DNA from: Nitrospirota bacterium
Lineage (GTDB): Bacteria; Nitrospirota; Thermodesulfovibrionia; Thermodesulfovibrionales; SM23-35
DNA: 52,511 bases
Assembly: GCA_013388455.1 (NCBI GenBank)
Contig: JACAFF010000031.1
Span: 1-52,511, forward strand
Direction of reading: 5' to 3'
Numbering within the stretch: position 1 is the first letter of the stretch; the number at the start of each line of letters is the position of its first letter. The position numbers and the translations under genes were made by a program. Positions 1 to 52,511 of this stretch are shown here, piece by piece. The notes beneath the pieces are model-generated. The model made no database searches. It was not told the origin of the DNA and was given only the letters and a program-made list of their open reading frames with translations.

Positions 1-307
1 AACTGCTGGGGATATCTTCTGAGATTATTCCTCCCAGGAAAACCTGGGCTTCCAAAAACAGAAAATAGTGACTAAAATTAGACCTAACTTATTGATATTA
101 TTAATTTCTTGTCACTAAACTGCGGAAGTTGGGCTAACCTGTTTCGGCGGAGGCTGAATCTCCCCTGGAGCACAGGAGAATAGAGGGAAAAGAAAAAACA
201 GCAGGACTACTGATAAAGTTACAAATGTATTCATGTTCAGTTTCATAAATATAAAAAAGATTTTGGACCGCCTTCCGGATATTCTATTTCATGATAAAAT
301 TAACTTC

Positions 308-1039
308 ATGGACATCGTTACAGCGAAAGGATTGACAAAGTATTATAACTCTCTGAGAGCAGTTGATAATATAGACTTTGAAATAGTAAAGGGCGAATGT
401 TTCGGGTTTCTCGGGCCGAACGGAGCCGAAAAGACAACTGTCATGCGCATCATTTACTGTTTTATGCCTCCCACATCCGGAGAAGTAAAGGTTTTCGGAA
501 CAGATGTAACAGAAGATCCTGCTAGGATAAAGTCGCGCATCGGGGTCATGCCGCAGGAAGACAATCTCGACCCCGACCTCTCGGTTCTTGAAAACCTTAT
601 TGTCTATGCACGGTATTTTAATATCAAGAAAAAGGAATCATCGCCGCTTGCATCGGAACTCCTCGAATTTGCTGACATAAAAGATAAGGCCAATGTGAAG
701 ATTGGAAACCTCTCGGGAGGGATGAAGCGCAGGCTTATACTCGCACGGTCATTGATCAATAACCCGGAACTTTTGATACTGGATGAACCAACGACCGGAC
801 TTGACCCTCACAGCAGACATTCTGTATGGGATAAGCTGAATTATCTAAAATCAAAAGATACTACACTCATTCTTACAACCCATTACATGGAAGAGGCTGA
901 GATATTGTGCGACAGGGTTGCTATCATGGATTCCGGAAAAATTATCACGGTCGATACCCCGTCAAGCCTGATGAACCGGCACGGAGGAAATCTTGAGGAC
1001 GTTTATTTGAAACTCACTGGAAAGGCACTGAAGGATTAA
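308..1039 (+). CDS. ABC transporter ATP-binding protein, NodI/DrrA-like, with altered Walker A
   Basis: ATPase subunit of an ABC-2 type exporter, expected to drive the permease encoded 3 bp downstream. In 243 residues from the ATG at 308 I see the Q-loop (MPQED, Q83), ABC signature LSGGMKRR (135-142), Walker B LLILDE (155-160) and the H-loop histidine H192. The Walker A reads GPNGAEKTT (36-44): the invariant glycine before the catalytic lysine is glutamate (GAA, one transition from GGA), which should impair nucleotide binding. An in-frame ATG at 233 would add 25 residues with no match to the family, so the start at 308, immediately before the usual N-terminal beta strand, is preferred. No clear Shine-Dalgarno precedes either start. 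The family includes nodulation factor and drug exporters; the substrate is unknown. Confidence 0.85.
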   Translation: MDIVTAKGLTKYYNSLRAVDNIDFEIVKGECFGFLGPNGAEKTTVMRIIYCFMPPTSGEVKVFGTDVTEDPARIKSRIGVMPQEDNLDPDLSVLENLIVYARYFNIKKKESSPLASELLEFADIKDKANVKIGNLSGGMKRRLILARSLINNPELLILDEPTTGLDPHSRHSVWDKLNYLKSKDTTLILTTHYMEEAEILCDRVAIMDSGKIITVDTPSSLMNRHGGNLEDVYLKLTGKALKD

Positions 1040-1042
1040 CAG

Positions 1043-1798
1043 ATGAAAATCAAACGTGCATTCAGGGTGTGGCAAAGGAATTTCACGGTTTATACAAAGC
1101 TGTATAAGTCGAGCATAGCCCTTAATTTTGTCGAACCCATATTGTATCTTGCCGCATTAGGGCTCGGACTTGGTGCATTTGTCCAGCAGATAAACGGAGT
1201 GCCGTATATAAAATTTATCGCACCCGGTATCATTGCATCTTCTTCGATGTTTGCTGCTATATATGAATGCACTTATGGCACATATGTCAGGATGACTTAC
1301 CAGAAGACTTTTGATGCGATACTTGCAACACCGGTCAACCTTGATGACCTTATTGCAGGAGAACTCATGTGGGGTGCTACAAAAAGTCTGCTCTATGGAA
1401 CGATAATAATCATCGTTATCTCTCTGTTTGGACTTGTTGATTCACCATTGATAATACTTTCAATCCCTGTCCTTTTCATAACAGGATTGATCTTTGCGGA
1501 GATATCAGTTATATTTACAGCCATCATACCGGGCATAGATTCATATAATTATTTTTATACGCTCTTAATGACGCCGATGTTTCTCTTTTCAGGCATTTTC
1601 TTCCCCCTGAATAATCTCCCGCCGGTTGTTTCAAAGATCGCCTTTTTCACTCCCCTGTACCATCTCGTAAATATCTGCCGGGGATTGGCATCAGGGCAAT
1701 TGGCTGTCTGTACGTGGGATACGGTATGGATCATTGCTGTTGTAGTTCTTCTCGCTCCATATCCTTTCAGGCTCATGCGGAGGAGGATAGTAAAATAA
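1043..1798 (+). CDS. ABC-2 type transporter permease, NodJ-like
   Basis: Membrane partner of the ATPase just upstream (3 bp gap, same strand, presumably one transcript). At 251 residues it has the usual length for NodJ/DrrB permeases. It shows about six hydrophobic segments, an N-terminal amphipathic stretch (FRVWQRNFTVY), the family's LNFVEPILYLAALGLGLG segment and a late segment near TPLYHLVNICRG. Reading frame is intact. The pair likely exports a lipid-linked or hydrophobic small molecule, but nothing in the sequence identifies it. Base composition is richer in GC than the housekeeping block after 13500, so the pair may have a different history. Confidence 0.85.
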   Translation: MKIKRAFRVWQRNFTVYTKLYKSSIALNFVEPILYLAALGLGLGAFVQQINGVPYIKFIAPGIIASSSMFAAIYECTYGTYVRMTYQKTFDAILATPVNLDDLIAGELMWGATKSLLYGTIIIIVISLFGLVDSPLIILSIPVLFITGLIFAEISVIFTAIIPGIDSYNYFYTLLMTPMFLFSGIFFPLNNLPPVVSKIAFFTPLYHLVNICRGLASGQLAVCTWDTVWIIAVVVLLAPYPFRLMRRRIVK

Positions 1799-1982
1799 AG
1801 ATGCACATTGCTATCAAAATATTTAACTATATGGCTGGATGCTGAATAAACACAATGACGACACCTTATAAAATTAATCCACGTAATATCTTCCATCTAT
1901 GGATATATGAGCGTTATCCATAATACCTTTATGAACAAAAAGAGGTCTGCCATATTAAATATCCTGTCGATTCATTGTGTTT

Positions 1983-2224
1983 ATGATGCATACAGCCATA
2001 GCTCCATTGCTCTGCACATCATGTGCGCAGACAGTTGGGGATAAACCACAGTCTGCAGAAGATGTTTTCTTCCCGACGGAGAAAGAGTGAAAGTCGAAGT
2101 TTTTGCGGAAAATCTGCGGATAGCCTGGTCGTTGCTTTTTCTTCCTGACGGCAGTGCACTGGTAAGCGAGCGGCCCGGACGGGGCAGGTATTCTCCGAAA
2201 CTTTCCGGAAGGGACACCGACTAA
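1983..2224 (+). pseudogene. N-terminal remnant of a PQQ-dependent sugar dehydrogenase gene
   Basis: The frame from 2093 to 2224 reads VEVFAENLRIAWSLLFLPDG followed by SALVSERPGR, which closely resembles the N-terminal blade of glucose/sorbosone dehydrogenases (PQQ-dependent, PF07995), then runs into a TAA at 2222. A different frame upstream (ATG at 1983) gives a short hydrophobic, cysteine-containing leader (PLLCTSCAQ) that could be the lipoprotein signal, separated from the enzyme part by a frameshift near 2080. The remaining roughly 300 residues of the family are absent. I read this as a broken gene whose 3' part was lost next to the first attC site. The family call rests on about 35 residues. 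Confidence 0.45.
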
Positions 2225-2315
2225 TGTGGGTGGGTTATTTACGGCAAAGCCAAAATCTGCGGAGTTTGTCCGCCAGATCGTGGCAAAGCATTTCTGGCGG
2301 TAAACGGAAGTAACA

Positions 2316-2391
2316 GGCGAACAACCGCATCAACTCGGGCTGGCAATTCCGCTACGCTCCATTGCCAGCCGGTTTATGCGGGGCGTTAGCC
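2316..2391 (+). other. integron attC recombination site (76 bp), first of the array
   Basis: A strong imperfect palindrome bounded by R'' GGCGAAC (2316-2322) and R' GTTAGCC (2385-2391), which are complementary at six of seven positions. The inner arms CCGCATCAACTCGGGCTGGCAAT and its partner ending GCCAGCCGGTTTATGCGG pair over most of their length, leaving a loop of about 13 bases at 2349-2361. R' fits the consensus GTTRRRY except at the third R. This is the canonical layout of cassette-associated attC sites recognised by IntI integrases as folded single strands. It marks the left border of the cassettes that follow. Confidence 0.75.
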
Positions 2392-2403
2392 ACATAGGAA
2401 TTT

Positions 2404-2454
2404 ATGAGCAATTTGTCAAAAGATGAATTTGGACTTATCAAATCCGCCTTTTAA
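2404..2454 (+). CDS. 16-residue ORF in a minimal cassette
   Basis: ATG 13 bp after the attC R' box at 2385, encoding MSNLSKDEFGLIKSAF and then TAA. It sits exactly where a cassette gene should begin, but it is so short that it is either the 5' stub of a deleted cassette gene or a chance ORF. No Shine-Dalgarno is seen. Listed because position relative to attC is the same as in the other cassettes; no function can be assigned. Confidence 0.25.
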   Translation: MSNLSKDEFGLIKSAF

Positions 2455-2541
2455 CAACACTGGATGCATGCACGCCACGTTGAAAACGAGCGCCTCTGTT
2501 TAACAAACATTTTTCCCATTGTTTTCGCGGGTTCGTTAGCA
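2449..2541 (+). other. possible degenerate attC site
   Basis: R' GTTAGCA (2535-2541) is a reasonable right box, and TTTTAAC (2449-2455), overlapping the stop of the short ORF, could be the left box as in other cassettes where the stop codon lies in R''. The inner arms pair poorly, so the site is decayed or the assignment is wrong. It would close a cassette of about 150 bp. Confidence 0.3.
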
Positions 2542-2554
2542 GTGATAAGAGGCG

Positions 2555-2871
2555 AAAAAAGGGACAGCGACTATTTATGAGCTAGGCGAATGATCTTGAT
2601 ATAACTGGCGCTGACACTATTTCTTTTCTTTAAGTCGATAACGGAAGAGACAGGTAAGGATTTGGGAGAACTAATAAGCCGTAAAGGCGATCTACGGCAA
2701 ATAGCTATGGAGCTGCTTTACCGATTAGGTGGTTTGAGAGGGCCTAAGATAGGAGAGATATTCAGGATAGGTTATACATCTGTAAGCCAGGAGAGAATAA
2801 GGCTAAGAGAGAGGATTCTGAGTGAAAGAAGAATTCGAGAAGTGATTAATCTAATAGAAAGAAAATTGTGA
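2555..2871 (+). pseudogene. remnant of REP-associated tyrosine transposase (RAYT), C-terminal part
   Basis: The open frame from about 2632 to 2871 reads SITEETGKDLGELISRKGDL, then MELLYRLGGLRGPKIGEIF and GYTSVSQERIRLRERI. This is the DnaA-like helix-turn-helix tail found at the C-terminus of many RAYT transposases of the Y1 (IS200-like) superfamily. The catalytic N-terminal domain with its HUH motif is missing. The upstream sequence AAAAAAGGGACAGCGACT (2555-2571) matches the end of a second small element at 4843, which suggests it is the original left end of an internally deleted transposon. It lies between the second R' box and the restriction-modification cassette, so it probably landed in the array after assembly. 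Confidence 0.65.
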
Positions 2872-2928
2872 ATATTGAAGAGTTGACCCCTTTACCCCCT
2901 TGTTATGCCTTTTTATAAGCTATTTTCA

Positions 2929-2958
2929 TTGACAAATAACTTCAAATTCTCATATGCT
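2929..2958 (+). promoter_or_regulatory. sigma-70-like promoter for the restriction-modification cassette
   Basis: TTGACA at 2929-2934 and TATGCT at 2953-2958 with an 18 bp spacer, in an AT-rich stretch about 75 bp upstream of the endonuclease ATG. Cassettes usually lack promoters, so a private promoter would let the pair be expressed far from an integron Pc. Only the -35 hexamer is a perfect match. Confidence 0.4.
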
Positions 2959-3032
2959 TCATGAAGTAATAAAATATAATAAAAAATAATGTTATACGTA
3001 ATTATGAAACAAAAAATGAAGGAAAATAAAGT

Positions 3033-3668
3033 ATGTCTGATAACCGTTTGATAGAAATATTTGAAGATGAAAATCTTGTTAGTAGAATCAAAAGACGCTT
3101 ACCATATTTATTTCAGCTTGCCGAATTAGAGAGCTCACGAGCAGGCAAAACTGGCATGGAAGTTGGCTCGGTTCGTGAAAGGATAATTGTTGCCTTGCTT
3201 ATTTATAATTTTGGTGAGGACAATGTGGAAACAGAGGTCCCAATTACAGAGCCAGAAGTAGATACAAAATTGTTTGGAGAACCAGTATCTATTAAAACAA
3301 TTACTGGTAAAAGTTTGAGCGGAGTAAAACTTATTTGGACAGTTGACGCGAAGAAAGCAAAAGAATTTCGTGAAAACTACTATCCTTACTGTGATATTCT
3401 GCTTGTTCAAATAAATTGGAATGATGTTGGAGGATTTTATTATATTCCGTTAGATGTCCAGAAAAGGCTTTTTGATAGGATAGGCAGAAACAATTATATT
3501 AAACTTCCAAAACCCGGGACAAACCCAAGAGGTGTTGAAATTACAAAAGAAGCTTTATTAAATTTGGTTAGAGACAGTAAGTCAAGGAGTATCTCAATAA
3601 ATTGGCAAAGGACAAAAATAGAGTTCAATTCCTATAAAAGATGGGTTGATCTATGGAGGGAAGAATAA
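3033..3668 (+). CDS. type II restriction endonuclease, ThaI-like
   Basis: Probable DNA-cleaving half of a type II restriction-modification pair; the methyltransferase starts 1 bp after its stop. From memory of the ThaI family (PF15514, archetype cutting CGCG), the segments LPYLFQLAELESSRAGK, GMEVGSVRERIIVALLIYNFG and the C-terminal YKRWVDLWREE are characteristic. A PD-(D/E)XK-type core is visible: E75/D77 in ITEPEVDTKL followed by S86-I-K88 in EPVSIKT. Length of 211 residues is typical of small type II enzymes. The ATG is preceded by AAGGAAAA at about 3020, and a TTGACA promoter lies upstream. Family assignment is from recognition, so the recognition site should be treated as a guess. Confidence 0.7.
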   Translation: MSDNRLIEIFEDENLVSRIKRRLPYLFQLAELESSRAGKTGMEVGSVRERIIVALLIYNFGEDNVETEVPITEPEVDTKLFGEPVSIKTITGKSLSGVKLIWTVDAKKAKEFRENYYPYCDILLVQINWNDVGGFYYIPLDVQKRLFDRIGRNNYIKLPKPGTNPRGVEITKEALLNLVRDSKSRSISINWQRTKIEFNSYKRWVDLWREE

Positions 3669-3669
3669 A

Positions 3670-4602
3670 ATGGGATTTAATCCAAGAAAAATAGGGACCA
3701 AGACAAGTGCCTTCGGTTCTCCTGGACGGATTAACCACGACTCCACACCTTTTTATGCAAGCAAATTATATGAGGGATTACCAAAGGAGGAAATAGTCAA
3801 GTATGTTGAAAATCCAGTTCCTTCTGAATTTCTTGATAAAATTTTTTGCAAAACCAGCGAAAAAATGGAAGAGCTTCCAGATAATAGTGTTCACATAATG
3901 GTGACCTCACCACCTTATAATGTTGGAAAGGAGTATGATGAGAACCTTACTTTAAATGAGTACAGGGAATTTTTGAAAAGGGTATGGGGCGAGGTCAAAA
4001 GAGTACTCGTCCCCGGTGGGAGGGCATGTATCAATATTGCTAATCTCGGAAGAAAACCGTATATCCCGCTTCATGTCTTTATCGTGGAGGATATGTTAGA
4101 TTTAGGATTCTTGATGAGGGGTGAGATCATCTGGAATAAAGCCTCCAGTGGTAGCCCTTCAACTGCGTGGGGTAGCTGGCTTTCGGCTAAAAATCCTACA
4201 CTCAGGGATATTCATGAGTATATTTTGGTTTTCTCGAAAGGCATGTTTAGTAGAGGCAATTTAAGAAGAAAGAGCACCATTTCTAAGCAGGAATTTCTTG
4301 AGTTTACTAAAAGTGTATGGACATTTGCTCCGGAACCAGCAACGAAAATTGGACACCCGGCACCTTTCCCCGTTGAATTGCCTTACAGATTGATTCAGCT
4401 TTACACCTTTGAAGGAGAGGTTGTTCTAGATCCATTTATAGGGAGTGGACAGGCGGCTATTGCAGCAATAAGGACTCATCGTCATTATGTAGGATATGAC
4501 ATAAATGATGAATATGTAGGCCTAGCGAAGAGGCGGATTAAAGAATTTTCTTTGGATTTTAATGCCCCCAAGTTGTTTGAACTTGAAGTAAAAAGAGGAT
4601 GA
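3670..4602 (+). CDS. site-specific DNA methyltransferase (beta-class, N4-cytosine or N6-adenine)
   Basis: Protects the host against the endonuclease encoded immediately upstream. The catalytic motif IV TSPPYN is at residues 79-84 and the AdoMet-binding motif I, DPFIGSGQAAIAA, lies near residue 260, followed by HYVGYDINDEYV. The order IV before I defines the beta class; the SPPY form is most common in m4C enzymes but occurs in m6A ones as well. The ATG at 3670 is preceded by GGAGGG at 3655-3660 with good spacing, so it is preferred over an upstream in-frame TTG at 3646 that would overlap the endonuclease gene. 310 residues, frame intact. Both genes travel in one cassette ending at the attC at 4638. 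Confidence 0.88.
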   Translation: MGFNPRKIGTKTSAFGSPGRINHDSTPFYASKLYEGLPKEEIVKYVENPVPSEFLDKIFCKTSEKMEELPDNSVHIMVTSPPYNVGKEYDENLTLNEYREFLKRVWGEVKRVLVPGGRACINIANLGRKPYIPLHVFIVEDMLDLGFLMRGEIIWNKASSGSPSTAWGSWLSAKNPTLRDIHEYILVFSKGMFSRGNLRRKSTISKQEFLEFTKSVWTFAPEPATKIGHPAPFPVELPYRLIQLYTFEGEVVLDPFIGSGQAAIAAIRTHRHYVGYDINDEYVGLAKRRIKEFSLDFNAPKLFELEVKRG

Positions 4603-4637
4603 TAAAGAAAGTGAAGCGGTGTATAATAAAACGCTCC

Positions 4638-4691
4638 TCCTAACCGCTATTCTACCGCGATTCATGACCGCAGGTTAGCTTGCCGTTAGAG
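4638..4691 (+). other. attC site (54 bp, short and imperfect)
   Basis: R'' TCCTAAC (4638-4644) and R' GTTAGAG (4685-4691) share the CTAAC/GTTAG core, with the arms pairing patchily (GC and ACC blocks). It follows the methyltransferase stop by 35 bp and precedes the next ATG by 15 bp, the same geometry as the other sites. Somewhat shorter than usual, so likely eroded. Confidence 0.55.
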
Positions 4692-4706
4692 ATTAAAAAA
4701 TTAATT

Positions 4707-4866
4707 ATGGATTTTGAGAATTGACTGAAACGAGAGCTTAGTCAGGTTTTTGCCAGATTTTTGTATTCTTGATCAAAGCTTGAAGCATAAATTTATTGTT
4801 GAGGTGAAATACCGCTGGGATTGGGATGGTAAAATATTCGGACAAAAGAGGGACAGCGACGAATGA
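4707..4866 (+). pseudogene. broken cassette gene with PD-(D/E)XK nuclease-like core
   Basis: An ATG at 4707, 15 bp after the attC R' core, opens MDFEN and then stops. One frame over, the reading continues ESLVRFLPDFCILDQSLKHK then FIVEVKYRWDWDGKIFG. The spacing PDF...(14)...VEVKYR resembles the PD-(D/E)XK nuclease core, as in small homing or very-short-patch endonucleases. The frame is then cut at 4843 by a repeat beginning AAAAGAGGGACAGCGAC and ends at a TGA at 4864. I interpret it as a cassette gene damaged first by a frameshift near 4725 and then by insertion of a RAYT-type element. No full-length function should be expected. Confidence 0.45.
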
Positions 4867-4904
4867 CACTGATTTAAACTTTACATAACATCGTGTCCTT
4901 TTTT
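4843..4904. repeat. REP/MITE-like derivative of a RAYT element
   Basis: Starts AAAAGAGGGACAGCGAC and ends GTGTCCTTTTTT; the reverse complement of the end (AAAAAAGGACAC) imperfectly matches the start. The same start occurs at 2555 in front of the RAYT tail. About 60 bp, with no coding content, so probably a non-autonomous relative mobilised by that transposase type. It interrupts the nuclease-like pseudogene. A small hairpin CATCAA-GATTT-TTGATG follows at 4905-4921. Confidence 0.45.
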
Positions 4905-4997
4905 CATCAAGATTTTTGATGAGGCAATTCCTTTCCTTGACAAGGGAGGTTATTTTTCATATACTTAGCAATAATTTATACATTAACATAAAAATAG

Positions 4998-5004
4998 GTT
5001 AGAG
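4998..5004 (+). other. solitary attC R' box (cassette boundary remnant)
   Basis: GTTAGAG fits the GTTRRRY consensus except at its last base, and lies 29 bp upstream of the next cassette ATG (5033), the same offset as the verified sites. No left half can be paired to it. Read as the surviving edge of a cassette whose attC was deleted or overwritten. A 7-mer alone is weak evidence. Confidence 0.3.
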
Positions 5005-5032
5005 ACTATAAAAGTAAGAAGTTATTAAATAA

Positions 5033-5673
5033 ATGCTAGAAAATACCATTCTCGTCAAAACTACCAAATGGTTAGTTAGCAAAGGGTATGTTCTGAAGAA
5101 AATATCTGTGCCAAGAGGGAAAGGCTATAATCGGGATATCAAATCTGTTATTGAAATAGAACTTAAAGATGCAGGATATACAGAGAGGATTTATTTTAGT
5201 TCTGACAGTGCTGACATAATTGCTGAGAACAAAGATGAGATATGGAAAGTGGAATGCAAGGGAATAGGTTTTGGCAAAACTCAAACGAATAGAAACAATT
5301 TTGATCGTGCACTTGCAAGCGTTGTTACTTACTTCAACGAGGAAGCTAAACAGCAAGTTTTGGCATTAGCAATTCCTAACGTATTACCGTATTTACAGCA
5401 GCTTTTGCATTAACAAGCCCTTGAGGAAAACACTTAATTTGCATATATTGTTAATAGATGAACATAATCATACTGTTAATGAATATAAGCCTGAAGATGA
5501 TATCGAGGGAGTAATGAGGAAAGAGGATAAATTTAGTATATAGGACCTGATCCAAGCATTGAAGAATAATCCAGAACTAAGAGAATATGCCAAATCACTG
5601 CGCAAAAAAGAACAAACAGGTCTAACAAATCACTTGTGCGGATGGCTGACAGTCACCGCACAGTTCAAGCGTT
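5033..5673 (+). pseudogene. cassette gene for a nuclease-like protein, frameshifted and interrupted
   Basis: The first frame (5033-5413) encodes 126 residues including SADIIAENKDEIWKVECKG and NNFDRALASVVTYFNE, then ends LPYLQQLLH-stop. The D-x(n)-E-x-K arrangement (ADIIAENKDEIWKVECKG) resembles a PD-(D/E)XK core. In the +1 frame from about 5405 the reading continues naturally as KPLRKTLNLHILLIDE, EYKPEDDIEGVMRKEDKF to a TAG at 5541, and the same frame then gives DLIQALKNNPELREYAKSLRKK up to the attC. The coherent charge pattern across all three pieces suggests one ancestral gene of about 210 residues carrying a frameshift near 5410 and a nonsense codon at 5541. Family not identified. No Shine-Dalgarno is visible. 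Confidence 0.55.
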
Positions 5674-5677
5674 AGGG
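5620..5677 (+). other. attC site (58 bp)
   Basis: R'' GTCTAAC (5620-5626) and R' GTTAGGG (5671-5677), with inner arms CACTTGTGCGG and CACCGCACAGTTC pairing around a short central loop. It closely resembles the 58-bp site at 7648 (shared AAATCACT, GCGGATGGCT and ACAG blocks). Among the clearest sites in the window. Confidence 0.85.
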
Positions 5678-5696
5678 TAGAAATAAAAAAAATCAA

Positions 5697-6545
5697 ATGA
5701 CTTCTCCTGATATCTTTTTTAAATGTGATGACGGTTGCCTACTTAGAGGCAATCCTCCCAAATTTATGGGACCAGCCCTTGTTGCATATGTTGACATTCT
5801 TGGCATGTCGAAGGCTATCGTCAAAAACTGGGGACCAGAGTCAGATTCCGCACTTCACCGACTTCTTCGTATCAAGAATTCTATCCCCCGCGATGACGAA
5901 AAGACCCAGATCACGCTTTCTATTTACGATCCGATGACCAACAAAGAATTTGAGAGGTATCTATCAATCACGCGAACTCTGTCAGATTCAATAGTAACAA
6001 TGTTGGCCTTGCCATCGTCGCCATCAGAGTGTAGCGCGCAAGAATTCAGCACACGAGTTTTCAATGTTTTATTGTGTTTGCGACTTATTTGGCAGCAGTC
6101 CCTGCGGGAGGGCTTTACGATTCGGGGAGGCATTGAGCTTGGTGAAATGTTCTGGAATGAAACAGAATTTACTGGTCCCGGTTTTATTTACGCTTATAAG
6201 CTTGAGGATAAGTTCGCAAAGACGTCGCGCGTCCTTGTGGGCCCTTTGCTGGCAACAAACATTGTAAAATTCGCTAAAATTAATCCTAATACTGAAAGTC
6301 CGATGAACGTATTTTCAATTGGCAAGGACGACAAAATTATTGTAGATCCACACTTTGTTATCGGACCGGAAATGGTAAATATATTAGAAAGCTTACAACA
6401 AAATGCAGGTCAAGCAAAAGATAGATATGACGAAGTGATTGAAATACTAAAAACTCCTAAAGAGAAAGTGCGAAGGCCGACCCTAGAAGAAATGACTTTA
6501 TATATAAAGGATATCACGGCAGAATTAAATAAAGGAGATCCCTAA
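5697..6545 (+). CDS. cassette protein with class III nucleotidyl cyclase-like fold
   Basis: 282 residues. Blocks match the order of class III cyclase/GGDEF-type palm folds: YVDILGMSKAI (31-41) with Asp33 at the first metal position, TLSDSIVTML (94-103) with Asp97 at the second, FTIRGGIELGEMF (140-152) resembling the GI-x-x-G turn, and GFIYAYKLEDKFAKTSRVLV (162-181) resembling the AxRLE-x-A-x-P helix. This is structural reasoning, not a database hit. If catalytic it would make a cyclic nucleotide; such stand-alone cyclases include Pycsar anti-phage cyclases, but no effector gene is next to it. The ATG has no Shine-Dalgarno and begins 20 bp after an attC. The stop lies 5 bp before a solitary R' box. 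Confidence 0.5.
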   Translation: MTSPDIFFKCDDGCLLRGNPPKFMGPALVAYVDILGMSKAIVKNWGPESDSALHRLLRIKNSIPRDDEKTQITLSIYDPMTNKEFERYLSITRTLSDSIVTMLALPSSPSECSAQEFSTRVFNVLLCLRLIWQQSLREGFTIRGGIELGEMFWNETEFTGPGFIYAYKLEDKFAKTSRVLVGPLLATNIVKFAKINPNTESPMNVFSIGKDDKIIVDPHFVIGPEMVNILESLQQNAGQAKDRYDEVIEILKTPKEKVRRPTLEEMTLYIKDITAELNKGDP

Positions 6546-6550
6546 TAATT

Positions 6551-6557
6551 GTTAGAC
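6551..6557 (+). other. solitary attC R' box (cassette boundary remnant)
   Basis: GTTAGAC is a perfect GTTRRRY match 5 bp after the cyclase-like stop (CCCTAATAATT precedes it) and about 30 bp before the cupin frame. The preceding CCCTAAT may be what is left of R''. The central arms of this attC appear deleted, which would lock the two cassettes together. Confidence 0.4.
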
Positions 6558-6585
6558 ATAAATAAAAAAAGTAAAACGGACTAAA

Positions 6586-6885
6586 ATAAACTTCAAATCA
6601 ATTCCTTGGAATATGCATGCACCTGGTGTCAGATTCAAAGCGTTTAAGCAAGACAGAAGACAGCTTCGCCTTGTGGAATTTACAAAGGAGTTTATCGAAT
6701 CTGATTGGTGCACAAAAGGCCATATTGGGTTCATTCTCTAAGGAGAGATGGAAATAAACTTCAACGGGGAATTCATAATCTTTAAACAAGGTGATGGTTT
6801 ATTTATTCCGGCAGGTGAAAAAAATAAACATATGGCCAGAGTCCTTACAGAATACGTAAGATTAATTCTGATGGAGGATGTCTAA
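6586..6885 (+). pseudogene. cupin-domain protein gene with one internal stop codon
   Basis: The frame reads INFKSIPWNMHAPGVRFKAF, then RLVEFTKEFIESDWCTKGH and IGFIL, a TAA at 6739-6741, and resumes GEMEINFNGEFIIFKQGDG and LFIPAGEKNKHMARVLTEYV. This is a short single-cupin protein, where the position of the stop normally holds an acidic residue (a GAA to TAA change). The two cupin motifs straddle the stop. The first in-frame ATG is at 6613 but the family usually starts a little earlier, near the ATA at 6586, so the start may also be lost. The terminal TAA at 6883 lies inside the R'' box GTCTAAC of the next attC, a typical cassette arrangement. Confidence 0.65.
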
Positions 6886-6969
6886 CGAATCAATCAAGGC
6901 GATGGGGAATAAGCCTCTACAGTTTTTTGCAAGGGCTGGTTGCCCTGTGCCTTATTTCAGGCGTTAGGC
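6880..6969 (+). other. attC site (90 bp)
   Basis: R'' GTCTAAC (6880-6886) and R' GTTAGGC (6963-6969), both consensus. Arms AATCAATCAAGGCGATGGGGA and CCCTGTGCCTTATTTCAGGC pair with several mismatches around a central region rich in T. The upstream cupin gene's stop codon is inside R''. Confidence 0.8.
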
Positions 6970-6976
6970 TTAAAAA

Positions 6977-7696
6977 ATGAATAACTACCAATACAAAGTT
7001 TTAGACATTCTCCATAATGCGGAAAAATACCACGACGCATATTATAAGGCCGAAACATTTCGTGGTCCGAGTCTCTATTTCCATAGACGAACACTTGAAA
7101 TGGCTAATTCTGACAATTTCGAACTATATCTGGAATTTATATATGCAACTTTAGCCTCATGGGGAATGCACAGGATGGGAAAGGGTGGCTCTAAAATGCA
7201 GAGTTTTGATGTTTTTAAAAGAAGCGTTTTGGGAATAAAAGATAAAATTGAAGAGGCAAAAAAGATTAATTATCAAAACGTGACCAATTCAGATTGGGGA
7301 CTTTTAGAAAAGATATTTCGTGGTATAAAAGTCATGGCGAGCGGCACAAGTATAGTCGGTAACTCCAAAGTCATGGCTCATATGATTCCTAACATAGTCC
7401 CACCAATCGACCGTGAGTACACTTTGAAATATTTGAAAGGCAATACAAACATAAGGAATGGATTAGATTACGAATGGAAACTTATGAAAGAAATTATATC
7501 AGAATTTTTTATCCCAGTTGCAAAGGATACTGAGTTTGTCAAAAAAGCTAATACCTGGATAGCAAATCAACCAGAATATCCATGGGATACATCTATCTTC
7601 AAAGTTATAGATAACCTTGTTATAGGTGCAAGCAAGAAAGTGAAAAAGCCTAATAAATCACTCCAGCGGATGGCTTACAGCCACCACCCAGCTTAG
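6977..7696 (+). CDS. cassette protein of unknown function (239 aa)
   Basis: I do not recognise a domain. The protein is soluble, basic and mostly helical, with a conserved-looking stretch ASGTSIVGNSKVMAHMIPN followed by IVPPIDREYTLKYL, and an N-terminal YYKAETFRGPSLYFHRRTLE. ATG lies 7 bp after the R' box at 6963, without a Shine-Dalgarno. The last 16 or so residues (KPNKSLQRMAYSHHPA) are translated from the attC site itself, so the C-terminus is set by the cassette junction rather than by the fold. Similar small orphan proteins are common in chromosomal integrons. The frame is intact and the gene is probably real. Confidence 0.7.
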   Translation: MNNYQYKVLDILHNAEKYHDAYYKAETFRGPSLYFHRRTLEMANSDNFELYLEFIYATLASWGMHRMGKGGSKMQSFDVFKRSVLGIKDKIEEAKKINYQNVTNSDWGLLEKIFRGIKVMASGTSIVGNSKVMAHMIPNIVPPIDREYTLKYLKGNTNIRNGLDYEWKLMKEIISEFFIPVAKDTEFVKKANTWIANQPEYPWDTSIFKVIDNLVIGASKKVKKPNKSLQRMAYSHHPA

Positions 7697-7705
7697 ACGT
7701 TGGAC
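7648..7705 (+). other. attC site (58 bp)
   Basis: R'' GCCTAAT (7648-7654) and R' GTTGGAC (7699-7705). Inner blocks AAATCACTCCAGCGGATGGCT match the 58-bp site at 5620 closely, showing both derive from one attC type. R'' has lost its final C. It overlaps the 3' end of the preceding gene. Confidence 0.75.
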
Positions 7706-7725
7706 GGATAGAAGGAGATTAATCC

Positions 7726-8937
7726 ATGCGTATACTTGACTGGTTACGTGAAATGGTAAGTGGCAATCCAGAAAGATTGCCCGCTAAATCATTTATCCCG
7801 CTTCTCACAGACGGCGGAGAGGAGCGAGGCGCAATTTTAGTCCACAGTGACGAAACCCGTGATATTCTTGTGAATGAATTTACGTTTCAACCTACAGCGG
7901 ATGTTGCACCTCACGGTGGGAATATTTCTTCCTATTTCGCCGATCAACTTGGAGCTACTGCGGGACTTGTTAATACCGCAATACAATCCAGACAGCTACT
8001 TCAGGTGGTAGGTTCACCTCAAGTATTGGCAGGTTTAAAGGACGGTTCCTTAACCGTGATGCGCTCGGCAGGGCAAATGACTGGAACAGTAGTAAGCAAT
8101 GCTACTCAGAAAATCGCGGGTCAACTCCGATTCACACCAGCAAATATAGGTGGTATTATTGTTCCGCTTGCAATTTGGCAAATCCTTAATGCTATTGCAG
8201 GGGTTACACATCTCCAGAGAATCAATGCAAAACTTGAAACCCTTCAAATGGGAATAGAGCGTTTGGCAATAAGGCTTCAGGCAAAAACCTATGGAAAACT
8301 GATATCGGCGGTTGCGATACTCGAAGAACTTTTGAAGCAATGTGCGATTACAGGGACTTTTTCGCCAGATATGACGGTTAAACTCGCATTAGCAGAGAGA
8401 GATATACGATCTGCCTTAGCAGAGCAACAGCTACTTGTGCAAAGGTTTGACGATATCAGCAAGCAGATACTTAAAGAGGCTAGAGGAAAACAGGGAGCAT
8501 TTCGGTGCAACCAGCTTCTGAAGGAAGAATCATCAGAATTTCTTATGAATGCCAAACTTCTGACAGCAGCTTCAAGGGCCTATTTATTGGCAGCTGAGGT
8601 TTGGATTCGACACGACTTAGAACATAACCCTAGGTACGTCTCTATGCGTTTACGTGACTTGGAGCGGAAGATGGACACAATAAACAATACGGTCTCACCC
8701 TTGGGGATTCTGGAAGAGTTACAAGAACGTGCCATTGATTGCTTAGAGGAAATGAATTGGTTTAGTAGGAATATATTCAACAGAGGGCTTAAGAATGATA
8801 TTAAATCCCGGACTTTTCAGCAAAATGGAGACCGAGAAGAAACTCATCAAAATACCGGAGTGCCAAGCGTGGTTATCTGGAAAGACCAGAACAACCAGAC
8901 AAAGAGTGTTGTTATTGACGTTGCACTAGAGGAATAA
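7726..8937 (+). CDS. cassette protein with one hydrophobic segment and long helical region, function unknown
   Basis: 403 residues. Roughly the first 130 are mixed alpha/beta with low charge (LLTDGGEERGAILVHSDET), then a hydrophobic segment near 138-157 (IGGIIVPLAIWQILNAIAGV), then about 190 residues of helix with heptad-like leucines (INAKLETLQMGIERLAIRL and RYVSMRLRDLERKMDTI) and a short beta tail ending VVIWKDQNNQTKSVVIDVALEE-like. The layout of a single membrane-active segment flanked by long helices recalls membrane-targeting effectors, but I cannot name a family. A good Shine-Dalgarno GAAGGAG precedes the ATG at 7726, unlike most neighbours. Largest gene in the array, GC higher than neighbouring cassettes. 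Confidence 0.7.
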   Translation: MRILDWLREMVSGNPERLPAKSFIPLLTDGGEERGAILVHSDETRDILVNEFTFQPTADVAPHGGNISSYFADQLGATAGLVNTAIQSRQLLQVVGSPQVLAGLKDGSLTVMRSAGQMTGTVVSNATQKIAGQLRFTPANIGGIIVPLAIWQILNAIAGVTHLQRINAKLETLQMGIERLAIRLQAKTYGKLISAVAILEELLKQCAITGTFSPDMTVKLALAERDIRSALAEQQLLVQRFDDISKQILKEARGKQGAFRCNQLLKEESSEFLMNAKLLTAASRAYLLAAEVWIRHDLEHNPRYVSMRLRDLERKMDTINNTVSPLGILEELQERAIDCLEEMNWFSRNIFNRGLKNDIKSRTFQQNGDREETHQNTGVPSVVIWKDQNNQTKSVVIDVALEE

Positions 8938-8942
8938 GACTC

Positions 8943-9000
8943 GTCCAACGACCGGTTCCAACGGACGGTGTTCCGCCACCGCTGAACTGGAGCATTATCT
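8943..9000 (+). other. attC site with inactivated R' box (58 bp), end of the array
   Basis: R'' GTCCAAC (8943-8949) is the exact complement of the previous R' GTTGGAC. Arms GGTTCCAACGGACGG and CCGCCACCGCTGAACTGGAGC pair well. Where R' is expected (8994-9000, giving again 58 bp) the sequence is ATTATCT, so the conserved GTT is lost. This would block integrase-mediated excision at the right end. Confidence 0.65.
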
Positions 9001-9253
9001 GTAAGCACATGGTTCATAGTCGCCCTCAGTATAGTATATGTCATTATTTTTGGTATCGTCTTGTATGAGGCATATGACACTCTCAAATTGTGTTGTAATG
9101 TTGAATATACGCTTTACAAAAATTTATTATGTGAAAAAATAATTCAACACAAAATGAGAAAAATTGCTAACAAATTCATCCAGTCTGACCGGGATTAACG
9201 TTTTTTGATTTTAATCTCAGGCTCGTTGCCTCAGGCTTGGCAGGCTGACAATA
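9001..9253. other. non-coding or decayed stretch after the array
   Basis: An open frame with no start codon runs from 8986 to a TAA at 9196 and includes a hydrophobic stretch WFIVALSIVYVIIFGIVLYE, then a charged tail ending KFIQSDRD. It could be the body of a truncated small membrane protein. From 9199 to 9253 there is nothing recognisable apart from a GC-rich patch CAGGCTCGTTGCCTCAGGC. Confidence 0.35.
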
Positions 9254-9367
9254 GCAGATGGTCACCTGGGGGTATGGTCGGCACTCGGAGAACTGCATGC
9301 CGAAGGGAAAGAGCTGAGGTGCTGGAACCATAAGATCAGGAATCTCCTTGACTGCTTACCCAAGAGA
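9254..9367 (+). pseudogene. IS256-family transposase fragment
   Basis: The frame from 9254 reads ADGHLGVWSALGELHAEGKE then LRCWNHKIRNLLDCLPKR, the highly conserved core of Mutator/IS256 DDE transposases (ADGHLG...QRCWNHK...LP). Nothing upstream or downstream restores a full enzyme; sequence to about 9480 may include more of its decayed 3' part. The fragment sits between the last attC and the protease gene, a typical graveyard position. Confidence 0.7.
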
Positions 9368-9479
9368 AAAGGACTATCCAAAAACGACAGAGAAGCTCCT
9401 TTCTGATTTCGAGTCAACCATTGGATTCATGAACACTTTTCTCTTAACATCCAGAGGCAATAAAGAAACAACGGAAGCA

Positions 9480-12029
9480 CTACCTAGATCCAGGGGAGGC
9501 GCTCCATGAACCACTTGATATTAAGTAATCATTACAATAAGCGTCATATTTGTTGATAGAGTAAGTGCCTACACTTTCAGTTTGAGAATGGAATTCGCCT
9601 TGAATCGAAATCCCGGAGCTATCCAAGTTAAATTCTCCATTCACTATATCAAAATCGTATGAAAAACCAACATAATAGTCAAAAGGTTCGCAAATGCCAA
9701 CATTTGTAAAATATATAGGGCCAAGGATAAGGGATAAGGGCTCACCACCTGAAAAGCTCAGAGGGCTCCCACTTGTTGTTAAAGAAGTTCCATCTGTTGA
9801 CACATAAAATTCAATAATATCGTCGGACCATATACCGGACGAGATAGATGTGTCCCCTGATGTGCCAACTGTAAATGTGCCATAAGTCTCTCCAATTTTA
9901 TTCTGGAGAATAAGGTAATAAGTCCCAGACGAAAGCTTTTTCGGCACCTGAAAAGTGAGGTAGCTATAGCCAGTATTTGAGTCCATTGCATAGCTTAAAA
10001 CTTTACATTTTGTTCTTGTGAATGTTGTTATGTTTTCGAGATAAACCTTTGGTTTTTTATTAGTAAAAAAACTGCCCTGAACGGTAACGATATCACCTTC
10101 TGTGCCTGAAGCTGGTGAAATTGTATCAATACTCGGATTCATAATTGTAAATGTGCCCATAGACATTGCAGATAATCCTTTTGGTTGAACATATAAATTG
10201 TAAGTACCCGGCGGTAATATTTTTGTCCACAGGCTTGTAACATAAGAATCACTGTAGCTTTCAACTTTAGCCTTTGTAGCCACAGTCGTATCATTTGCGA
10301 GATAAACTGTGGGCTTGGATATCCCTAACCCTGAACCATAGACTGTAAACCTTGTTCCTATGGTTCCCTGTATATTCTGTTGAGTTATTTGCGGTAAACT
10401 CAATCTGCCAAATCCGTAAATATTATCCTGGCCAGAAACTCCCATATCTATTGCAGAGCCTGTTAATGCATTCCAGAGTTGTGATACTGAATAACCTGGA
10501 TTTGCTGACAATATCAATGCTGCTGCACCTGCTACATGAGGAGAGGATGCACTTGTACCAGGAAAGTTATTCATTCCATAAGAATATGTTGAAACATAAT
10601 CAGGAGCAGAAATCTCAGGCTTATATCTACCGTCATTTGTAGGGCCTTGTGAGCTATACTCTGCAATTGGCCCTGTCACCCAGTTCACATAATTAATAGC
10701 ACCAATTGCAAATGCACCAATTGCATCTCCAGGACTTGTAATACTACTTGAAGCAATAGAATAATCTAAAATTTCATGTCCTAAACTGAAAATATCGAGT
10801 TTATTATTTGAAGTCGCAGAATATTTTTTAATAGCAAAATAATAATAATCTGTTGAAGGTGCTACATAAGAAAAAGACTCGATAGGTAGTTGAGAACCAT
10901 TCTGAATATTCTCACTCAATGCAACAATACTCTGTGAACTATCAATAACTTGAAAAAGGTATATGTCATAATCTTGGTCAGAAGCAGGCCAATCATCCCA
11001 TGTCATATAGATATCTATAGTTTCACCTTGCTCTGCATATATAGGTATCAATTCAACGGTATTTGCTACATTATGCCAGCTATCTGCATCAAGATCATTG
11101 AAGAAAGCCTCATAATGTTGTTTTGCATAGTTTCCCATTGAATTAGACCAGAAGATATTATTTCTATAGGCATCATCTACTGTGCAAACGGGATTGCTGT
11201 AATAACAACTTCCATCATAGAAATTTGTATTTATCCATGATACTGAATGAGTTACAACTTTAATGCTGTTCGTTTTGCAGTAATTCTTTGCATCAACCAG
11301 ATCCAATAAATCGCCTATCTTGATGAGATACAATTGTGCTCCAGGCGCTATATCATAAACAATCTCTGCACAGGCAGTTCCATGAGGGTCGGTTTCAGAA
11401 ACGAATGTTGTTGTTGAACATCCTGAACCTGTGCAATCTAATTGGATAACACTTGACGGCAACTCGCCCGCAGCAACTGCTGAAGATACTCCGGCAAACC
11501 CCAAATCAATTATTGCAACTTTTACCCCTGTTCCATTGTATCCAGATGAAATATATGATGAAACGTTTATTAAATTTACTCCTTCACTCTTAATATCCTG
11601 GGGAATTGGCTTATCCGGTAATTTAATAAATGTAATGACTTCAATATTTTCAGCTATTTTCGATAACATACCTATAGGAACTTTAGCTTTTACCACATTA
11701 TCAGAGATTTTTATAATCTCTGCGCCATATGTCTCAAGCCCATTAATATCAACAGATTTTGTATCTATAAAAAGAATAAAAACGATTATATTATCGCTGT
11801 CTTCAATTTTAAGCTTTTTTTCTGCAGCAAATTTTTTAGAATAAGAAGCTCCCTTTCTATACTCATTTTCTAATTGCGAAAGAACACTTTCTAACTTATG
11901 GTATAAATTAGGATCTTTCTGGACAACTGGAAGATTCTCTGCTTTGACTGGGCTGATAAACAATAAGATAAGTGAAATGATAGAAACAAAAAAGAAAAAT
12001 TTGCTCACAAGCAGTTTTTTACAAAACAT
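9480..12029 (-). CDS. secreted subtilisin-like (S8) serine protease with IPT/TIG-like repeats
   Basis: Extracellular peptidase of 849 residues. A signal peptide (VSIISLILLFISPVKA) ends near residue 30. The catalytic triad is visible: Asp175 in VAIIDLGFAG, His216 in TDPHGTACAE and Ser493 in GTSASSPHVAGAAA. Residues 320-430 form an insert with beta-rich sequence (ETIDIYMTWDDWPASDQDYD) like pre-peptidase C-terminal domains. After the catalytic domain come two IPT-like modules (GTRFTVYGSGLGISKP, SGTEGDIVTVQGSFF). The ATG at 12029 has GGAGG seven bases upstream and is preferred over one 27 bp further out. No neighbour shares the strand, so it is probably monocistronic. The C-terminus SGSWSASPGSR abuts transposase debris and may be altered. 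Confidence 0.88.
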   Translation of the reverse strand: MFCKKLLVSKFFFFVSIISLILLFISPVKAENLPVVQKDPNLYHKLESVLSQLENEYRKGASYSKKFAAEKKLKIEDSDNIIVFILFIDTKSVDINGLETYGAEIIKISDNVVKAKVPIGMLSKIAENIEVITFIKLPDKPIPQDIKSEGVNLINVSSYISSGYNGTGVKVAIIDLGFAGVSSAVAAGELPSSVIQLDCTGSGCSTTTFVSETDPHGTACAEIVYDIAPGAQLYLIKIGDLLDLVDAKNYCKTNSIKVVTHSVSWINTNFYDGSCYYSNPVCTVDDAYRNNIFWSNSMGNYAKQHYEAFFNDLDADSWHNVANTVELIPIYAEQGETIDIYMTWDDWPASDQDYDIYLFQVIDSSQSIVALSENIQNGSQLPIESFSYVAPSTDYYYFAIKKYSATSNNKLDIFSLGHEILDYSIASSSITSPGDAIGAFAIGAINYVNWVTGPIAEYSSQGPTNDGRYKPEISAPDYVSTYSYGMNNFPGTSASSPHVAGAAALILSANPGYSVSQLWNALTGSAIDMGVSGQDNIYGFGRLSLPQITQQNIQGTIGTRFTVYGSGLGISKPTVYLANDTTVATKAKVESYSDSYVTSLWTKILPPGTYNLYVQPKGLSAMSMGTFTIMNPSIDTISPASGTEGDIVTVQGSFFTNKKPKVYLENITTFTRTKCKVLSYAMDSNTGYSYLTFQVPKKLSSGTYYLILQNKIGETYGTFTVGTSGDTSISSGIWSDDIIEFYVSTDGTSLTTSGSPLSFSGGEPLSLILGPIYFTNVGICEPFDYYVGFSYDFDIVNGEFNLDSSGISIQGEFHSQTESVGTYSINKYDAYCNDYLISSGSWSASPGSR

Positions 12030-12234
12030 AACCACACCTCCATTTAGGAATATCACTTTAGCGTATAATCTATTATTGTAGAAATAAAATTTTTATTCTA
12101 CTATTTTTTATTTTATAAATAATATTGATAGTGATTTTTCAACTGAGAATTAATTAAAATTAAAAATGAGTAAAATATAATTTAATGAGTTGACCGAAAA
12201 TAAATTTTTTAATATCTAAAGGAAACCAGCAAAT

Positions 12235-12426
12235 ATGAAAAAATATCTAATCACATTTCCAGTGGTAGAAAAACAGAAATGTAAAAATTGTAAAATAATG
12301 TTTGACATAAACAAACTTAAAAATAATGTAGTTGGCATGAATGAAGACGCATATGGCCTTCCGGCAATAATGGTTAGATGTCCAATATGTAAGACACTAT
12401 TCGAATGGGAGACAAAATGTAATTGA
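12235..12426 (+). CDS. small zinc-ribbon protein
   Basis: 63 residues with two CxxC pairs, CKNC (17-20) and CPIC (50-53), spaced as in MJ0042/rubredoxin-like zinc ribbons that often form the N-terminus of larger regulators. Here the ribbon stands alone with an aromatic C-terminus (LFEWETKCN). AAAGGA at 12220-12225 could serve as ribosome binding site. Metal binding is a fair inference; role unknown. Confidence 0.55.
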   Translation: MKKYLITFPVVEKQKCKNCKIMFDINKLKNNVVGMNEDAYGLPAIMVRCPICKTLFEWETKCN

Positions 12427-12560
12427 AAGTGCCTATATAAAGGTGAAATGTTTTTATTTAGCCCTGATTATTCATAAGCTATGGTTAATAACCCTTGCTA
12501 AGGGGGGACTAAGGATAATGAAATTTTTGAATTAATTTGGTTAGGGAAAGGTTATAAAAA

Positions 12561-13454
12561 ATGGATATCGCGATACTTGGTGCACCAGGATGTGTTGGAA
12601 GGCATATTATTCAAAAACTTCTTAAGAACTCAAACTATAAAATTACTGCATCTTACAGAACAGAAGAAGAAATACCTAAAGATTTAGGGCATAAAAACCT
12701 CGTATGGAAACAGGTTAATTTATTCGACAGAAAAAGTGCTGAGAATTTTTTATATAAATCTGACATATTGATTTATTTAATACACTCTCTTGGCGTAAAA
12801 AATTTTGAACAGCTTGATGTAAAATTAGCTCAGGAAACAGGGCAGGCAGCACTGAATGCTGGAATCAAGAAGATCATCTATCTTGGTGGAATAGTGCCCG
12901 AAAATAAAAAAGCTTCTCCACACCTCATAAGCAGGATGAAGACAGGTAAAGCACTTGCATCATTTGGGATACCAGTTGCAGAAGTCCGTGCAAGTATATT
13001 ACTTGCTAAATGCAGCATTTCTTTCCTGATTGTCTACAAACTCGCAAAACGTCTGCCTGTTATGATAACCCCTCGCTGGTTAAACTCCCTTTGTTCACCG
13101 ATTGCACTTGAAGATGCAGCATTTTTTATTGAATCATTGATCCCAAAAGAGATTCATGGACATGAAATTTTTGAAATAGGGGCTGAAACTATAAGATACA
13201 GAGATCTTATATCAAGATGTGGTGAAGCGATCAGGGCTACTAAAAATATAATTATTCCGGTTCCATTTTTTGCAATAAAGATGTCCGCTTTATGGATAGG
13301 CTTAATAACTGGTGTGCCAAATAGTATCGGTATAGCACTTGCAGAAGGGCTCAGAAGTAATACTATACCTTCAAGAAATCGTTTTAGAGAAATTACTGGA
13401 AAAGATCCTACTCCAATCAATTCTGTCCTTAAGCAACTTGCTGAGCAAATGTAA
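12561..13454 (+). CDS. NAD(P)-binding Rossmann-fold protein (NmrA/YbjT-like SDR)
   Basis: 297 residues starting MDIAILGAPGCVGRHIIQKL, an atypical SDR glycine-rich turn (G-x-x-G-x-x-G). Further conserved features are LIYLIHSLG (62-70 region), AGIKKIIYLGGIVPE and ASFGIPVAEVRASILL, all matching atypical extended SDRs of the NmrA/YbjT group, which bind NAD(P)H without being classical dehydrogenases. C-terminal sequence EIGAETIRYRDLISRCGEAI fits the same family. Frame intact; AAAGG upstream. A spacer of 134 bp separates it from the zinc-ribbon gene and contains a small inverted repeat around CCCTTGCTAAGGGGG. Substrate unknown. Confidence 0.7.
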   Translation: MDIAILGAPGCVGRHIIQKLLKNSNYKITASYRTEEEIPKDLGHKNLVWKQVNLFDRKSAENFLYKSDILIYLIHSLGVKNFEQLDVKLAQETGQAALNAGIKKIIYLGGIVPENKKASPHLISRMKTGKALASFGIPVAEVRASILLAKCSISFLIVYKLAKRLPVMITPRWLNSLCSPIALEDAAFFIESLIPKEIHGHEIFEIGAETIRYRDLISRCGEAIRATKNIIIPVPFFAIKMSALWIGLITGVPNSIGIALAEGLRSNTIPSRNRFREITGKDPTPINSVLKQLAEQM

Positions 13455-13558
13455 AAATAAAGCCTACGGAAAAATTGAAAAAAATATATAAAAATTAGTA
13501 ATATTAAACTCTACAAAATTAAATTAATTTCATAATCCAGACTTTAAGGTAAATTTTT

Positions 13559-14629
13559 ATGGGAGAACTTGAGAGATTAAGAAAAGAAATTGATGAGATT
13601 GACAGTAAAATACTCGATCTCTTGAATAAAAGGGCGAATATTGTTATTGAAATTGCAGAGATAAAAAGGAATGAAAATGCAAAATTCTATTCTCCTGAAC
13701 GTGAAAATCAGATATTAGAACGTTTAACTAAACTCAACAAAGGACCTTTTCCAAATGATACCCTTAAAGTTATTTACAAAGAGATACTGTCTGCTTCACT
13801 TTCTCTTGAGGAGCCATTGAAAGTTGCATGTCTTGGGCCTTTAGCCACATTTACGCATCTTGCTGCTTTGAGACACTTTGGATCATCTGCTCTGTTTGTG
13901 CCTGTTGAAAGCATTAAGGGAGTGTTTGATGCAGTGGTTTCTGGTGAAGCAGAATATGGAGTTGTCCCAATCGAGAATTCAAATGAAGGGGTAATTACAC
14001 ATACACTTGATCTTTTCATGGATTATGAATTAAAAGTGTCAGCCGAAATTATGCTTGAGATAGTTCATAACCTAATTTCAAAAAGTGGGGATAGGTTAAA
14101 AATAAAGAGAGTTTATTCAAATCCTCATGCAGCAGCACAATGTAGACGATGGCTTGGGACAAATCTTCCGGGTATCCCTATCCTTGAATCTACCAGCACT
14201 GCAAAAGCTGCTGAGCTTGTATCCAGAGATGAGGAGGCAGCAGCAATAGCGAGTGAGCTTGCAGCAAAAGTATATGATCTTAAATTTATTGAAAAAAATA
14301 TTGGAGACAGTAAATACAATATAACCCGTTTTCTTGTTATCTCTAAAGATTTTCCACCCAGGACAGGGAGAGACAAGACGTCTATTGTATTTTCAATAAA
14401 AGATAGACCAGGTGCTCTCTATGATATTCTTTACCCTTTTAAGAAAGCAAAAATTAATCTAACTAAAATCGAGTCAAGACCTTCCAAGAGGAAAGCTTGG
14501 GAATATATATTTTTTGTTGATATGGAAGGACACATAGAAGATAAGAAATTGCGTAAGGCAATTGAGACCGTAAAAGACAACTGCCTTTATCTGAAGATTT
14601 TAGGTTCCTATCCACATGGCGGAGTTTGA
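13559..14629 (+). CDS. pheA: bifunctional chorismate mutase / prephenate dehydratase (P-protein)
   Basis: Converts chorismate to prephenate and then phenylpyruvate on the phenylalanine branch. 356 residues in the usual three parts: AroQ-type chorismate mutase (1-85, LRKEIDEIDSKILDLLNKRA), prephenate dehydratase (about 88-265, with NSNEGVITHTLD and the catalytic TRF in SKYNITRFLVI), and a C-terminal ACT domain (about 272-352, DRPGALYDIL and ESRPSKRKAWEY) that binds phenylalanine for feedback control. The usual GPxGTF turn reads GPLATF, with Ala for Gly. First gene of a long run of same-strand genes; its stop overlaps the hisC start. Confidence 0.95.
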   Translation: MGELERLRKEIDEIDSKILDLLNKRANIVIEIAEIKRNENAKFYSPERENQILERLTKLNKGPFPNDTLKVIYKEILSASLSLEEPLKVACLGPLATFTHLAALRHFGSSALFVPVESIKGVFDAVVSGEAEYGVVPIENSNEGVITHTLDLFMDYELKVSAEIMLEIVHNLISKSGDRLKIKRVYSNPHAAAQCRRWLGTNLPGIPILESTSTAKAAELVSRDEEAAAIASELAAKVYDLKFIEKNIGDSKYNITRFLVISKDFPPRTGRDKTSIVFSIKDRPGALYDILYPFKKAKINLTKIESRPSKRKAWEYIFFVDMEGHIEDKKLRKAIETVKDNCLYLKILGSYPHGGV

Positions 14630-15720
14630 TGATAAAACCCTCTGAGTTTATTACAGATTTAAAGCCTTATGTTCCTGGGAAGCCCTTAGAAGAACTTGAG
14701 CGGGAATTCGGTATTAAGGATTCCATTAAACTGGCATCAAATGAAAATCCCCTCGGGCCTTCGCCTTTAGCATTTAAAGCTGTTTTAAAACATTTACAGA
14801 ATTCACAGGGAATTACTGCATTCAGCAGATACCCAGATGGCAGTGGATATTATTTAAAGAAAGCCCTTTGTAAAAAGCTATCAGTGAATGAAGATGAAAT
14901 TATTCTTGGTAACGGCTCAAATGAATTGATTGATATAGTTGCAAGAGCATTTCTGCAGCCAGGTGATGAAGCAGTAATGGCAAATCCTTCTTTTATTGTT
15001 TATCCAATGTCTGTTAAGTCTGTAGGCGCGGTCCCGATACAAATACCTTTAAAGAATTATACCCATGACCTTAATGCTATGTTTGAAGCTGTTAATCCAC
15101 TGACGAAGATGTTTTTTATTGCAAATCCAAATAACCCAACAGGAACTATAAACAGAAAGCATGAACTTGATTATTTAATGGAACGCCTTCCTGAGGATAT
15201 TCTTGTTGTTATAGATGAAGCTTACTACGAATATGTTACAGACCCTGAATATGCTGATAGCATGAAACATTTCAGAGACGGAAGGGATATACTCATATTA
15301 AGAACATTTTCTAAAATTTATGGACTTGCAGGCCTCAGGATAGGATATGGAGTTGCAAGAAGTCATATTATTTCTGAAATGAATAAGATCAGGCCACCAT
15401 TCAATACAGGAACAATTTCACAACAAGCAGCTTTATGGGCTCTCAAGGACGATACACATATAAAATCTTCTCGTAAAGTAAATGAAAATGGGAAAAGGTA
15501 TCTTTACAGACAACTCGAAATCCTTAGGGTAAACTACGTTCCAACTGAGGCAAATTTCATATATATTATTCTAAACTGTGATGCTAATGATATTTTTAAT
15601 AAATTATTAAAAAAAGGGGTAATTGTCAGACCTGTTGGTCCTCAGGAAATACGGGTAACTATAGGTCTGCCGGATGAAAATAAAAGATTTGTAAAAGCAC
15701 TAAAAGAAGTCATTGGTTAA
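14629..15720 (+). CDS. hisC: histidinol-phosphate / aromatic aminotransferase (PLP fold type I)
   Basis: Aminotransferase subgroup I beta. The HisC signature ASNENPLGPSP, the NPNNPTG loop and the PLP lysine in RTFSKIYGLAGLRIGYG are present; 363 residues is normal. Placed between pheA and aroF, it more likely transaminates phenylpyruvate, 4-hydroxyphenylpyruvate or prephenate than histidinol phosphate, though the family is often dual-specific. ATG at 14629 overlaps the pheA TGA (TGATG), with GGCGGAG upstream, implying translational coupling; an in-frame TTG three bases earlier is less likely. Confidence 0.9.
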   Translation: MIKPSEFITDLKPYVPGKPLEELEREFGIKDSIKLASNENPLGPSPLAFKAVLKHLQNSQGITAFSRYPDGSGYYLKKALCKKLSVNEDEIILGNGSNELIDIVARAFLQPGDEAVMANPSFIVYPMSVKSVGAVPIQIPLKNYTHDLNAMFEAVNPLTKMFFIANPNNPTGTINRKHELDYLMERLPEDILVVIDEAYYEYVTDPEYADSMKHFRDGRDILILRTFSKIYGLAGLRIGYGVARSHIISEMNKIRPPFNTGTISQQAALWALKDDTHIKSSRKVNENGKRYLYRQLEILRVNYVPTEANFIYIILNCDANDIFNKLLKKGVIVRPVGPQEIRVTIGLPDENKRFVKALKEVIG

Positions 15721-15784
15721 TAGTCCTTATAAAAATTCTCACAATACTGTGACTGGTGCTTACGACTAAAATCTGGAGGGATAA

Positions 15785-16810
15785 ATGGATATCATTGTTT
15801 TAAAACCAAGCGCAACTGATGAAGATTTGAAGCGTATTGTAAAAAAGCTCGAACATCGCGGACTAAAAACAAATATTTCGAAAGGTACTGAAAGAACAAT
15901 TATTGGTGTCATTGGTGATACTTCAAAAATAACAGAGGAAGAAGAAAATGCGATAAGGGTTATGCATGGTGTTGAAGATGTAATGAGAATATTGAAACCT
16001 TACAAACTTGCAAGTAGGGATTTCAAGGCTGAAAATACCACAGTTACTATAAAAGGGAATGTCATCGGTGGGAAAAAGATACAAGTAATCGCAGGTCCAT
16101 GTGCTGTGGAAAACAAGACTATGCTTACCAGTATTGCAGAAAAGGTGAAAGATGCTGGAGCGACCTTCATCAGAGGAGGTGCATATAAGCCAAGAACTTC
16201 TCCATATTCATTTCAGGGACTTGGTGAAGAAGGACTTAAATATCTTGCATATGCCAGCAAAAAGACAGGACTCCCTGTTGTGACTGAAGTAATGGATCCG
16301 AGGGATATAGATATTATTTTAAAATATGCTGATGTAATTCAGATTGGAGCAAGAAATATGCAGAATTTCAGACTGCTTCTCGAGATAGGCAAATGCAAAA
16401 AGCCAGTTTTACTAAAAAGGGGTCTCTCAGCCACGATTAAAGAATGGTTAATGGCAGCTGAATATATCATGTCAAAAGGGAATCAGATGGTAATCTTATG
16501 CGAAAGAGGTATAAGGACTTTTGAGAGTGCAACAAGAAACACACTTGATCTCAGTGCAGTCCCAGTTCTTAAACAGTTGACCCATCTTCCTGTTATTGTT
16601 GATCCCAGTCATGGTGTTGGGAAGTGGTCTCTCGTTGCCCCTATGGCAAAGGCTGCAATTGCTGTTGGAGCAGACGGACTTATGATAGAGGTTCATATAA
16701 ATCCAGAAGAAGCAATGTCAGATGGAGAGCAATCTCTCAAGCCATCTGATTTCAAGAAACTAATGGACGAGTTAAAACCAATTGCGAAAGCAGTAAACAG
16801 AGAGATATAG
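15785..16810 (+). CDS. aroF: 3-deoxy-7-phosphoheptulonate synthase (DAHP synthase, type I beta)
   Basis: First step of the shikimate pathway, condensing PEP with erythrose 4-phosphate. 341 residues: an N-terminal ferredoxin-like regulatory domain (1-70, [18 protein letters not shown]) and a TIM barrel with [29 protein letters not shown] and DPSHGVG, whose Cys, Lys and His ligands form the PEP and metal site. The N-terminal domain in this subfamily mediates tyrosine or phenylalanine inhibition. Strong Shine-Dalgarno GGAGGG eight bases before the ATG. Confidence 0.95.
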
Positions 16811-16858
16811 ATAAAATTAAGATGCAAAATGGAATAAATAGTTGGAGATTTTTAATCC

Positions 16859-17713
16859 ATGCATTTTAACAAAGTAACGATATTGGGCGTAGGACTTATA
16901 GGAGCTTCTTTTGCTCAGGCAATGAGAGCTTATAACCTTTGTAGTTATATTGTAGGAAGTGGACGGAGTCTGGAAAATTTACAGAGAGCAAAAAATAAAA
17001 AGATCATAGATTTTCTTGAAGTTGATCCTCTTAGGGCTTGCAAGGATTCAGATTTAATAGTTCTGGCTACGCCTGTAGGAGTTTTTATTGATATAACGAA
17101 GAGAATTCGGGGTTCTCTTAAGAAAGGTGTGATAGTAACAGATGTCGGTAGTGTAAAAGGGAAGCTTGTGCGGGATCTGGAAACACTTATGCCTGAAGGT
17201 GTATTTTTTGTAGGAACACATCCAATTGCAGGAAGTGACCGGTCAGGCATTGACTCCGCTTCACAAGATATATTTAAGGGTGCTAAGTGTATTGTGACAC
17301 CTACAGAAAATACTAAAAAAGACATCCTTGATAAGGTTATCAAGATATGGGAAACCTTTGGCTCTTATGTAAAAATAATCAATCCAGAAGAGCATGACAG
17401 GATATATGCAGCGGTGAGTCATCTTCCACATCTTATTGCATATGAGATTGTGAATTCCGTAGCTGATATTAATAGTTCATATCTAAAATTTTCAGGACAG
17501 GGTTTTTTGGATACAACAAGAATTGCTTCCAGTTCTCCTGAACTATGGCGTGACATCTGTATTTTCAACAGAGATAACCTCCTTGAATCTATCGAGAAGT
17601 TTCAAAAGAATCTCGATAGAGTTATTCAGTATCTCAGGGTCAAAGATTCCAAATCCCTCGAGATAGATTTTCAAAAGGCCCGAGCGCTGAGGGAAGGTAT
17701 TGGAAAGAATTGA
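16859..17713 (+). CDS. tyrA: prephenate/arogenate dehydrogenase
   Basis: Oxidative decarboxylation of prephenate (or arogenate) on the tyrosine branch. Glycine-rich NAD(P) loop ILGVGLIGASFAQAM at residues 8-22, VTDVGSVKG, THPIAGSDRSG and the HLPHLIAYE helix are all present. 284 residues with no ACT domain, so feedback control would have to come from the catalytic domain or from AroF. It overlaps aroA by 14 bp, supporting cotranscription. Confidence 0.92.
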   Translation: MHFNKVTILGVGLIGASFAQAMRAYNLCSYIVGSGRSLENLQRAKNKKIIDFLEVDPLRACKDSDLIVLATPVGVFIDITKRIRGSLKKGVIVTDVGSVKGKLVRDLETLMPEGVFFVGTHPIAGSDRSGIDSASQDIFKGAKCIVTPTENTKKDILDKVIKIWETFGSYVKIINPEEHDRIYAAVSHLPHLIAYEIVNSVADINSSYLKFSGQGFLDTTRIASSSPELWRDICIFNRDNLLESIEKFQKNLDRVIQYLRVKDSKSLEIDFQKARALREGIGKN

Positions 17714-19007
17714 ATTGCATAAGGCAAGGTGGTTAAAAGGAGAATTTGCTCCACCCCCTGATAAATCAATATCCCATAGAGCAATAATCTTTTCTTCATT
17801 AGCAAGAGGTAAGAGCATTATCAAAAACATTCTAAGGGCGCATGACCCTGAAAGCACCATGAATGCTGTCAGAGCATTAGGAGTAGAAATAACAGAAATT
17901 AACCTTCAAAACCACTCTTCCTTTTTTTTAGCAATTAATGGTAGAGGACTATATGGTCTTAAAGAACCACTTGATGTGATTGACTGTGGAAATTCAGGAA
18001 CAACAATAAGAATGATTTCAGGAATTCTTTCAGGGAATCCATTTTTTTCCGTACTTTCAGGAGATGAATCTCTGAGGAAAAGGCCTATGGGCAGGATAAT
18101 TATCCCTTTGAAAAAAATGGGTGCAAATATAACTGCTCGTGATGATAATAGATTTCCACCTATAGCGATTAAAGGAGGAAAGTTGAACCCTATTATATAT
18201 CATACTCCAGTTGCCAGTGCTCAGATAAAATCAGCTTTACTCCTTGCGGGTCTTTATACAGATGGTGAAACGAAGATTATAGAACCTGCACGCTCAAGAG
18301 ATCATACAGAGAGGATGCTACCTGCCTTTGGTGCTCAAATAAAGATTGATGGACTAAGTGTATGTATCAAAGGAGGCACTGAATTAAAGAGCTTAGAAAT
18401 GGAGGTTCCTGGAGATTTTTCTTCTGCTGCTTTTTTCATAGTAGGTGCACTACTCATTAAAGACTCTGATATAACCATTCAGAATGTTGGCATCAATCCT
18501 ACAAGAACAGGACTTCTGAATGTTTTGAAGGATATGGGAGCAGATATAAAAGTTCAGAATGTGAGAGATTTATGTGGTGAACCGGTTGCTGACATCCAGT
18601 GCAAAGGTGGAGTTGAGTTGAAAGCAATAGAAATAAAAGGAGAACAAATCCCATCTTTGATTGACGAGTTCCCGATAATCTGTGTTGCAGCAGCAAAAGC
18701 CTCTGGGACAACAACCATTCGTGGTGCAGAAGAACTCAGGGTTAAAGAATCAGACCGTATTAAGAGTATGACAACAGAACTGAGAAAGATGGGGGTTGAT
18801 ATTGAAGAATTTAAGGATGGTTTGAGCATTAATGGGAAAGAAGTTCTTAAAGGAAACTCTCTCGAGAGTTACGGAGACCACAGGATTGCAATGGCTTTGT
18901 CAATAGCAGCTCTTGTTGCTGATGGGACAACAACTATAAATGGTGTTTCATCTATAAATATATCATTCCCGGGTTTTTTTGAGCTACTGAGGAGATTGAC
19001 AAGTTAA
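17700..19007 (+). CDS. aroA: 3-phosphoshikimate 1-carboxyvinyltransferase (EPSP synthase)
   Basis: Joins shikimate 3-phosphate with PEP. Motifs in order: PPDKSISHRA, DCGNSGTTIRM, LRKRPMGRII, SAQIKSALLLAG, DEFPIICVAAA, RVKESDRIKSM and DHRIAMALSIAAL. 435 residues, normal length. Start is a TTG inside the 3' end of tyrA with GAGGGAAGG directly upstream; another TTG 15 bp later is the only nearby alternative. An intact frame throughout. Confidence 0.93.
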   Translation: MERIELHKARWLKGEFAPPPDKSISHRAIIFSSLARGKSIIKNILRAHDPESTMNAVRALGVEITEINLQNHSSFFLAINGRGLYGLKEPLDVIDCGNSGTTIRMISGILSGNPFFSVLSGDESLRKRPMGRIIIPLKKMGANITARDDNRFPPIAIKGGKLNPIIYHTPVASAQIKSALLLAGLYTDGETKIIEPARSRDHTERMLPAFGAQIKIDGLSVCIKGGTELKSLEMEVPGDFSSAAFFIVGALLIKDSDITIQNVGINPTRTGLLNVLKDMGADIKVQNVRDLCGEPVADIQCKGGVELKAIEIKGEQIPSLIDEFPIICVAAAKASGTTTIRGAEELRVKESDRIKSMTTELRKMGVDIEEFKDGLSINGKEVLKGNSLESYGDHRIAMALSIAALVADGTTTINGVSSINISFPGFFELLRRLTS

Positions 19008-19068
19008 AAAATTCAAAATTTAAAAATAAAAATTATTGTTTAATGATTTATGGAGGAAGTTATTTTTA

Positions 19069-19725
19069 ATGCATAAAGTTATCGCAATAGATGGCCCTTC
19101 TGGTGCAGGCAAGACTACCATAGCGAAACTTATTGCAGAGAAGCTTAGATTTGAATATCTCGATACTGGTGCTTTGTATAGAGCGGTAGCAGTAGCACTG
19201 AGAAATAATGGTATTGTTCAATCAGATTCTGACGATAAAATTAAAGATGTACTTTCCACTATTTCAATAAACTTTAAAGACGGAAAGGTATACGTGAATA
19301 ATAAAGATATTACAGGAGATATAAGGTCTACAGAAGTTGACCATTATTCTTCTGTATTCTCAGCGAGGAAGATTGTTCGAGAATATTTACTTGATGTACA
19401 AAGAAATGCAGCCTTAAAGAATGCTCTTGTAGTTGAGGGGAGAGATACAACAACGGTTGTATTCCCGGATGCAAAAAAAAAGATTTTTCTGGATGCATCT
19501 GTAGAGGAGAGGGCTAAAAGGCGTTGCAAACAATATAGAGAAAAAGGCATTGATATTAACATTGAAGAGTCTCTAAAAAGTATAATAGATAGAGACATGA
19601 GGGATGCAAACAGGGATATAGCACCTCTTAAGATTGCAGCAGATGCTCTCGTGATAGATTCTTCGGATTTATCGGTAGAGCAGGTTTTAGAAAAAATTTT
19701 TGAATATATAAAAATTGACCTTTGA
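19069..19725 (+). CDS. cmk: cytidylate kinase
   Basis: Phosphorylates CMP and dCMP. N-terminal IDGPSGAGKTTIAK P-loop, then YLDTGALYRAVA (acceptor site), VVEGRDTTTVVFPDA and RCKQYREKG with DRDMRDANRDIAPL. The ATG at 19069 gives 218 residues, the usual size; an in-frame TTG at 19036 would add 11 residues before the P-loop strand, while GGAGG at about 19052 serves the ATG with a somewhat long spacing. Its TGA overlaps the start of plsC. Confidence 0.93.
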   Translation: MHKVIAIDGPSGAGKTTIAKLIAEKLRFEYLDTGALYRAVAVALRNNGIVQSDSDDKIKDVLSTISINFKDGKVYVNNKDITGDIRSTEVDHYSSVFSARKIVREYLLDVQRNAALKNALVVEGRDTTTVVFPDAKKKIFLDASVEERAKRRCKQYREKGIDINIEESLKSIIDRDMRDANRDIAPLKIAADALVIDSSDLSVEQVLEKIFEYIKIDL

Positions 19726-20345
19726 TTTCTTTTTTATATAATTTTTTTAAGATAATCTTATATATATTTTTTAGGGTAATTTACAGACTTAAGGTTATTG
19801 GTTCTGAAAAAATTCCGATAAAAGGGGGGGTGATTATTGCAGCGAATCACGTGAGTTATCTTGATCCGCCTGTTATTGGGGTAGCTTTAAAAAGACAGGC
19901 AGTTTTTATGGCAAGGGAAGGGCTTTTTAAGATTCCATTGCTTGGTTTATTCATAAGAGCTTTCTCTATCCCGATAAAAAGAGAGAAACCACAACCTTCG
20001 ACTATTAAAGAGGTGATTAAAAGGCTTAAAAATGGAGAAGTTATTGTTATATTTCCTGAGGGAGGGCGGCGCAGCGATGGTAACATAGCAGATATAAAGA
20101 GAGGTATAGGCGTTATTACTCAATTAGCGAAAGTCCCTATTGTCCCAACATATTTGAACGGGACAGATAAAGCTCTTCCTGTTGGCGCGAAATTTTTGAG
20201 ACTGGCAAAGATAACAGTGACATTCGGGCATCCTATAAAGATTGATAAAAAGGATGAAGAAAATGACAGGCAATTTCAGGAGCGAACAGGAATAACCATA
20301 ACAAAAGCTATAAAGCAGCTAAAGGATAATGTAAAGCCAATATAA
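19722..20345 (+). CDS. plsC: 1-acyl-sn-glycerol-3-phosphate acyltransferase
   Basis: Second acylation in phosphatidic acid synthesis at the inner membrane. The acyltransferase motifs NHVSYLDP (H-x4-D) and FPEGGRRSDG are visible after one N-terminal membrane segment (FLYNFFKIILYIFFRVIY). 207 residues, normal. Start is a TTG overlapping the cmk stop by four bases, so translation is probably coupled. The cmk-plsC-ispH-rpsA order is conserved in several anaerobes. Confidence 0.9.
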   Translation: MISFLYNFFKIILYIFFRVIYRLKVIGSEKIPIKGGVIIAANHVSYLDPPVIGVALKRQAVFMAREGLFKIPLLGLFIRAFSIPIKREKPQPSTIKEVIKRLKNGEVIVIFPEGGRRSDGNIADIKRGIGVITQLAKVPIVPTYLNGTDKALPVGAKFLRLAKITVTFGHPIKIDKKDEENDRQFQERTGITITKAIKQLKDNVKPI

Positions 20346-20367
20346 ATTTAATGAAAATTTATAATAC

Positions 20368-21231
20368 ATGATGAAAAAATCAAAGATGAAAATATTTATT
20401 GCAAAAACAGCAGGATTCTGTTTTGGTGTTAAAAGAGCGATTGATATAGCTTTCCATATAGCAAGAGAGAAGAGAAAAGGAATATATACGCTCGGGCCGA
20501 TAATTCATAATCCTCAGGTTGTGGATATGCTCAAAGAGAAAGGCATTTTCCCACTTTGTGACATAAAAGAATTGAAGTCTTGTAAAGATATTAAAGCTTT
20601 AATCATAAGAACGCATGGAATCCCACTTTCCCATTCTCAGGAGATATCCTCAATGGGATATGAAATAATAGATGCAACCTGCCCATTTGTAAAAAAGGCT
20701 CAATATTATGCTAAACTCCTCAGGGATGAAGGATACCAGGTTGTAATTCTTGGAGAGAAAAATCATCCAGAGGTTCAAAGTCTTTTGAGTTATGCTTATG
20801 ATAATGCTATTGTAGTTGATGGGAAATCAGCCATCCCAAAGTTAAAAAGAAAAATAGGTATTATTGTACAGACCACACAACCAATTGATGGGTTGAAAAA
20901 AATTTTAAATGATGCTATTGAACACACAAAAGAGATAAAAGTATATAATACTATATGTAACTCTACAGCTCTTCGGTTGAAAGAGACTGAAAGAATGGCT
21001 GGTAGAGTTAATGTCATGATTGTTGTAGGAGGGAAAAATAGCGCTAATACTACCCAGCTTGCAAAACTCTGTAATTCTCTCTCTGTCCCAACTTACCATG
21101 TAGAAACAGCTTCTGAAATAAAGGAAGAATGGTTAAAGGGAGCATCAAAGTTAGGAATAACAGCCGGGGCATCAACCCCGAATTGGATTATACAAGAAGT
21201 AGAAAAAAGAATTAGAGATATAGGAGGTTAA
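20368..21231 (+). CDS. ispH: 4-hydroxy-3-methylbut-2-enyl diphosphate reductase
   Basis: Last step of the MEP isoprenoid pathway, a [4Fe-4S] enzyme. The three cluster cysteines appear in AGFCFGVKRA, DATCPFVKKA and YNTICNSTALR; the catalytic E-x-N-H-P loop is GEKNHPEVQ. 287 residues. In-frame ATGs at 20368, 20371 and 20386 are possible starts, none with a clear ribosome binding site; the last would begin right at the first strand. The rpsA gene follows at 7 bp, as in lineages where the two proteins are fused; here they are separate. Confidence 0.94.
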   Translation: MMKKSKMKIFIAKTAGFCFGVKRAIDIAFHIAREKRKGIYTLGPIIHNPQVVDMLKEKGIFPLCDIKELKSCKDIKALIIRTHGIPLSHSQEISSMGYEIIDATCPFVKKAQYYAKLLRDEGYQVVILGEKNHPEVQSLLSYAYDNAIVVDGKSAIPKLKRKIGIIVQTTQPIDGLKKILNDAIEHTKEIKVYNTICNSTALRLKETERMAGRVNVMIVVGGKNSANTTQLAKLCNSLSVPTYHVETASEIKEEWLKGASKLGITAGASTPNWIIQEVEKRIRDIGG

Positions 21232-21238
21232 AGTTGTA

Positions 21239-22822
21239 GTGGAATCCAAAAACAAAGAACTTGAAAAACTTTATGCTGAGACCTTTCACAGCATACAAGA
21301 AGGAATGATACTTAAAGGGAAAATACTGGCATTGAAGCAGGAGGGAGTAATTATTGACATTGGATATAAATCAGAGGGCATTGTCCCGATTCACGAGTTT
21401 TCTGATGAAGAAGTTGCAAAGCTTAAGCCTGGTAATAATATTGAAGTATTCGTGGAAGAATTAAGAGATTCAGATGGGACCATAACTCTTTCGAAGGAGC
21501 GCGCTGCGAAAATTAAGGTATGGGAGACACTTGAGGCTGCGCTTCGTGATGGTAGAACTGTGGAAGGAAAGATTACCGGAAAGACAAAAGGGGGGTTTTC
21601 CGTAGATATATGTGGTGTTAGTGCATTTCTACCTGGATCTCAGGCAGACATAAAGCCGATTAAAGACGCTGAAAGCCTTATTGGGAAAAAGGCAAACTTT
21701 AAGGTTTTGAGGCTTAACAATAAGCTTTCCAACGTTATTGTATCAAGAAGGGTAATTCTCGAAAAGGAACTTGAGCAGAAGAAGGTTGAAACTATAGGAA
21801 AGCTAAAAGAAGGGAATCTCATAGAAGGAATTGTTAAGAATATTACTGACTATGGGGTTTTTGTTGACCTCGGAGGTATAGACGGACTGCTTCATATTTC
21901 AGATATTTCTTGGGGCAGAATAAATCATCCGGCTGAATTTTTTAATATTGGAGATAAAATCGAAGTGATGGTTTTAAAATATGATTCAGAAAATGAGAAG
22001 GTTACTTTAGGCTATAAGCAGAAAAAACCAGATCCCTGGACAGTTGTGGATGAGAAATACTCAATTGGAAAGATTATTAAAGGAAAAGTAGTAAGCATAA
22101 CTGATTATGGAGCCTTTATTGAAATAGAGGAGGGGCTGGAGGGACTTGTGCATATATCAGAGATGGATTGGGGTTCAAGGCCGAAACATCCATCTAAATA
22201 TTTATATGTTGGAGAAAAAGTAGAAGCAATTGTATTGAAAGTGGATAAAGAAGAAAGAAGACTTTCTCTGAGTATAAAGCAGGCGAGGCCAAGCCCTTGG
22301 GAACTTATATTACAGCGTTATAAAGTTGGCCAGCGGGTTTCTGGTAAGGTCAAGACAATTACCGAGTTTGGTGTATTTGTTGGATTACCTGAGGGAATTG
22401 ATGCTTTGATTCATATATCAGATCTTTCCTGGACTAAACATATAAAACATCCTTCAGAGATTCTTAAAAAAGGACAAAAAGTTGATGCAATCGTTCTTAG
22501 CATAGAACCTGAATCAGAGAGAATGGCACTCGGCTTAAAACAAATTATGCCTGATCCATGGCTTAGTGAAATCCCAGAAAAATTCAAGCTTGGTAATGAA
22601 TGTGAAGGCAAGGTATTAATGATTACTGATTTTGGCATATTTGTTGAACTTGAGGGTGGAGTGGAAGGTCTCATATATTCCTCTGAGATAGTTAAAACCT
22701 CAGGTAAGACAGAAGAATCTTTGAAACCAGGAGATAAAGTAGATGTACGAATCATAAAGGTTGACTGTCAGGAGAGAAAAATTGGTTTGAGCATGAAAAA
22801 CTTGAAAAGGAACAGGGAATGA
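21239..22822 (+). CDS. rpsA: 30S ribosomal protein S1
   Basis: mRNA-binding ribosomal protein with six S1 (OB-fold) repeats in 527 residues; each repeat shows the G-x-V-x-x-I-x-D-(Y/F)-G-x-F pattern, for example GIVKNITDYGVFVDLGGIDG and GKVVSITDYGAFIEIEEG, followed by LLHISDISW-type strands. The first two repeats are more divergent, as in E. coli S1. Start is a GTG with AGGAGG 11 bp upstream. The TGA overlaps the sppA ATG. Confidence 0.95.
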   Translation: MESKNKELEKLYAETFHSIQEGMILKGKILALKQEGVIIDIGYKSEGIVPIHEFSDEEVAKLKPGNNIEVFVEELRDSDGTITLSKERAAKIKVWETLEAALRDGRTVEGKITGKTKGGFSVDICGVSAFLPGSQADIKPIKDAESLIGKKANFKVLRLNNKLSNVIVSRRVILEKELEQKKVETIGKLKEGNLIEGIVKNITDYGVFVDLGGIDGLLHISDISWGRINHPAEFFNIGDKIEVMVLKYDSENEKVTLGYKQKKPDPWTVVDEKYSIGKIIKGKVVSITDYGAFIEIEEGLEGLVHISEMDWGSRPKHPSKYLYVGEKVEAIVLKVDKEERRLSLSIKQARPSPWELILQRYKVGQRVSGKVKTITEFGVFVGLPEGIDALIHISDLSWTKHIKHPSEILKKGQKVDAIVLSIEPESERMALGLKQIMPDPWLSEIPEKFKLGNECEGKVLMITDFGIFVELEGGVEGLIYSSEIVKTSGKTEESLKPGDKVDVRIIKVDCQERKIGLSMKNLKRNRE

Positions 22823-23667
22823 AGAAATTTCTGATTGCTTTTCTTGTACTTTTTGTTTTGCTGATTATTATTAGTCTTGCCATCGTTGCAATTCAAAACA
22901 ATCTTCCAATAGGTGAACGGATAGCTCTAATAAGAATTGAGGGCCCTATTTTTGATTCAAAGGAGGCAATAGAGGAAATAAAAAAATATTCAAAGGACCA
23001 AACTATTAAGGCAATAGTTTTACGTATTGACAGTCCTGGTGGAGCAGTAGCACCAGCGCAAGAGATATATGAAGAAGTAAGAAAAGCAGTTGCAAAAAAG
23101 AAGGTTGTAGTATCAATGGGATCAGTAGCTGCATCAGGTGGTTATTATATAGCATCTCCTGCTTCACGAATAATTGCAAATCCGGGAACTTTGACAGGTT
23201 CTATAGGAGTAATCATGGAAATCCCTAATCTTGAGGGACTCATGAACAAACTCGGGATACGGACAGAGGTAGTTAAAAGTGGACGACATAAGGATATAGC
23301 ATCGATATTCAGAGGAATAAAAAAAGAGGAAAGGGAAATTCTTCAGAGTGTGCTCGATAATGTTCACGAACAATTTATTTCTGCTGTTGCAGAAGGTAGA
23401 AAAATGCTACATGAAGATGTGAAAAAAATCGCTGATGGGAGGATCTTCACAGGGGAACAGGCTCTCAAAATAGGATTAATAGATGAACTTGGTAACATTG
23501 AAGATGCTGTTAAGATTGCTGCCACGCTTTCAGGTATTAAAGGGGAGCCAGTTGTTGTTACAAAGGAAGAGAAATTCTCTATTATCAATTTTTTGAGAGG
23601 ATCGATACCAAAAGAATTTACAGATGTATTTCCGACTTTGAGGATAAAATATTTATTTATACCATAA
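22819..23667 (+). CDS. sppA: signal peptide peptidase SppA, short form (S49)
   Basis: Membrane-anchored serine protease that degrades cleaved signal peptides. One N-terminal transmembrane segment (FLIAFLVLFVLLIIISLAIV), then the S49 core: RIDSPGGAVAPAQE, the nucleophile Ser in MGSVAASGGYYIA and the general base Lys in KSGRHKDI. 282 residues is the short bacterial and archaeal form rather than the duplicated 67-kDa enzyme. ATGA overlap with rpsA. Confidence 0.93.
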   Translation: MKKFLIAFLVLFVLLIIISLAIVAIQNNLPIGERIALIRIEGPIFDSKEAIEEIKKYSKDQTIKAIVLRIDSPGGAVAPAQEIYEEVRKAVAKKKVVVSMGSVAASGGYYIASPASRIIANPGTLTGSIGVIMEIPNLEGLMNKLGIRTEVVKSGRHKDIASIFRGIKKEEREILQSVLDNVHEQFISAVAEGRKMLHEDVKKIADGRIFTGEQALKIGLIDELGNIEDAVKIAATLSGIKGEPVVVTKEEKFSIINFLRGSIPKEFTDVFPTLRIKYLFIP

Positions 23668-23757
23668 TAAATATTAATGACCAATAACCAAATTGCTTTA
23701 ATTAAACTTAATATTAAATAGGGTTTTTAATCGTAATATTTAACATAAGGAGGTTTT

Positions 23758-24039
23758 ATGACTAAGTCAGTTCTGATAGAAAAAGTTGCTGAGAAAGTTG
23801 GAAGCCTTACCAGAAAACAGACTGAAATTGTTGTAGAGACAGTGTTTGATAGTATAAAAGAAGCACTAATTAAAGGAGAAAAAATAGAAATAAGAGGGTT
23901 TGGAAATTTTAAACCAAAGAACAGAAGACCCAGAAGGGCAAGAAATCCAAAAACAGGTGAGAAGGTTGAGGTGCCTGGCAAGAGAGTCCTACATTTTAAG
24001 GTAGGTAAGGCTCTTCGTGAAGCAATGAATCAGAAATAA
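23758..24039 (+). CDS. HU/IHF-family DNA-binding protein
   Basis: 93-residue nucleoid protein; dimerises and bends DNA. Helices at the N-terminus (LIEKVAEKVGSLTRKQTEIV), the RGFGNFKPKNRRPRRARNPK arm with the intercalating proline in the KTGEKVEVP turn, and a C-terminal helix. Residue pattern fits IHF-alpha slightly better than HU, but one gene alone cannot decide. AAGGAGG precedes the ATG. A gap of 90 bp separates it from sppA, so it may have its own promoter. Confidence 0.9.
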   Translation: MTKSVLIEKVAEKVGSLTRKQTEIVVETVFDSIKEALIKGEKIEIRGFGNFKPKNRRPRRARNPKTGEKVEVPGKRVLHFKVGKALREAMNQK

Positions 24040-24289
24040 CCAGTGTTATATTGATAAGTTAAGTAATTAATTCCTTATGTTAAGCATAAAAATATACAGG
24101 AAATAAAAATTTTCTGATTTGACACCGTCCTGAAAGCCTTCGAGATCAGGATTACCCGTGATTTTGCTATTTAAATTGAGTCACCTTTCATGCTTTCCAG
24201 CTTGCCAAATTATTTATTTTGAACAGGTATGAATAAATTGCATTTTTAAGTTAATATATTCAAGTTTTTGCAAAGAGAATAATAAAATT

Positions 24290-25849
24290 ATGAATGGTAA
24301 AGTCTATTTAGTTGGTGCCGGGCCTGGAGATATTGGGCTTTTGACTATTAAAGGGTTAAAATGTCTTCAAAAGGCAGGAGTGGTGATTTATGACTTTCAC
24401 CTTAATGCACAGGTGCTCAATTATATAAATCATGATGCCGAGTTTATTTACGCAGGAAAACGTGGTGGACATCATACTTTAACGCAGCAAGAAATTAATA
24501 GTATTCTTGTGCATAAGGCTAAGGAAGGAAAAACAATATGCAGGCTGAAAGGTGGTGACCCATTTGTATTCGGACGTGGAGGGGAAGAAGCAGAAGTGCT
24601 TTCAAAGGAAGGAATTGAATTCGAAGTAGTTCCGGGAGTGAGTTCTGCAATTGCAGCTCCTGCCTACGCAGGTATTCCATTAACTCACCGGTTATATTCT
24701 TCGTCATTTGCTGTTCTGCCCGGATATGAAGATATTACAAAAAAGGAAAGCAGTATAGATTGGCCGAATATCGCTACTGGTATAGGCACACTTGTATTCC
24801 TTATGGCAGTCAGAAAAATTGATGATATCTGTAATAAATTGATAGAAAATGGTCGTTCACCCGAAACACCTGTAGCTGTTATCAGATGGGGAACAAGACC
24901 AGATCAGACTACTGTAATAAGCACACTTAGAGAAATTTCAAGCGTGATAGAAGCAAATGAGATAAAGCCTCCTGCAGTAATGGTTGTTGGCGAAGTTGTA
25001 AAACTTAGAGATTCTCTACAATGGTATGAAAAAAAACAGATGTTCGGTTGGCGAATACTTGTTACCAGGGAGCATTCAGAGGGGTTTGAGTTACTTGAAG
25101 AACTTGGCGCAGAGATTATAGAATTCCCGACTATCAAGATAGTGCCTCCAATGAATTATAATGATCTTGATAAATCGATAGATCAAATAGAAACATATCA
25201 TTGGCTTATATTCACGAGTCGAAATGGAGTTAAATATTTTTTTCAGAGGTTCTTTGAAAAGGAAAGAGACATTAGAGATCTGAAAGGGATTAAGATTTGT
25301 GCTATAGGCACAAAGACTGCTGATGAAATAAGAAAATACGGGTTAAGGATTGATTTAATCCCGGAAGAATTTAAAGCTGAAGGACTAATAAAGTCGTTTG
25401 TGAAAGAAGCTGAGAACACAAGCGGCTCAGGAGCTTTAAAGGGAAAGAAATTTTTACTACCAAGAGCAGAGCTTGCAAGAGAAGTATTCCCTGATAAGGT
25501 AAGAGAACTCGGTGGGGAAATAGAAGTGCCTGTAACATACAGGACAGTAAAACCAGAGTCTCATGGTAAAAGATTGAAGAGGTTTTTAAAAGAAGGAAAA
25601 GTTTCTATTGCTACTTTTACAAGTGCTTCAACATTCAATAACTTTCTGGAAATTATGGGTAAGGATGCAGATGAACTCCTTAAGGGAATTACGATTGCTG
25701 CTATAGGACCTGTTACAGCAAAAGCAATAGAAAAGGCAGGCCTTAATGTTCATATCATGCCTGAAAAATCAACTATTGAAGCAATGGTTCAGGAAATAAT
25801 AAAATGGGTTGCTAAACATCAGAAAAGAGCAAATATACAATGTGAGTAA
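24290..25849 (+). CDS. cobA-hemD: uroporphyrinogen-III C-methyltransferase / uroporphyrinogen-III synthase fusion
   Basis: Bifunctional tetrapyrrole enzyme: residues 1-250 are the SUMT domain (VGAGPGDIGLLTIKG, RLKGGDPFVFGRGGEEAEV, PGVSSAIAAPAYAGIPLTHR) and residues 255-510 are a HemD domain (WRILVTREHSEGF, FTSRNGVKYFF, FTSASTFNNFL). It makes uroporphyrinogen III and converts it to precorrin-2 for siroheme or cobalamin. Such fusions are common in Firmicutes and deltaproteobacteria and Nitrospirota. The rest of a hemA-hemC-hemB cluster is not in the window. The 250-bp upstream spacer has no recognisable B12 or other riboswitch. Confidence 0.92.
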   Translation: MNGKVYLVGAGPGDIGLLTIKGLKCLQKAGVVIYDFHLNAQVLNYINHDAEFIYAGKRGGHHTLTQQEINSILVHKAKEGKTICRLKGGDPFVFGRGGEEAEVLSKEGIEFEVVPGVSSAIAAPAYAGIPLTHRLYSSSFAVLPGYEDITKKESSIDWPNIATGIGTLVFLMAVRKIDDICNKLIENGRSPETPVAVIRWGTRPDQTTVISTLREISSVIEANEIKPPAVMVVGEVVKLRDSLQWYEKKQMFGWRILVTREHSEGFELLEELGAEIIEFPTIKIVPPMNYNDLDKSIDQIETYHWLIFTSRNGVKYFFQRFFEKERDIRDLKGIKICAIGTKTADEIRKYGLRIDLIPEEFKAEGLIKSFVKEAENTSGSGALKGKKFLLPRAELAREVFPDKVRELGGEIEVPVTYRTVKPESHGKRLKRFLKEGKVSIATFTSASTFNNFLEIMGKDADELLKGITIAAIGPVTAKAIEKAGLNVHIMPEKSTIEAMVQEIIKWVAKHQKRANIQCE

Positions 25850-25858
25850 AAAAACTGA

Positions 25859-27928
25859 ATGAATCTTCCTGACGTTGATACTTTTATCTTTTTTTATGTC
25901 AACCACAATCTACAAAATAGCTTATTTGATATCATTATGCCAGTTATTACTAAAAGGGCATATCTTTTTTTTCTTCCATTTGTTCTGTGGTTTTTCGGGA
26001 AATATAAAAAGACAGCCTTCATAACATTTTTTATTGCAATAACTTCTCTTTTAATTGCTGATTGGGCTGCGCAAATATTTAAAGATTATTTTGAACGTGT
26101 GAGACCATGTAATGCTTTTGAAAACGTAAGAACACTGGTTGGATGCGGGAAGTCATTTTCAATGCCTTCGAATCATGCAACCAATGCATTTGCATTTGCA
26201 ATGCCTTTCATCCTTCTTTTCAGAGATAAATTACGATATGCTTTTCTTATAATTGCTATATTGGTAGGTTTTTCAAGAGTTTATGTAGGTGCCCATTATA
26301 TGTCAGATGTGATTGCCGGAACATTTTTAGGGACAATAACATCATTCAGTCTCTTAAAGTTATATCAGTGGTCAGCTGAAAAGTTTCAGAAAAAACCATA
26401 CTCTACTGTATTGATTCTATTTCTTACTGCTTTAAGCTTATTTCGTATCTACTATATTCTCAACGGGCCTCTTGATTTAAGTCCTGATGAAGCACATTAC
26501 TGGGAATGGTCTCGCAGACTTGATTTAAGTTATTACTCAAAAGGACCCATGATAGCATACCTGATCTATCTGGGGACTTTTTTATTTGGAGATACTGTAT
26601 TCGGTATCAGAATCATGGCAGTTATTTTTTCAGCACTCAGCAGTATAATTCTTTATAAACTCGGGAAAAAACTTTTTGATGCAGAAGTGGGACTTTCTTC
26701 AGCCATTATGCTTCAGATAATACCGCTCTTTTCAACTTTTGGAATAATATTTACGATAGACTCACCTTTTATTTTTTTCTGGGTGCTATCAATGTATCTT
26801 TTTTGCAAAGCAATTGATTATCCCTCTCTACCCCACCCCTTACAAAACGAAGAACAGAGGTGGGCTGGCGTTTTTTGGCGAGCACTTGGGCTTTCAATCG
26901 GACTCGGTCTTTTAACTAAATATACTATGGCTTTCTTTTATCCATGTGCATTTCTTTTTCTCCTGATTAAAAAAGATAAAAGAAAATTATTGCTAACTAA
27001 AGGCCCTTATCTGTCTTTCATAATCAGTCTTATTGTCTTCAGCCCTGTGCTTTTGTGGAATCATGAAAATAACTGGATAACTTTTAAGCATACAGCAGGA
27101 CAGGCTCATGTGGAAGAAGGTTTCAGGCTGTCGCTGATGAGTTTCATTGAATTTTTAGGTTCCCAGATAGGAGTGATAACACCACTTTTATTTATTCTTA
27201 TGGCAATATCTATCTGGAAATTGAAAAAGAAAGATGCCGGGAAATTTTTATTCTGGTTTTCTGTTCCAGTAATTTTCTTTTTTCTTTTAAAGAGTCTTCA
27301 AGCGAAAGTGCAGGCAAACTGGGCATTACCAGGTTACATAACAGGAGTTATTGCATTTTCTGCATTCTATTTAAGAAGTTTAGTCACTGTAGAGTCAACT
27401 TTAAAGATGTGCTTTAAAGATGGCAAAACAATTCTCACAGCATCAGCAATTATATTAACTTTAATCATAACATCGTTAGCACATTATCCATCCATCCTGA
27501 ATCTTCCTGATAATTTAGACCCAGCAGCAAGGCTTCGTGGGTGGAAAGAGCTTGGTGAAGAAATTACAAAAATATACGAAGAAATGCGAACAAACCGACA
27601 GGTATTCATATTTTCTGATAGCTATCAGGTATCAAGTGAACTGGCATTTTATGTTAAAGGTCATCCTATTACGTATTGTGCAAATCTTGGTCGCAGGATG
27701 AACCAGTATGACCTGTGGCCAGGGTTTAATCAGCTTATTCATTATGATGCAATCTTTGTGAGGATAGGAGACAGAAATATGCCCGTTAAATTAGCATCAG
27801 CATTTCATAAGGTTGAGAAAAGGGTTTTTAAAGCTTATACTAAGAGACAACCTGATCAAAAGAAATACACAATATTCCTGTGTTATGATTTTAAGGGTAT
27901 GAAAGAAGAAAAGCCGGAGACTTATTAA
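25859..27928 (+). CDS. PAP2 phosphatase fused to GT39/ArnT-like glycosyltransferase
   Basis: 689 residues, two membrane modules. Residues 1-175 carry the PAP2 signature: KDYFERVRP, MPSNHATNAFA and SRVYVGAHYMSDV, an undecaprenyl- or lipid-phosphate phosphatase core. Residues 180-680 resemble ArnT/PMT glycosyltransferases, with the catalytic loop SPDEAHYWEWSRRLDLSYY and about ten membrane segments. The fusion pairs sugar transfer from a polyprenyl phosphate donor with dephosphorylation of the released carrier. The GT2 gene starts on its stop codon and likely makes the donor. A polar loop PSLPHPLQNEEQRWAGVF near residue 323, encoded by a C-rich stretch, looks like a late insertion. Confidence 0.85.
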   Translation: MNLPDVDTFIFFYVNHNLQNSLFDIIMPVITKRAYLFFLPFVLWFFGKYKKTAFITFFIAITSLLIADWAAQIFKDYFERVRPCNAFENVRTLVGCGKSFSMPSNHATNAFAFAMPFILLFRDKLRYAFLIIAILVGFSRVYVGAHYMSDVIAGTFLGTITSFSLLKLYQWSAEKFQKKPYSTVLILFLTALSLFRIYYILNGPLDLSPDEAHYWEWSRRLDLSYYSKGPMIAYLIYLGTFLFGDTVFGIRIMAVIFSALSSIILYKLGKKLFDAEVGLSSAIMLQIIPLFSTFGIIFTIDSPFIFFWVLSMYLFCKAIDYPSLPHPLQNEEQRWAGVFWRALGLSIGLGLLTKYTMAFFYPCAFLFLLIKKDKRKLLLTKGPYLSFIISLIVFSPVLLWNHENNWITFKHTAGQAHVEEGFRLSLMSFIEFLGSQIGVITPLLFILMAISIWKLKKKDAGKFLFWFSVPVIFFFLLKSLQAKVQANWALPGYITGVIAFSAFYLRSLVTVESTLKMCFKDGKTILTASAIILTLIITSLAHYPSILNLPDNLDPAARLRGWKELGEEITKIYEEMRTNRQVFIFSDSYQVSSELAFYVKGHPITYCANLGRRMNQYDLWPGFNQLIHYDAIFVRIGDRNMPVKLASAFHKVEKRVFKAYTKRQPDQKKYTIFLCYDFKGMKEEKPETY

Positions 27929-28875
27929 TGACACTCTCAATAATAATACCGCTTTATAATGAAGAAGAAAATATAAGTTTGCTTCATCAGAAGTTGAAAG
28001 AGACACTTAATACTCTCAATATGGAGTATGAAATATTATTTATTGATGATGGAAGTAATGACAGAACCCTTTCAATCCTCGAGGAGATTCAAAAAAAAGA
28101 CAGTCAGGTTCTTGTATTAAGCATGAGACGAAACTTTGGCCAGACTGCTGCTTTTGCTGCAGGATTCGATTTTGCGCGTGGGGATATTATTGTTACAATG
28201 GATGGGGATTTGCAGAATGATCCTGCAGATATACCCAAGTTGCTTGAACTTATAAAGGATCATGACCTCGTTAGTGGTTGGCGGAAGAAGCGTAAAGACC
28301 CGTTTTTTACCAGGAGGATACCTTCAATAATAGCTAACTGGCTTATCAGTAAAGTAACCGGTGTTAAACTTCATGATTACGGTTGCTCTCTGAAGGCTTA
28401 CAGAAGGGATGTAATAAAAAACCTGAAACTTTACGGAGAGATGCATAGGTTCATCCCGGCTGTTGCAAGCTGGTACGGGGTAAGGGTTGCAGAAGTTGAG
28501 ACAATTCATCACCCGAGGCTCAGGGGAAAATCGAAATATGGAATTTCAAGAACAATAAAAGTGGTTTTAGACCTTATAACAGTAAAATTTCTACAGAGCT
28601 TTTCTACAAAGCCGATTCAGTTCTTCGGGCCCCTCGGAGTTATCAGCGGTAGCATAGGCTTTCTTGTGTCCCTTTATCTTACCATTGATAAGTTTATTTA
28701 TGGACGGGATATTGGAGGCAGACCTCTTCTCCTTTTCGGAGCCCTTATGATTATAGTAGGAATCCAGCTTATTGGTATGGGGCTCTTGGGAGAGATGCTT
28801 GTGAGAGTTTATCATGAAAGCCAGAAAAAACCAATATACGTAATAAAGAAAATCATTGGCCCTGAAAGCAAATAA
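27928..28875 (+). CDS. polyprenyl-phosphate glycosyltransferase (GT2, DPM/ArnC/GtrB-like)
   Basis: Transfers a sugar from a nucleotide donor to undecaprenyl phosphate. GT-A fold in residues 1-225: IIIPLYNEEENI, FIDDGSNDRT, DGDLQNDPADIP and the RGKSKYGISRTIK acceptor segment; two C-terminal membrane helices near 232-255 and 265-290. 315 residues, normal for ArnC/GtrB. Overlaps the preceding fusion gene by one base (TAATG) and the next by 20 bp, so the three are one translational unit. Confidence 0.9.
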   Translation: MTLSIIIPLYNEEENISLLHQKLKETLNTLNMEYEILFIDDGSNDRTLSILEEIQKKDSQVLVLSMRRNFGQTAAFAAGFDFARGDIIVTMDGDLQNDPADIPKLLELIKDHDLVSGWRKKRKDPFFTRRIPSIIANWLISKVTGVKLHDYGCSLKAYRRDVIKNLKLYGEMHRFIPAVASWYGVRVAEVETIHHPRLRGKSKYGISRTIKVVLDLITVKFLQSFSTKPIQFFGPLGVISGSIGFLVSLYLTIDKFIYGRDIGGRPLLLFGALMIIVGIQLIGMGLLGEMLVRVYHESQKKPIYVIKKIIGPESK

Positions 28876-29779
28876 AATACTTTTTTTTATATTCAAATTT
28901 ACAGTAAGCTCAATACTCCTTTATGTTGTTTTATCGAAGACAGGACCAGAAAAGGTTTTTAGCATCTTGAAGGATGTCAATATATTTGCATTCATATTTG
29001 CAATTATTCTCTATATAGTTGCACAATTTTTATCTGCTGTAAGGTGGAAACTTCTTCTACCAAAGATATTTAAATTAAAGAAGCTTTTTTCATTATATAT
29101 GATAGGCGCTTTTTTTAATACACTTCTACCCGGAATTATCGGAGGTGATGCAGTAAAGGCTTTTTATCTGTATCAGGCAACTGGAAAGAGTAACCTTACT
29201 TTATCTTCTATTTTTATGGATAGATATATCGGATTCGCAGTGCTGATAGCTATGGGTGCGTTCGCATATCCGTTTGGTTATAGATATATTCAGAATTCGC
29301 AAATAACTTTTATCCTTCCTGTTATTGTGGTAATCTTTATTATTGGTAGTTACATAATCTTCGGTCTGCGTTTAGGTGAAAAAATAAGTGTATTATCTGG
29401 TTTTTATGATTACTTCCATTCTTACCTGAACCAAAAAAAGGTTATATTGAAAGCTGCAATATTGTCAATATTAATACAGTTCGCAGGAATACTCGCTGTT
29501 TATTCCCTCACGATCGGCATCGGGCTTCATATCCCATTTGTTATTTATATGGTATTTCTTCCACTTATAATTCTTTTTACTACACTACCCATCTCTATTT
29601 CAGGCATTGGAATAAGAGAAGGTGCCTTTGTGCTTTTTTTTGGGCTTTTAGGAATCAAACCAGAGATTGCAACCGCTATTTCACTCTCCTGGTTTATAAC
29701 CATTACTGCAGGAAGTCTGATAGGTATTGTTGAATATATAAGATATAAAAGGGAAAAAATAGATATTGTTGCAGAATGA
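28856..29779 (+). CDS. lysylphosphatidylglycerol synthase-like membrane protein (UPF0104)
   Basis: 307 residues, about eight transmembrane helices. Conserved family features are LPGIIGGDAVKAFYLYQATG, MDRYIGFAVL and SISGIGIREGAFVLFFGLLG. Members (AglD/MprF membrane domain) act as flippases or transfer groups to lipids. Start is probably the TTG at 28856 inside the GT2 gene; no ATG occurs before the first helix. Context suggests it flips or uses the glycolipid made by the two upstream genes. Confidence 0.85.
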   Translation: MALKANKILFFIFKFTVSSILLYVVLSKTGPEKVFSILKDVNIFAFIFAIILYIVAQFLSAVRWKLLLPKIFKLKKLFSLYMIGAFFNTLLPGIIGGDAVKAFYLYQATGKSNLTLSSIFMDRYIGFAVLIAMGAFAYPFGYRYIQNSQITFILPVIVVIFIIGSYIIFGLRLGEKISVLSGFYDYFHSYLNQKKVILKAAILSILIQFAGILAVYSLTIGIGLHIPFVIYMVFLPLIILFTTLPISISGIGIREGAFVLFFGLLGIKPEIATAISLSWFITITAGSLIGIVEYIRYKREKIDIVAE

Positions 29780-29803
29780 TAATTTAGATTAAGGAGGTTT
29801 GAT

Positions 29804-30301
29804 ATGTTTCTCTATCTTGTTCAACACGCAGAGGCAAAAAAAGAAGAGATAGACCCGACACGGCCTCTTTCTGAAAAAGGCATTCAGGATATCCACAAGG
29901 TAGCTTCTTATCTGTCAAATCTGAATTTTGCATTGCATAAGATATTCCACAGCAAAAAATTAAGGGCGAGACAAACTGCTGAAATCCTTGCAAAAAATCT
30001 CAAACCATCGAAAGGAATATCAGAGGTAGATGGATTATCTCCACTTGATGACCCTTATATTTGGGGAAACCGGCTGAAAGATATTCCTGAGGATGTAATG
30101 CTTGTTGGTCATCTCCCACACCTCGGAAGACTGACTTCATTCTTACTCAGTGGTGATGTGAATAAAAATGTAGTTTCCTTCAGAATGGCAGGAGTTGTAT
30201 GCTTGAAAAGAGATGATAATGGCGAGTGGTTATTGCAATGGATGCTAACACCAGAGACAGTGATAGATACAGGAATTAAACAGGTGTGTGATGGATTATA
30301 G
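29804..30301 (+). CDS. sixA: phosphohistidine phosphatase SixA-like
   Basis: Histidine phosphatase superfamily, 165 residues. The catalytic RHG is replaced by QHAEA (YLVQHAEAKKEE), a variation found in SixA-type proteins where His8 is the nucleophile; RPLSEKGIQD, SKKLRARQTAEIL and VGHLPHLGRL (second catalytic His) complete the site. SixA removes phosphate from phosphohistidine proteins. AAGGAGG upstream. The beta-CASP gene follows at 8 bp. Confidence 0.85.
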   Translation: MFLYLVQHAEAKKEEIDPTRPLSEKGIQDIHKVASYLSNLNFALHKIFHSKKLRARQTAEILAKNLKPSKGISEVDGLSPLDDPYIWGNRLKDIPEDVMLVGHLPHLGRLTSFLLSGDVNKNVVSFRMAGVVCLKRDDNGEWLLQWMLTPETVIDTGIKQVCDGL

Positions 30302-30309
30302 GTGAGAGA

Positions 30310-31692
30310 ATGAAACTTAAATTTCTTGGTGGGGCGAAGACTGTTACAGGTTCATGCTTCTATATGGAATGCAACAAACTGAAGATTCTTGTAGAATGTG
30401 GATTGTATCAGGGAGAAGGGGCTGATGAGATAAATAGAGCCGCTTTTGATTTCCGCCCGGAGGAGATTAATTATATTTTTATTACTCATGCTCATCTTGA
30501 CCATTCAGGGATGCTTCCAAAGATCGTAAGAGAAGGCTTCAAGAGTAAGATCTTTACAACGTCTGCCACCAGAGACATTCTTGAATTAATGCTCTATGAT
30601 TCAGCTAACATTCAGGAAAGTGACGCAGAATGGCTTACCAGAAAAGCACAAAGAGCAGGAAGACCTCCTTCTCAACCTTTATATACATCAGATAATGTAA
30701 GGGAAGTTGTTCCGCTTATTGAAGTAAAACAGTATGATCATATATATAATTTGGGAAACGGCATAAAATATAGATTCCTGGATGCAGGGCATATCCTTGG
30801 CTCAAGTACGCTCGAACTTTGGGCACAGGATGGCCAAGAGGCGAAGAAGATAGTATTTTCAGGAGATATAGGGAAAAAGGGGAATCCCATAGTAAAAGAT
30901 CCATTTGCACCTGCAGAGGCTGATTATATAGTGATGGAATCCACATATGGAAATAGATTACATAAACCTTTGAAAGAAAGCATTGATGAGCTTGTTGATG
31001 CAATTAAAATTACATTCAAGAGAGGCGGCAATGTTTTTATCCCATCGTTTGCAGTGGGAAGAACCCAGGACTTACTTTATATTTTCAATAATCTTGTGCG
31101 TGAAAAGCGACTCTATAATATAAATGTCTATCTCGACAGTCCCCTTGCAGAAGAGGTTACGAAGATATATATCGCTCACCCTGAATGTTATGACGAAGAA
31201 GCAATAAGACTCTTCTCCCAGAAAAGTATAGATAGTTCTCTAAGATTGCATTTTGTTAAAAATACCCAGGAATCTATGTCTCTGAACAAAATAAAATCAG
31301 GTATCATTGTCATTGCTGGAAGCGGGATGTGCGATGGAGGAAGAATTAAGCATCATCTTAAACATAATCTCTGGAGACCTGAATGCAGTATTATCTTTGT
31401 TGGATTTCAGGGCAAAGGAACACTCGGAAGGAAAATTGTTGATGGTGAAAAGTCTGTTAATATACTCGGTGAAGAGATAGCTGTAAATGCTTCGATATAC
31501 ACGATAAACGGTTTTTCAGCTCATGCAGACCGAGCAGAACTTATTGAATGGCTCTCCTACTTTAAAAACACTCCAGAGGTATTTATAGTCCATGGGGAAG
31601 AAGAAGTGGCTATGTCTTTCAGGGATTTGGTAAAAGAAAAGTTTGGTTTCACAACCCATGTGCCTGACAAGGGTGAGACATTCGAAATTTAA
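30310..31692 (+). CDS. metallo-beta-lactamase/beta-CASP RNA exonuclease-like protein
   Basis: 460 residues of the Ysh1/CPSF73 type. Zinc motif THAHLDHSGMLP, further metal ligands in DAGHILGSS and SGDIGKKGNP, then beta-CASP motifs GSGMCDGGRIKHHL and the C-terminal GFSAHADRAEL and VHGEEE. Likely an RNA 3' processing or decay enzyme. GTGAGAGA-type ribosome binding region only 8 bp after sixA. Confidence 0.9.
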   Translation: MKLKFLGGAKTVTGSCFYMECNKLKILVECGLYQGEGADEINRAAFDFRPEEINYIFITHAHLDHSGMLPKIVREGFKSKIFTTSATRDILELMLYDSANIQESDAEWLTRKAQRAGRPPSQPLYTSDNVREVVPLIEVKQYDHIYNLGNGIKYRFLDAGHILGSSTLELWAQDGQEAKKIVFSGDIGKKGNPIVKDPFAPAEADYIVMESTYGNRLHKPLKESIDELVDAIKITFKRGGNVFIPSFAVGRTQDLLYIFNNLVREKRLYNINVYLDSPLAEEVTKIYIAHPECYDEEAIRLFSQKSIDSSLRLHFVKNTQESMSLNKIKSGIIVIAGSGMCDGGRIKHHLKHNLWRPECSIIFVGFQGKGTLGRKIVDGEKSVNILGEEIAVNASIYTINGFSAHADRAELIEWLSYFKNTPEVFIVHGEEEVAMSFRDLVKEKFGFTTHVPDKGETFEI

Positions 31693-31706
31693 TTAACCTG
31701 AAAAAT

Positions 31707-33020
31707 TCATGTCTGAATAATTGCGTTATGGTTTTTGACATTTGATTTAATGTTTTCAATCTCTTTATGGCTGTATCCAGAGAACAGATAAGAAAAGACA
31801 GTATTATTCGTAAGTAAAGGATCCAGTTTTTCAGTGATAACACATTTCCTGACAAGCTCATCCCAGCATTGAGTTCCGGGTATTGGTGAAAATTCGGTGA
31901 GATTTATTCTGACATCAAGGCTTTTTATAAAATCAATTCCAGCCTTTACCTCATCGATATCCTGACCTGGTAGTCCATACATAAGATAAACGCCGATGTG
32001 TTCTTTTGTGAATCCATTTTTTTTCAGGTGAGAAATCGCATTTCTTAATTCCATTGAATTTACTTTTCCCCCTGTGTTTTTTTGTCTTTCGGTATTCACA
32101 GTCTCAAGACTTAGACGAAGCGTAACGAATCCAGCCTTTTTCATAAGATACGCAAGCTCATCATCAATTGCCCTTGCATGAAGACCATTCGGGCAATGAA
32201 ACCGAATATTTAGTTTTCTTGATATTATCTCTTTTAAAAGTGGTTTTATATGAGAGTTGCTATTTACAAGCAGTGCATCATCATAAAAAGCAAAGTCACG
32301 AATACCTTTTGAAGCAAAATTCAGAATTTCAATAAGAACTTTATCCACAGGAAGCTGAATAAATTCATTGGATAAAAGGCTTGAAGCACAATAAGTACAC
32401 CGGAAAGGGCATCCCATGCTTGTAAGAACTGGAGCAAAAGCATATTTAAATTTATCTGTAATGGCTTGTCGTTCAAGAACCTTTGAGTTCTTTAAGACTA
32501 AGCCGAATTTATTGAATGCAGTGGAAATAGCTTCGCTGATAGAACCCCTGTAAACAAAGTCTGCACCTGATTTTTCTTCTGCATGTTTATGCCATAGAGT
32601 TGCATAGATGCCACCAAGGATTATAGGTATGTTTCTGTAAAAATCTCTCAGGATCTCTACGACCTTCTGCACACCTGGATACCAGTATGACATTATAGAT
32701 GTGACAAGTACAATATCTGGAAAAACACAATTAGATAGTCTTTTTTTGAATTCATCGATGCTAATTCCATATCTGCCATATTTACGGGGAATTGATTTAA
32801 GGCATTCAGGTTTTTCTACTATCTCTTTTCGATATTTACCTGTGCCGAATTTCTTCTGGTAATAAGTGTCCATGCAATCTATGGACTCTATTGATAGAAC
32901 GTATCTACACAGATATTTTGTTACCTCATACATTCCGAGTGGTAATGACCATAAGTTTATTGCTGCAAAGTCATATATCCACGGATTGATAAAGAGAAGC
33001 TTTAGCCTCATAAATGACAT
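31707..33020 (-). CDS. radical SAM protein with N-terminal B12-binding-like region
   Basis: 437 residues. The radical SAM cluster motif CxxxCxxC is in MGCPFRCTYCASS near residue 210, followed by a TIM-barrel pattern (FAFYDDALLVNS, LRLSLETVNTERQ, GVYLMYGLPGQD). The first 190 residues resemble cobalamin-binding domains of this class (ITSIMSYWYPG-like strand then VEILRDFYRNIPIILGGIYA). Subfamily resembles B4-binding methylases or methylthiotransferase relatives, substrate unknown. Convergent with the beta-CASP gene. Starts at 33020 or 33011 are both possible. Confidence 0.85.
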   Translation of the reverse strand: MSFMRLKLLFINPWIYDFAAINLWSLPLGMYEVTKYLCRYVLSIESIDCMDTYYQKKFGTGKYRKEIVEKPECLKSIPRKYGRYGISIDEFKKRLSNCVFPDIVLVTSIMSYWYPGVQKVVEILRDFYRNIPIILGGIYATLWHKHAEEKSGADFVYRGSISEAISTAFNKFGLVLKNSKVLERQAITDKFKYAFAPVLTSMGCPFRCTYCASSLLSNEFIQLPVDKVLIEILNFASKGIRDFAFYDDALLVNSNSHIKPLLKEIISRKLNIRFHCPNGLHARAIDDELAYLMKKAGFVTLRLSLETVNTERQKNTGGKVNSMELRNAISHLKKNGFTKEHIGVYLMYGLPGQDIDEVKAGIDFIKSLDVRINLTEFSPIPGTQCWDELVRKCVITEKLDPLLTNNTVFSYLFSGYSHKEIENIKSNVKNHNAIIQT

Positions 33021-33145
33021 TTTAAAAATTAAAAATAAGTCATTTCAATAAGAACCTATCTCAAAATAGGGTTCGCTTATAAGCTATCATTATTTATAGT
33101 CTACATAAGTTATTTATAATCTCCATACGTTATAATTAGTACATA

Positions 33146-33607
33146 ATGCCAAAGTTTGTAGTTCATGAACATCATGCAACCCATCTGCATTTTGATTTCA
33201 GGCTTGAGATGGATGGAGTTTTGAAATCGTGGGCTGTTCCTAAAGGTCCTTCGATGAATCCAAAGGACAAAAGGCTTGCAATAATGGTGGAAGACCATGT
33301 GCTCGAATATGTCTCTTATGAAGGTATTATTCCGGATGGTCAGTATGGTTCAGGAGTTGTAGTAATCTGGGACAGCGGTGAGTATACTTTACTTAAAGGT
33401 GGTATCAGGGAGGGAAGATTAGAAATTCATCTTAAGGGCAGGAAGCTAAAGGGCGCATTCACATTAATAAAAATGTCAGGGAAGCAGAAAGAATGGCTCA
33501 TTATAAAGATGAAAGATCAATTTGCGCAGTCTGATTTTGTAATGAAAACAGTGCTGAATCCAGAATTAAAGAAAAAATTAAATATGTATCCTGATGGGAG
33601 AGGATGA
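33146..33607 (+). CDS. stand-alone LigD-type 3'-phosphoesterase
   Basis: 153 residues matching the N-terminal phosphoesterase domain of LigD: FVVHEHHATHLHFDFRLEMD with the metal-binding histidines, WAVPKGPSMNP, KDKRLAIMVEDHVLEY and GVVVIWDSG. The domain trims 3' phosphates and ribonucleotides at DNA ends for non-homologous joining. No ligase, polymerase domain or Ku gene is in the window. TATAAT at 33131-33136 lies only 10 bp before the ATG, so if it is a -10 the message would be nearly leaderless. Confidence 0.88.
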   Translation: MPKFVVHEHHATHLHFDFRLEMDGVLKSWAVPKGPSMNPKDKRLAIMVEDHVLEYVSYEGIIPDGQYGSGVVVIWDSGEYTLLKGGIREGRLEIHLKGRKLKGAFTLIKMSGKQKEWLIIKMKDQFAQSDFVMKTVLNPELKKKLNMYPDGRG

Positions 33608-33700
33608 TTACTCCTGTATCCTTTGAATAGATATTATTCTGTTAAGGCTTAATTGCAAGGAGAGCATAAACCGAAGAAAAGCCTGCAACTCCTTAAAAAA

Positions 33701-33777
33701 TGGTACCCCCTGCAGGAATTGAACCTGCGACACCAGGTTTAGGAAACCTGTGCTCTATCCTACTGAGCTAAGGGGGC
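33701..33777 (-). tRNA. tRNA-Arg (anticodon CCT)
   Basis: On the minus strand a full cloverleaf can be drawn: acceptor GCCCCCT with AGGGGGT (G1-U72 wobble), D arm AGCTCAGTAGGATAGAGCA, anticodon stem CAGGT/ACCTG around loop TTCCTAA, T arm GCAGG-TTCAATT-CCTGC, discriminator A and encoded CCA. Anticodon CCT reads AGG, arginine. 77 nt, no intron. Confidence 0.95.
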
Positions 33778-33835
33778 ACAAGAGTTTGCAGTTAATTATA
33801 ACATCCATTATCATTATAGTTAAATAGGAGTTAAA

Positions 33836-34550
33836 TAGGGACACATCCCACATTTTATTTTTGTTCTTTTTTTCTTGGTCTTCTTGGCAACTTTAAGCTA
33901 AATCTCCTATCAAGTTTCTTTTCCAGCTCTCTTATAAATGTTTCACTACCAAGAGGTCTGCCTGTTCTTGTGGAGTACCTTAATTTATTCTTTTCTTCTT
34001 CTGGAATACCTACTCTGATAAATTCTATATAGTCTTTTTTCTGTCCTTTTTCAAAAAGGTCTTCACCTAATACTTTATCTCTTGCAACCCTTTACTTGAG
34101 CCCTTGCACTTGAATATGGAAAATCTTCCTCCTTTTTTACTATCCTTGCTTGTATGGGTTTTTGTTCAATCTACCTTACCACTGCCCACAAATACTTTTC
34201 TTTATTTACTATGCAGGAATGGTATCTGTTTTCCCATAACCGAACTGTTCTTCTGTATTTCCTGTTTATATACTGTGTGTAACACTCTGTATCATCTTAT
34301 ATAATGATTCTTGTTCTTTCGGTCTTGTTAGCAAGTGAACATGATTTCTGATGAGACAATATGCAAGGATTGGCGATTTCCATTTATCTGTATATTTTTT
34401 AAGTAATGATAAATATTGCTCCCTGTCTTTTTTATCAAAAAAGACCTTCTCTTTTTATTGTTCTCTCTGGATAACATGATGTGAAAAACCTGTTGCAACT
34501 GCTATTGCGAATAACTACTCTATTGCCAAGAAATATGGGATGTGTCCCTA
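33836..34550 (-). mobile_element. decayed RAYT (IS200-like) transposon with terminal inverted repeats
   Basis: Ends TAGGGACACATCCCA at 33836 and its complement TGGGATGTGTCCCTA up to 34550 (with one mismatch) define about 715 bp. The minus strand carries pieces of a Y1 transposase: VFFDKKDREQYLSLLKKYTD, LAYCLIRNHVHLLTRPKEQE (the second histidine-bearing strand of the fold), then shifted frames with EDFPYSSARAQVKG and a basic end RRFSLKLPRRPRKKEQK. Several frameshifts and stops make it inactive. The right end supplies the stop codon of the neighbouring LOG-like gene, so its insertion changed that protein's C-terminus. Confidence 0.8.
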
Positions 34551-35003
34551 ATAAGACCCTAATAGCTCAAAGGCTTTGTTTACAGCATCAACTGCATTTT
34601 CAGCGTGAATGACACCATTTATATCCCATGTCTTTATGCCTACTACTGGTTTGCCCATTTGAAGTGCAAATGCAATCTCTGAAAGTGTTCCGTATTCACC
34701 ACCTACAGCAATAAGGGCATCTGCTGAACGAGCTATAATAACATTTCTTCCTATGCCTAATCCGGTTGCTATAGGAATATCTATATAAGGATTCACTTCT
34801 TTTGTATCATTCTGAGGAAGGATGCCCACTGTTATCCCACCCTGAGATTTTGCACCTTTTGAAGCAGACTCCATGACACCGATTAGTCCACCGCATATTA
34901 AGATTGCTCCTCTCAAAGCAATCAATTTTCCAACTTCTTCTGCTTCTTTAAGAAGACTTTTCCCAACTTTTCTTCCCCCTATAACAGCAATAATTTTTTT
35001 CAT
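34548..35003 (-). CDS. LOG/TIGR00725-family Rossmann protein
   Basis: 151 residues: KKIIAVIGGRKVGKSLLKEA, ILICGGLIGVMESASKGAK, TVGILPQND, GIGRNVIIARSADALIAVGG and EYGTLSEIAFALQMGKPVVG. The PGGxGT motif of classical LOG enzymes is GGEYGTLSE here, as in the TIGR00725 branch. Possible nucleotide or molybdenum-cofactor-carrier-like role; exact function unknown. The final residues GSY and stop TAG lie at the junction with the RAYT terminal repeat, so the native C-terminus was probably slightly different. TCCTT (AAGGA on the minus strand) precedes the ATG. Confidence 0.85.
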   Translation of the reverse strand: MKKIIAVIGGRKVGKSLLKEAEEVGKLIALRGAILICGGLIGVMESASKGAKSQGGITVGILPQNDTKEVNPYIDIPIATGLGIGRNVIIARSADALIAVGGEYGTLSEIAFALQMGKPVVGIKTWDINGVIHAENAVDAVNKAFELLGSY

Positions 35004-35021
35004 AAAATAATCCTTCCTTAC

Positions 35022-35966
35022 TTACGCTTTATTCAACCTGGTCGAGAGTGATGTTAACCTGCATTTCTTACCTTGATAGGTATCTTTGGTCTCGAGATTT
35101 CTTACGATAGCGTTTAAAATCTCCTGTTTGCTTTTATACCATTGCGGAGCTATAAGAATATTATCAGACGCTGTGGAAAAAAGCCTCTCTAATACTATAT
35201 GGGGGGAAAGTCTTTCTATAAAATCAATGAGAAAATCTAGGTACTCTTCATATTCAAATAAATGGAAAGGGCTATCTCTGTATATGAACTCAAGCGGTGT
35301 ATCCTTAATCACTTGAAGATGGTGTATCTTTAAGAAATCTATCGGTAGCTGGGAAATCTCATCTGCCATTAAAAGCATTTCTTCTCTGGTCTCAGTGGGT
35401 AAACCGACGATGAGGTGAGCACCGATGAATATATTCCTGCCTTTTGTAAGTTCTATAGCCTTTAAGAAAGTTCTGTAATCATGTCCACGATTTATAAATT
35501 TAAGAGATTTGTCATACATTGATTGCATGCCGTATTCAATAAGTATAAAGTAATCTTTCGATAGTGATTCAAGAAGTGATATCTTTTCCTCATCTATACA
35601 GTCTGGCCTTGTGCCTATCGTGAGCCCGATTACAGAATCTCTGGATAGGGCTTCTCTGTATAGATGCTCTAATTTTTTCACCGGCGCATATGTGTTCGTA
35701 AAAGGTTGGAAGTAAACAAGAAATAGTGACGCATTATATCGTTTCCGCATATATGAAATGCCATCTTCTATTTGTTTGCTGATTGATATTGTTGGTCTGC
35801 AATAATCAGGCTTAAAACTGTTATTATTGCAATAAATACAACCAGAATTACTTAATCTACCATCTCTGTTGGGACAATTAAATCCTGCATCTACGATCAC
35901 TTTATAAACGTTTGCGTTGAAACGTTTTTTCATATATGAGCCAAAAGAATTATATCGCATTGACAT
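35022..35966 (-). CDS. TIGR01212-family radical SAM protein (YhcC-like)
   Basis: 314 residues. The unusual long-spaced cluster motif CPNRDGRLSNSGCIYCNN is typical of the family; further GTRPDCIDEEKI, EYGMQSMYDKSLKFINRGHD and AHLIVGLPTETREEML. YhcC-type proteins are radical SAM enzymes of uncertain substrate, proposed in RNA modification or anaerobic metabolism. 18 bp upstream of the LOG-like gene, so probably cotranscribed. An alternative ATG lies two codons downstream. Confidence 0.88.
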   Translation of the reverse strand: MSMRYNSFGSYMKKRFNANVYKVIVDAGFNCPNRDGRLSNSGCIYCNNNSFKPDYCRPTISISKQIEDGISYMRKRYNASLFLVYFQPFTNTYAPVKKLEHLYREALSRDSVIGLTIGTRPDCIDEEKISLLESLSKDYFILIEYGMQSMYDKSLKFINRGHDYRTFLKAIELTKGRNIFIGAHLIVGLPTETREEMLLMADEISQLPIDFLKIHHLQVIKDTPLEFIYRDSPFHLFEYEEYLDFLIDFIERLSPHIVLERLFSTASDNILIAPQWYKSKQEILNAIVRNLETKDTYQGKKCRLTSLSTRLNKA

Positions 35967-36021
35967 AGTTAATTATTGATTTTTAATTGTGAATCTGTCA
36001 AATTAGCTATATTTTGAAATA

Positions 36022-36738
36022 TTATTTCAATTTTCTATAAATTTCATCCCAGTTTTTAACAGTTTCTGCACCTTCGATTTCTCTGAAACTGAATGATTTA
36101 GGTTTGAATTTTTCTGCTGATTCTATGACTTGTTCACTACCGATAACCGCCCAGATCTTCAGCCCCTTTTCTCTTATCTCGTTAAACACTGAGCCCTGAT
36201 TCCATTGAATTACAGGTAAATCTGGGAACCCATTGTCTTTAAGCCAGGTCTTGGATAGATTTATATTCATAAGCCCTGTTTGAAGAAATATAATGTGAAA
36301 CTTTTTTGATAATAGGCTGATAGCCTTCTGACTTCCATCTCGCGGTTTTTTTGAAAAAAGTCCTTCGAATAAACCGTGCTCTAAATCGATGAATATAATA
36401 CGCGCTCCTTTTTTCACAGAAAGAAGTGACCCTCTGTTTTCTTCTTTACCCGATTTTACAGTTATTCGATATAGCCCTGTTTTTAAAGGAATAAATTGCT
36501 TGTATGCATATCCGTCTCCGCCTGAAAGGCTTTTCCCGATGGAGTTACCATTTACAATGAACTCAACAATCTCTCCGCCGCGTCTGAGAATCTTCCCTTT
36601 TGTCTCAGCGCTGATCATTGTTACTTCGCCTTTGAGAGCGATTGTGTCATGAACGGTTATTTCTGAAAAAGTCGTTCCAGGAAAGATGAACAATAAAAAG
36701 ACAAAACTAATCGATGCTAATATCAGCATTCCTCTCAC
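36022..36738 (-). CDS. exported HAD-like protein (App1/LNS2-like domain), function uncertain
   Basis: 238 residues: signal peptide (ILASISFVFLLFIFPGTTFS), a beta-sandwich-like region (EIVEFIVNGNSIGKSLSGGD) and from about 108 a segment laid out like the phosphatidate phosphatase/LNS2 HAD fold (RIIFIDLEHGLFEGLF, then FHIIFLQTGLMNINLSKTWL, DNGFPDLPV). The first HAD aspartate motif DxDxT reads DLEHG, so one catalytic Asp is lost and activity is doubtful. The GTG at 36738 overlaps the lonB-type stop; an ATG is 9 bp further in. Confidence 0.6.
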   Translation of the reverse strand: MRGMLILASISFVFLLFIFPGTTFSEITVHDTIALKGEVTMISAETKGKILRRGGEIVEFIVNGNSIGKSLSGGDGYAYKQFIPLKTGLYRITVKSGKEENRGSLLSVKKGARIIFIDLEHGLFEGLFSKKPRDGSQKAISLLSKKFHIIFLQTGLMNINLSKTWLKDNGFPDLPVIQWNQGSVFNEIREKGLKIWAVIGSEQVIESAEKFKPKSFSFREIEGAETVKNWDEIYRKLK

Positions 36739-39158
36739 TCAGAGACAGTATAACCCTTCAACCTCTCGGCATACTCTTTCAAACGTTTGTCTACAAAATA
36801 GTTTACTGTTCCCTCCGGGTATGTGTCGTCAGCAAGCCTCTCACCTGCATGAACTCCTGTGAGGATCTCTATGCCTTCGTCAATACTTTTTACTGCATAT
36901 ATATGAAAGGCCCTTTTATTAATTGCCTGTATGACATCCTCACGAAGCATCAGATGTCGAATATTGAAGTGTGGAATCATGACACCTTGTTTGCCTGTGA
37001 GTCCTTTTTCCTTACAAACATCAAAGAACCCTTCAATTTTGTGGTTTACTCCCCCAATAGGTTGAACCTCCCCCTTTTGGTTTACAGAACCAGTGACAGC
37101 GATATACTGTTTAATGGGTAGTCCTGAGAGACTTGAAAGGATTGCATAAAGTTCAGTTGAAGAGGCACTATCTCCTTCTACTCCTGAATATGACTGTTCA
37201 AAACAGATACTTGCTGAAAGAGATAATGGTTTGTCTTGCGCATATTTCCATCCGAGATAGCCTGAGAGGATGAGCACACCTTTGTCATGGATTCGACCAC
37301 TGAGCTGGGATTCCCTTTCTATATTGATTACTCCACGCTTTCCTAAAAATGTTTTTGCTGTTATGCGGTTAGGACGGCCAAAACTGAATATCCCAAAGTC
37401 ATAAACAGAAAGTCCGTTCACCTGACCGACTACTTCACCATCAACATCTACCATTATAGTCCCTTCCAAAATCATCTTACGAATATGCTCGGCTATAAGG
37501 TCAAGTCTGTGAATTTTTTCTCTAATCGCCTTTTCAACATGCTCTCCTTTGATTATCTGGCTTTGAGAAACTCTTGCCCAGTGATCTGATTCAATAATCA
37601 AATCCTTGATCGGACCGAATCTTGCAGATAATTTTTCCTGATCACCTGCTGTCCTTACTGCATGTTCTATTATCTTTGCAACACCACAACGGTCAAATGG
37701 CAACAGTTTCTCATCTTTGCAGCATGAACTTATAAAACACGCATATGCCTTTATATTGTAAGCTGTTTTTTCCATCTGGGAATCGAAATCAGCCTTCACC
37801 TTGAACATCTCCCAGAAATCTTCATCATACATTGTCAGGAGTTGATATATCGAATCATCCCCCATAACAATAATTTTGAACTCTACAGGCATTGGTTGAG
37901 TTCTCATTCCCTGCGGTGTTATGAAACCCATTTGTTCCCATGGGTCTTCAACACGTATCTCCTTTGTCTTTATAACCCTCTTCAGTCCCTCCCAGACACC
38001 TGCATTCATAAGAACATCCCGTATATTTAATAATAAATAGCCTCCGTTTGCGAGATGGACAGCACCTGACTTAATCATGGTATGGTCGCTCATATATGTC
38101 CCCATAATTGCTTTTCTTTCTATCCTCCCAAACATATTAAACCAGTTTGGATTAGGCTCAAAAATGATTGGAGGCCCTACTGTCGAACTATTGTCAACAA
38201 ATACATTAACCTTATAGGCTATAAAAGGATCACCATGTCCAATCGGAAAGCTGGACGGCTGAAAATCAGGAGAAACCTGTTGGAATAAGTCTAATCTTGA
38301 AAGAGTGTATTTTTTTACTTCTTCAAGAAAATGCAATATTTCAGGGTATTCTCTGTATTTTGCAATAATCTCTTCAAAAGGATTTGCAATTGCAAACTCA
38401 CCAGCTTTCTGGTCTAACTCCCTCATTTTTTCACTTATTTCCTTTTCAATTTCACGCAACCTTGTATAAGTCTCTTCGACCTTTCTCATCATTTCCAGAC
38501 GTTTTGCCTCTATCGCATCTTTTTCGTCTTTTTGCAGAGACAGAAAATCTTCTCGTGATAATGGCTTTCCATCTACCAATGGAATTACAATAGCACCACT
38601 TGGAGAAAGTTGAACCATAAGGTTTTTTGTTTTTGCTATATTTTCCAGTTCATCCATAGCATTCTGGTACAGGCGCTGATGCTCTTCCATAATGTCCTGT
38701 TTTCTCTTGTTATGCTGTTCGCTTCCAAAAGTCTTGGGTATCTCTTCCTTTAACCTCTTGAGCAATCTTTCCATATGGTTTTGGAAATCTTTCCCACCGC
38801 CCTGCAACAATTTCAGGATTTTTGGCTGGTCAGGATCAGAAAAATTATATACATAACACCAGTCGTAAGAATGATACTTGGTTCCCTTTTCTTTCTTTTC
38901 AATAAGAAATCTTTTAAGCATCTCCTTTACAGTTGTTGCCTTCCCTGTGCCAGTAAGGCCTGTTAAAAAAAGATTATATCCAGCCCTTTCAAGAGAAAGC
39001 CCAAATTTAATAGCATCTATTGCTCTATCCTGTCCAATAAAATCCCTTAGTGGCTGAATATCTTCTGTACAGGCAAACTGCAACATATTTTCCGGACATA
39101 TCCAGCGAAGTTTTTCTGCAGGGACAGAGTATTTTTCAGTATTAATAAATTCCCCCAT
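36735..39158 (-). CDS. Lon-related ATP-dependent protease (LonB-type, AAA_32)
   Basis: 807 residues. Walker A LTGLTGTGKATT near residue 65, a long helical insert (about 180-270), VNGLSVYDFGIFSFGRPNRI and a C-terminal S16 protease domain with the catalytic Ser in EGDSASSTELYAIL and Lys in GGVNHKIEGFFDVCKEKG. The family degrades unfolded proteins in the cytosol without the LonA N-terminal domain. It shares a 4-bp overlap with the exported protein gene downstream, a surprising pairing of a cytosolic protease and an exported protein. Confidence 0.92.
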   Translation of the reverse strand: MGEFINTEKYSVPAEKLRWICPENMLQFACTEDIQPLRDFIGQDRAIDAIKFGLSLERAGYNLFLTGLTGTGKATTVKEMLKRFLIEKKEKGTKYHSYDWCYVYNFSDPDQPKILKLLQGGGKDFQNHMERLLKRLKEEIPKTFGSEQHNKRKQDIMEEHQRLYQNAMDELENIAKTKNLMVQLSPSGAIVIPLVDGKPLSREDFLSLQKDEKDAIEAKRLEMMRKVEETYTRLREIEKEISEKMRELDQKAGEFAIANPFEEIIAKYREYPEILHFLEEVKKYTLSRLDLFQQVSPDFQPSSFPIGHGDPFIAYKVNVFVDNSSTVGPPIIFEPNPNWFNMFGRIERKAIMGTYMSDHTMIKSGAVHLANGGYLLLNIRDVLMNAGVWEGLKRVIKTKEIRVEDPWEQMGFITPQGMRTQPMPVEFKIIVMGDDSIYQLLTMYDEDFWEMFKVKADFDSQMEKTAYNIKAYACFISSCCKDEKLLPFDRCGVAKIIEHAVRTAGDQEKLSARFGPIKDLIIESDHWARVSQSQIIKGEHVEKAIREKIHRLDLIAEHIRKMILEGTIMVDVDGEVVGQVNGLSVYDFGIFSFGRPNRITAKTFLGKRGVINIERESQLSGRIHDKGVLILSGYLGWKYAQDKPLSLSASICFEQSYSGVEGDSASSTELYAILSSLSGLPIKQYIAVTGSVNQKGEVQPIGGVNHKIEGFFDVCKEKGLTGKQGVMIPHFNIRHLMLREDVIQAINKRAFHIYAVKSIDEGIEILTGVHAGERLADDTYPEGTVNYFVDKRLKEYAERLKGYTVSE

Positions 39159-39305
39159 GTTTAGCTCCTTTTTTATTTAATCAAAGATTGAACTTATTAT
39201 ATCATGTCACTGTTTTCTAAAATAATTCTTTGAAGGCAAGTTTATTCAATATCCGCAGCAAAATAAACTACCCATTGATATCCACCTTTGCCAAAGGGAA
39301 GTAGA

Positions 39306-40463
39306 ATGGAAAAAATATCCCTTCATATGATATACATAAAATTAAAACCAGAAAGGAAAAGATTGAAAGAAAAAAGAAAAAATATTACTCAAAGGGATAG
39401 TTATAAAATACTCACTTCGTTATTTGACACTACCACAGATTTTTTATATTTACTCGATGAACGGGGGACTATTTTAAAAGTCAATAGAGCTGTATTAAAC
39501 CGAACGGGATATACAGAAGAAGAGATACTCGGTTTGAGCATCGAAAAAATTTTTAGCCCTGCATCACAGGAAATTTTTGCACAAAAATTTCCTGTGCTTC
39601 TAAAAAATAAAGTTAATAGTGAAGAAGTAGATATAGTTTGTAAAAATGGTGAGATTGTTAATGTTCTTTGCACAGGGTCAATTGTCTGTGATGATTATGG
39701 TGATATTATATACATCATTGTTTATCAGAAAGATATAACTAACCTGAAGCGCTCTGAGGAAAAACTTCGACAGATGGATAAGATAAAGCTGCTCGGACAG
39801 CTTGCTGCTGGTGTTGCCCATGAGGTCCGAAATCCATTGAACTCAATACTGGCAATTACAGAAGCCTTATTCCAGGATATCGGGGATAATCCAGAATATA
39901 AAATTTTCCTTGAGCATATAAAAAAACAGGTCGATCGTTTATCAAAATTAATGAATGATTTATTAGATCTTGCAAGACCGATATACCCATCAAATTTTCA
40001 TAAAGAGTCTCTGTATACAATTTGCAAGGCTGCAATAAATTTATTTAAAGAGGAGGGTGTTTCACAGAAACATAAAATAAATTTATTTCTGTCTCCTGAA
40101 AAGACCTTTCCAGAGGTAATGGCAGACAGTTCTCGATTACAGCAGGCTTTTCTCAATCTGTTGAAGAATTCTTGTCAGAATAGTCCTGAAGATGAAGAAA
40201 TCGAATTTATTTTGTCATTACATGATAGAAAATTTGTTAAAATATTTATTGTTGATCATGGGATCGGAATTCCAATTGAAAATCTTCAAAATGTATTCGA
40301 TCCATTTTTTACAACTCAGAAGGGCTCTTATGGTCTGGGGCTCAGTCTAACTAAACATATCATTGAATCTCATGGAGGTGAAATTTTGATATATAATAAC
40401 AATCCACCTCCGGGGTGTACTGTTGAAATTATGTTACCTATTGCTAATGAGGAGATAAAATGA
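39306..40463 (+). CDS. PAS-domain sensor histidine kinase (NtrB-like)
   Basis: 385 residues with no membrane segment, so a cytosolic sensor. PAS domain about 40-150 (TTDFLYLLDERGTILKVNR, GYTEEEILGLSIEKIF), phospho-acceptor His in GVAHEVRNPLNSI, N box NLLKNSCQNS, G boxes DHGIGIPIENL and SYGLGLSLTKHIIESHGGEI. ATG at 39306 has AAGGGAAG upstream and is preferred over a TTG 18 bp earlier. ATGA overlap with the sigma-54 regulator gene makes them a clear pair. Ligand not evident. Confidence 0.9.
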   Translation: MEKISLHMIYIKLKPERKRLKEKRKNITQRDSYKILTSLFDTTTDFLYLLDERGTILKVNRAVLNRTGYTEEEILGLSIEKIFSPASQEIFAQKFPVLLKNKVNSEEVDIVCKNGEIVNVLCTGSIVCDDYGDIIYIIVYQKDITNLKRSEEKLRQMDKIKLLGQLAAGVAHEVRNPLNSILAITEALFQDIGDNPEYKIFLEHIKKQVDRLSKLMNDLLDLARPIYPSNFHKESLYTICKAAINLFKEEGVSQKHKINLFLSPEKTFPEVMADSSRLQQAFLNLLKNSCQNSPEDEEIEFILSLHDRKFVKIFIVDHGIGIPIENLQNVFDPFFTTQKGSYGLGLSLTKHIIESHGGEILIYNNNPPPGCTVEIMLPIANEEIK

Positions 40464-41779
40464 ATCCGAAGATTCTTATTATTGATGACGAAGAAAGCAC
40501 GAGGTTCGGATTATCAAGGTATCTTTCAAAGGTTGGCTATATAGTTCAGGATGCTGATACCCTATCAAAATCAAAGGAAGCAGTTTCATCTCAACGGTTT
40601 GATGCTATTATTTTAGATCTTAATCTACCGGACGGCAATGGCCTTGACTGGATACCAGAATTAAGGGAAATCCATCCAGATGTAGCACTTGTCATTATAA
40701 CAGGATATGGTGATATCCCTGTTGCAGTTGAAGCGATGAGACGTGGTGCTGATAATTTTCTTACCAAGCCAGTAAATATGGCAGACCTTGATGTTTTTCT
40801 CAGAAAAAGTCTTGAGATAGGTAATCTAAGACGAAAACACCTAACCACTCAGCGTTTGATGAGAAAAGATCAGCCGTATTTTGGAGAAAGTTCAGTCATG
40901 AAAAAAGTTATGAATATGATATCCCTCGCATCTGAAAATGAGTCTCCAGTTGTGTTGCTTGGTGAGACAGGCTCCGGGAAAGGGTTTTTAGCAAAATGGT
41001 TACACGATCATAGTCCACGATATTCTGGCCCTTTTGTTGAATTAAATTGCTCAAACCTCAGAGGAGACTTACTTGCGAGTGAACTTTTCGGTCACGCTAA
41101 GGGATCGTTTACTTCTGCTGTTCATGACAAACAGGGATTGATCGAGGTAGCAGACGGTGGAACACTTTTTCTCGATGAGATTAGTGATATGGATTTAGGA
41201 GTTCAGGCACAATTTCTTAAAGTTGTTGAGGAAAAACAATACCGTCGTCTTGGTGAAGTTAAAATGAGGACGAGCGATTTCAGGCTTATATGTGCTACAA
41301 ATCATGATCTTGTTGAAGAGATAAAAAATGGCAGATTTAGGAAAGACTTATATTTTCGGATTAATGTCCTGCCAATAACAATACCTCCTCTAAGGGAAAG
41401 GCCAGAAGATATTCCGGGATTTGTCCGCAAGATTTTGACAAATTTAGGGCATAATGATACTGAAGTCCCAGATGAAATTATTCAGATGCTAAAAAACTAT
41501 CCATGGCCCGGCAATATCCGAGAATTAAGAAATGTTCTGGAAAGAGCAATTCTTCTTTCACAGGGTAAAACTCTTTCAACAGAACATTTTCCTGGTTTAG
41601 AACCATGCTATTTCATATCAGAAAAAAATAAAAGACTCAGTAATCTTGATAATATTGAGGAAAATCATATAAGAGCTATAGTCAAACAATTTAATGGTGA
41701 TACTCGCAAGGCATCTGAAGCATTGGGAATCTCAAGGGCAACATTATACAGGAAATTAAAAAAATTTCAGAAAAAATAA
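40460..41779 (+). CDS. NtrC-family sigma-54-dependent response regulator
   Basis: 439 residues: receiver (1-120) with phospho-acceptor Asp in AIILDLNLPDGNG, AAA+ domain (about 145-375) with Walker A GETGSGKG, Walker B GGTLFLDEI and arginine-finger region, and a Fis-type helix-turn-helix (TRKASEALGISRATLYRKLK). The sigma-54 contact loop GAFTGA reads GSFTSA, two changes from consensus; similar variants exist in functional activators. Output is presumably sigma-54 promoters, one of which lies just downstream at 41963. Confidence 0.92.
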   Translation: MNPKILIIDDEESTRFGLSRYLSKVGYIVQDADTLSKSKEAVSSQRFDAIILDLNLPDGNGLDWIPELREIHPDVALVIITGYGDIPVAVEAMRRGADNFLTKPVNMADLDVFLRKSLEIGNLRRKHLTTQRLMRKDQPYFGESSVMKKVMNMISLASENESPVVLLGETGSGKGFLAKWLHDHSPRYSGPFVELNCSNLRGDLLASELFGHAKGSFTSAVHDKQGLIEVADGGTLFLDEISDMDLGVQAQFLKVVEEKQYRRLGEVKMRTSDFRLICATNHDLVEEIKNGRFRKDLYFRINVLPITIPPLRERPEDIPGFVRKILTNLGHNDTEVPDEIIQMLKNYPWPGNIRELRNVLERAILLSQGKTLSTEHFPGLEPCYFISEKNKRLSNLDNIEENHIRAIVKQFNGDTRKASEALGISRATLYRKLKKFQKK

Positions 41780-41962
41780 TTTATATCCTTTATAGAATTG
41801 TAACTTTTAATGATATTCTAATCTCCTAATATAAAAAACGTTCCATCTCATAATTCTCATTTTTAATAATCATTTTCAACAAAAGTGAAATTTTATTTAT
41901 CAAAATTTAACGATAGCTAAAAAACCTTTTATTATTCTTTATTTCTGGAGACAGATATTTTC

Positions 41963-41978
41963 TGGCATTTATTTTGCT
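41963..41978 (+). promoter_or_regulatory. sigma-54 (-24/-12) promoter
   Basis: TGGCATTTATTTTGCT matches TGGCAC-N5-TTGCW at all but one position, and GG to GC spacing is the required 12 bp. It sits 33 bp before the ATG of the response regulator at 42012, placing the start site near 41990. The gene just upstream encodes a sigma-54 activator, so autogenous or cascade control is plausible. No obvious activator-binding palindrome was found further upstream. Confidence 0.65.
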
Positions 41979-42011
41979 CTATTTGTATTATTTAAGAACT
42001 GACAATTAATT

Positions 42012-42401
42012 ATGGCTAAAACAAGGCAGAAAAAGAGTCACATACTTCTTGTGGATGATGAAAAAGCACTTCTGTTGGCTTTTAAAAAATTTCTTCAGAG
42101 TCCAAAGATTAATGTTGACACAGCGGAAACATTTAATGAAGTTAAATCTATGTTAGAAAAAAAAGTATATGATGTCATCATCACAGATCTCAGACTTACA
42201 GGAACTTCTAAAGAAGAAGGTCTAAATATTATTAATATGACAAAGGAAAAAAATCCTGAAACGCAGGTTATTCTACTTACAGCATATGGGAATCAGGAAA
42301 TAATGGAGAAGGCATATCAATTAGGAGCTGCATATTATTTTGAAAAACCAGTTTCAGTGAACGTTTTAAAAGAAGCTCTCATGAATTTGGGGGTTATGTA
42401 A
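42012..42401 (+). CDS. single-domain response regulator
   Basis: 129 residues, only a receiver: HILLVDDEKALLLAF (acidic pair), phospho-acceptor Asp in DVIITDLRL, conserved Thr in VILLTAYG and Lys in YYFEKPV. No output domain, so it works by protein contact or in a phosphorelay. Expected to be transcribed from the sigma-54 promoter at 41963, downstream of the NtrC-type pair, linking the three genes into one circuit. Confidence 0.9.
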   Translation: MAKTRQKKSHILLVDDEKALLLAFKKFLQSPKINVDTAETFNEVKSMLEKKVYDVIITDLRLTGTSKEEGLNIINMTKEKNPETQVILLTAYGNQEIMEKAYQLGAAYYFEKPVSVNVLKEALMNLGVM

Positions 42402-42421
42402 AAGCATTTAAGAAAATAAGC

Positions 42422-42512
42422 TTAACCCAAATAATGCATACATTACTCGAAAATTTCTTTGTATTGACGAATTTATTAAATTATTCAGATTCTAATTGCA
42501 TTTTCGGGTTAA
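42422..42512. repeat. TTAACCC-ended repeat, copy 1 (91 bp)
   Basis: Begins TTAACCCAAATAATGCATAC and CATTACTCGAAAATTTCTTT, ends GCATTTTCGGGTTAA. Left end is the reverse complement of the right ends of copies at 46995 and 51519 (about 35 of 40 bases); its right end matches the left ends of those copies. Same element in opposite orientation. AT-rich with no ORF, MITE-like. Confidence 0.65.
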
Positions 42513-42525
42513 ACTGTAATTAACA

Positions 42526-42555
42526 GCGAGATTGCTTCGTTGCACTTTCAATGAC
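42526..42555. repeat. partial copy of a dispersed GAGATT...AATGAC repeat
   Basis: GCGAGATTGCTTCGTTGCAC then TTTCAATGAC resembles the widespread bacterial dispersed repeat whose fuller version lies at 51572 on the other strand (GTCATTCCGAGCGGAGCGAG). It follows repeat copy 1 within 15 bp, just as the fuller copy is tied to copy 3. Confidence 0.4.
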
Positions 42556-42640
42556 ATTTCTTTATTTCTTTTTGTTATACTTTCTAACAAAAATTTCTCT
42601 GCTTGTTATAAATGAAATATGTGTAAATTTTGTTTTGACC

Positions 42641-43183
42641 ATGAAGAATGCTTTTAAAAAAGAACTTTTCAAAATTGCAAAGGACATCAAAATTCTTATC
42701 CTTGATGTAGACGGAGTGCTTACTGATGGAAGTATTATTCTTGACAATAAAGATAATGAATTAAAGTGTTTCCATGTGCGTGATGGACATGGAATAAAAA
42801 TGCTATTGAGGCATGACATAGTTGTTGCGCTTATTACAGGTAGGTATTCAGAGGTAGTGAAAAGAAGAGCAAAGGAGCTTGGGATCAAAGACGTTTTTCA
42901 GAAATGCTATGACAAAACAAAAGCTTATAATAGGATAGTAAAAAAATATGCTATAGGCGACCATCAGATTGCATATGTTGGAGATGATATTGTAGACATA
43001 CCATTATTAAAAAAATGTGGTTTTCCTATTACTGTTTCAGATGCAGATAAACATGTTAAATCTTTTGTAAAAATGGTCACAAAGAACAGAGGTGGCAGAG
43101 GTGCTGTTAGAGAGGTATGTGATTTAATTTTGAAAGCAAAAAATCTATGGGAAAATATTATCAGTGAGTACTCTAAAATTTAA
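42641..43183 (+). CDS. kdsC: 3-deoxy-D-manno-octulosonate 8-phosphate phosphatase
   Basis: HAD phosphatase that releases Kdo for lipopolysaccharide. Asp22 and Asp24 in LDVDGVLTDGSI, Thr/Ser motif ALITGRYSEVVKRRAKELGI, VGDDIVDIPLL and the DHVTxxxGGxGAVREV-type end (KNRGGRGAVREVCDLIL). ATG at 42641 gives 180 residues, the normal size; the longer open frame back to 42551 would add a non-family hydrophobic stretch. Overlaps pgsA by 20 bp. Confidence 0.9.
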   Translation: MKNAFKKELFKIAKDIKILILDVDGVLTDGSIILDNKDNELKCFHVRDGHGIKMLLRHDIVVALITGRYSEVVKRRAKELGIKDVFQKCYDKTKAYNRIVKKYAIGDHQIAYVGDDIVDIPLLKKCGFPITVSDADKHVKSFVKMVTKNRGGRGAVREVCDLILKAKNLWENIISEYSKI

Positions 43184-43697
43184 TCTTCCGACTTTACTCA
43201 CACTTAGCAGAATAATTTTGATTCCAGTTTTTTTATTCACCGTTTACCAGCATCCTGTCTTTGGTGCATTTATATTCATTATAGCTTCAATAACAGACTT
43301 TCTTGACGGCTACCTTGCAAGACGTTCTGGTGAAGTAACAAAATTCGGCATAATTCTCGATCCGATTGCTGATAAATTCCTTGTTATATCTGCACTGATC
43401 GTCCTTGTAGAAATGGAACGACTTCAGGCATGGATAGCTATTATAATCATTGTAAGAGAATTTCTTGTTACCGGTTTGAGAGTCGTTGCACTTTCAAAGG
43501 ATATAATTATCCCGGCTGAAACTGGAGGAAAGATAAAAACCACTCTTCAAATAACTGCGATCATCTGTCTGATTCTTATGAAAAGCATTGTGAATATACA
43601 TCTCTATGATATTGGTATAATTCTTATATGGATCGCAATGGTTCTATCCATAGTATCAGGAGTTAAATATACTATATCTTTCTGGAAAAAGATCTAA
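43164..43697 (+). CDS. pgsA: CDP-diacylglycerol-glycerol-3-phosphate 3-phosphatidyltransferase
   Basis: Committed step of phosphatidylglycerol synthesis. The CDP-alcohol phosphotransferase motif is complete in DFLDGYLARRSGEVTKFG and ILDPIADK (D-x2-DG-x2-AR-x8-G-x3-D-x3-D). Four to six membrane helices in 177 residues. GTG start within the kdsC 3' end; plsY begins 3 bp after its stop. Confidence 0.92.
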   Translation: MSTLKFNLPTLLTLSRIILIPVFLFTVYQHPVFGAFIFIIASITDFLDGYLARRSGEVTKFGIILDPIADKFLVISALIVLVEMERLQAWIAIIIIVREFLVTGLRVVALSKDIIIPAETGGKIKTTLQITAIICLILMKSIVNIHLYDIGIILIWIAMVLSIVSGVKYTISFWKKI

Positions 43698-43700
43698 AAA

Positions 43701-44294
43701 ATGGATATGATTAGAATTATCATATTGTTGTTTGTATCTTTTATTATTGGTTCAATTCCTTTTGGTATAATAATAGCAAAGGCCAAAGGTGTTGATTTAA
43801 AGAAGGTTGGAAGTGGAAATATAGGTGCAACAAATGTTTTACGGTCTTTAGGAAAATGGCCAGCAATATTAACACTTATAGGAGACATCCTTAAGGGTAC
43901 TTTGGTAATCGCGATAGGCAGATATCTGGAGGTTGGAGCATTTTACGAAGGTCTAATGGGAATTTCTGCGATTCTTGGACATAATTTTTCTCTCTTCTTG
44001 AGTTTTACAGGAGGCAAAGGGGTTGCAACAAGCATTGGTGTTCTTATTTTTTATATCCCCGAGGTAGCTATCATCACAATTCTTCTCTGGTTATTCGTTG
44101 TTTTTATTTCAAGGTATTCATCTCTTGGAGCACTTTTGTCTTTTGGGCTTCTGCCAATCAATATTCTTATTTTCGATGATAAAAAGAAATTGATTATCGG
44201 TATTATGATTGCTATCCTTATATTTATAAGGCATCGAGATAATATACAGAGGCTTTTGAAAGGCACAGAAAGGAGAATTGGGCAGAGGGGATGA
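43701..44294 (+). CDS. plsY: acyl-phosphate:glycerol-3-phosphate acyltransferase
   Basis: First acylation of glycerol 3-phosphate using acyl phosphate. 197 residues, about five membrane helices; motifs KKVGSGNIGATNVLR, GHNFSLFLSFTGGKGVATS and the third loop with SLGAL. Clusters with pgsA as phospholipid synthesis genes. Its TGA overlaps the next ATG. Confidence 0.93.
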   Translation: MDMIRIIILLFVSFIIGSIPFGIIIAKAKGVDLKKVGSGNIGATNVLRSLGKWPAILTLIGDILKGTLVIAIGRYLEVGAFYEGLMGISAILGHNFSLFLSFTGGKGVATSIGVLIFYIPEVAIITILLWLFVVFISRYSSLGALLSFGLLPINILIFDDKKKLIIGIMIAILIFIRHRDNIQRLLKGTERRIGQRG

Positions 44295-45958
44295 AAAAAA
44301 TTATCTTCTTTTTTTTCATCTGCATTATTATTTTTCCCCATTTATGTTCAGGTGAAATTTCACATGAAGAACAACTCAATAAAGGGATAAAAAATTCTGA
44401 ACCATATTCATACCTCCTGATAGAAAAATCAAGGACGAATTCTACAGAAGCGAAGTCTCTCCTTGAAAAGTCATTACATTATTCTCCTGATCTTCCGGCT
44501 GTTTATTTTGAATTATCAAAAGCAAGTTTTCACTTAAATACTGATGGAATTTTCGAATCTATTGATTATATTATACAGGGCATATCTGCCTATAAGAGAA
44601 ACTTCTGGTGGATGTTCTCATTGGTTACGTCTCTGTATGTTAGTCTTATTTTTTCATTTTTAATTTCAATCCTCGTAATTATTATTATAAGACTTCCAAA
44701 AGATATATCGTTGGTATCCCATGATATAAAAGAAGAAAAATCTAAAATTTTACTACTGTTTATTCTGATATTTGCCATTTTCGGTCCTCTTTACGTATTA
44801 GGTGGTTTACTTATATTGATCAGCTTTTATATGAAAAAATGGGATCGGCTGGTTGCTTATTTTTATCTTCTTTTTCTTTTAGCAGCAATCTGGATTTTCG
44901 ATATTTTTTCAATCGGATTTATTGCGCCTGCCTCAGGTGATGTTAAGGCTGTTATCCAGGTCAACGAATCAAAAGGAAATAGTTATGCAATTTCGGTTCT
45001 GCAAAATAAGAATAATCCAATTGAACTCTTTTCATATGCTCTTGCATTGAAACGAGAAGGACATTATAGTGAGGCAATAAATATATATAATAAAGTTCTT
45101 AATCAGAAAACTGATCCCAAAACTTATAATAATCTTGCAAATTGTTATACTATTATTGGCGATTTCGAAAAGGCAAAGGAATTATATCAAAAATCAATTG
45201 AGTTGGTCCCCTTAGCAAGCACCTTATATAATCTCAGTCAGGTTTACAGAGAGACATTAAATTTTGAAAAAGGCGACAAATATTTCGTCGAGGCACAAAA
45301 ACTTGACCGTGAAGCAGTTTCACGTTTCAGAGAAATATTTAGCAGAAATCCTAATAGATTTGTTATTGATGAAGTAATTCCTATGCAGACTCTCATGGAA
45401 TATACTTTGGGCAAAGCAACTGGTTCTTTTACTATGGGTTTATCCATTGCGCCTGCTTCATTTATGCCAGTGATAGCAATCGTAATGGCAGTTATTTTTT
45501 ATATTATAACAGGCCGTTTCAGAAACAGGGCTTACAGGTGTAACAGATGTGGAAAAATTCTCTGCATAAAATGTGAAAAACATATACACTGGGGGAATAT
45601 GTGTTCTCAATGTTACAGATCAATTATAAAGCTTGATGAACTTGAATCTAAAGAAAGAATCGCAAGGCTACTTAAAGTCTATGAGTTCAGAAAGAAAAAA
45701 AGAGAGATTATTAAAATATTAACACTAATTATTCCTGGTTCAGGTCAAATTTATGCAGGGGATTTGCTGAATGGGATTTTATTCCTATGGCCATTTTTGT
45801 TCTTTCTGTTTATACCTATAACAGGTAAAATATTCAATATAGAAATGTTCAATTTTTCACACTTCTGGTTAAATATTATTTCTATCTTTCTCTTAATTTT
45901 AGTCTATTTCTTATCAAATATTATAACAAGACGGAGGCTTTCAAAAGGTTGGCTTTAG
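44291..45958 (+). CDS. membrane protein with TPR repeats, zinc finger and TM2-like tail
   Basis: 555 residues. Signal or first membrane helix (FFFFICIIIFPHLCSG), three helices between about 105 and 210, a TPR block (245-345: REGHYSEAINIYNKVLNQ, YTIIGDFEKAKELYQKSIEL), a helix near 395, a Cys-rich zinc finger about 417-455 (RCNRCGKILCIKCEKHIH, MCSQCYR) and a final helical pair with LIIPGSGQIYAGDLLNGILF like TM2 domains. Likely a scaffold at the membrane. It is coupled (ATGA to plsY; 10-bp overlap) to the DUF4388 gene, suggesting a joint role in surface or pilus-related assembly. Confidence 0.75.
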   Translation: MKKIIFFFFICIIIFPHLCSGEISHEEQLNKGIKNSEPYSYLLIEKSRTNSTEAKSLLEKSLHYSPDLPAVYFELSKASFHLNTDGIFESIDYIIQGISAYKRNFWWMFSLVTSLYVSLIFSFLISILVIIIIRLPKDISLVSHDIKEEKSKILLLFILIFAIFGPLYVLGGLLILISFYMKKWDRLVAYFYLLFLLAAIWIFDIFSIGFIAPASGDVKAVIQVNESKGNSYAISVLQNKNNPIELFSYALALKREGHYSEAINIYNKVLNQKTDPKTYNNLANCYTIIGDFEKAKELYQKSIELVPLASTLYNLSQVYRETLNFEKGDKYFVEAQKLDREAVSRFREIFSRNPNRFVIDEVIPMQTLMEYTLGKATGSFTMGLSIAPASFMPVIAIVMAVIFYIITGRFRNRAYRCNRCGKILCIKCEKHIHWGNMCSQCYRSIIKLDELESKERIARLLKVYEFRKKKREIIKILTLIIPGSGQIYAGDLLNGILFLWPFLFFLFIPITGKIFNIEMFNFSHFWLNIISIFLLILVYFLSNIITRRRLSKGWL

Positions 45959-46998
45959 AAGGATCATTAAAAGATTTTGGTCTTGCTGATATTCTTCAGC
46001 TGATATTTTTTCAGCGAAAGACGGGCGTCCTGATTATTGAAGGCAGAATGGATAGAATAAGGCTTCTATTTATTGATGGTAATATTGTAGGGGCTGAGTC
46101 CAAGAGAAGGATTGAAGCAAATCGTCTTGGAAAAGTACTCGTCAAAAAAGGGCTTCTTGATGAAAAAGATTTACAGGAAGTGCTTAACGAACAAAAAAAC
46201 ACGAATGTCAAGCTTGGTAATTTACTTATAAGAAAAGGTCTTGCCAACAAAGAGACTATAGAGGATATAATCACACAGCAAATTAAAGAGACAGTAATTC
46301 AGATATTCAGTTGGAAAGAAGGCACCTATGAATTCAATCCACAAGCAGTTCCCCTTGATAAAGACTTACCTATAAAACTTGATACACAGCATCTTCTTAT
46401 GGAGGGACTAAGAATTGTTGATGAATGGACTCTAATTGAGGGCAAGATAACACTTGAAAGTGTTTTTATTAGAAAGTCATTACCGGTTGAGGATTTGTCA
46501 GAAGAAGAAAGAGAAATTCTTGATCTGGTTGATGGAGAAAATGATGTGAGCACAATTATAGATATCACTGCTAAAGACGACTTTTCTGTTTCAAAGACAC
46601 TCGTTTCCCTGATGGAAAAAGGCATTATAGAATTAAAAGAAGCCTTGCCTTTTGTTGCTGAAGAGCTCCCTTTAAAATCTGAAAAAATAAATTTCCTTTA
46701 CCGTTTTCTTCCTGCATCTGCTATCGTAATATCAATAATTCTTGCAATAAGTTCAATTTTATTTACAACAGGAGATGTATTCAAGACATTTTCTGCATCT
46801 AAAACTATAAGCGATATCAGGTTCCGCGTTGAAGCATATAAGTTTGAATACAATTCATACCCTGATACAATTGATGTGATAAATAAAAAACCAGACCCTT
46901 GGGGAAATTCCTTTCTGTACGAGCAGAGTGGCTATTCATTTATCGTTATGAGTTTAGGTGCTGATGGTATAAAAGGAACAGCGGACGATATTTATTAA
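45949..46998 (+). CDS. DUF4388 protein with transmembrane helix and GspG-like pseudopilin tail
   Basis: 349 residues. Residues 1-165 form a PatA/DUF4388 module (LEGSLKDFGLADILQLIFFQ, GTYEFNPQAVP), found in myxobacterial and cyanobacterial signalling proteins. A hydrophobic helix lies at about 250-272 (LPASAIVISIILAISSILF), then 285-349 resembles the C-terminal half of the major pseudopilin GspG: RFRVEAYKFEYNSYPDTIDV, KPDPWGNSFLYE and SLGADGIKGTADDIY, the calcium-binding DDI end. Start is a TTG inside the upstream gene. Stop codon lies in the TTAACCC repeat at 46995. Confidence 0.75.
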   Translation: MALEGSLKDFGLADILQLIFFQRKTGVLIIEGRMDRIRLLFIDGNIVGAESKRRIEANRLGKVLVKKGLLDEKDLQEVLNEQKNTNVKLGNLLIRKGLANKETIEDIITQQIKETVIQIFSWKEGTYEFNPQAVPLDKDLPIKLDTQHLLMEGLRIVDEWTLIEGKITLESVFIRKSLPVEDLSEEEREILDLVDGENDVSTIIDITAKDDFSVSKTLVSLMEKGIIELKEALPFVAEELPLKSEKINFLYRFLPASAIVISIILAISSILFTTGDVFKTFSASKTISDIRFRVEAYKFEYNSYPDTIDVINKKPDPWGNSFLYEQSGYSFIVMSLGADGIKGTADDIY

Positions 46999-47127
46999 CC
47001 CAAAAGTGCAATTGAATAATGCAGATGTTGTGAAAAAAATATTTTTATCCATAAAACGAATAAAATAAATCCGATAATTCATCGAGTTAAAGAAATTTTT
47101 GAGCAATGTCTGCATTATTCGGGTTAA
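46995..47127. repeat. TTAACCC-ended repeat, copy 2 (133 bp)
   Basis: Left end TTAACCCAAAAGTGCAATTG, right end GAGCAATGTCTGCATTATTC followed by GGGTTAA; ends are inverted with respect to each other. Next to the left end a GAATAATGCAGATGTTGTG segment mirrors the right arm, so a long hairpin can form. Supplies the last two bases and stop of the DUF4388 gene. Confidence 0.7.
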
Positions 47128-47144
47128 TATTAATATAAATAAAA

Positions 47145-47909
47145 GTGAAAGACAAAAAGGCTGTAATTCTCCTTAGTGGTGGTATTGATTCCGCAACAAC
47201 CCTTTTATTGGCTAAATCTGAAGGATATGAGTTATTTACACTGAGTTTTGACTACAATCAGAGACACAAGAGGGAACTCGAGTCTGCACAAATGATTGCA
47301 TCTACTATCGGGGTCAAAAAACATCTTATTATCCATTTCGATTTGAGAGAAATAGGCGGTTCTGCATTGACTTCTGAGGTAGAAGTTCCAAGCTTCAAAT
47401 TTCATCCTTCATCCTTTATTCCTGTTACCTACGTTCCTGCCAGGAATACCATATTTCTCTCTTTTGCACTTGCATGGGCTGAGGTATTGGAAGTAGAAAG
47501 CATATTTATTGGCGCTAATGCAGTAGATTATAGTGGATATCCTGACTGCAGGCCAGAATATATAAAAGCTTTCGAAGATATGGCAAATCTTGCAACAAAA
47601 GCATCTGTTTTAGGAAAATTAAAATTTTCAATTATTGCACCTCTTATCAATTTGAAAAAATCTGAAATTATAAAGACCGGGATAAAACTCGGATTAAATT
47701 ATGCCTTAACCTGGAGTTGTTATGACCCTCAACCTGCTATCGCAGGAGTTCAAGGTTCAAGGTTCAAAGTTCAGATTAATAAAGAAAATAAGACAAAACT
47801 CAAAACGCAGAAATTAAAACTTATCCCTTGCGGCAGATGTGACAGTTGCGTTTTAAGAGCAAGAGGATTTAAAGAGGCTGGCATAGAAGATCCACTGATA
47901 ATAGAATGA
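47145..47909 (+). CDS. queC: 7-cyano-7-deazaguanine synthase (preQ0 synthase)
   Basis: Makes preQ0 from 7-carboxy-7-deazaguanine for queuosine. ATP loop [15 protein letters not shown] (8-22), [39 protein letters not shown] and zinc ligands in SCYDP and [14 protein letters not shown]. 254 residues, some 30 more than usual: between SCYDP and PCGRCDSC lies an extra [20 protein letters not shown] segment encoded partly by a GTTCAAGG tandem repeat. Cysteines themselves are intact. GTG start. Confidence 0.92.
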
Positions 47910-48325
47910 TCAAACTAAGGGGCCATCATCTCATCTGCCTCCATTTTTTCCATGGTGAAGGATACAATTCTAAGTTTGTTGAAAATTTGCGACTAATAAT
48001 AAAGAGTGCTGAAACTGGAGAAAAGATAGAAATATGCACAGAGGCTGATGATGTGTGCAGAATATGCCCATATATGAAAGACAATATGTGTTTTTATAAT
48101 AAAGATGCTGAACCTGAGATAATAGAGATGGATAGAAAGGCGGTCAAATTATTAGGGTTTAGAATTAAAGAGCAGGTTAAGTGGATAGATATAAAGGAAA
48201 AGATTCCAGAGATATTTAAGGAATGGTGGAAGGAATATTGTAAAAAGTGCGACTGGAGATGGGCATGTGAGTATGAAGAAAATTTTATTAGATTGATAAA
48301 TGAAAAAACTGAAAATAAATTTTGA
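47906..48325 (+). CDS. DUF1284 cysteine-rich protein
   Basis: 139 residues beginning [20 protein letters not shown], the DUF1284 signature, followed by cysteine groups [13 protein letters not shown] and [12 protein letters not shown] that look like iron-sulfur ligands. Function unknown. ATGA overlap with queC; the next gene starts 26 bp before its stop, so the three form one unit. Confidence 0.85.
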
Positions 48326-48833
48326 TGAACTCCAGAAGGCGATGGAGGATATTTCCAGAGATTCTTTTGATTATTACTTGGATACAGAAACAGGAGAGAT
48401 AATCGCTCTTTCTGAAGAACTTATCAATGAAGCTAAAATTAGGCTATATGATGATGAATCTGATGAGATAGATGAAGATATTGAATATATAGAATATGAT
48501 GTAGTGCCTGATGTGCCAGATTGGATAATTGATGAAGTTGAACTTGCACTTGAAGTTTTACTTGATGAAAGTGGACGATATATCCGCATCTCTGAGAGAA
48601 CCTCAGACAGAGCATATCAGTGCATGTCAGAATTTATCAGTACAATCAAAGATTCTGTGCTTAAAGAAAACCTTTTGCAGGCTTTGAATGGGAAAGGTGC
48701 ATTCAGAAAGTTCAAGGATATTCTCCTAGATTTTCCAAAGGAGAGAAAAAGATGGCATGGCTTTAATGCAAAGTGTATGAAGAAAGAGATAATAGAATGG
48801 CTTATGTCAATAGGGATAGAGCCTATATCTTAG
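48300..48833 (+). CDS. UPF0158-family protein
   Basis: 177 residues with the UPF0158 start [18 protein letters not shown] and later GKGAFRKFKDILLDFPKERK, RWHGF. An acidic stretch (YDDESDEIDEDIEYIEYDV, residues 42-60) is unusual. Soluble, function unknown. Convergent with the minus-strand gene at 48853. Confidence 0.8.
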   Translation: MKKLKINFDELQKAMEDISRDSFDYYLDTETGEIIALSEELINEAKIRLYDDESDEIDEDIEYIEYDVVPDVPDWIIDEVELALEVLLDESGRYIRISERTSDRAYQCMSEFISTIKDSVLKENLLQALNGKGAFRKFKDILLDFPKERKRWHGFNAKCMKKEIIEWLMSIGIEPIS

Positions 48834-48852
48834 CCTTTTTGTGCCTGTTTCT

Positions 48853-49134
48853 TTATTCAAGACCCATTTTTTTCAGTGCCTCAGTTGCTGTATCACTTTG
48901 TTTAGGAGCTTCATCAGGCAGATAAAGCATCACCCCACCTCTTACAGGTCTGATAATAATCTTTCCTTCCTGTGCAAGCCTATTAGTTACTTCGACTGGA
49001 TTTTCTCCATCAAAATATTTTTTGAAAGCACTATTGAACCCTGAATATACAGAATGAATACCTTTATAACCTTCTCTCCTCAAACTTATAATTGCTTTTT
49101 TAACAAATTCCTCGTGACTTAATCTCTCCGACAT
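48853..49134 (-). CDS. small hypothetical protein, winged-helix-like
   Basis: 93 residues, LSHEEFVKKAIISLRREGYK, then FDGENPVEVTNRLAQEGK and IIIRPVRGGVMLYLPDE: two or three helices and a beta hairpin as in small winged-helix proteins. GAAAGGAGAAA upstream of the ATG is a good ribosome binding site. 23 bp downstream of rmuC, likely in the same unit. No family recognised. Confidence 0.6.
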   Translation of the reverse strand: MSERLSHEEFVKKAIISLRREGYKGIHSVYSGFNSAFKKYFDGENPVEVTNRLAQEGKIIIRPVRGGVMLYLPDEAPKQSDTATEALKKMGLE

Positions 49135-49157
49135 ATTTTTCTCCTTTCCTTTTGAGA

Positions 49158-50555
49158 TTATTTATTATTTCTGACAGACTCTGATTCAAGCATATTTAAA
49201 TTTCTCGGGGTTTGATCAATCTGTTCAACCACTGATATTTCTGAAGCACTTGTAATTCCGAGCTCACGGAATCTTCTGACCGAAGGCAGTACCCTTGTTT
49301 CTAATGATGCAACAGCTTTGTTGTATGCACCTATGGCCTTTTCAAGATTTACCCCTATATTTTCAAAATGCTGAATAAGAATATTCATTCTTTCATATAA
49401 CTGCCTTCCTAAATCACTTATCACCTGAGCATTCTTTGTGAGTTGTTCCTGTCTCCATCCATATGCTATAGCTCTCAAGAGGGCAATAAAAGTAGTAGGT
49501 GTAGCAATAATAACTCGTTTTTTTATACCATCTTCTATCAGATTATTGTCAACTTCAAGTGCAGAACTGAGAAAAGATTCTCCTGGAATAAAAAGAACAA
49601 CGAATTCAGGTGATTTCTGAAACTGGCTCCAGTATTCCTTCGATGAAAGTTTGTTCATATGGGTCCTAACCTGTTGCGCATGTTTTTCCATCTTTATCTT
49701 TCTTTCATCTTCTGTTTGAGCAGAAACAGCATCGAGATATGCTTCAAGAGATACCTTTGAATCAACAACTATCTCCCTCTCCATTGGTAAATGTACAATC
49801 ATGTCAGGCCTTATTCTCCCCTTCTCTGTATCAATTGAATACTGTTCTGTAAAATCACAGTGTATTGACATACCTGAAAGTTCTGCAACCCGTTTAAGCT
49901 GCATCTCCCCCCATCTTCCTCTAACCTGAGGTTTTCGCAAGGCTGAAACAAGATTGCTCGTCTCCTTTTGTAGGTTTTCATGGGTTGAAGCGAGCGATCT
50001 TAATTGTTGTTCAAGACTGCCGTAAGCCTTATGCCTGTTTTCTTCAATCTGCCTGAACTGTTCTTCATACCTCTTGAGCATATCATGTAGAGGTTTTATC
50101 ATGCCATCCATTGCTGCTTGATGCTCACCTAGTTTGCCTTTTGTATCAGTCACAACCTTCCCGAGATGTTCAGAGGCAAGTCTTAAGAAATCTTCACTGC
50201 TACTCTTTAAGGCGGCAGATGAGAGTGCATTAAATGTATCAGCCATTTCTGTCTTCATTAATTCGATGAGTGCTTTTTGTTCTTCAAAGCTCTTTTTCGC
50301 TTCATCAAGTCTGGTGAGGGATTCAACTTTTACCTTCCGTTCTGCATCAAGTTCATTTCTTATTTGCATGATTTCAGATTCTCTCTGCTGAATCTGTTGC
50401 CTTAATTCTTCGGTCCTAGCTTCTGCACTACTTGCACGTTTCTCTATCACGCTAATTTTTTCTGCATAGTCTCTCTGTAAACGGGAAGATGCTATAAACC
50501 ATGCGATAATCCCACCAATTATTGCACCGACAATAAAATATAAAAATATTTCCAT
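49158..50555 (-). CDS. rmuC: DNA recombination protein RmuC
   Basis: 465 residues: N-terminal membrane helix (FLYFIVGAIIGGIIAWFIA), long coiled coil (25-200, rich in E, R, Q), then the RmuC core with RKPQVRGRWGEMQLKRVAEL, DMIVHLPMEREIVVDSKVSLE and VVLFIPGESFLSSALE. The core is a PD-(D/E)XK-related nuclease-like fold thought to limit rearrangements at inverted repeats, which is of interest given the repeat families nearby. Confidence 0.92.
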   Translation of the reverse strand: MEIFLYFIVGAIIGGIIAWFIASSRLQRDYAEKISVIEKRASSAEARTEELRQQIQQRESEIMQIRNELDAERKVKVESLTRLDEAKKSFEEQKALIELMKTEMADTFNALSSAALKSSSEDFLRLASEHLGKVVTDTKGKLGEHQAAMDGMIKPLHDMLKRYEEQFRQIEENRHKAYGSLEQQLRSLASTHENLQKETSNLVSALRKPQVRGRWGEMQLKRVAELSGMSIHCDFTEQYSIDTEKGRIRPDMIVHLPMEREIVVDSKVSLEAYLDAVSAQTEDERKIKMEKHAQQVRTHMNKLSSKEYWSQFQKSPEFVVLFIPGESFLSSALEVDNNLIEDGIKKRVIIATPTTFIALLRAIAYGWRQEQLTKNAQVISDLGRQLYERMNILIQHFENIGVNLEKAIGAYNKAVASLETRVLPSVRRFRELGITSASEISVVEQIDQTPRNLNMLESESVRNNK

Positions 50556-50582
50556 GTCTATCTCCTCTTAACCTTATATTAT

Positions 50583-51140
50583 TTATATCATTTCATATAC
50601 CCAAATTCTTCCGCCATTCCTTATCACATCAGTCCTTTTTACAAGACGTTTTTTATGAAGATTTAAAAGCCTTGTCCCGCTTGTGTTCATCTCAATTCCG
50701 AGTGCCTCGGATAGCTCCTTTGCTGTTATCGACCTTTTTTTAAAGATAAAATCAAGTGTAAGCCTGAGATAGTTATTAAGTTCACCGATAAGGAGTTTTT
50801 TACCATTAACTTCTGCCATAACTGCAAGCCCTTTCCTCTCAAGTGCAACCTCTATATTTTCCTTCTGGTTTTCATTAAGACCTGTAAGAATTATATATTT
50901 ATTGCCATATTCACCGCTCAATAAACGCGAAATTAGCTTCGCTACTATCTCATCAGCACATGAGTAATCAATTATTCCTACATTTGAAAAATCAAGAGCT
51001 ATTATCGCACCATTCTTTTCTTTTTTAATATTTATCTCTATTTGATCCCTGATAATCTTGCCTGTCTGTCTTATCACAAGGTCATGTGAGCCATTTTGAA
51101 GTTTTTTCTTAAGTAGTTTATAGAGGTCGTATTTAGTCAT
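50583..51140 (-). CDS. STAS-like / winged-helix protein
   Basis: 185 residues in two parts. Residues 1-115 resemble a STAS or DUF4325 fold: IALDFSNVGIIDYSCADEIV, then KYIILTGLNENQKENIEVAL. Residues 130-185 form a winged helix (KKRSITAKELSEALGIEMNT, RLLNLHKKRLVKRTDVIRNG). Presumably a regulator in which a STAS switch controls DNA binding; this is inferred from fold. Followed after 17 bp by rmuC... upstream neighbour at 51158 on the same strand is probably cotranscribed. Confidence 0.65.
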   Translation of the reverse strand: MTKYDLYKLLKKKLQNGSHDLVIRQTGKIIRDQIEINIKKEKNGAIIALDFSNVGIIDYSCADEIVAKLISRLLSGEYGNKYIILTGLNENQKENIEVALERKGLAVMAEVNGKKLLIGELNNYLRLTLDFIFKKRSITAKELSEALGIEMNTSGTRLLNLHKKRLVKRTDVIRNGGRIWVYEMI

Positions 51141-51157
51141 GGTATAACTTGTTTGAA

Positions 51158-51412
51158 TTAAAAATCCTCCTCAAGAAGCTGCCACTCTGCATAATCTTTT
51201 TTTCTTTCAGCAAGCTTTTTCCCTTTTAATGTAACTTTCTTTATTACAGGATGTGTCTTAACTGTGATATAAGCCCTTACAAGATTAGCAACCGTGGCTT
51301 CCTGAAAAACAAACTCTGTTCTGTCTTGAAGGACTATTGTAGTCCTTAAATGTTTATGTCCCTTAGGAATCTCAACAGTTAATTCTTTTATGTCTTCGTT
51401 ATGTATGATCAT
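51158..51412 (-). CDS. small hypothetical protein
   Basis: 84 residues, no recognised domain. Beta-rich start (ELTVEIPKGHKHLRTTIVL) and helical charged end (GKKLAERKKDYAEWQLLEED). Precedes the STAS-like gene by 17 bp on the same strand, so may be its partner. AAGGAAATG gives a close ribosome binding site. Confidence 0.55.
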   Translation of the reverse strand: MIIHNEDIKELTVEIPKGHKHLRTTIVLQDRTEFVFQEATVANLVRAYITVKTHPVIKKVTLKGKKLAERKKDYAEWQLLEEDF

Positions 51413-51518
51413 TTCCTTATATCGCTCGAGTTACATAATTTTTTGAGATGTCGCTTATGTTGATTAATCATCACACATATATTCAATTGATTCAATTGAA
51501 ACATATAATAGCTTTTTT

Positions 51519-51754
51519 GTCAACCAAAAAATGCAATTAAAATATGCCCAAATCCAGCGATAAAGAGGTGTCATTCCGAGCGGAGCGAGAAATCTCGTTG
51601 TTTAAGAAAAGATTGCCACTCATCTTTCAGGTGCTCGCAATGACACATATAGCAAGGGATTACGTTGCTTATTGCTGGATTTGAGATACTGATAATTTAA
51701 CAATTACATCGACTTAAAGAAATTTTCGAGCAATGTCTGTATCATTTAGGTTAA
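51519..51754. repeat. TTAACCC-type repeat, copy 3, split by a nested element
   Basis: Left end GTCAACCAAAAAATGCAATT (degenerate) and right end AAAGAAATTTTCGAGCAATG, TCTGTATCATTTAGGTTAA match copies 1 and 2. Length is 236 bp, or about 101 bp once the inserted element at 51549-51683 is removed, in line with the other copies. Confidence 0.6.
51549..51683. repeat. nested 135-bp inverted-repeat element with dispersed core
   Basis: Ends CAAATCCAGCGATAA (51549-51563) and TTATTGCTGGATTTG (51669-51683) are inverted repeats, 14 of 15 matching. Interior carries GTCATTCCGAGCGGAGCGAG, AAATCTCGTTG and later GCTCGCAATGACA, a widespread hairpin-forming bacterial repeat. No ORF. Inserted inside repeat copy 3. 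Confidence 0.65.
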
Positions 51755-51787
51755 AAGCTTGATTTCTTCGCTTATAGGAAAATATCT

Positions 51788-52267
51788 TTAATCCACGATG
51801 AGGTTTTCTGCTCTTAAATCCCCGATAACCACTGTAACTTTATTACCATGTTTGATAAATTTGCCTGGGTTTGCAAAAAAAATGAAATATGTTCTGTTAG
51901 CCTGTATCTGGTTTGTTGTTCGTAAGGCGCCAACTTTTGGTGGACTTGGAACGATAAATTTTGCACCACTTTTCTGATCAACGAGGTAAGGCTTTATTTT
52001 GCGGTCAAACAGATATTTCGCCTTCTCAGAGTTGATTACACGATAGCGAAAGTCGAGCATATAACCTGCAGCCGATAATCTTATGCCTTCAATTATTATC
52101 CCCCATCTTTCTTCTATGCTTTCTTCTGGTTTGGTTATGTTTTTACCTTTTGTTTCATTGAAGGTAGCACAACCGTTTGATATTAACATTGTAAGCCAAA
52201 TGGACATAAACAGAATAACGTGGCATCTTCGAGGAATAGGAATAGTTTTATGCTGATATGTCTGCAT
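51788..52267 (-). CDS. lipoprotein of unknown function
   Basis: 159 residues with signal peptide and lipobox LMLISNGC-type (MSIWLTMLISNGCATF, Cys33 as lipidation site), then a beta-sandwich-like domain (GIIIEGIRLSAAGYMLDFRY, KVTVVIGDLRAENLIVD). Likely anchored in the outer or inner membrane. The ATG at 52267 lies inside a repeat fragment (TTAACTCGAAAAATGCAG) with no ribosome binding site; an internal ATG at 52207 would leave too short an n-region, so the start is uncertain. Confidence 0.65.
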   Translation of the reverse strand: MQTYQHKTIPIPRRCHVILFMSIWLTMLISNGCATFNETKGKNITKPEESIEERWGIIIEGIRLSAAGYMLDFRYRVINSEKAKYLFDRKIKPYLVDQKSGAKFIVPSPPKVGALRTTNQIQANRTYFIFFANPGKFIKHGNKVTVVIGDLRAENLIVD

Positions 52268-52279
52268 TTTTCGAGTTAA
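52256..52279. repeat. TTAACCC-type repeat, end fragment (copy 4)
   Basis: ATGTCTGCATTTTTCGAGTT then AA matches the right end of copy 2 (ATGTCTGCATTATTCGGGTTAA) at 19 of 22 positions. Only this end is present. It provides the start codon of the lipoprotein frame. Confidence 0.5.
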
Positions 52280-52337
52280 ATTTTTTTGCTATAGTTACCG
52301 GTTTTTTCAAATATTGTTTCAAAACGTTTAAGATAAA

Positions 52338-52368
52338 CTCATGCTTCATAACATAATCGAAGCATGAG
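52338..52368. terminator. hairpin, possible terminator of the upstream minus-strand gene
   Basis: Perfect 10-bp stem CTCATGCTTC / GAAGCATGAG with an 11-base loop, 24 bp beyond the stop codon at 52392 on the minus strand. The minus-strand 3' side continues TTTATCTT, a short, impure T run. Could be a weak intrinsic terminator separating the surface protein from the lipoprotein gene. Confidence 0.45.
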
Positions 52369-52391
52369 ATATCTTTACGTCTATGTCTAAC

Positions 52392-52511
52392 CTATTGCAC
52401 AATCATAAACGGATTACTTATGTTGGTAATCGTTGGATTGCTGGTACTGGTGACCCTTATTGTGTAATTTCCGGGTAACTGATTAAAAGGGATACGCCAG
52501 AGATAAGAACC
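52392..52511 (-). CDS. C-terminal end of a surface protein (Kre9/KNH-like module), partial
   Basis: The last 39 codons run in from the window edge: YLWRIPFNQLPGNYTIRVTS, then TSNPTITNISNPFMIVQ and TAG. The pattern W-x-I-P...G-x-Y-x-I-x-V...S-x-x-F-x-I is that of the Ser-Thr-rich Kre9/KNH-type beta domain common in secreted bacterial proteins with repeated modules. The start and most of the gene lie beyond 52511. Confidence 0.65.
   Translation of the reverse strand, partial: GSYLWRIPFNQLPGNYTIRVTSTSNPTITNISNPFMIVQ

Follow-up and report, generated by a model that had tools for sequence, protein, structure and literature searches.

The window examined here, by which we mean the whole stretch of 52,511 nucleotides that was analyzed, carries two overlapping genes between plsY and queC. 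The second of these, called the fusion gene below, encodes a protein in which a DUF4388/PATAN domain with an embedded MshE-type motif is followed in turn by a winged helix, a transmembrane helix, and a GspG-like head. The locus is laid out as follows.

42551..44294, + strand: kdsC, pgsA, and plsY, the constant upstream neighbors (TIGR01670, TIGR00560, and TIGR00023 over cut-off; synteny)
44291..45958, + strand: partner gene, encoding a 555-aa TPR/zinc-ribbon membrane protein; its 3' end overlaps the start of the fusion gene by 10 nt
45933..45937, + strand: putative ribosome-binding site of the fusion gene (GGAGG), within the partner gene, read by eye
45949..46998, + strand: fusion gene, 349 aa, TTG start, no internal stops
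45949..46428, + strand: DUF4388 (PATAN) domain, residues 1-160, in two Pfam stretches
46123..46281, + strand: predicted MshE-type c-di-GMP motif, residues 59-111
46495..46641, + strand: winged-helix-like domain, about residues 183-231, from elements of the AF2 model
46699..46764, + strand: single TM helix, about residues 251-272, with no prepilin-peptidase site
46765..46995, + strand: predicted periplasmic pseudopilin-like head, residues 273-349, comprising the rest of alpha-1, two strands, and the DPWG...DGxxGTxDD loop
47145..47909, + strand: queC (TIGR00364 over cut-off), which directly follows plsY in most genomes that do not have the pair

Two other elements of the window were also observed. 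A MITE-like element with imperfect inverted ends occupies 46993-47129, between the fusion gene and queC, and 60 matching pieces of it occur across the genome. Upstream of the locus, at 39288-41779, lies a gene pair for a histidine kinase and an NtrC-type sigma-54 response regulator.

The original prediction had placed a DUF4388 module, a membrane helix, and a GspG-type C-terminus in one protein, and this domain order is confirmed by Pfam and by hydrophobicity. The protein belongs to DUF4388 (PF14332), scoring 122.1 bits against a cut-off of 25, and it matches T2SSG with 29.7 bits (cut-off 21) over residues 315-346, or window positions 46891-46986. Against the GspG equivalog model TIGR01710 it scores 19.9 bits, below the cut-off of 88.85. 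We take Pfam DUF4388 and PATAN to be one and the same domain. The name PATAN and the phrase "alpha-helical insertion" are taken from the title of a 2006 paper by Makarova that PMC7690835 cites. The description of the N-terminal module as PatA-like holds as far as DUF4388 is concerned, and a fuller description would include the MshE-type c-di-GMP motif inside it. Both this motif and the winged-helix domain had been overlooked. Pfam gives a weak TrmB match over the winged-helix part, and winged-helix-like chains match model residues 165-231 with Z up to 9.5 (VIA-align). The AF2 model built on a 68-row alignment has a mean pLDDT of 80.1, with residues 232-244 below 50. When the whole model was compared with the PDB by Foldseek there was no hit at E <= 0.001. 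PADLOC reported only low-score winged-helix and TPR matches, and a plasmid search returned one record, which covers the DUF4388 part alone. In the literature searched for a DUF4388-TM-pseudopilin architecture we recognized no description of it.

This architecture is real and is widespread in the phylum. The fusion gene is intact in 68 of 101 relatives, and one further genome (G087) has a broken copy. DUF4388 is found in 68/68 orthologues and T2SSG in 66/68 at E <= 0.01. Phylogenetic spread had been proposed as a check, and a frame fusion by assembly error as grounds for rejection. What emerges is a conserved single gene: the same frame recurs in 68 of the 101 genomes, among them the single-contig assembly G024. 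An assembly or frame error that fused two genes is ruled out on this evidence, its probability being negligible. In the broken case (locus L077, contig C58), the fusion gene is disrupted and the partner gene is intact.

Among the best 80 of 402 relatives in a contig scan, 76 are Nitrospirota-type by title and the other four name no phylum, and the nearest named records in that set are Nitrospirota MAGs, several of them labeled Thermodesulfovibrionales. When 295 genomes were drawn from across the phylum, 117 of them had matches at E <= 1e-30, some of which are PATAN paralogues. Forty distant loci were fetched; 34 were syntenic, with kdsC, pgsA, plsY, or the partner nearby, and six were non-syntenic PATAN paralogues. 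The syntenic homologues carry DUF4388 in 34/34 cases and T2SSG in 17/34. Two alignments were used. Alignment A1 has 68 rows, leaves out the broken G087 gene, and includes three rows incomplete at one end (L023, where the contig stops, and L041 and L042, which are short N-terminally). Alignment A2 has 55 rows, namely the window and 54 of 55 references (L075 was dropped), with three of 58 loci removed by filters.

The fusion protein contains one hydrophobic segment, whose best 19-residue windows begin at residues 253-254. Just one further window exceeds the cut of 1.2; it starts at residue 12, scores 1.31, and is part of the folded domain. In the AF2 model, one unbroken helix runs from residue 254 to 301. 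A prepilin-peptidase site was sought ahead of the helix as the pattern [GAS]-hydrophobic-xxx-E. It is absent from the fusion protein, and the search of 68 orthologues gave one match (L026), which was judged spurious by eye from the charged residues after its Glu. The two true GspGs encoded in this genome do match the pattern, with GFTLLE and GFTLVE. The helix had been described as having no such site, and this description extends to the orthologues. A head of this kind would be expected to escape maturation and to stay out of filaments. We infer a topology in which the N-terminal part is cytoplasmic and the head periplasmic. The mean frequency of the most common residue is 0.77 in the PATAN strands, 0.57 in the tail, and 0.31-0.35 in the linker and helix. 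That the TM helix and linker are hardly conserved argues against a specific helix-helix signal.

A tail that did not fold like GspG would have spoken against the original prediction. Structure prediction instead gives the tail a GspG-like fold, with strands at 323-326 and 331-335 and block-mean pLDDT values of 87-92 over residues 281-349. The top matches of model residues 274-349 are EpsG/GspG structures, with Z 10.1, 1.6 A over 75 residues, and 27% identity (VIA-align on the AF2 model). In a profile comparison, residues 273-345 align with the genome's own pair of true GspGs at probability 97.7 and E 1.8e-12 (hhalign). Like GspG/EpsG (T2SSG), the head has a long alpha-1, a YP turn, DPWG, and a DGxxGTxDD-type loop. 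It differs in having a presumably cytoplasmic stretch of ~250 residues ahead of it, no prepilin site, and a shorter middle loop. P305, D316, W318, and G337 are invariant among orthologues, and the acidic loop positions are retained at D339 (66/68), D346 (67/68), and D347 (64/68). These three residues presumably correspond to the putative calcium ligands of the GspG-type C-terminal loop.

The head is less constant at greater distances. Regular expressions, which make the classes approximate, place the 34 syntenic distant homologues into 18 with the DG..DD loop, 13 with the alpha-1/YP core alone, and three with neither. When 14 reduced tails were aligned together and compared with 18 others, hhalign gave a probability of 98.5. 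Because the head is lost or eroded in some homologues that still have the partner, it is not strictly needed. One homologue in the same class (L190, 4428-5927) has the partner and a hydrophobic helix without a recognizable pseudopilin head.

The MshE-type motif is known, from PMC5013675, as two 24-residue motifs of the form RLGxx...LxxxLxxQ with a spacer of 5 residues. In the fusion protein, the NCBIfam model NF053729 matches residues 59-111 with 48.4 bits against a cut-off of 38. The predicted motif consists of R59-Q82, a 5-residue spacer, and K88-Q111, which gives two 24-residue repeats with the Arg/Lys, Leu, Gly, and Gln contacts all present. In the orthologue alignment, the contact positions of the first repeat are conserved at R59 (64/68), G61 (67/68), L75 (68/68), and Q82 (60/68), and those of the second at K/R88 (66/68), G90 (67/68), and Q111 (67/68), with G97 weaker at 51/68. 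According to PMC11731258, proven binders may have Lys at the first motif position; one example is PilF GSPII-B, whose motif I opens with Lys and whose binding is tighter than that of MshE. At E <= 0.001, NF053729 is found in 68/68 orthologues and in 29/34 syntenic distant homologues, some of the latter below cut-off.

The Pfam family MshEN (PF05157) is not listed for the fusion protein at E <= 1, and our claim is therefore limited to the motif rather than the whole Pfam domain. For the same reason, and because motif residues by themselves are no guarantee of binding (PMC12002112), binding of c-di-GMP by the fusion protein is offered as a prediction from sequence. The protein resembles the MshEN receptors MshE and PilF GSPII-B in its repeats, spacer, and retained contacts, and model residues ~54-114 match both MshE (5htl) and PilF GSPII-B with Z 6.1 (VIA-align). 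It differs from these receptors in having only the N-terminal subdomain motif, inside DUF4388, and no ATPase, and in that its binding is predicted. With the cyanobacterial PATAN regulators PatA, PixE, and LsiR it shares the DUF4388 domain (PMC7690835 and PMC9090330), whereas it has no detected receiver domain and would be membrane-anchored with a periplasmic head. The fusion protein is not GspG, and is best filed with the PATAN/MshE-type receptors, with the pseudopilin fold as a fixed periplasmic head.

The original prediction had pictured the tail as a fixed sensor or scaffold facing a pseudopilus. A tail with a predicted GspG-like fold and no prepilin-peptidase site is supported; a GspG pseudopilus as its counterpart is not. 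The genome does contain a classical GspG/GspE cluster and PilM on contig C22. As raw genome counts, with G087 entered as a carrier of the fusion gene and G046, in which both genes are degraded, as a non-carrier, true GspG (best E <= 1e-20) occurs in 60/69 carriers and 15/32 non-carriers, and strong PilM (best E better than 1e-40) in 66/69 and 23/32. GspG is thus neither needed nor sufficient, being missing in 9/69 carriers, and an obligate partnership with it is ruled out. The presence of a filament machine is useless as a discriminating test, given that the platform protein T2SSF is found in 101/101 relatives.

The obligate companion of the fusion protein is instead the TPR/zinc-ribbon protein encoded upstream, a neighbor that the original prediction had listed merely for an interaction test. 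Its gene is present in 70 of 101 genomes, namely all 69 carriers (68 intact, one broken) and G046, and the remaining 31 have neither gene; the survey names all 70 positive genomes and 20 of the 31 negative ones. The partner lies upstream on the same strand in 60/60 loci from the same taxonomic order, and a profile finds it upstream in 34/34 syntenic distant loci and in 0/6 non-syntenic PATAN paralogues. A usable distance between the two genes was obtained for 57 loci out of 59, and in 50 of these 57 the overlap is exactly 10 nt, a pattern suggestive of translational coupling. In genomes that do not have the pair, plsY abuts queC directly in 12 of 15 cases, and other ORFs follow plsY in the remaining three. 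Joint presence and loss, together with these plsY-queC junctions, indicate that the pair behaves as one removable unit. Its occurrence at the same place in distant classes suggests that loss is more likely than repeated gain. In G046 (locus L248, contig C205), both genes are degraded between plsY and queC, with the partner in pieces followed only by a T2SSG-matching remnant of the fusion gene.

The partner carries TPRs (Pfam) and five invariant cysteines at positions 417-441, and its model has a pLDDT of 90.7. Long helices in the model suggest several membrane passes. Read by eye, the protein probably starts with a signal sequence and has its TPRs in the periplasm and its zinc ribbon in the cytoplasm. 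Fold comparisons (Foldseek/VIA) return TPR folds only. One of these is PilF, with Z 14.7, and we read no function from this similarity because many unrelated TPR proteins score as high. Mirror-tree partial correlations between the domains of the fusion protein and the partner range from 0.03 to 0.45, which is no better than the neighbor control plsY (up to 0.41) and so gives no sign of contact.

Two paralogues in the same genome carry PATAN and TPR in one chain, which indicates that PATAN-TPR teamwork recurs. Both L005 (1483-2916, contig C42), which has a c-di-GMP motif above cut-off, and L006 (1123-2880, contig C3), which has a PilZ match near its start, link PATAN with TPR as the fusion locus does. 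They differ from it in being single chains with DnaJ, one of them also with PilZ, and in having no T2SSG match.

Our preferred explanation, which we hold to be about equally likely to prove right or wrong, is that the fusion protein is half of a two-protein transmembrane complex that answers c-di-GMP and that reuses the pseudopilin fold as a fixed periplasmic head. It would be a single-pass signal transducer of the inner membrane, with DUF4388/PATAN and the winged helix in the cytoplasm, one helix, and a head in the periplasm. This head would be a pseudopilin fold made permanent, in which alpha-1 is still long and the GspG loop still present, and the protein would pair with the TPR/zinc-ribbon membrane protein encoded by the overlapping upstream gene. 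Cytoplasmic c-di-GMP may fill the MshE-type site and cause PATAN and the winged helix to rearrange, and the continuous helix into pseudopilin alpha-1 could carry this change to a head docked on the TPR protein. Counting against this explanation, G087 keeps the partner despite its broken fusion gene. The final target is the least certain part. A type IV filament is a plausible target, and this machinery is the first candidate because the head has a pilin fold and cyanobacterial PATAN regulators bind PilB1, a pilus motor (PMC9090330, citing primary papers).

The same two observations lend some credit to a more direct scheme, in which a fixed pseudopilin acts on the type IV filament machine itself and c-di-GMP gates filament assembly. 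The head and helix would be placed next to the platform protein and the minor pilins, where they would serve as a cap or primer, and PATAN would touch a PilB/GspE-type ATPase. The platform and strong PilM counts given above fit this scheme, as do N-methyl pilins in 11/11 genomes tested, including all nine carriers without GspG. However, nearly every genome has the platform and most have PilM, which gives their presence little diagnostic value, and the distribution of GspG among carriers and non-carriers speaks against the scheme. Moreover, the GspG loop was not found in 16/34 distant homologues, and the constant neighbors among annotated ORFs are kdsC, pgsA, plsY, and the partner rather than pil or gsp genes. 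We consider direct action on the filament machine unlikely. These neighbors point to another possibility, that the pair is an envelope-homeostasis scaffold tied to lipopolysaccharide and phospholipid synthesis, with the motif a non-binding helix bundle. The pair does adjoin kdsC-pgsA-plsY across the phylum, but most genomes that have lost the pair still have those three genes in position, and the pair is therefore dispensable for them. Conservation of the Arg, Gly, and Gln positions that contact the nucleotide also goes beyond what a bundle would need, and we judge a scaffold of this kind to be slightly less probable still than direct action on the filament machine.

Most c-di-GMP receptors that act on pili or secretion systems are cytoplasmic ATPase domains or soluble adaptors, and to our knowledge little signaling has been studied in Nitrospirota. 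If the two-protein complex proposed here exists, it would be a membrane-crossing receptor equipped with an uncleavable pseudopilin of its own and invariably accompanied by one TPR protein. A bolder version, which we regard as doubtful, would make it a phylum-wide class of transmembrane second-messenger receptors in which a permanently immature pilus subunit forms the output on the periplasmic side. Together with the TPR partner, and depending on c-di-GMP, this subunit would plug or prime a type IV filament machine, and the locked pseudopilin would relay the signal across the membrane from inside to outside. The transmembrane complex, if real, would provide a defined two-gene object for learning how the signal of a second messenger gets through to the periplasmic face of the envelope, and would mean that the pseudopilin fold is able to leave filament duty.
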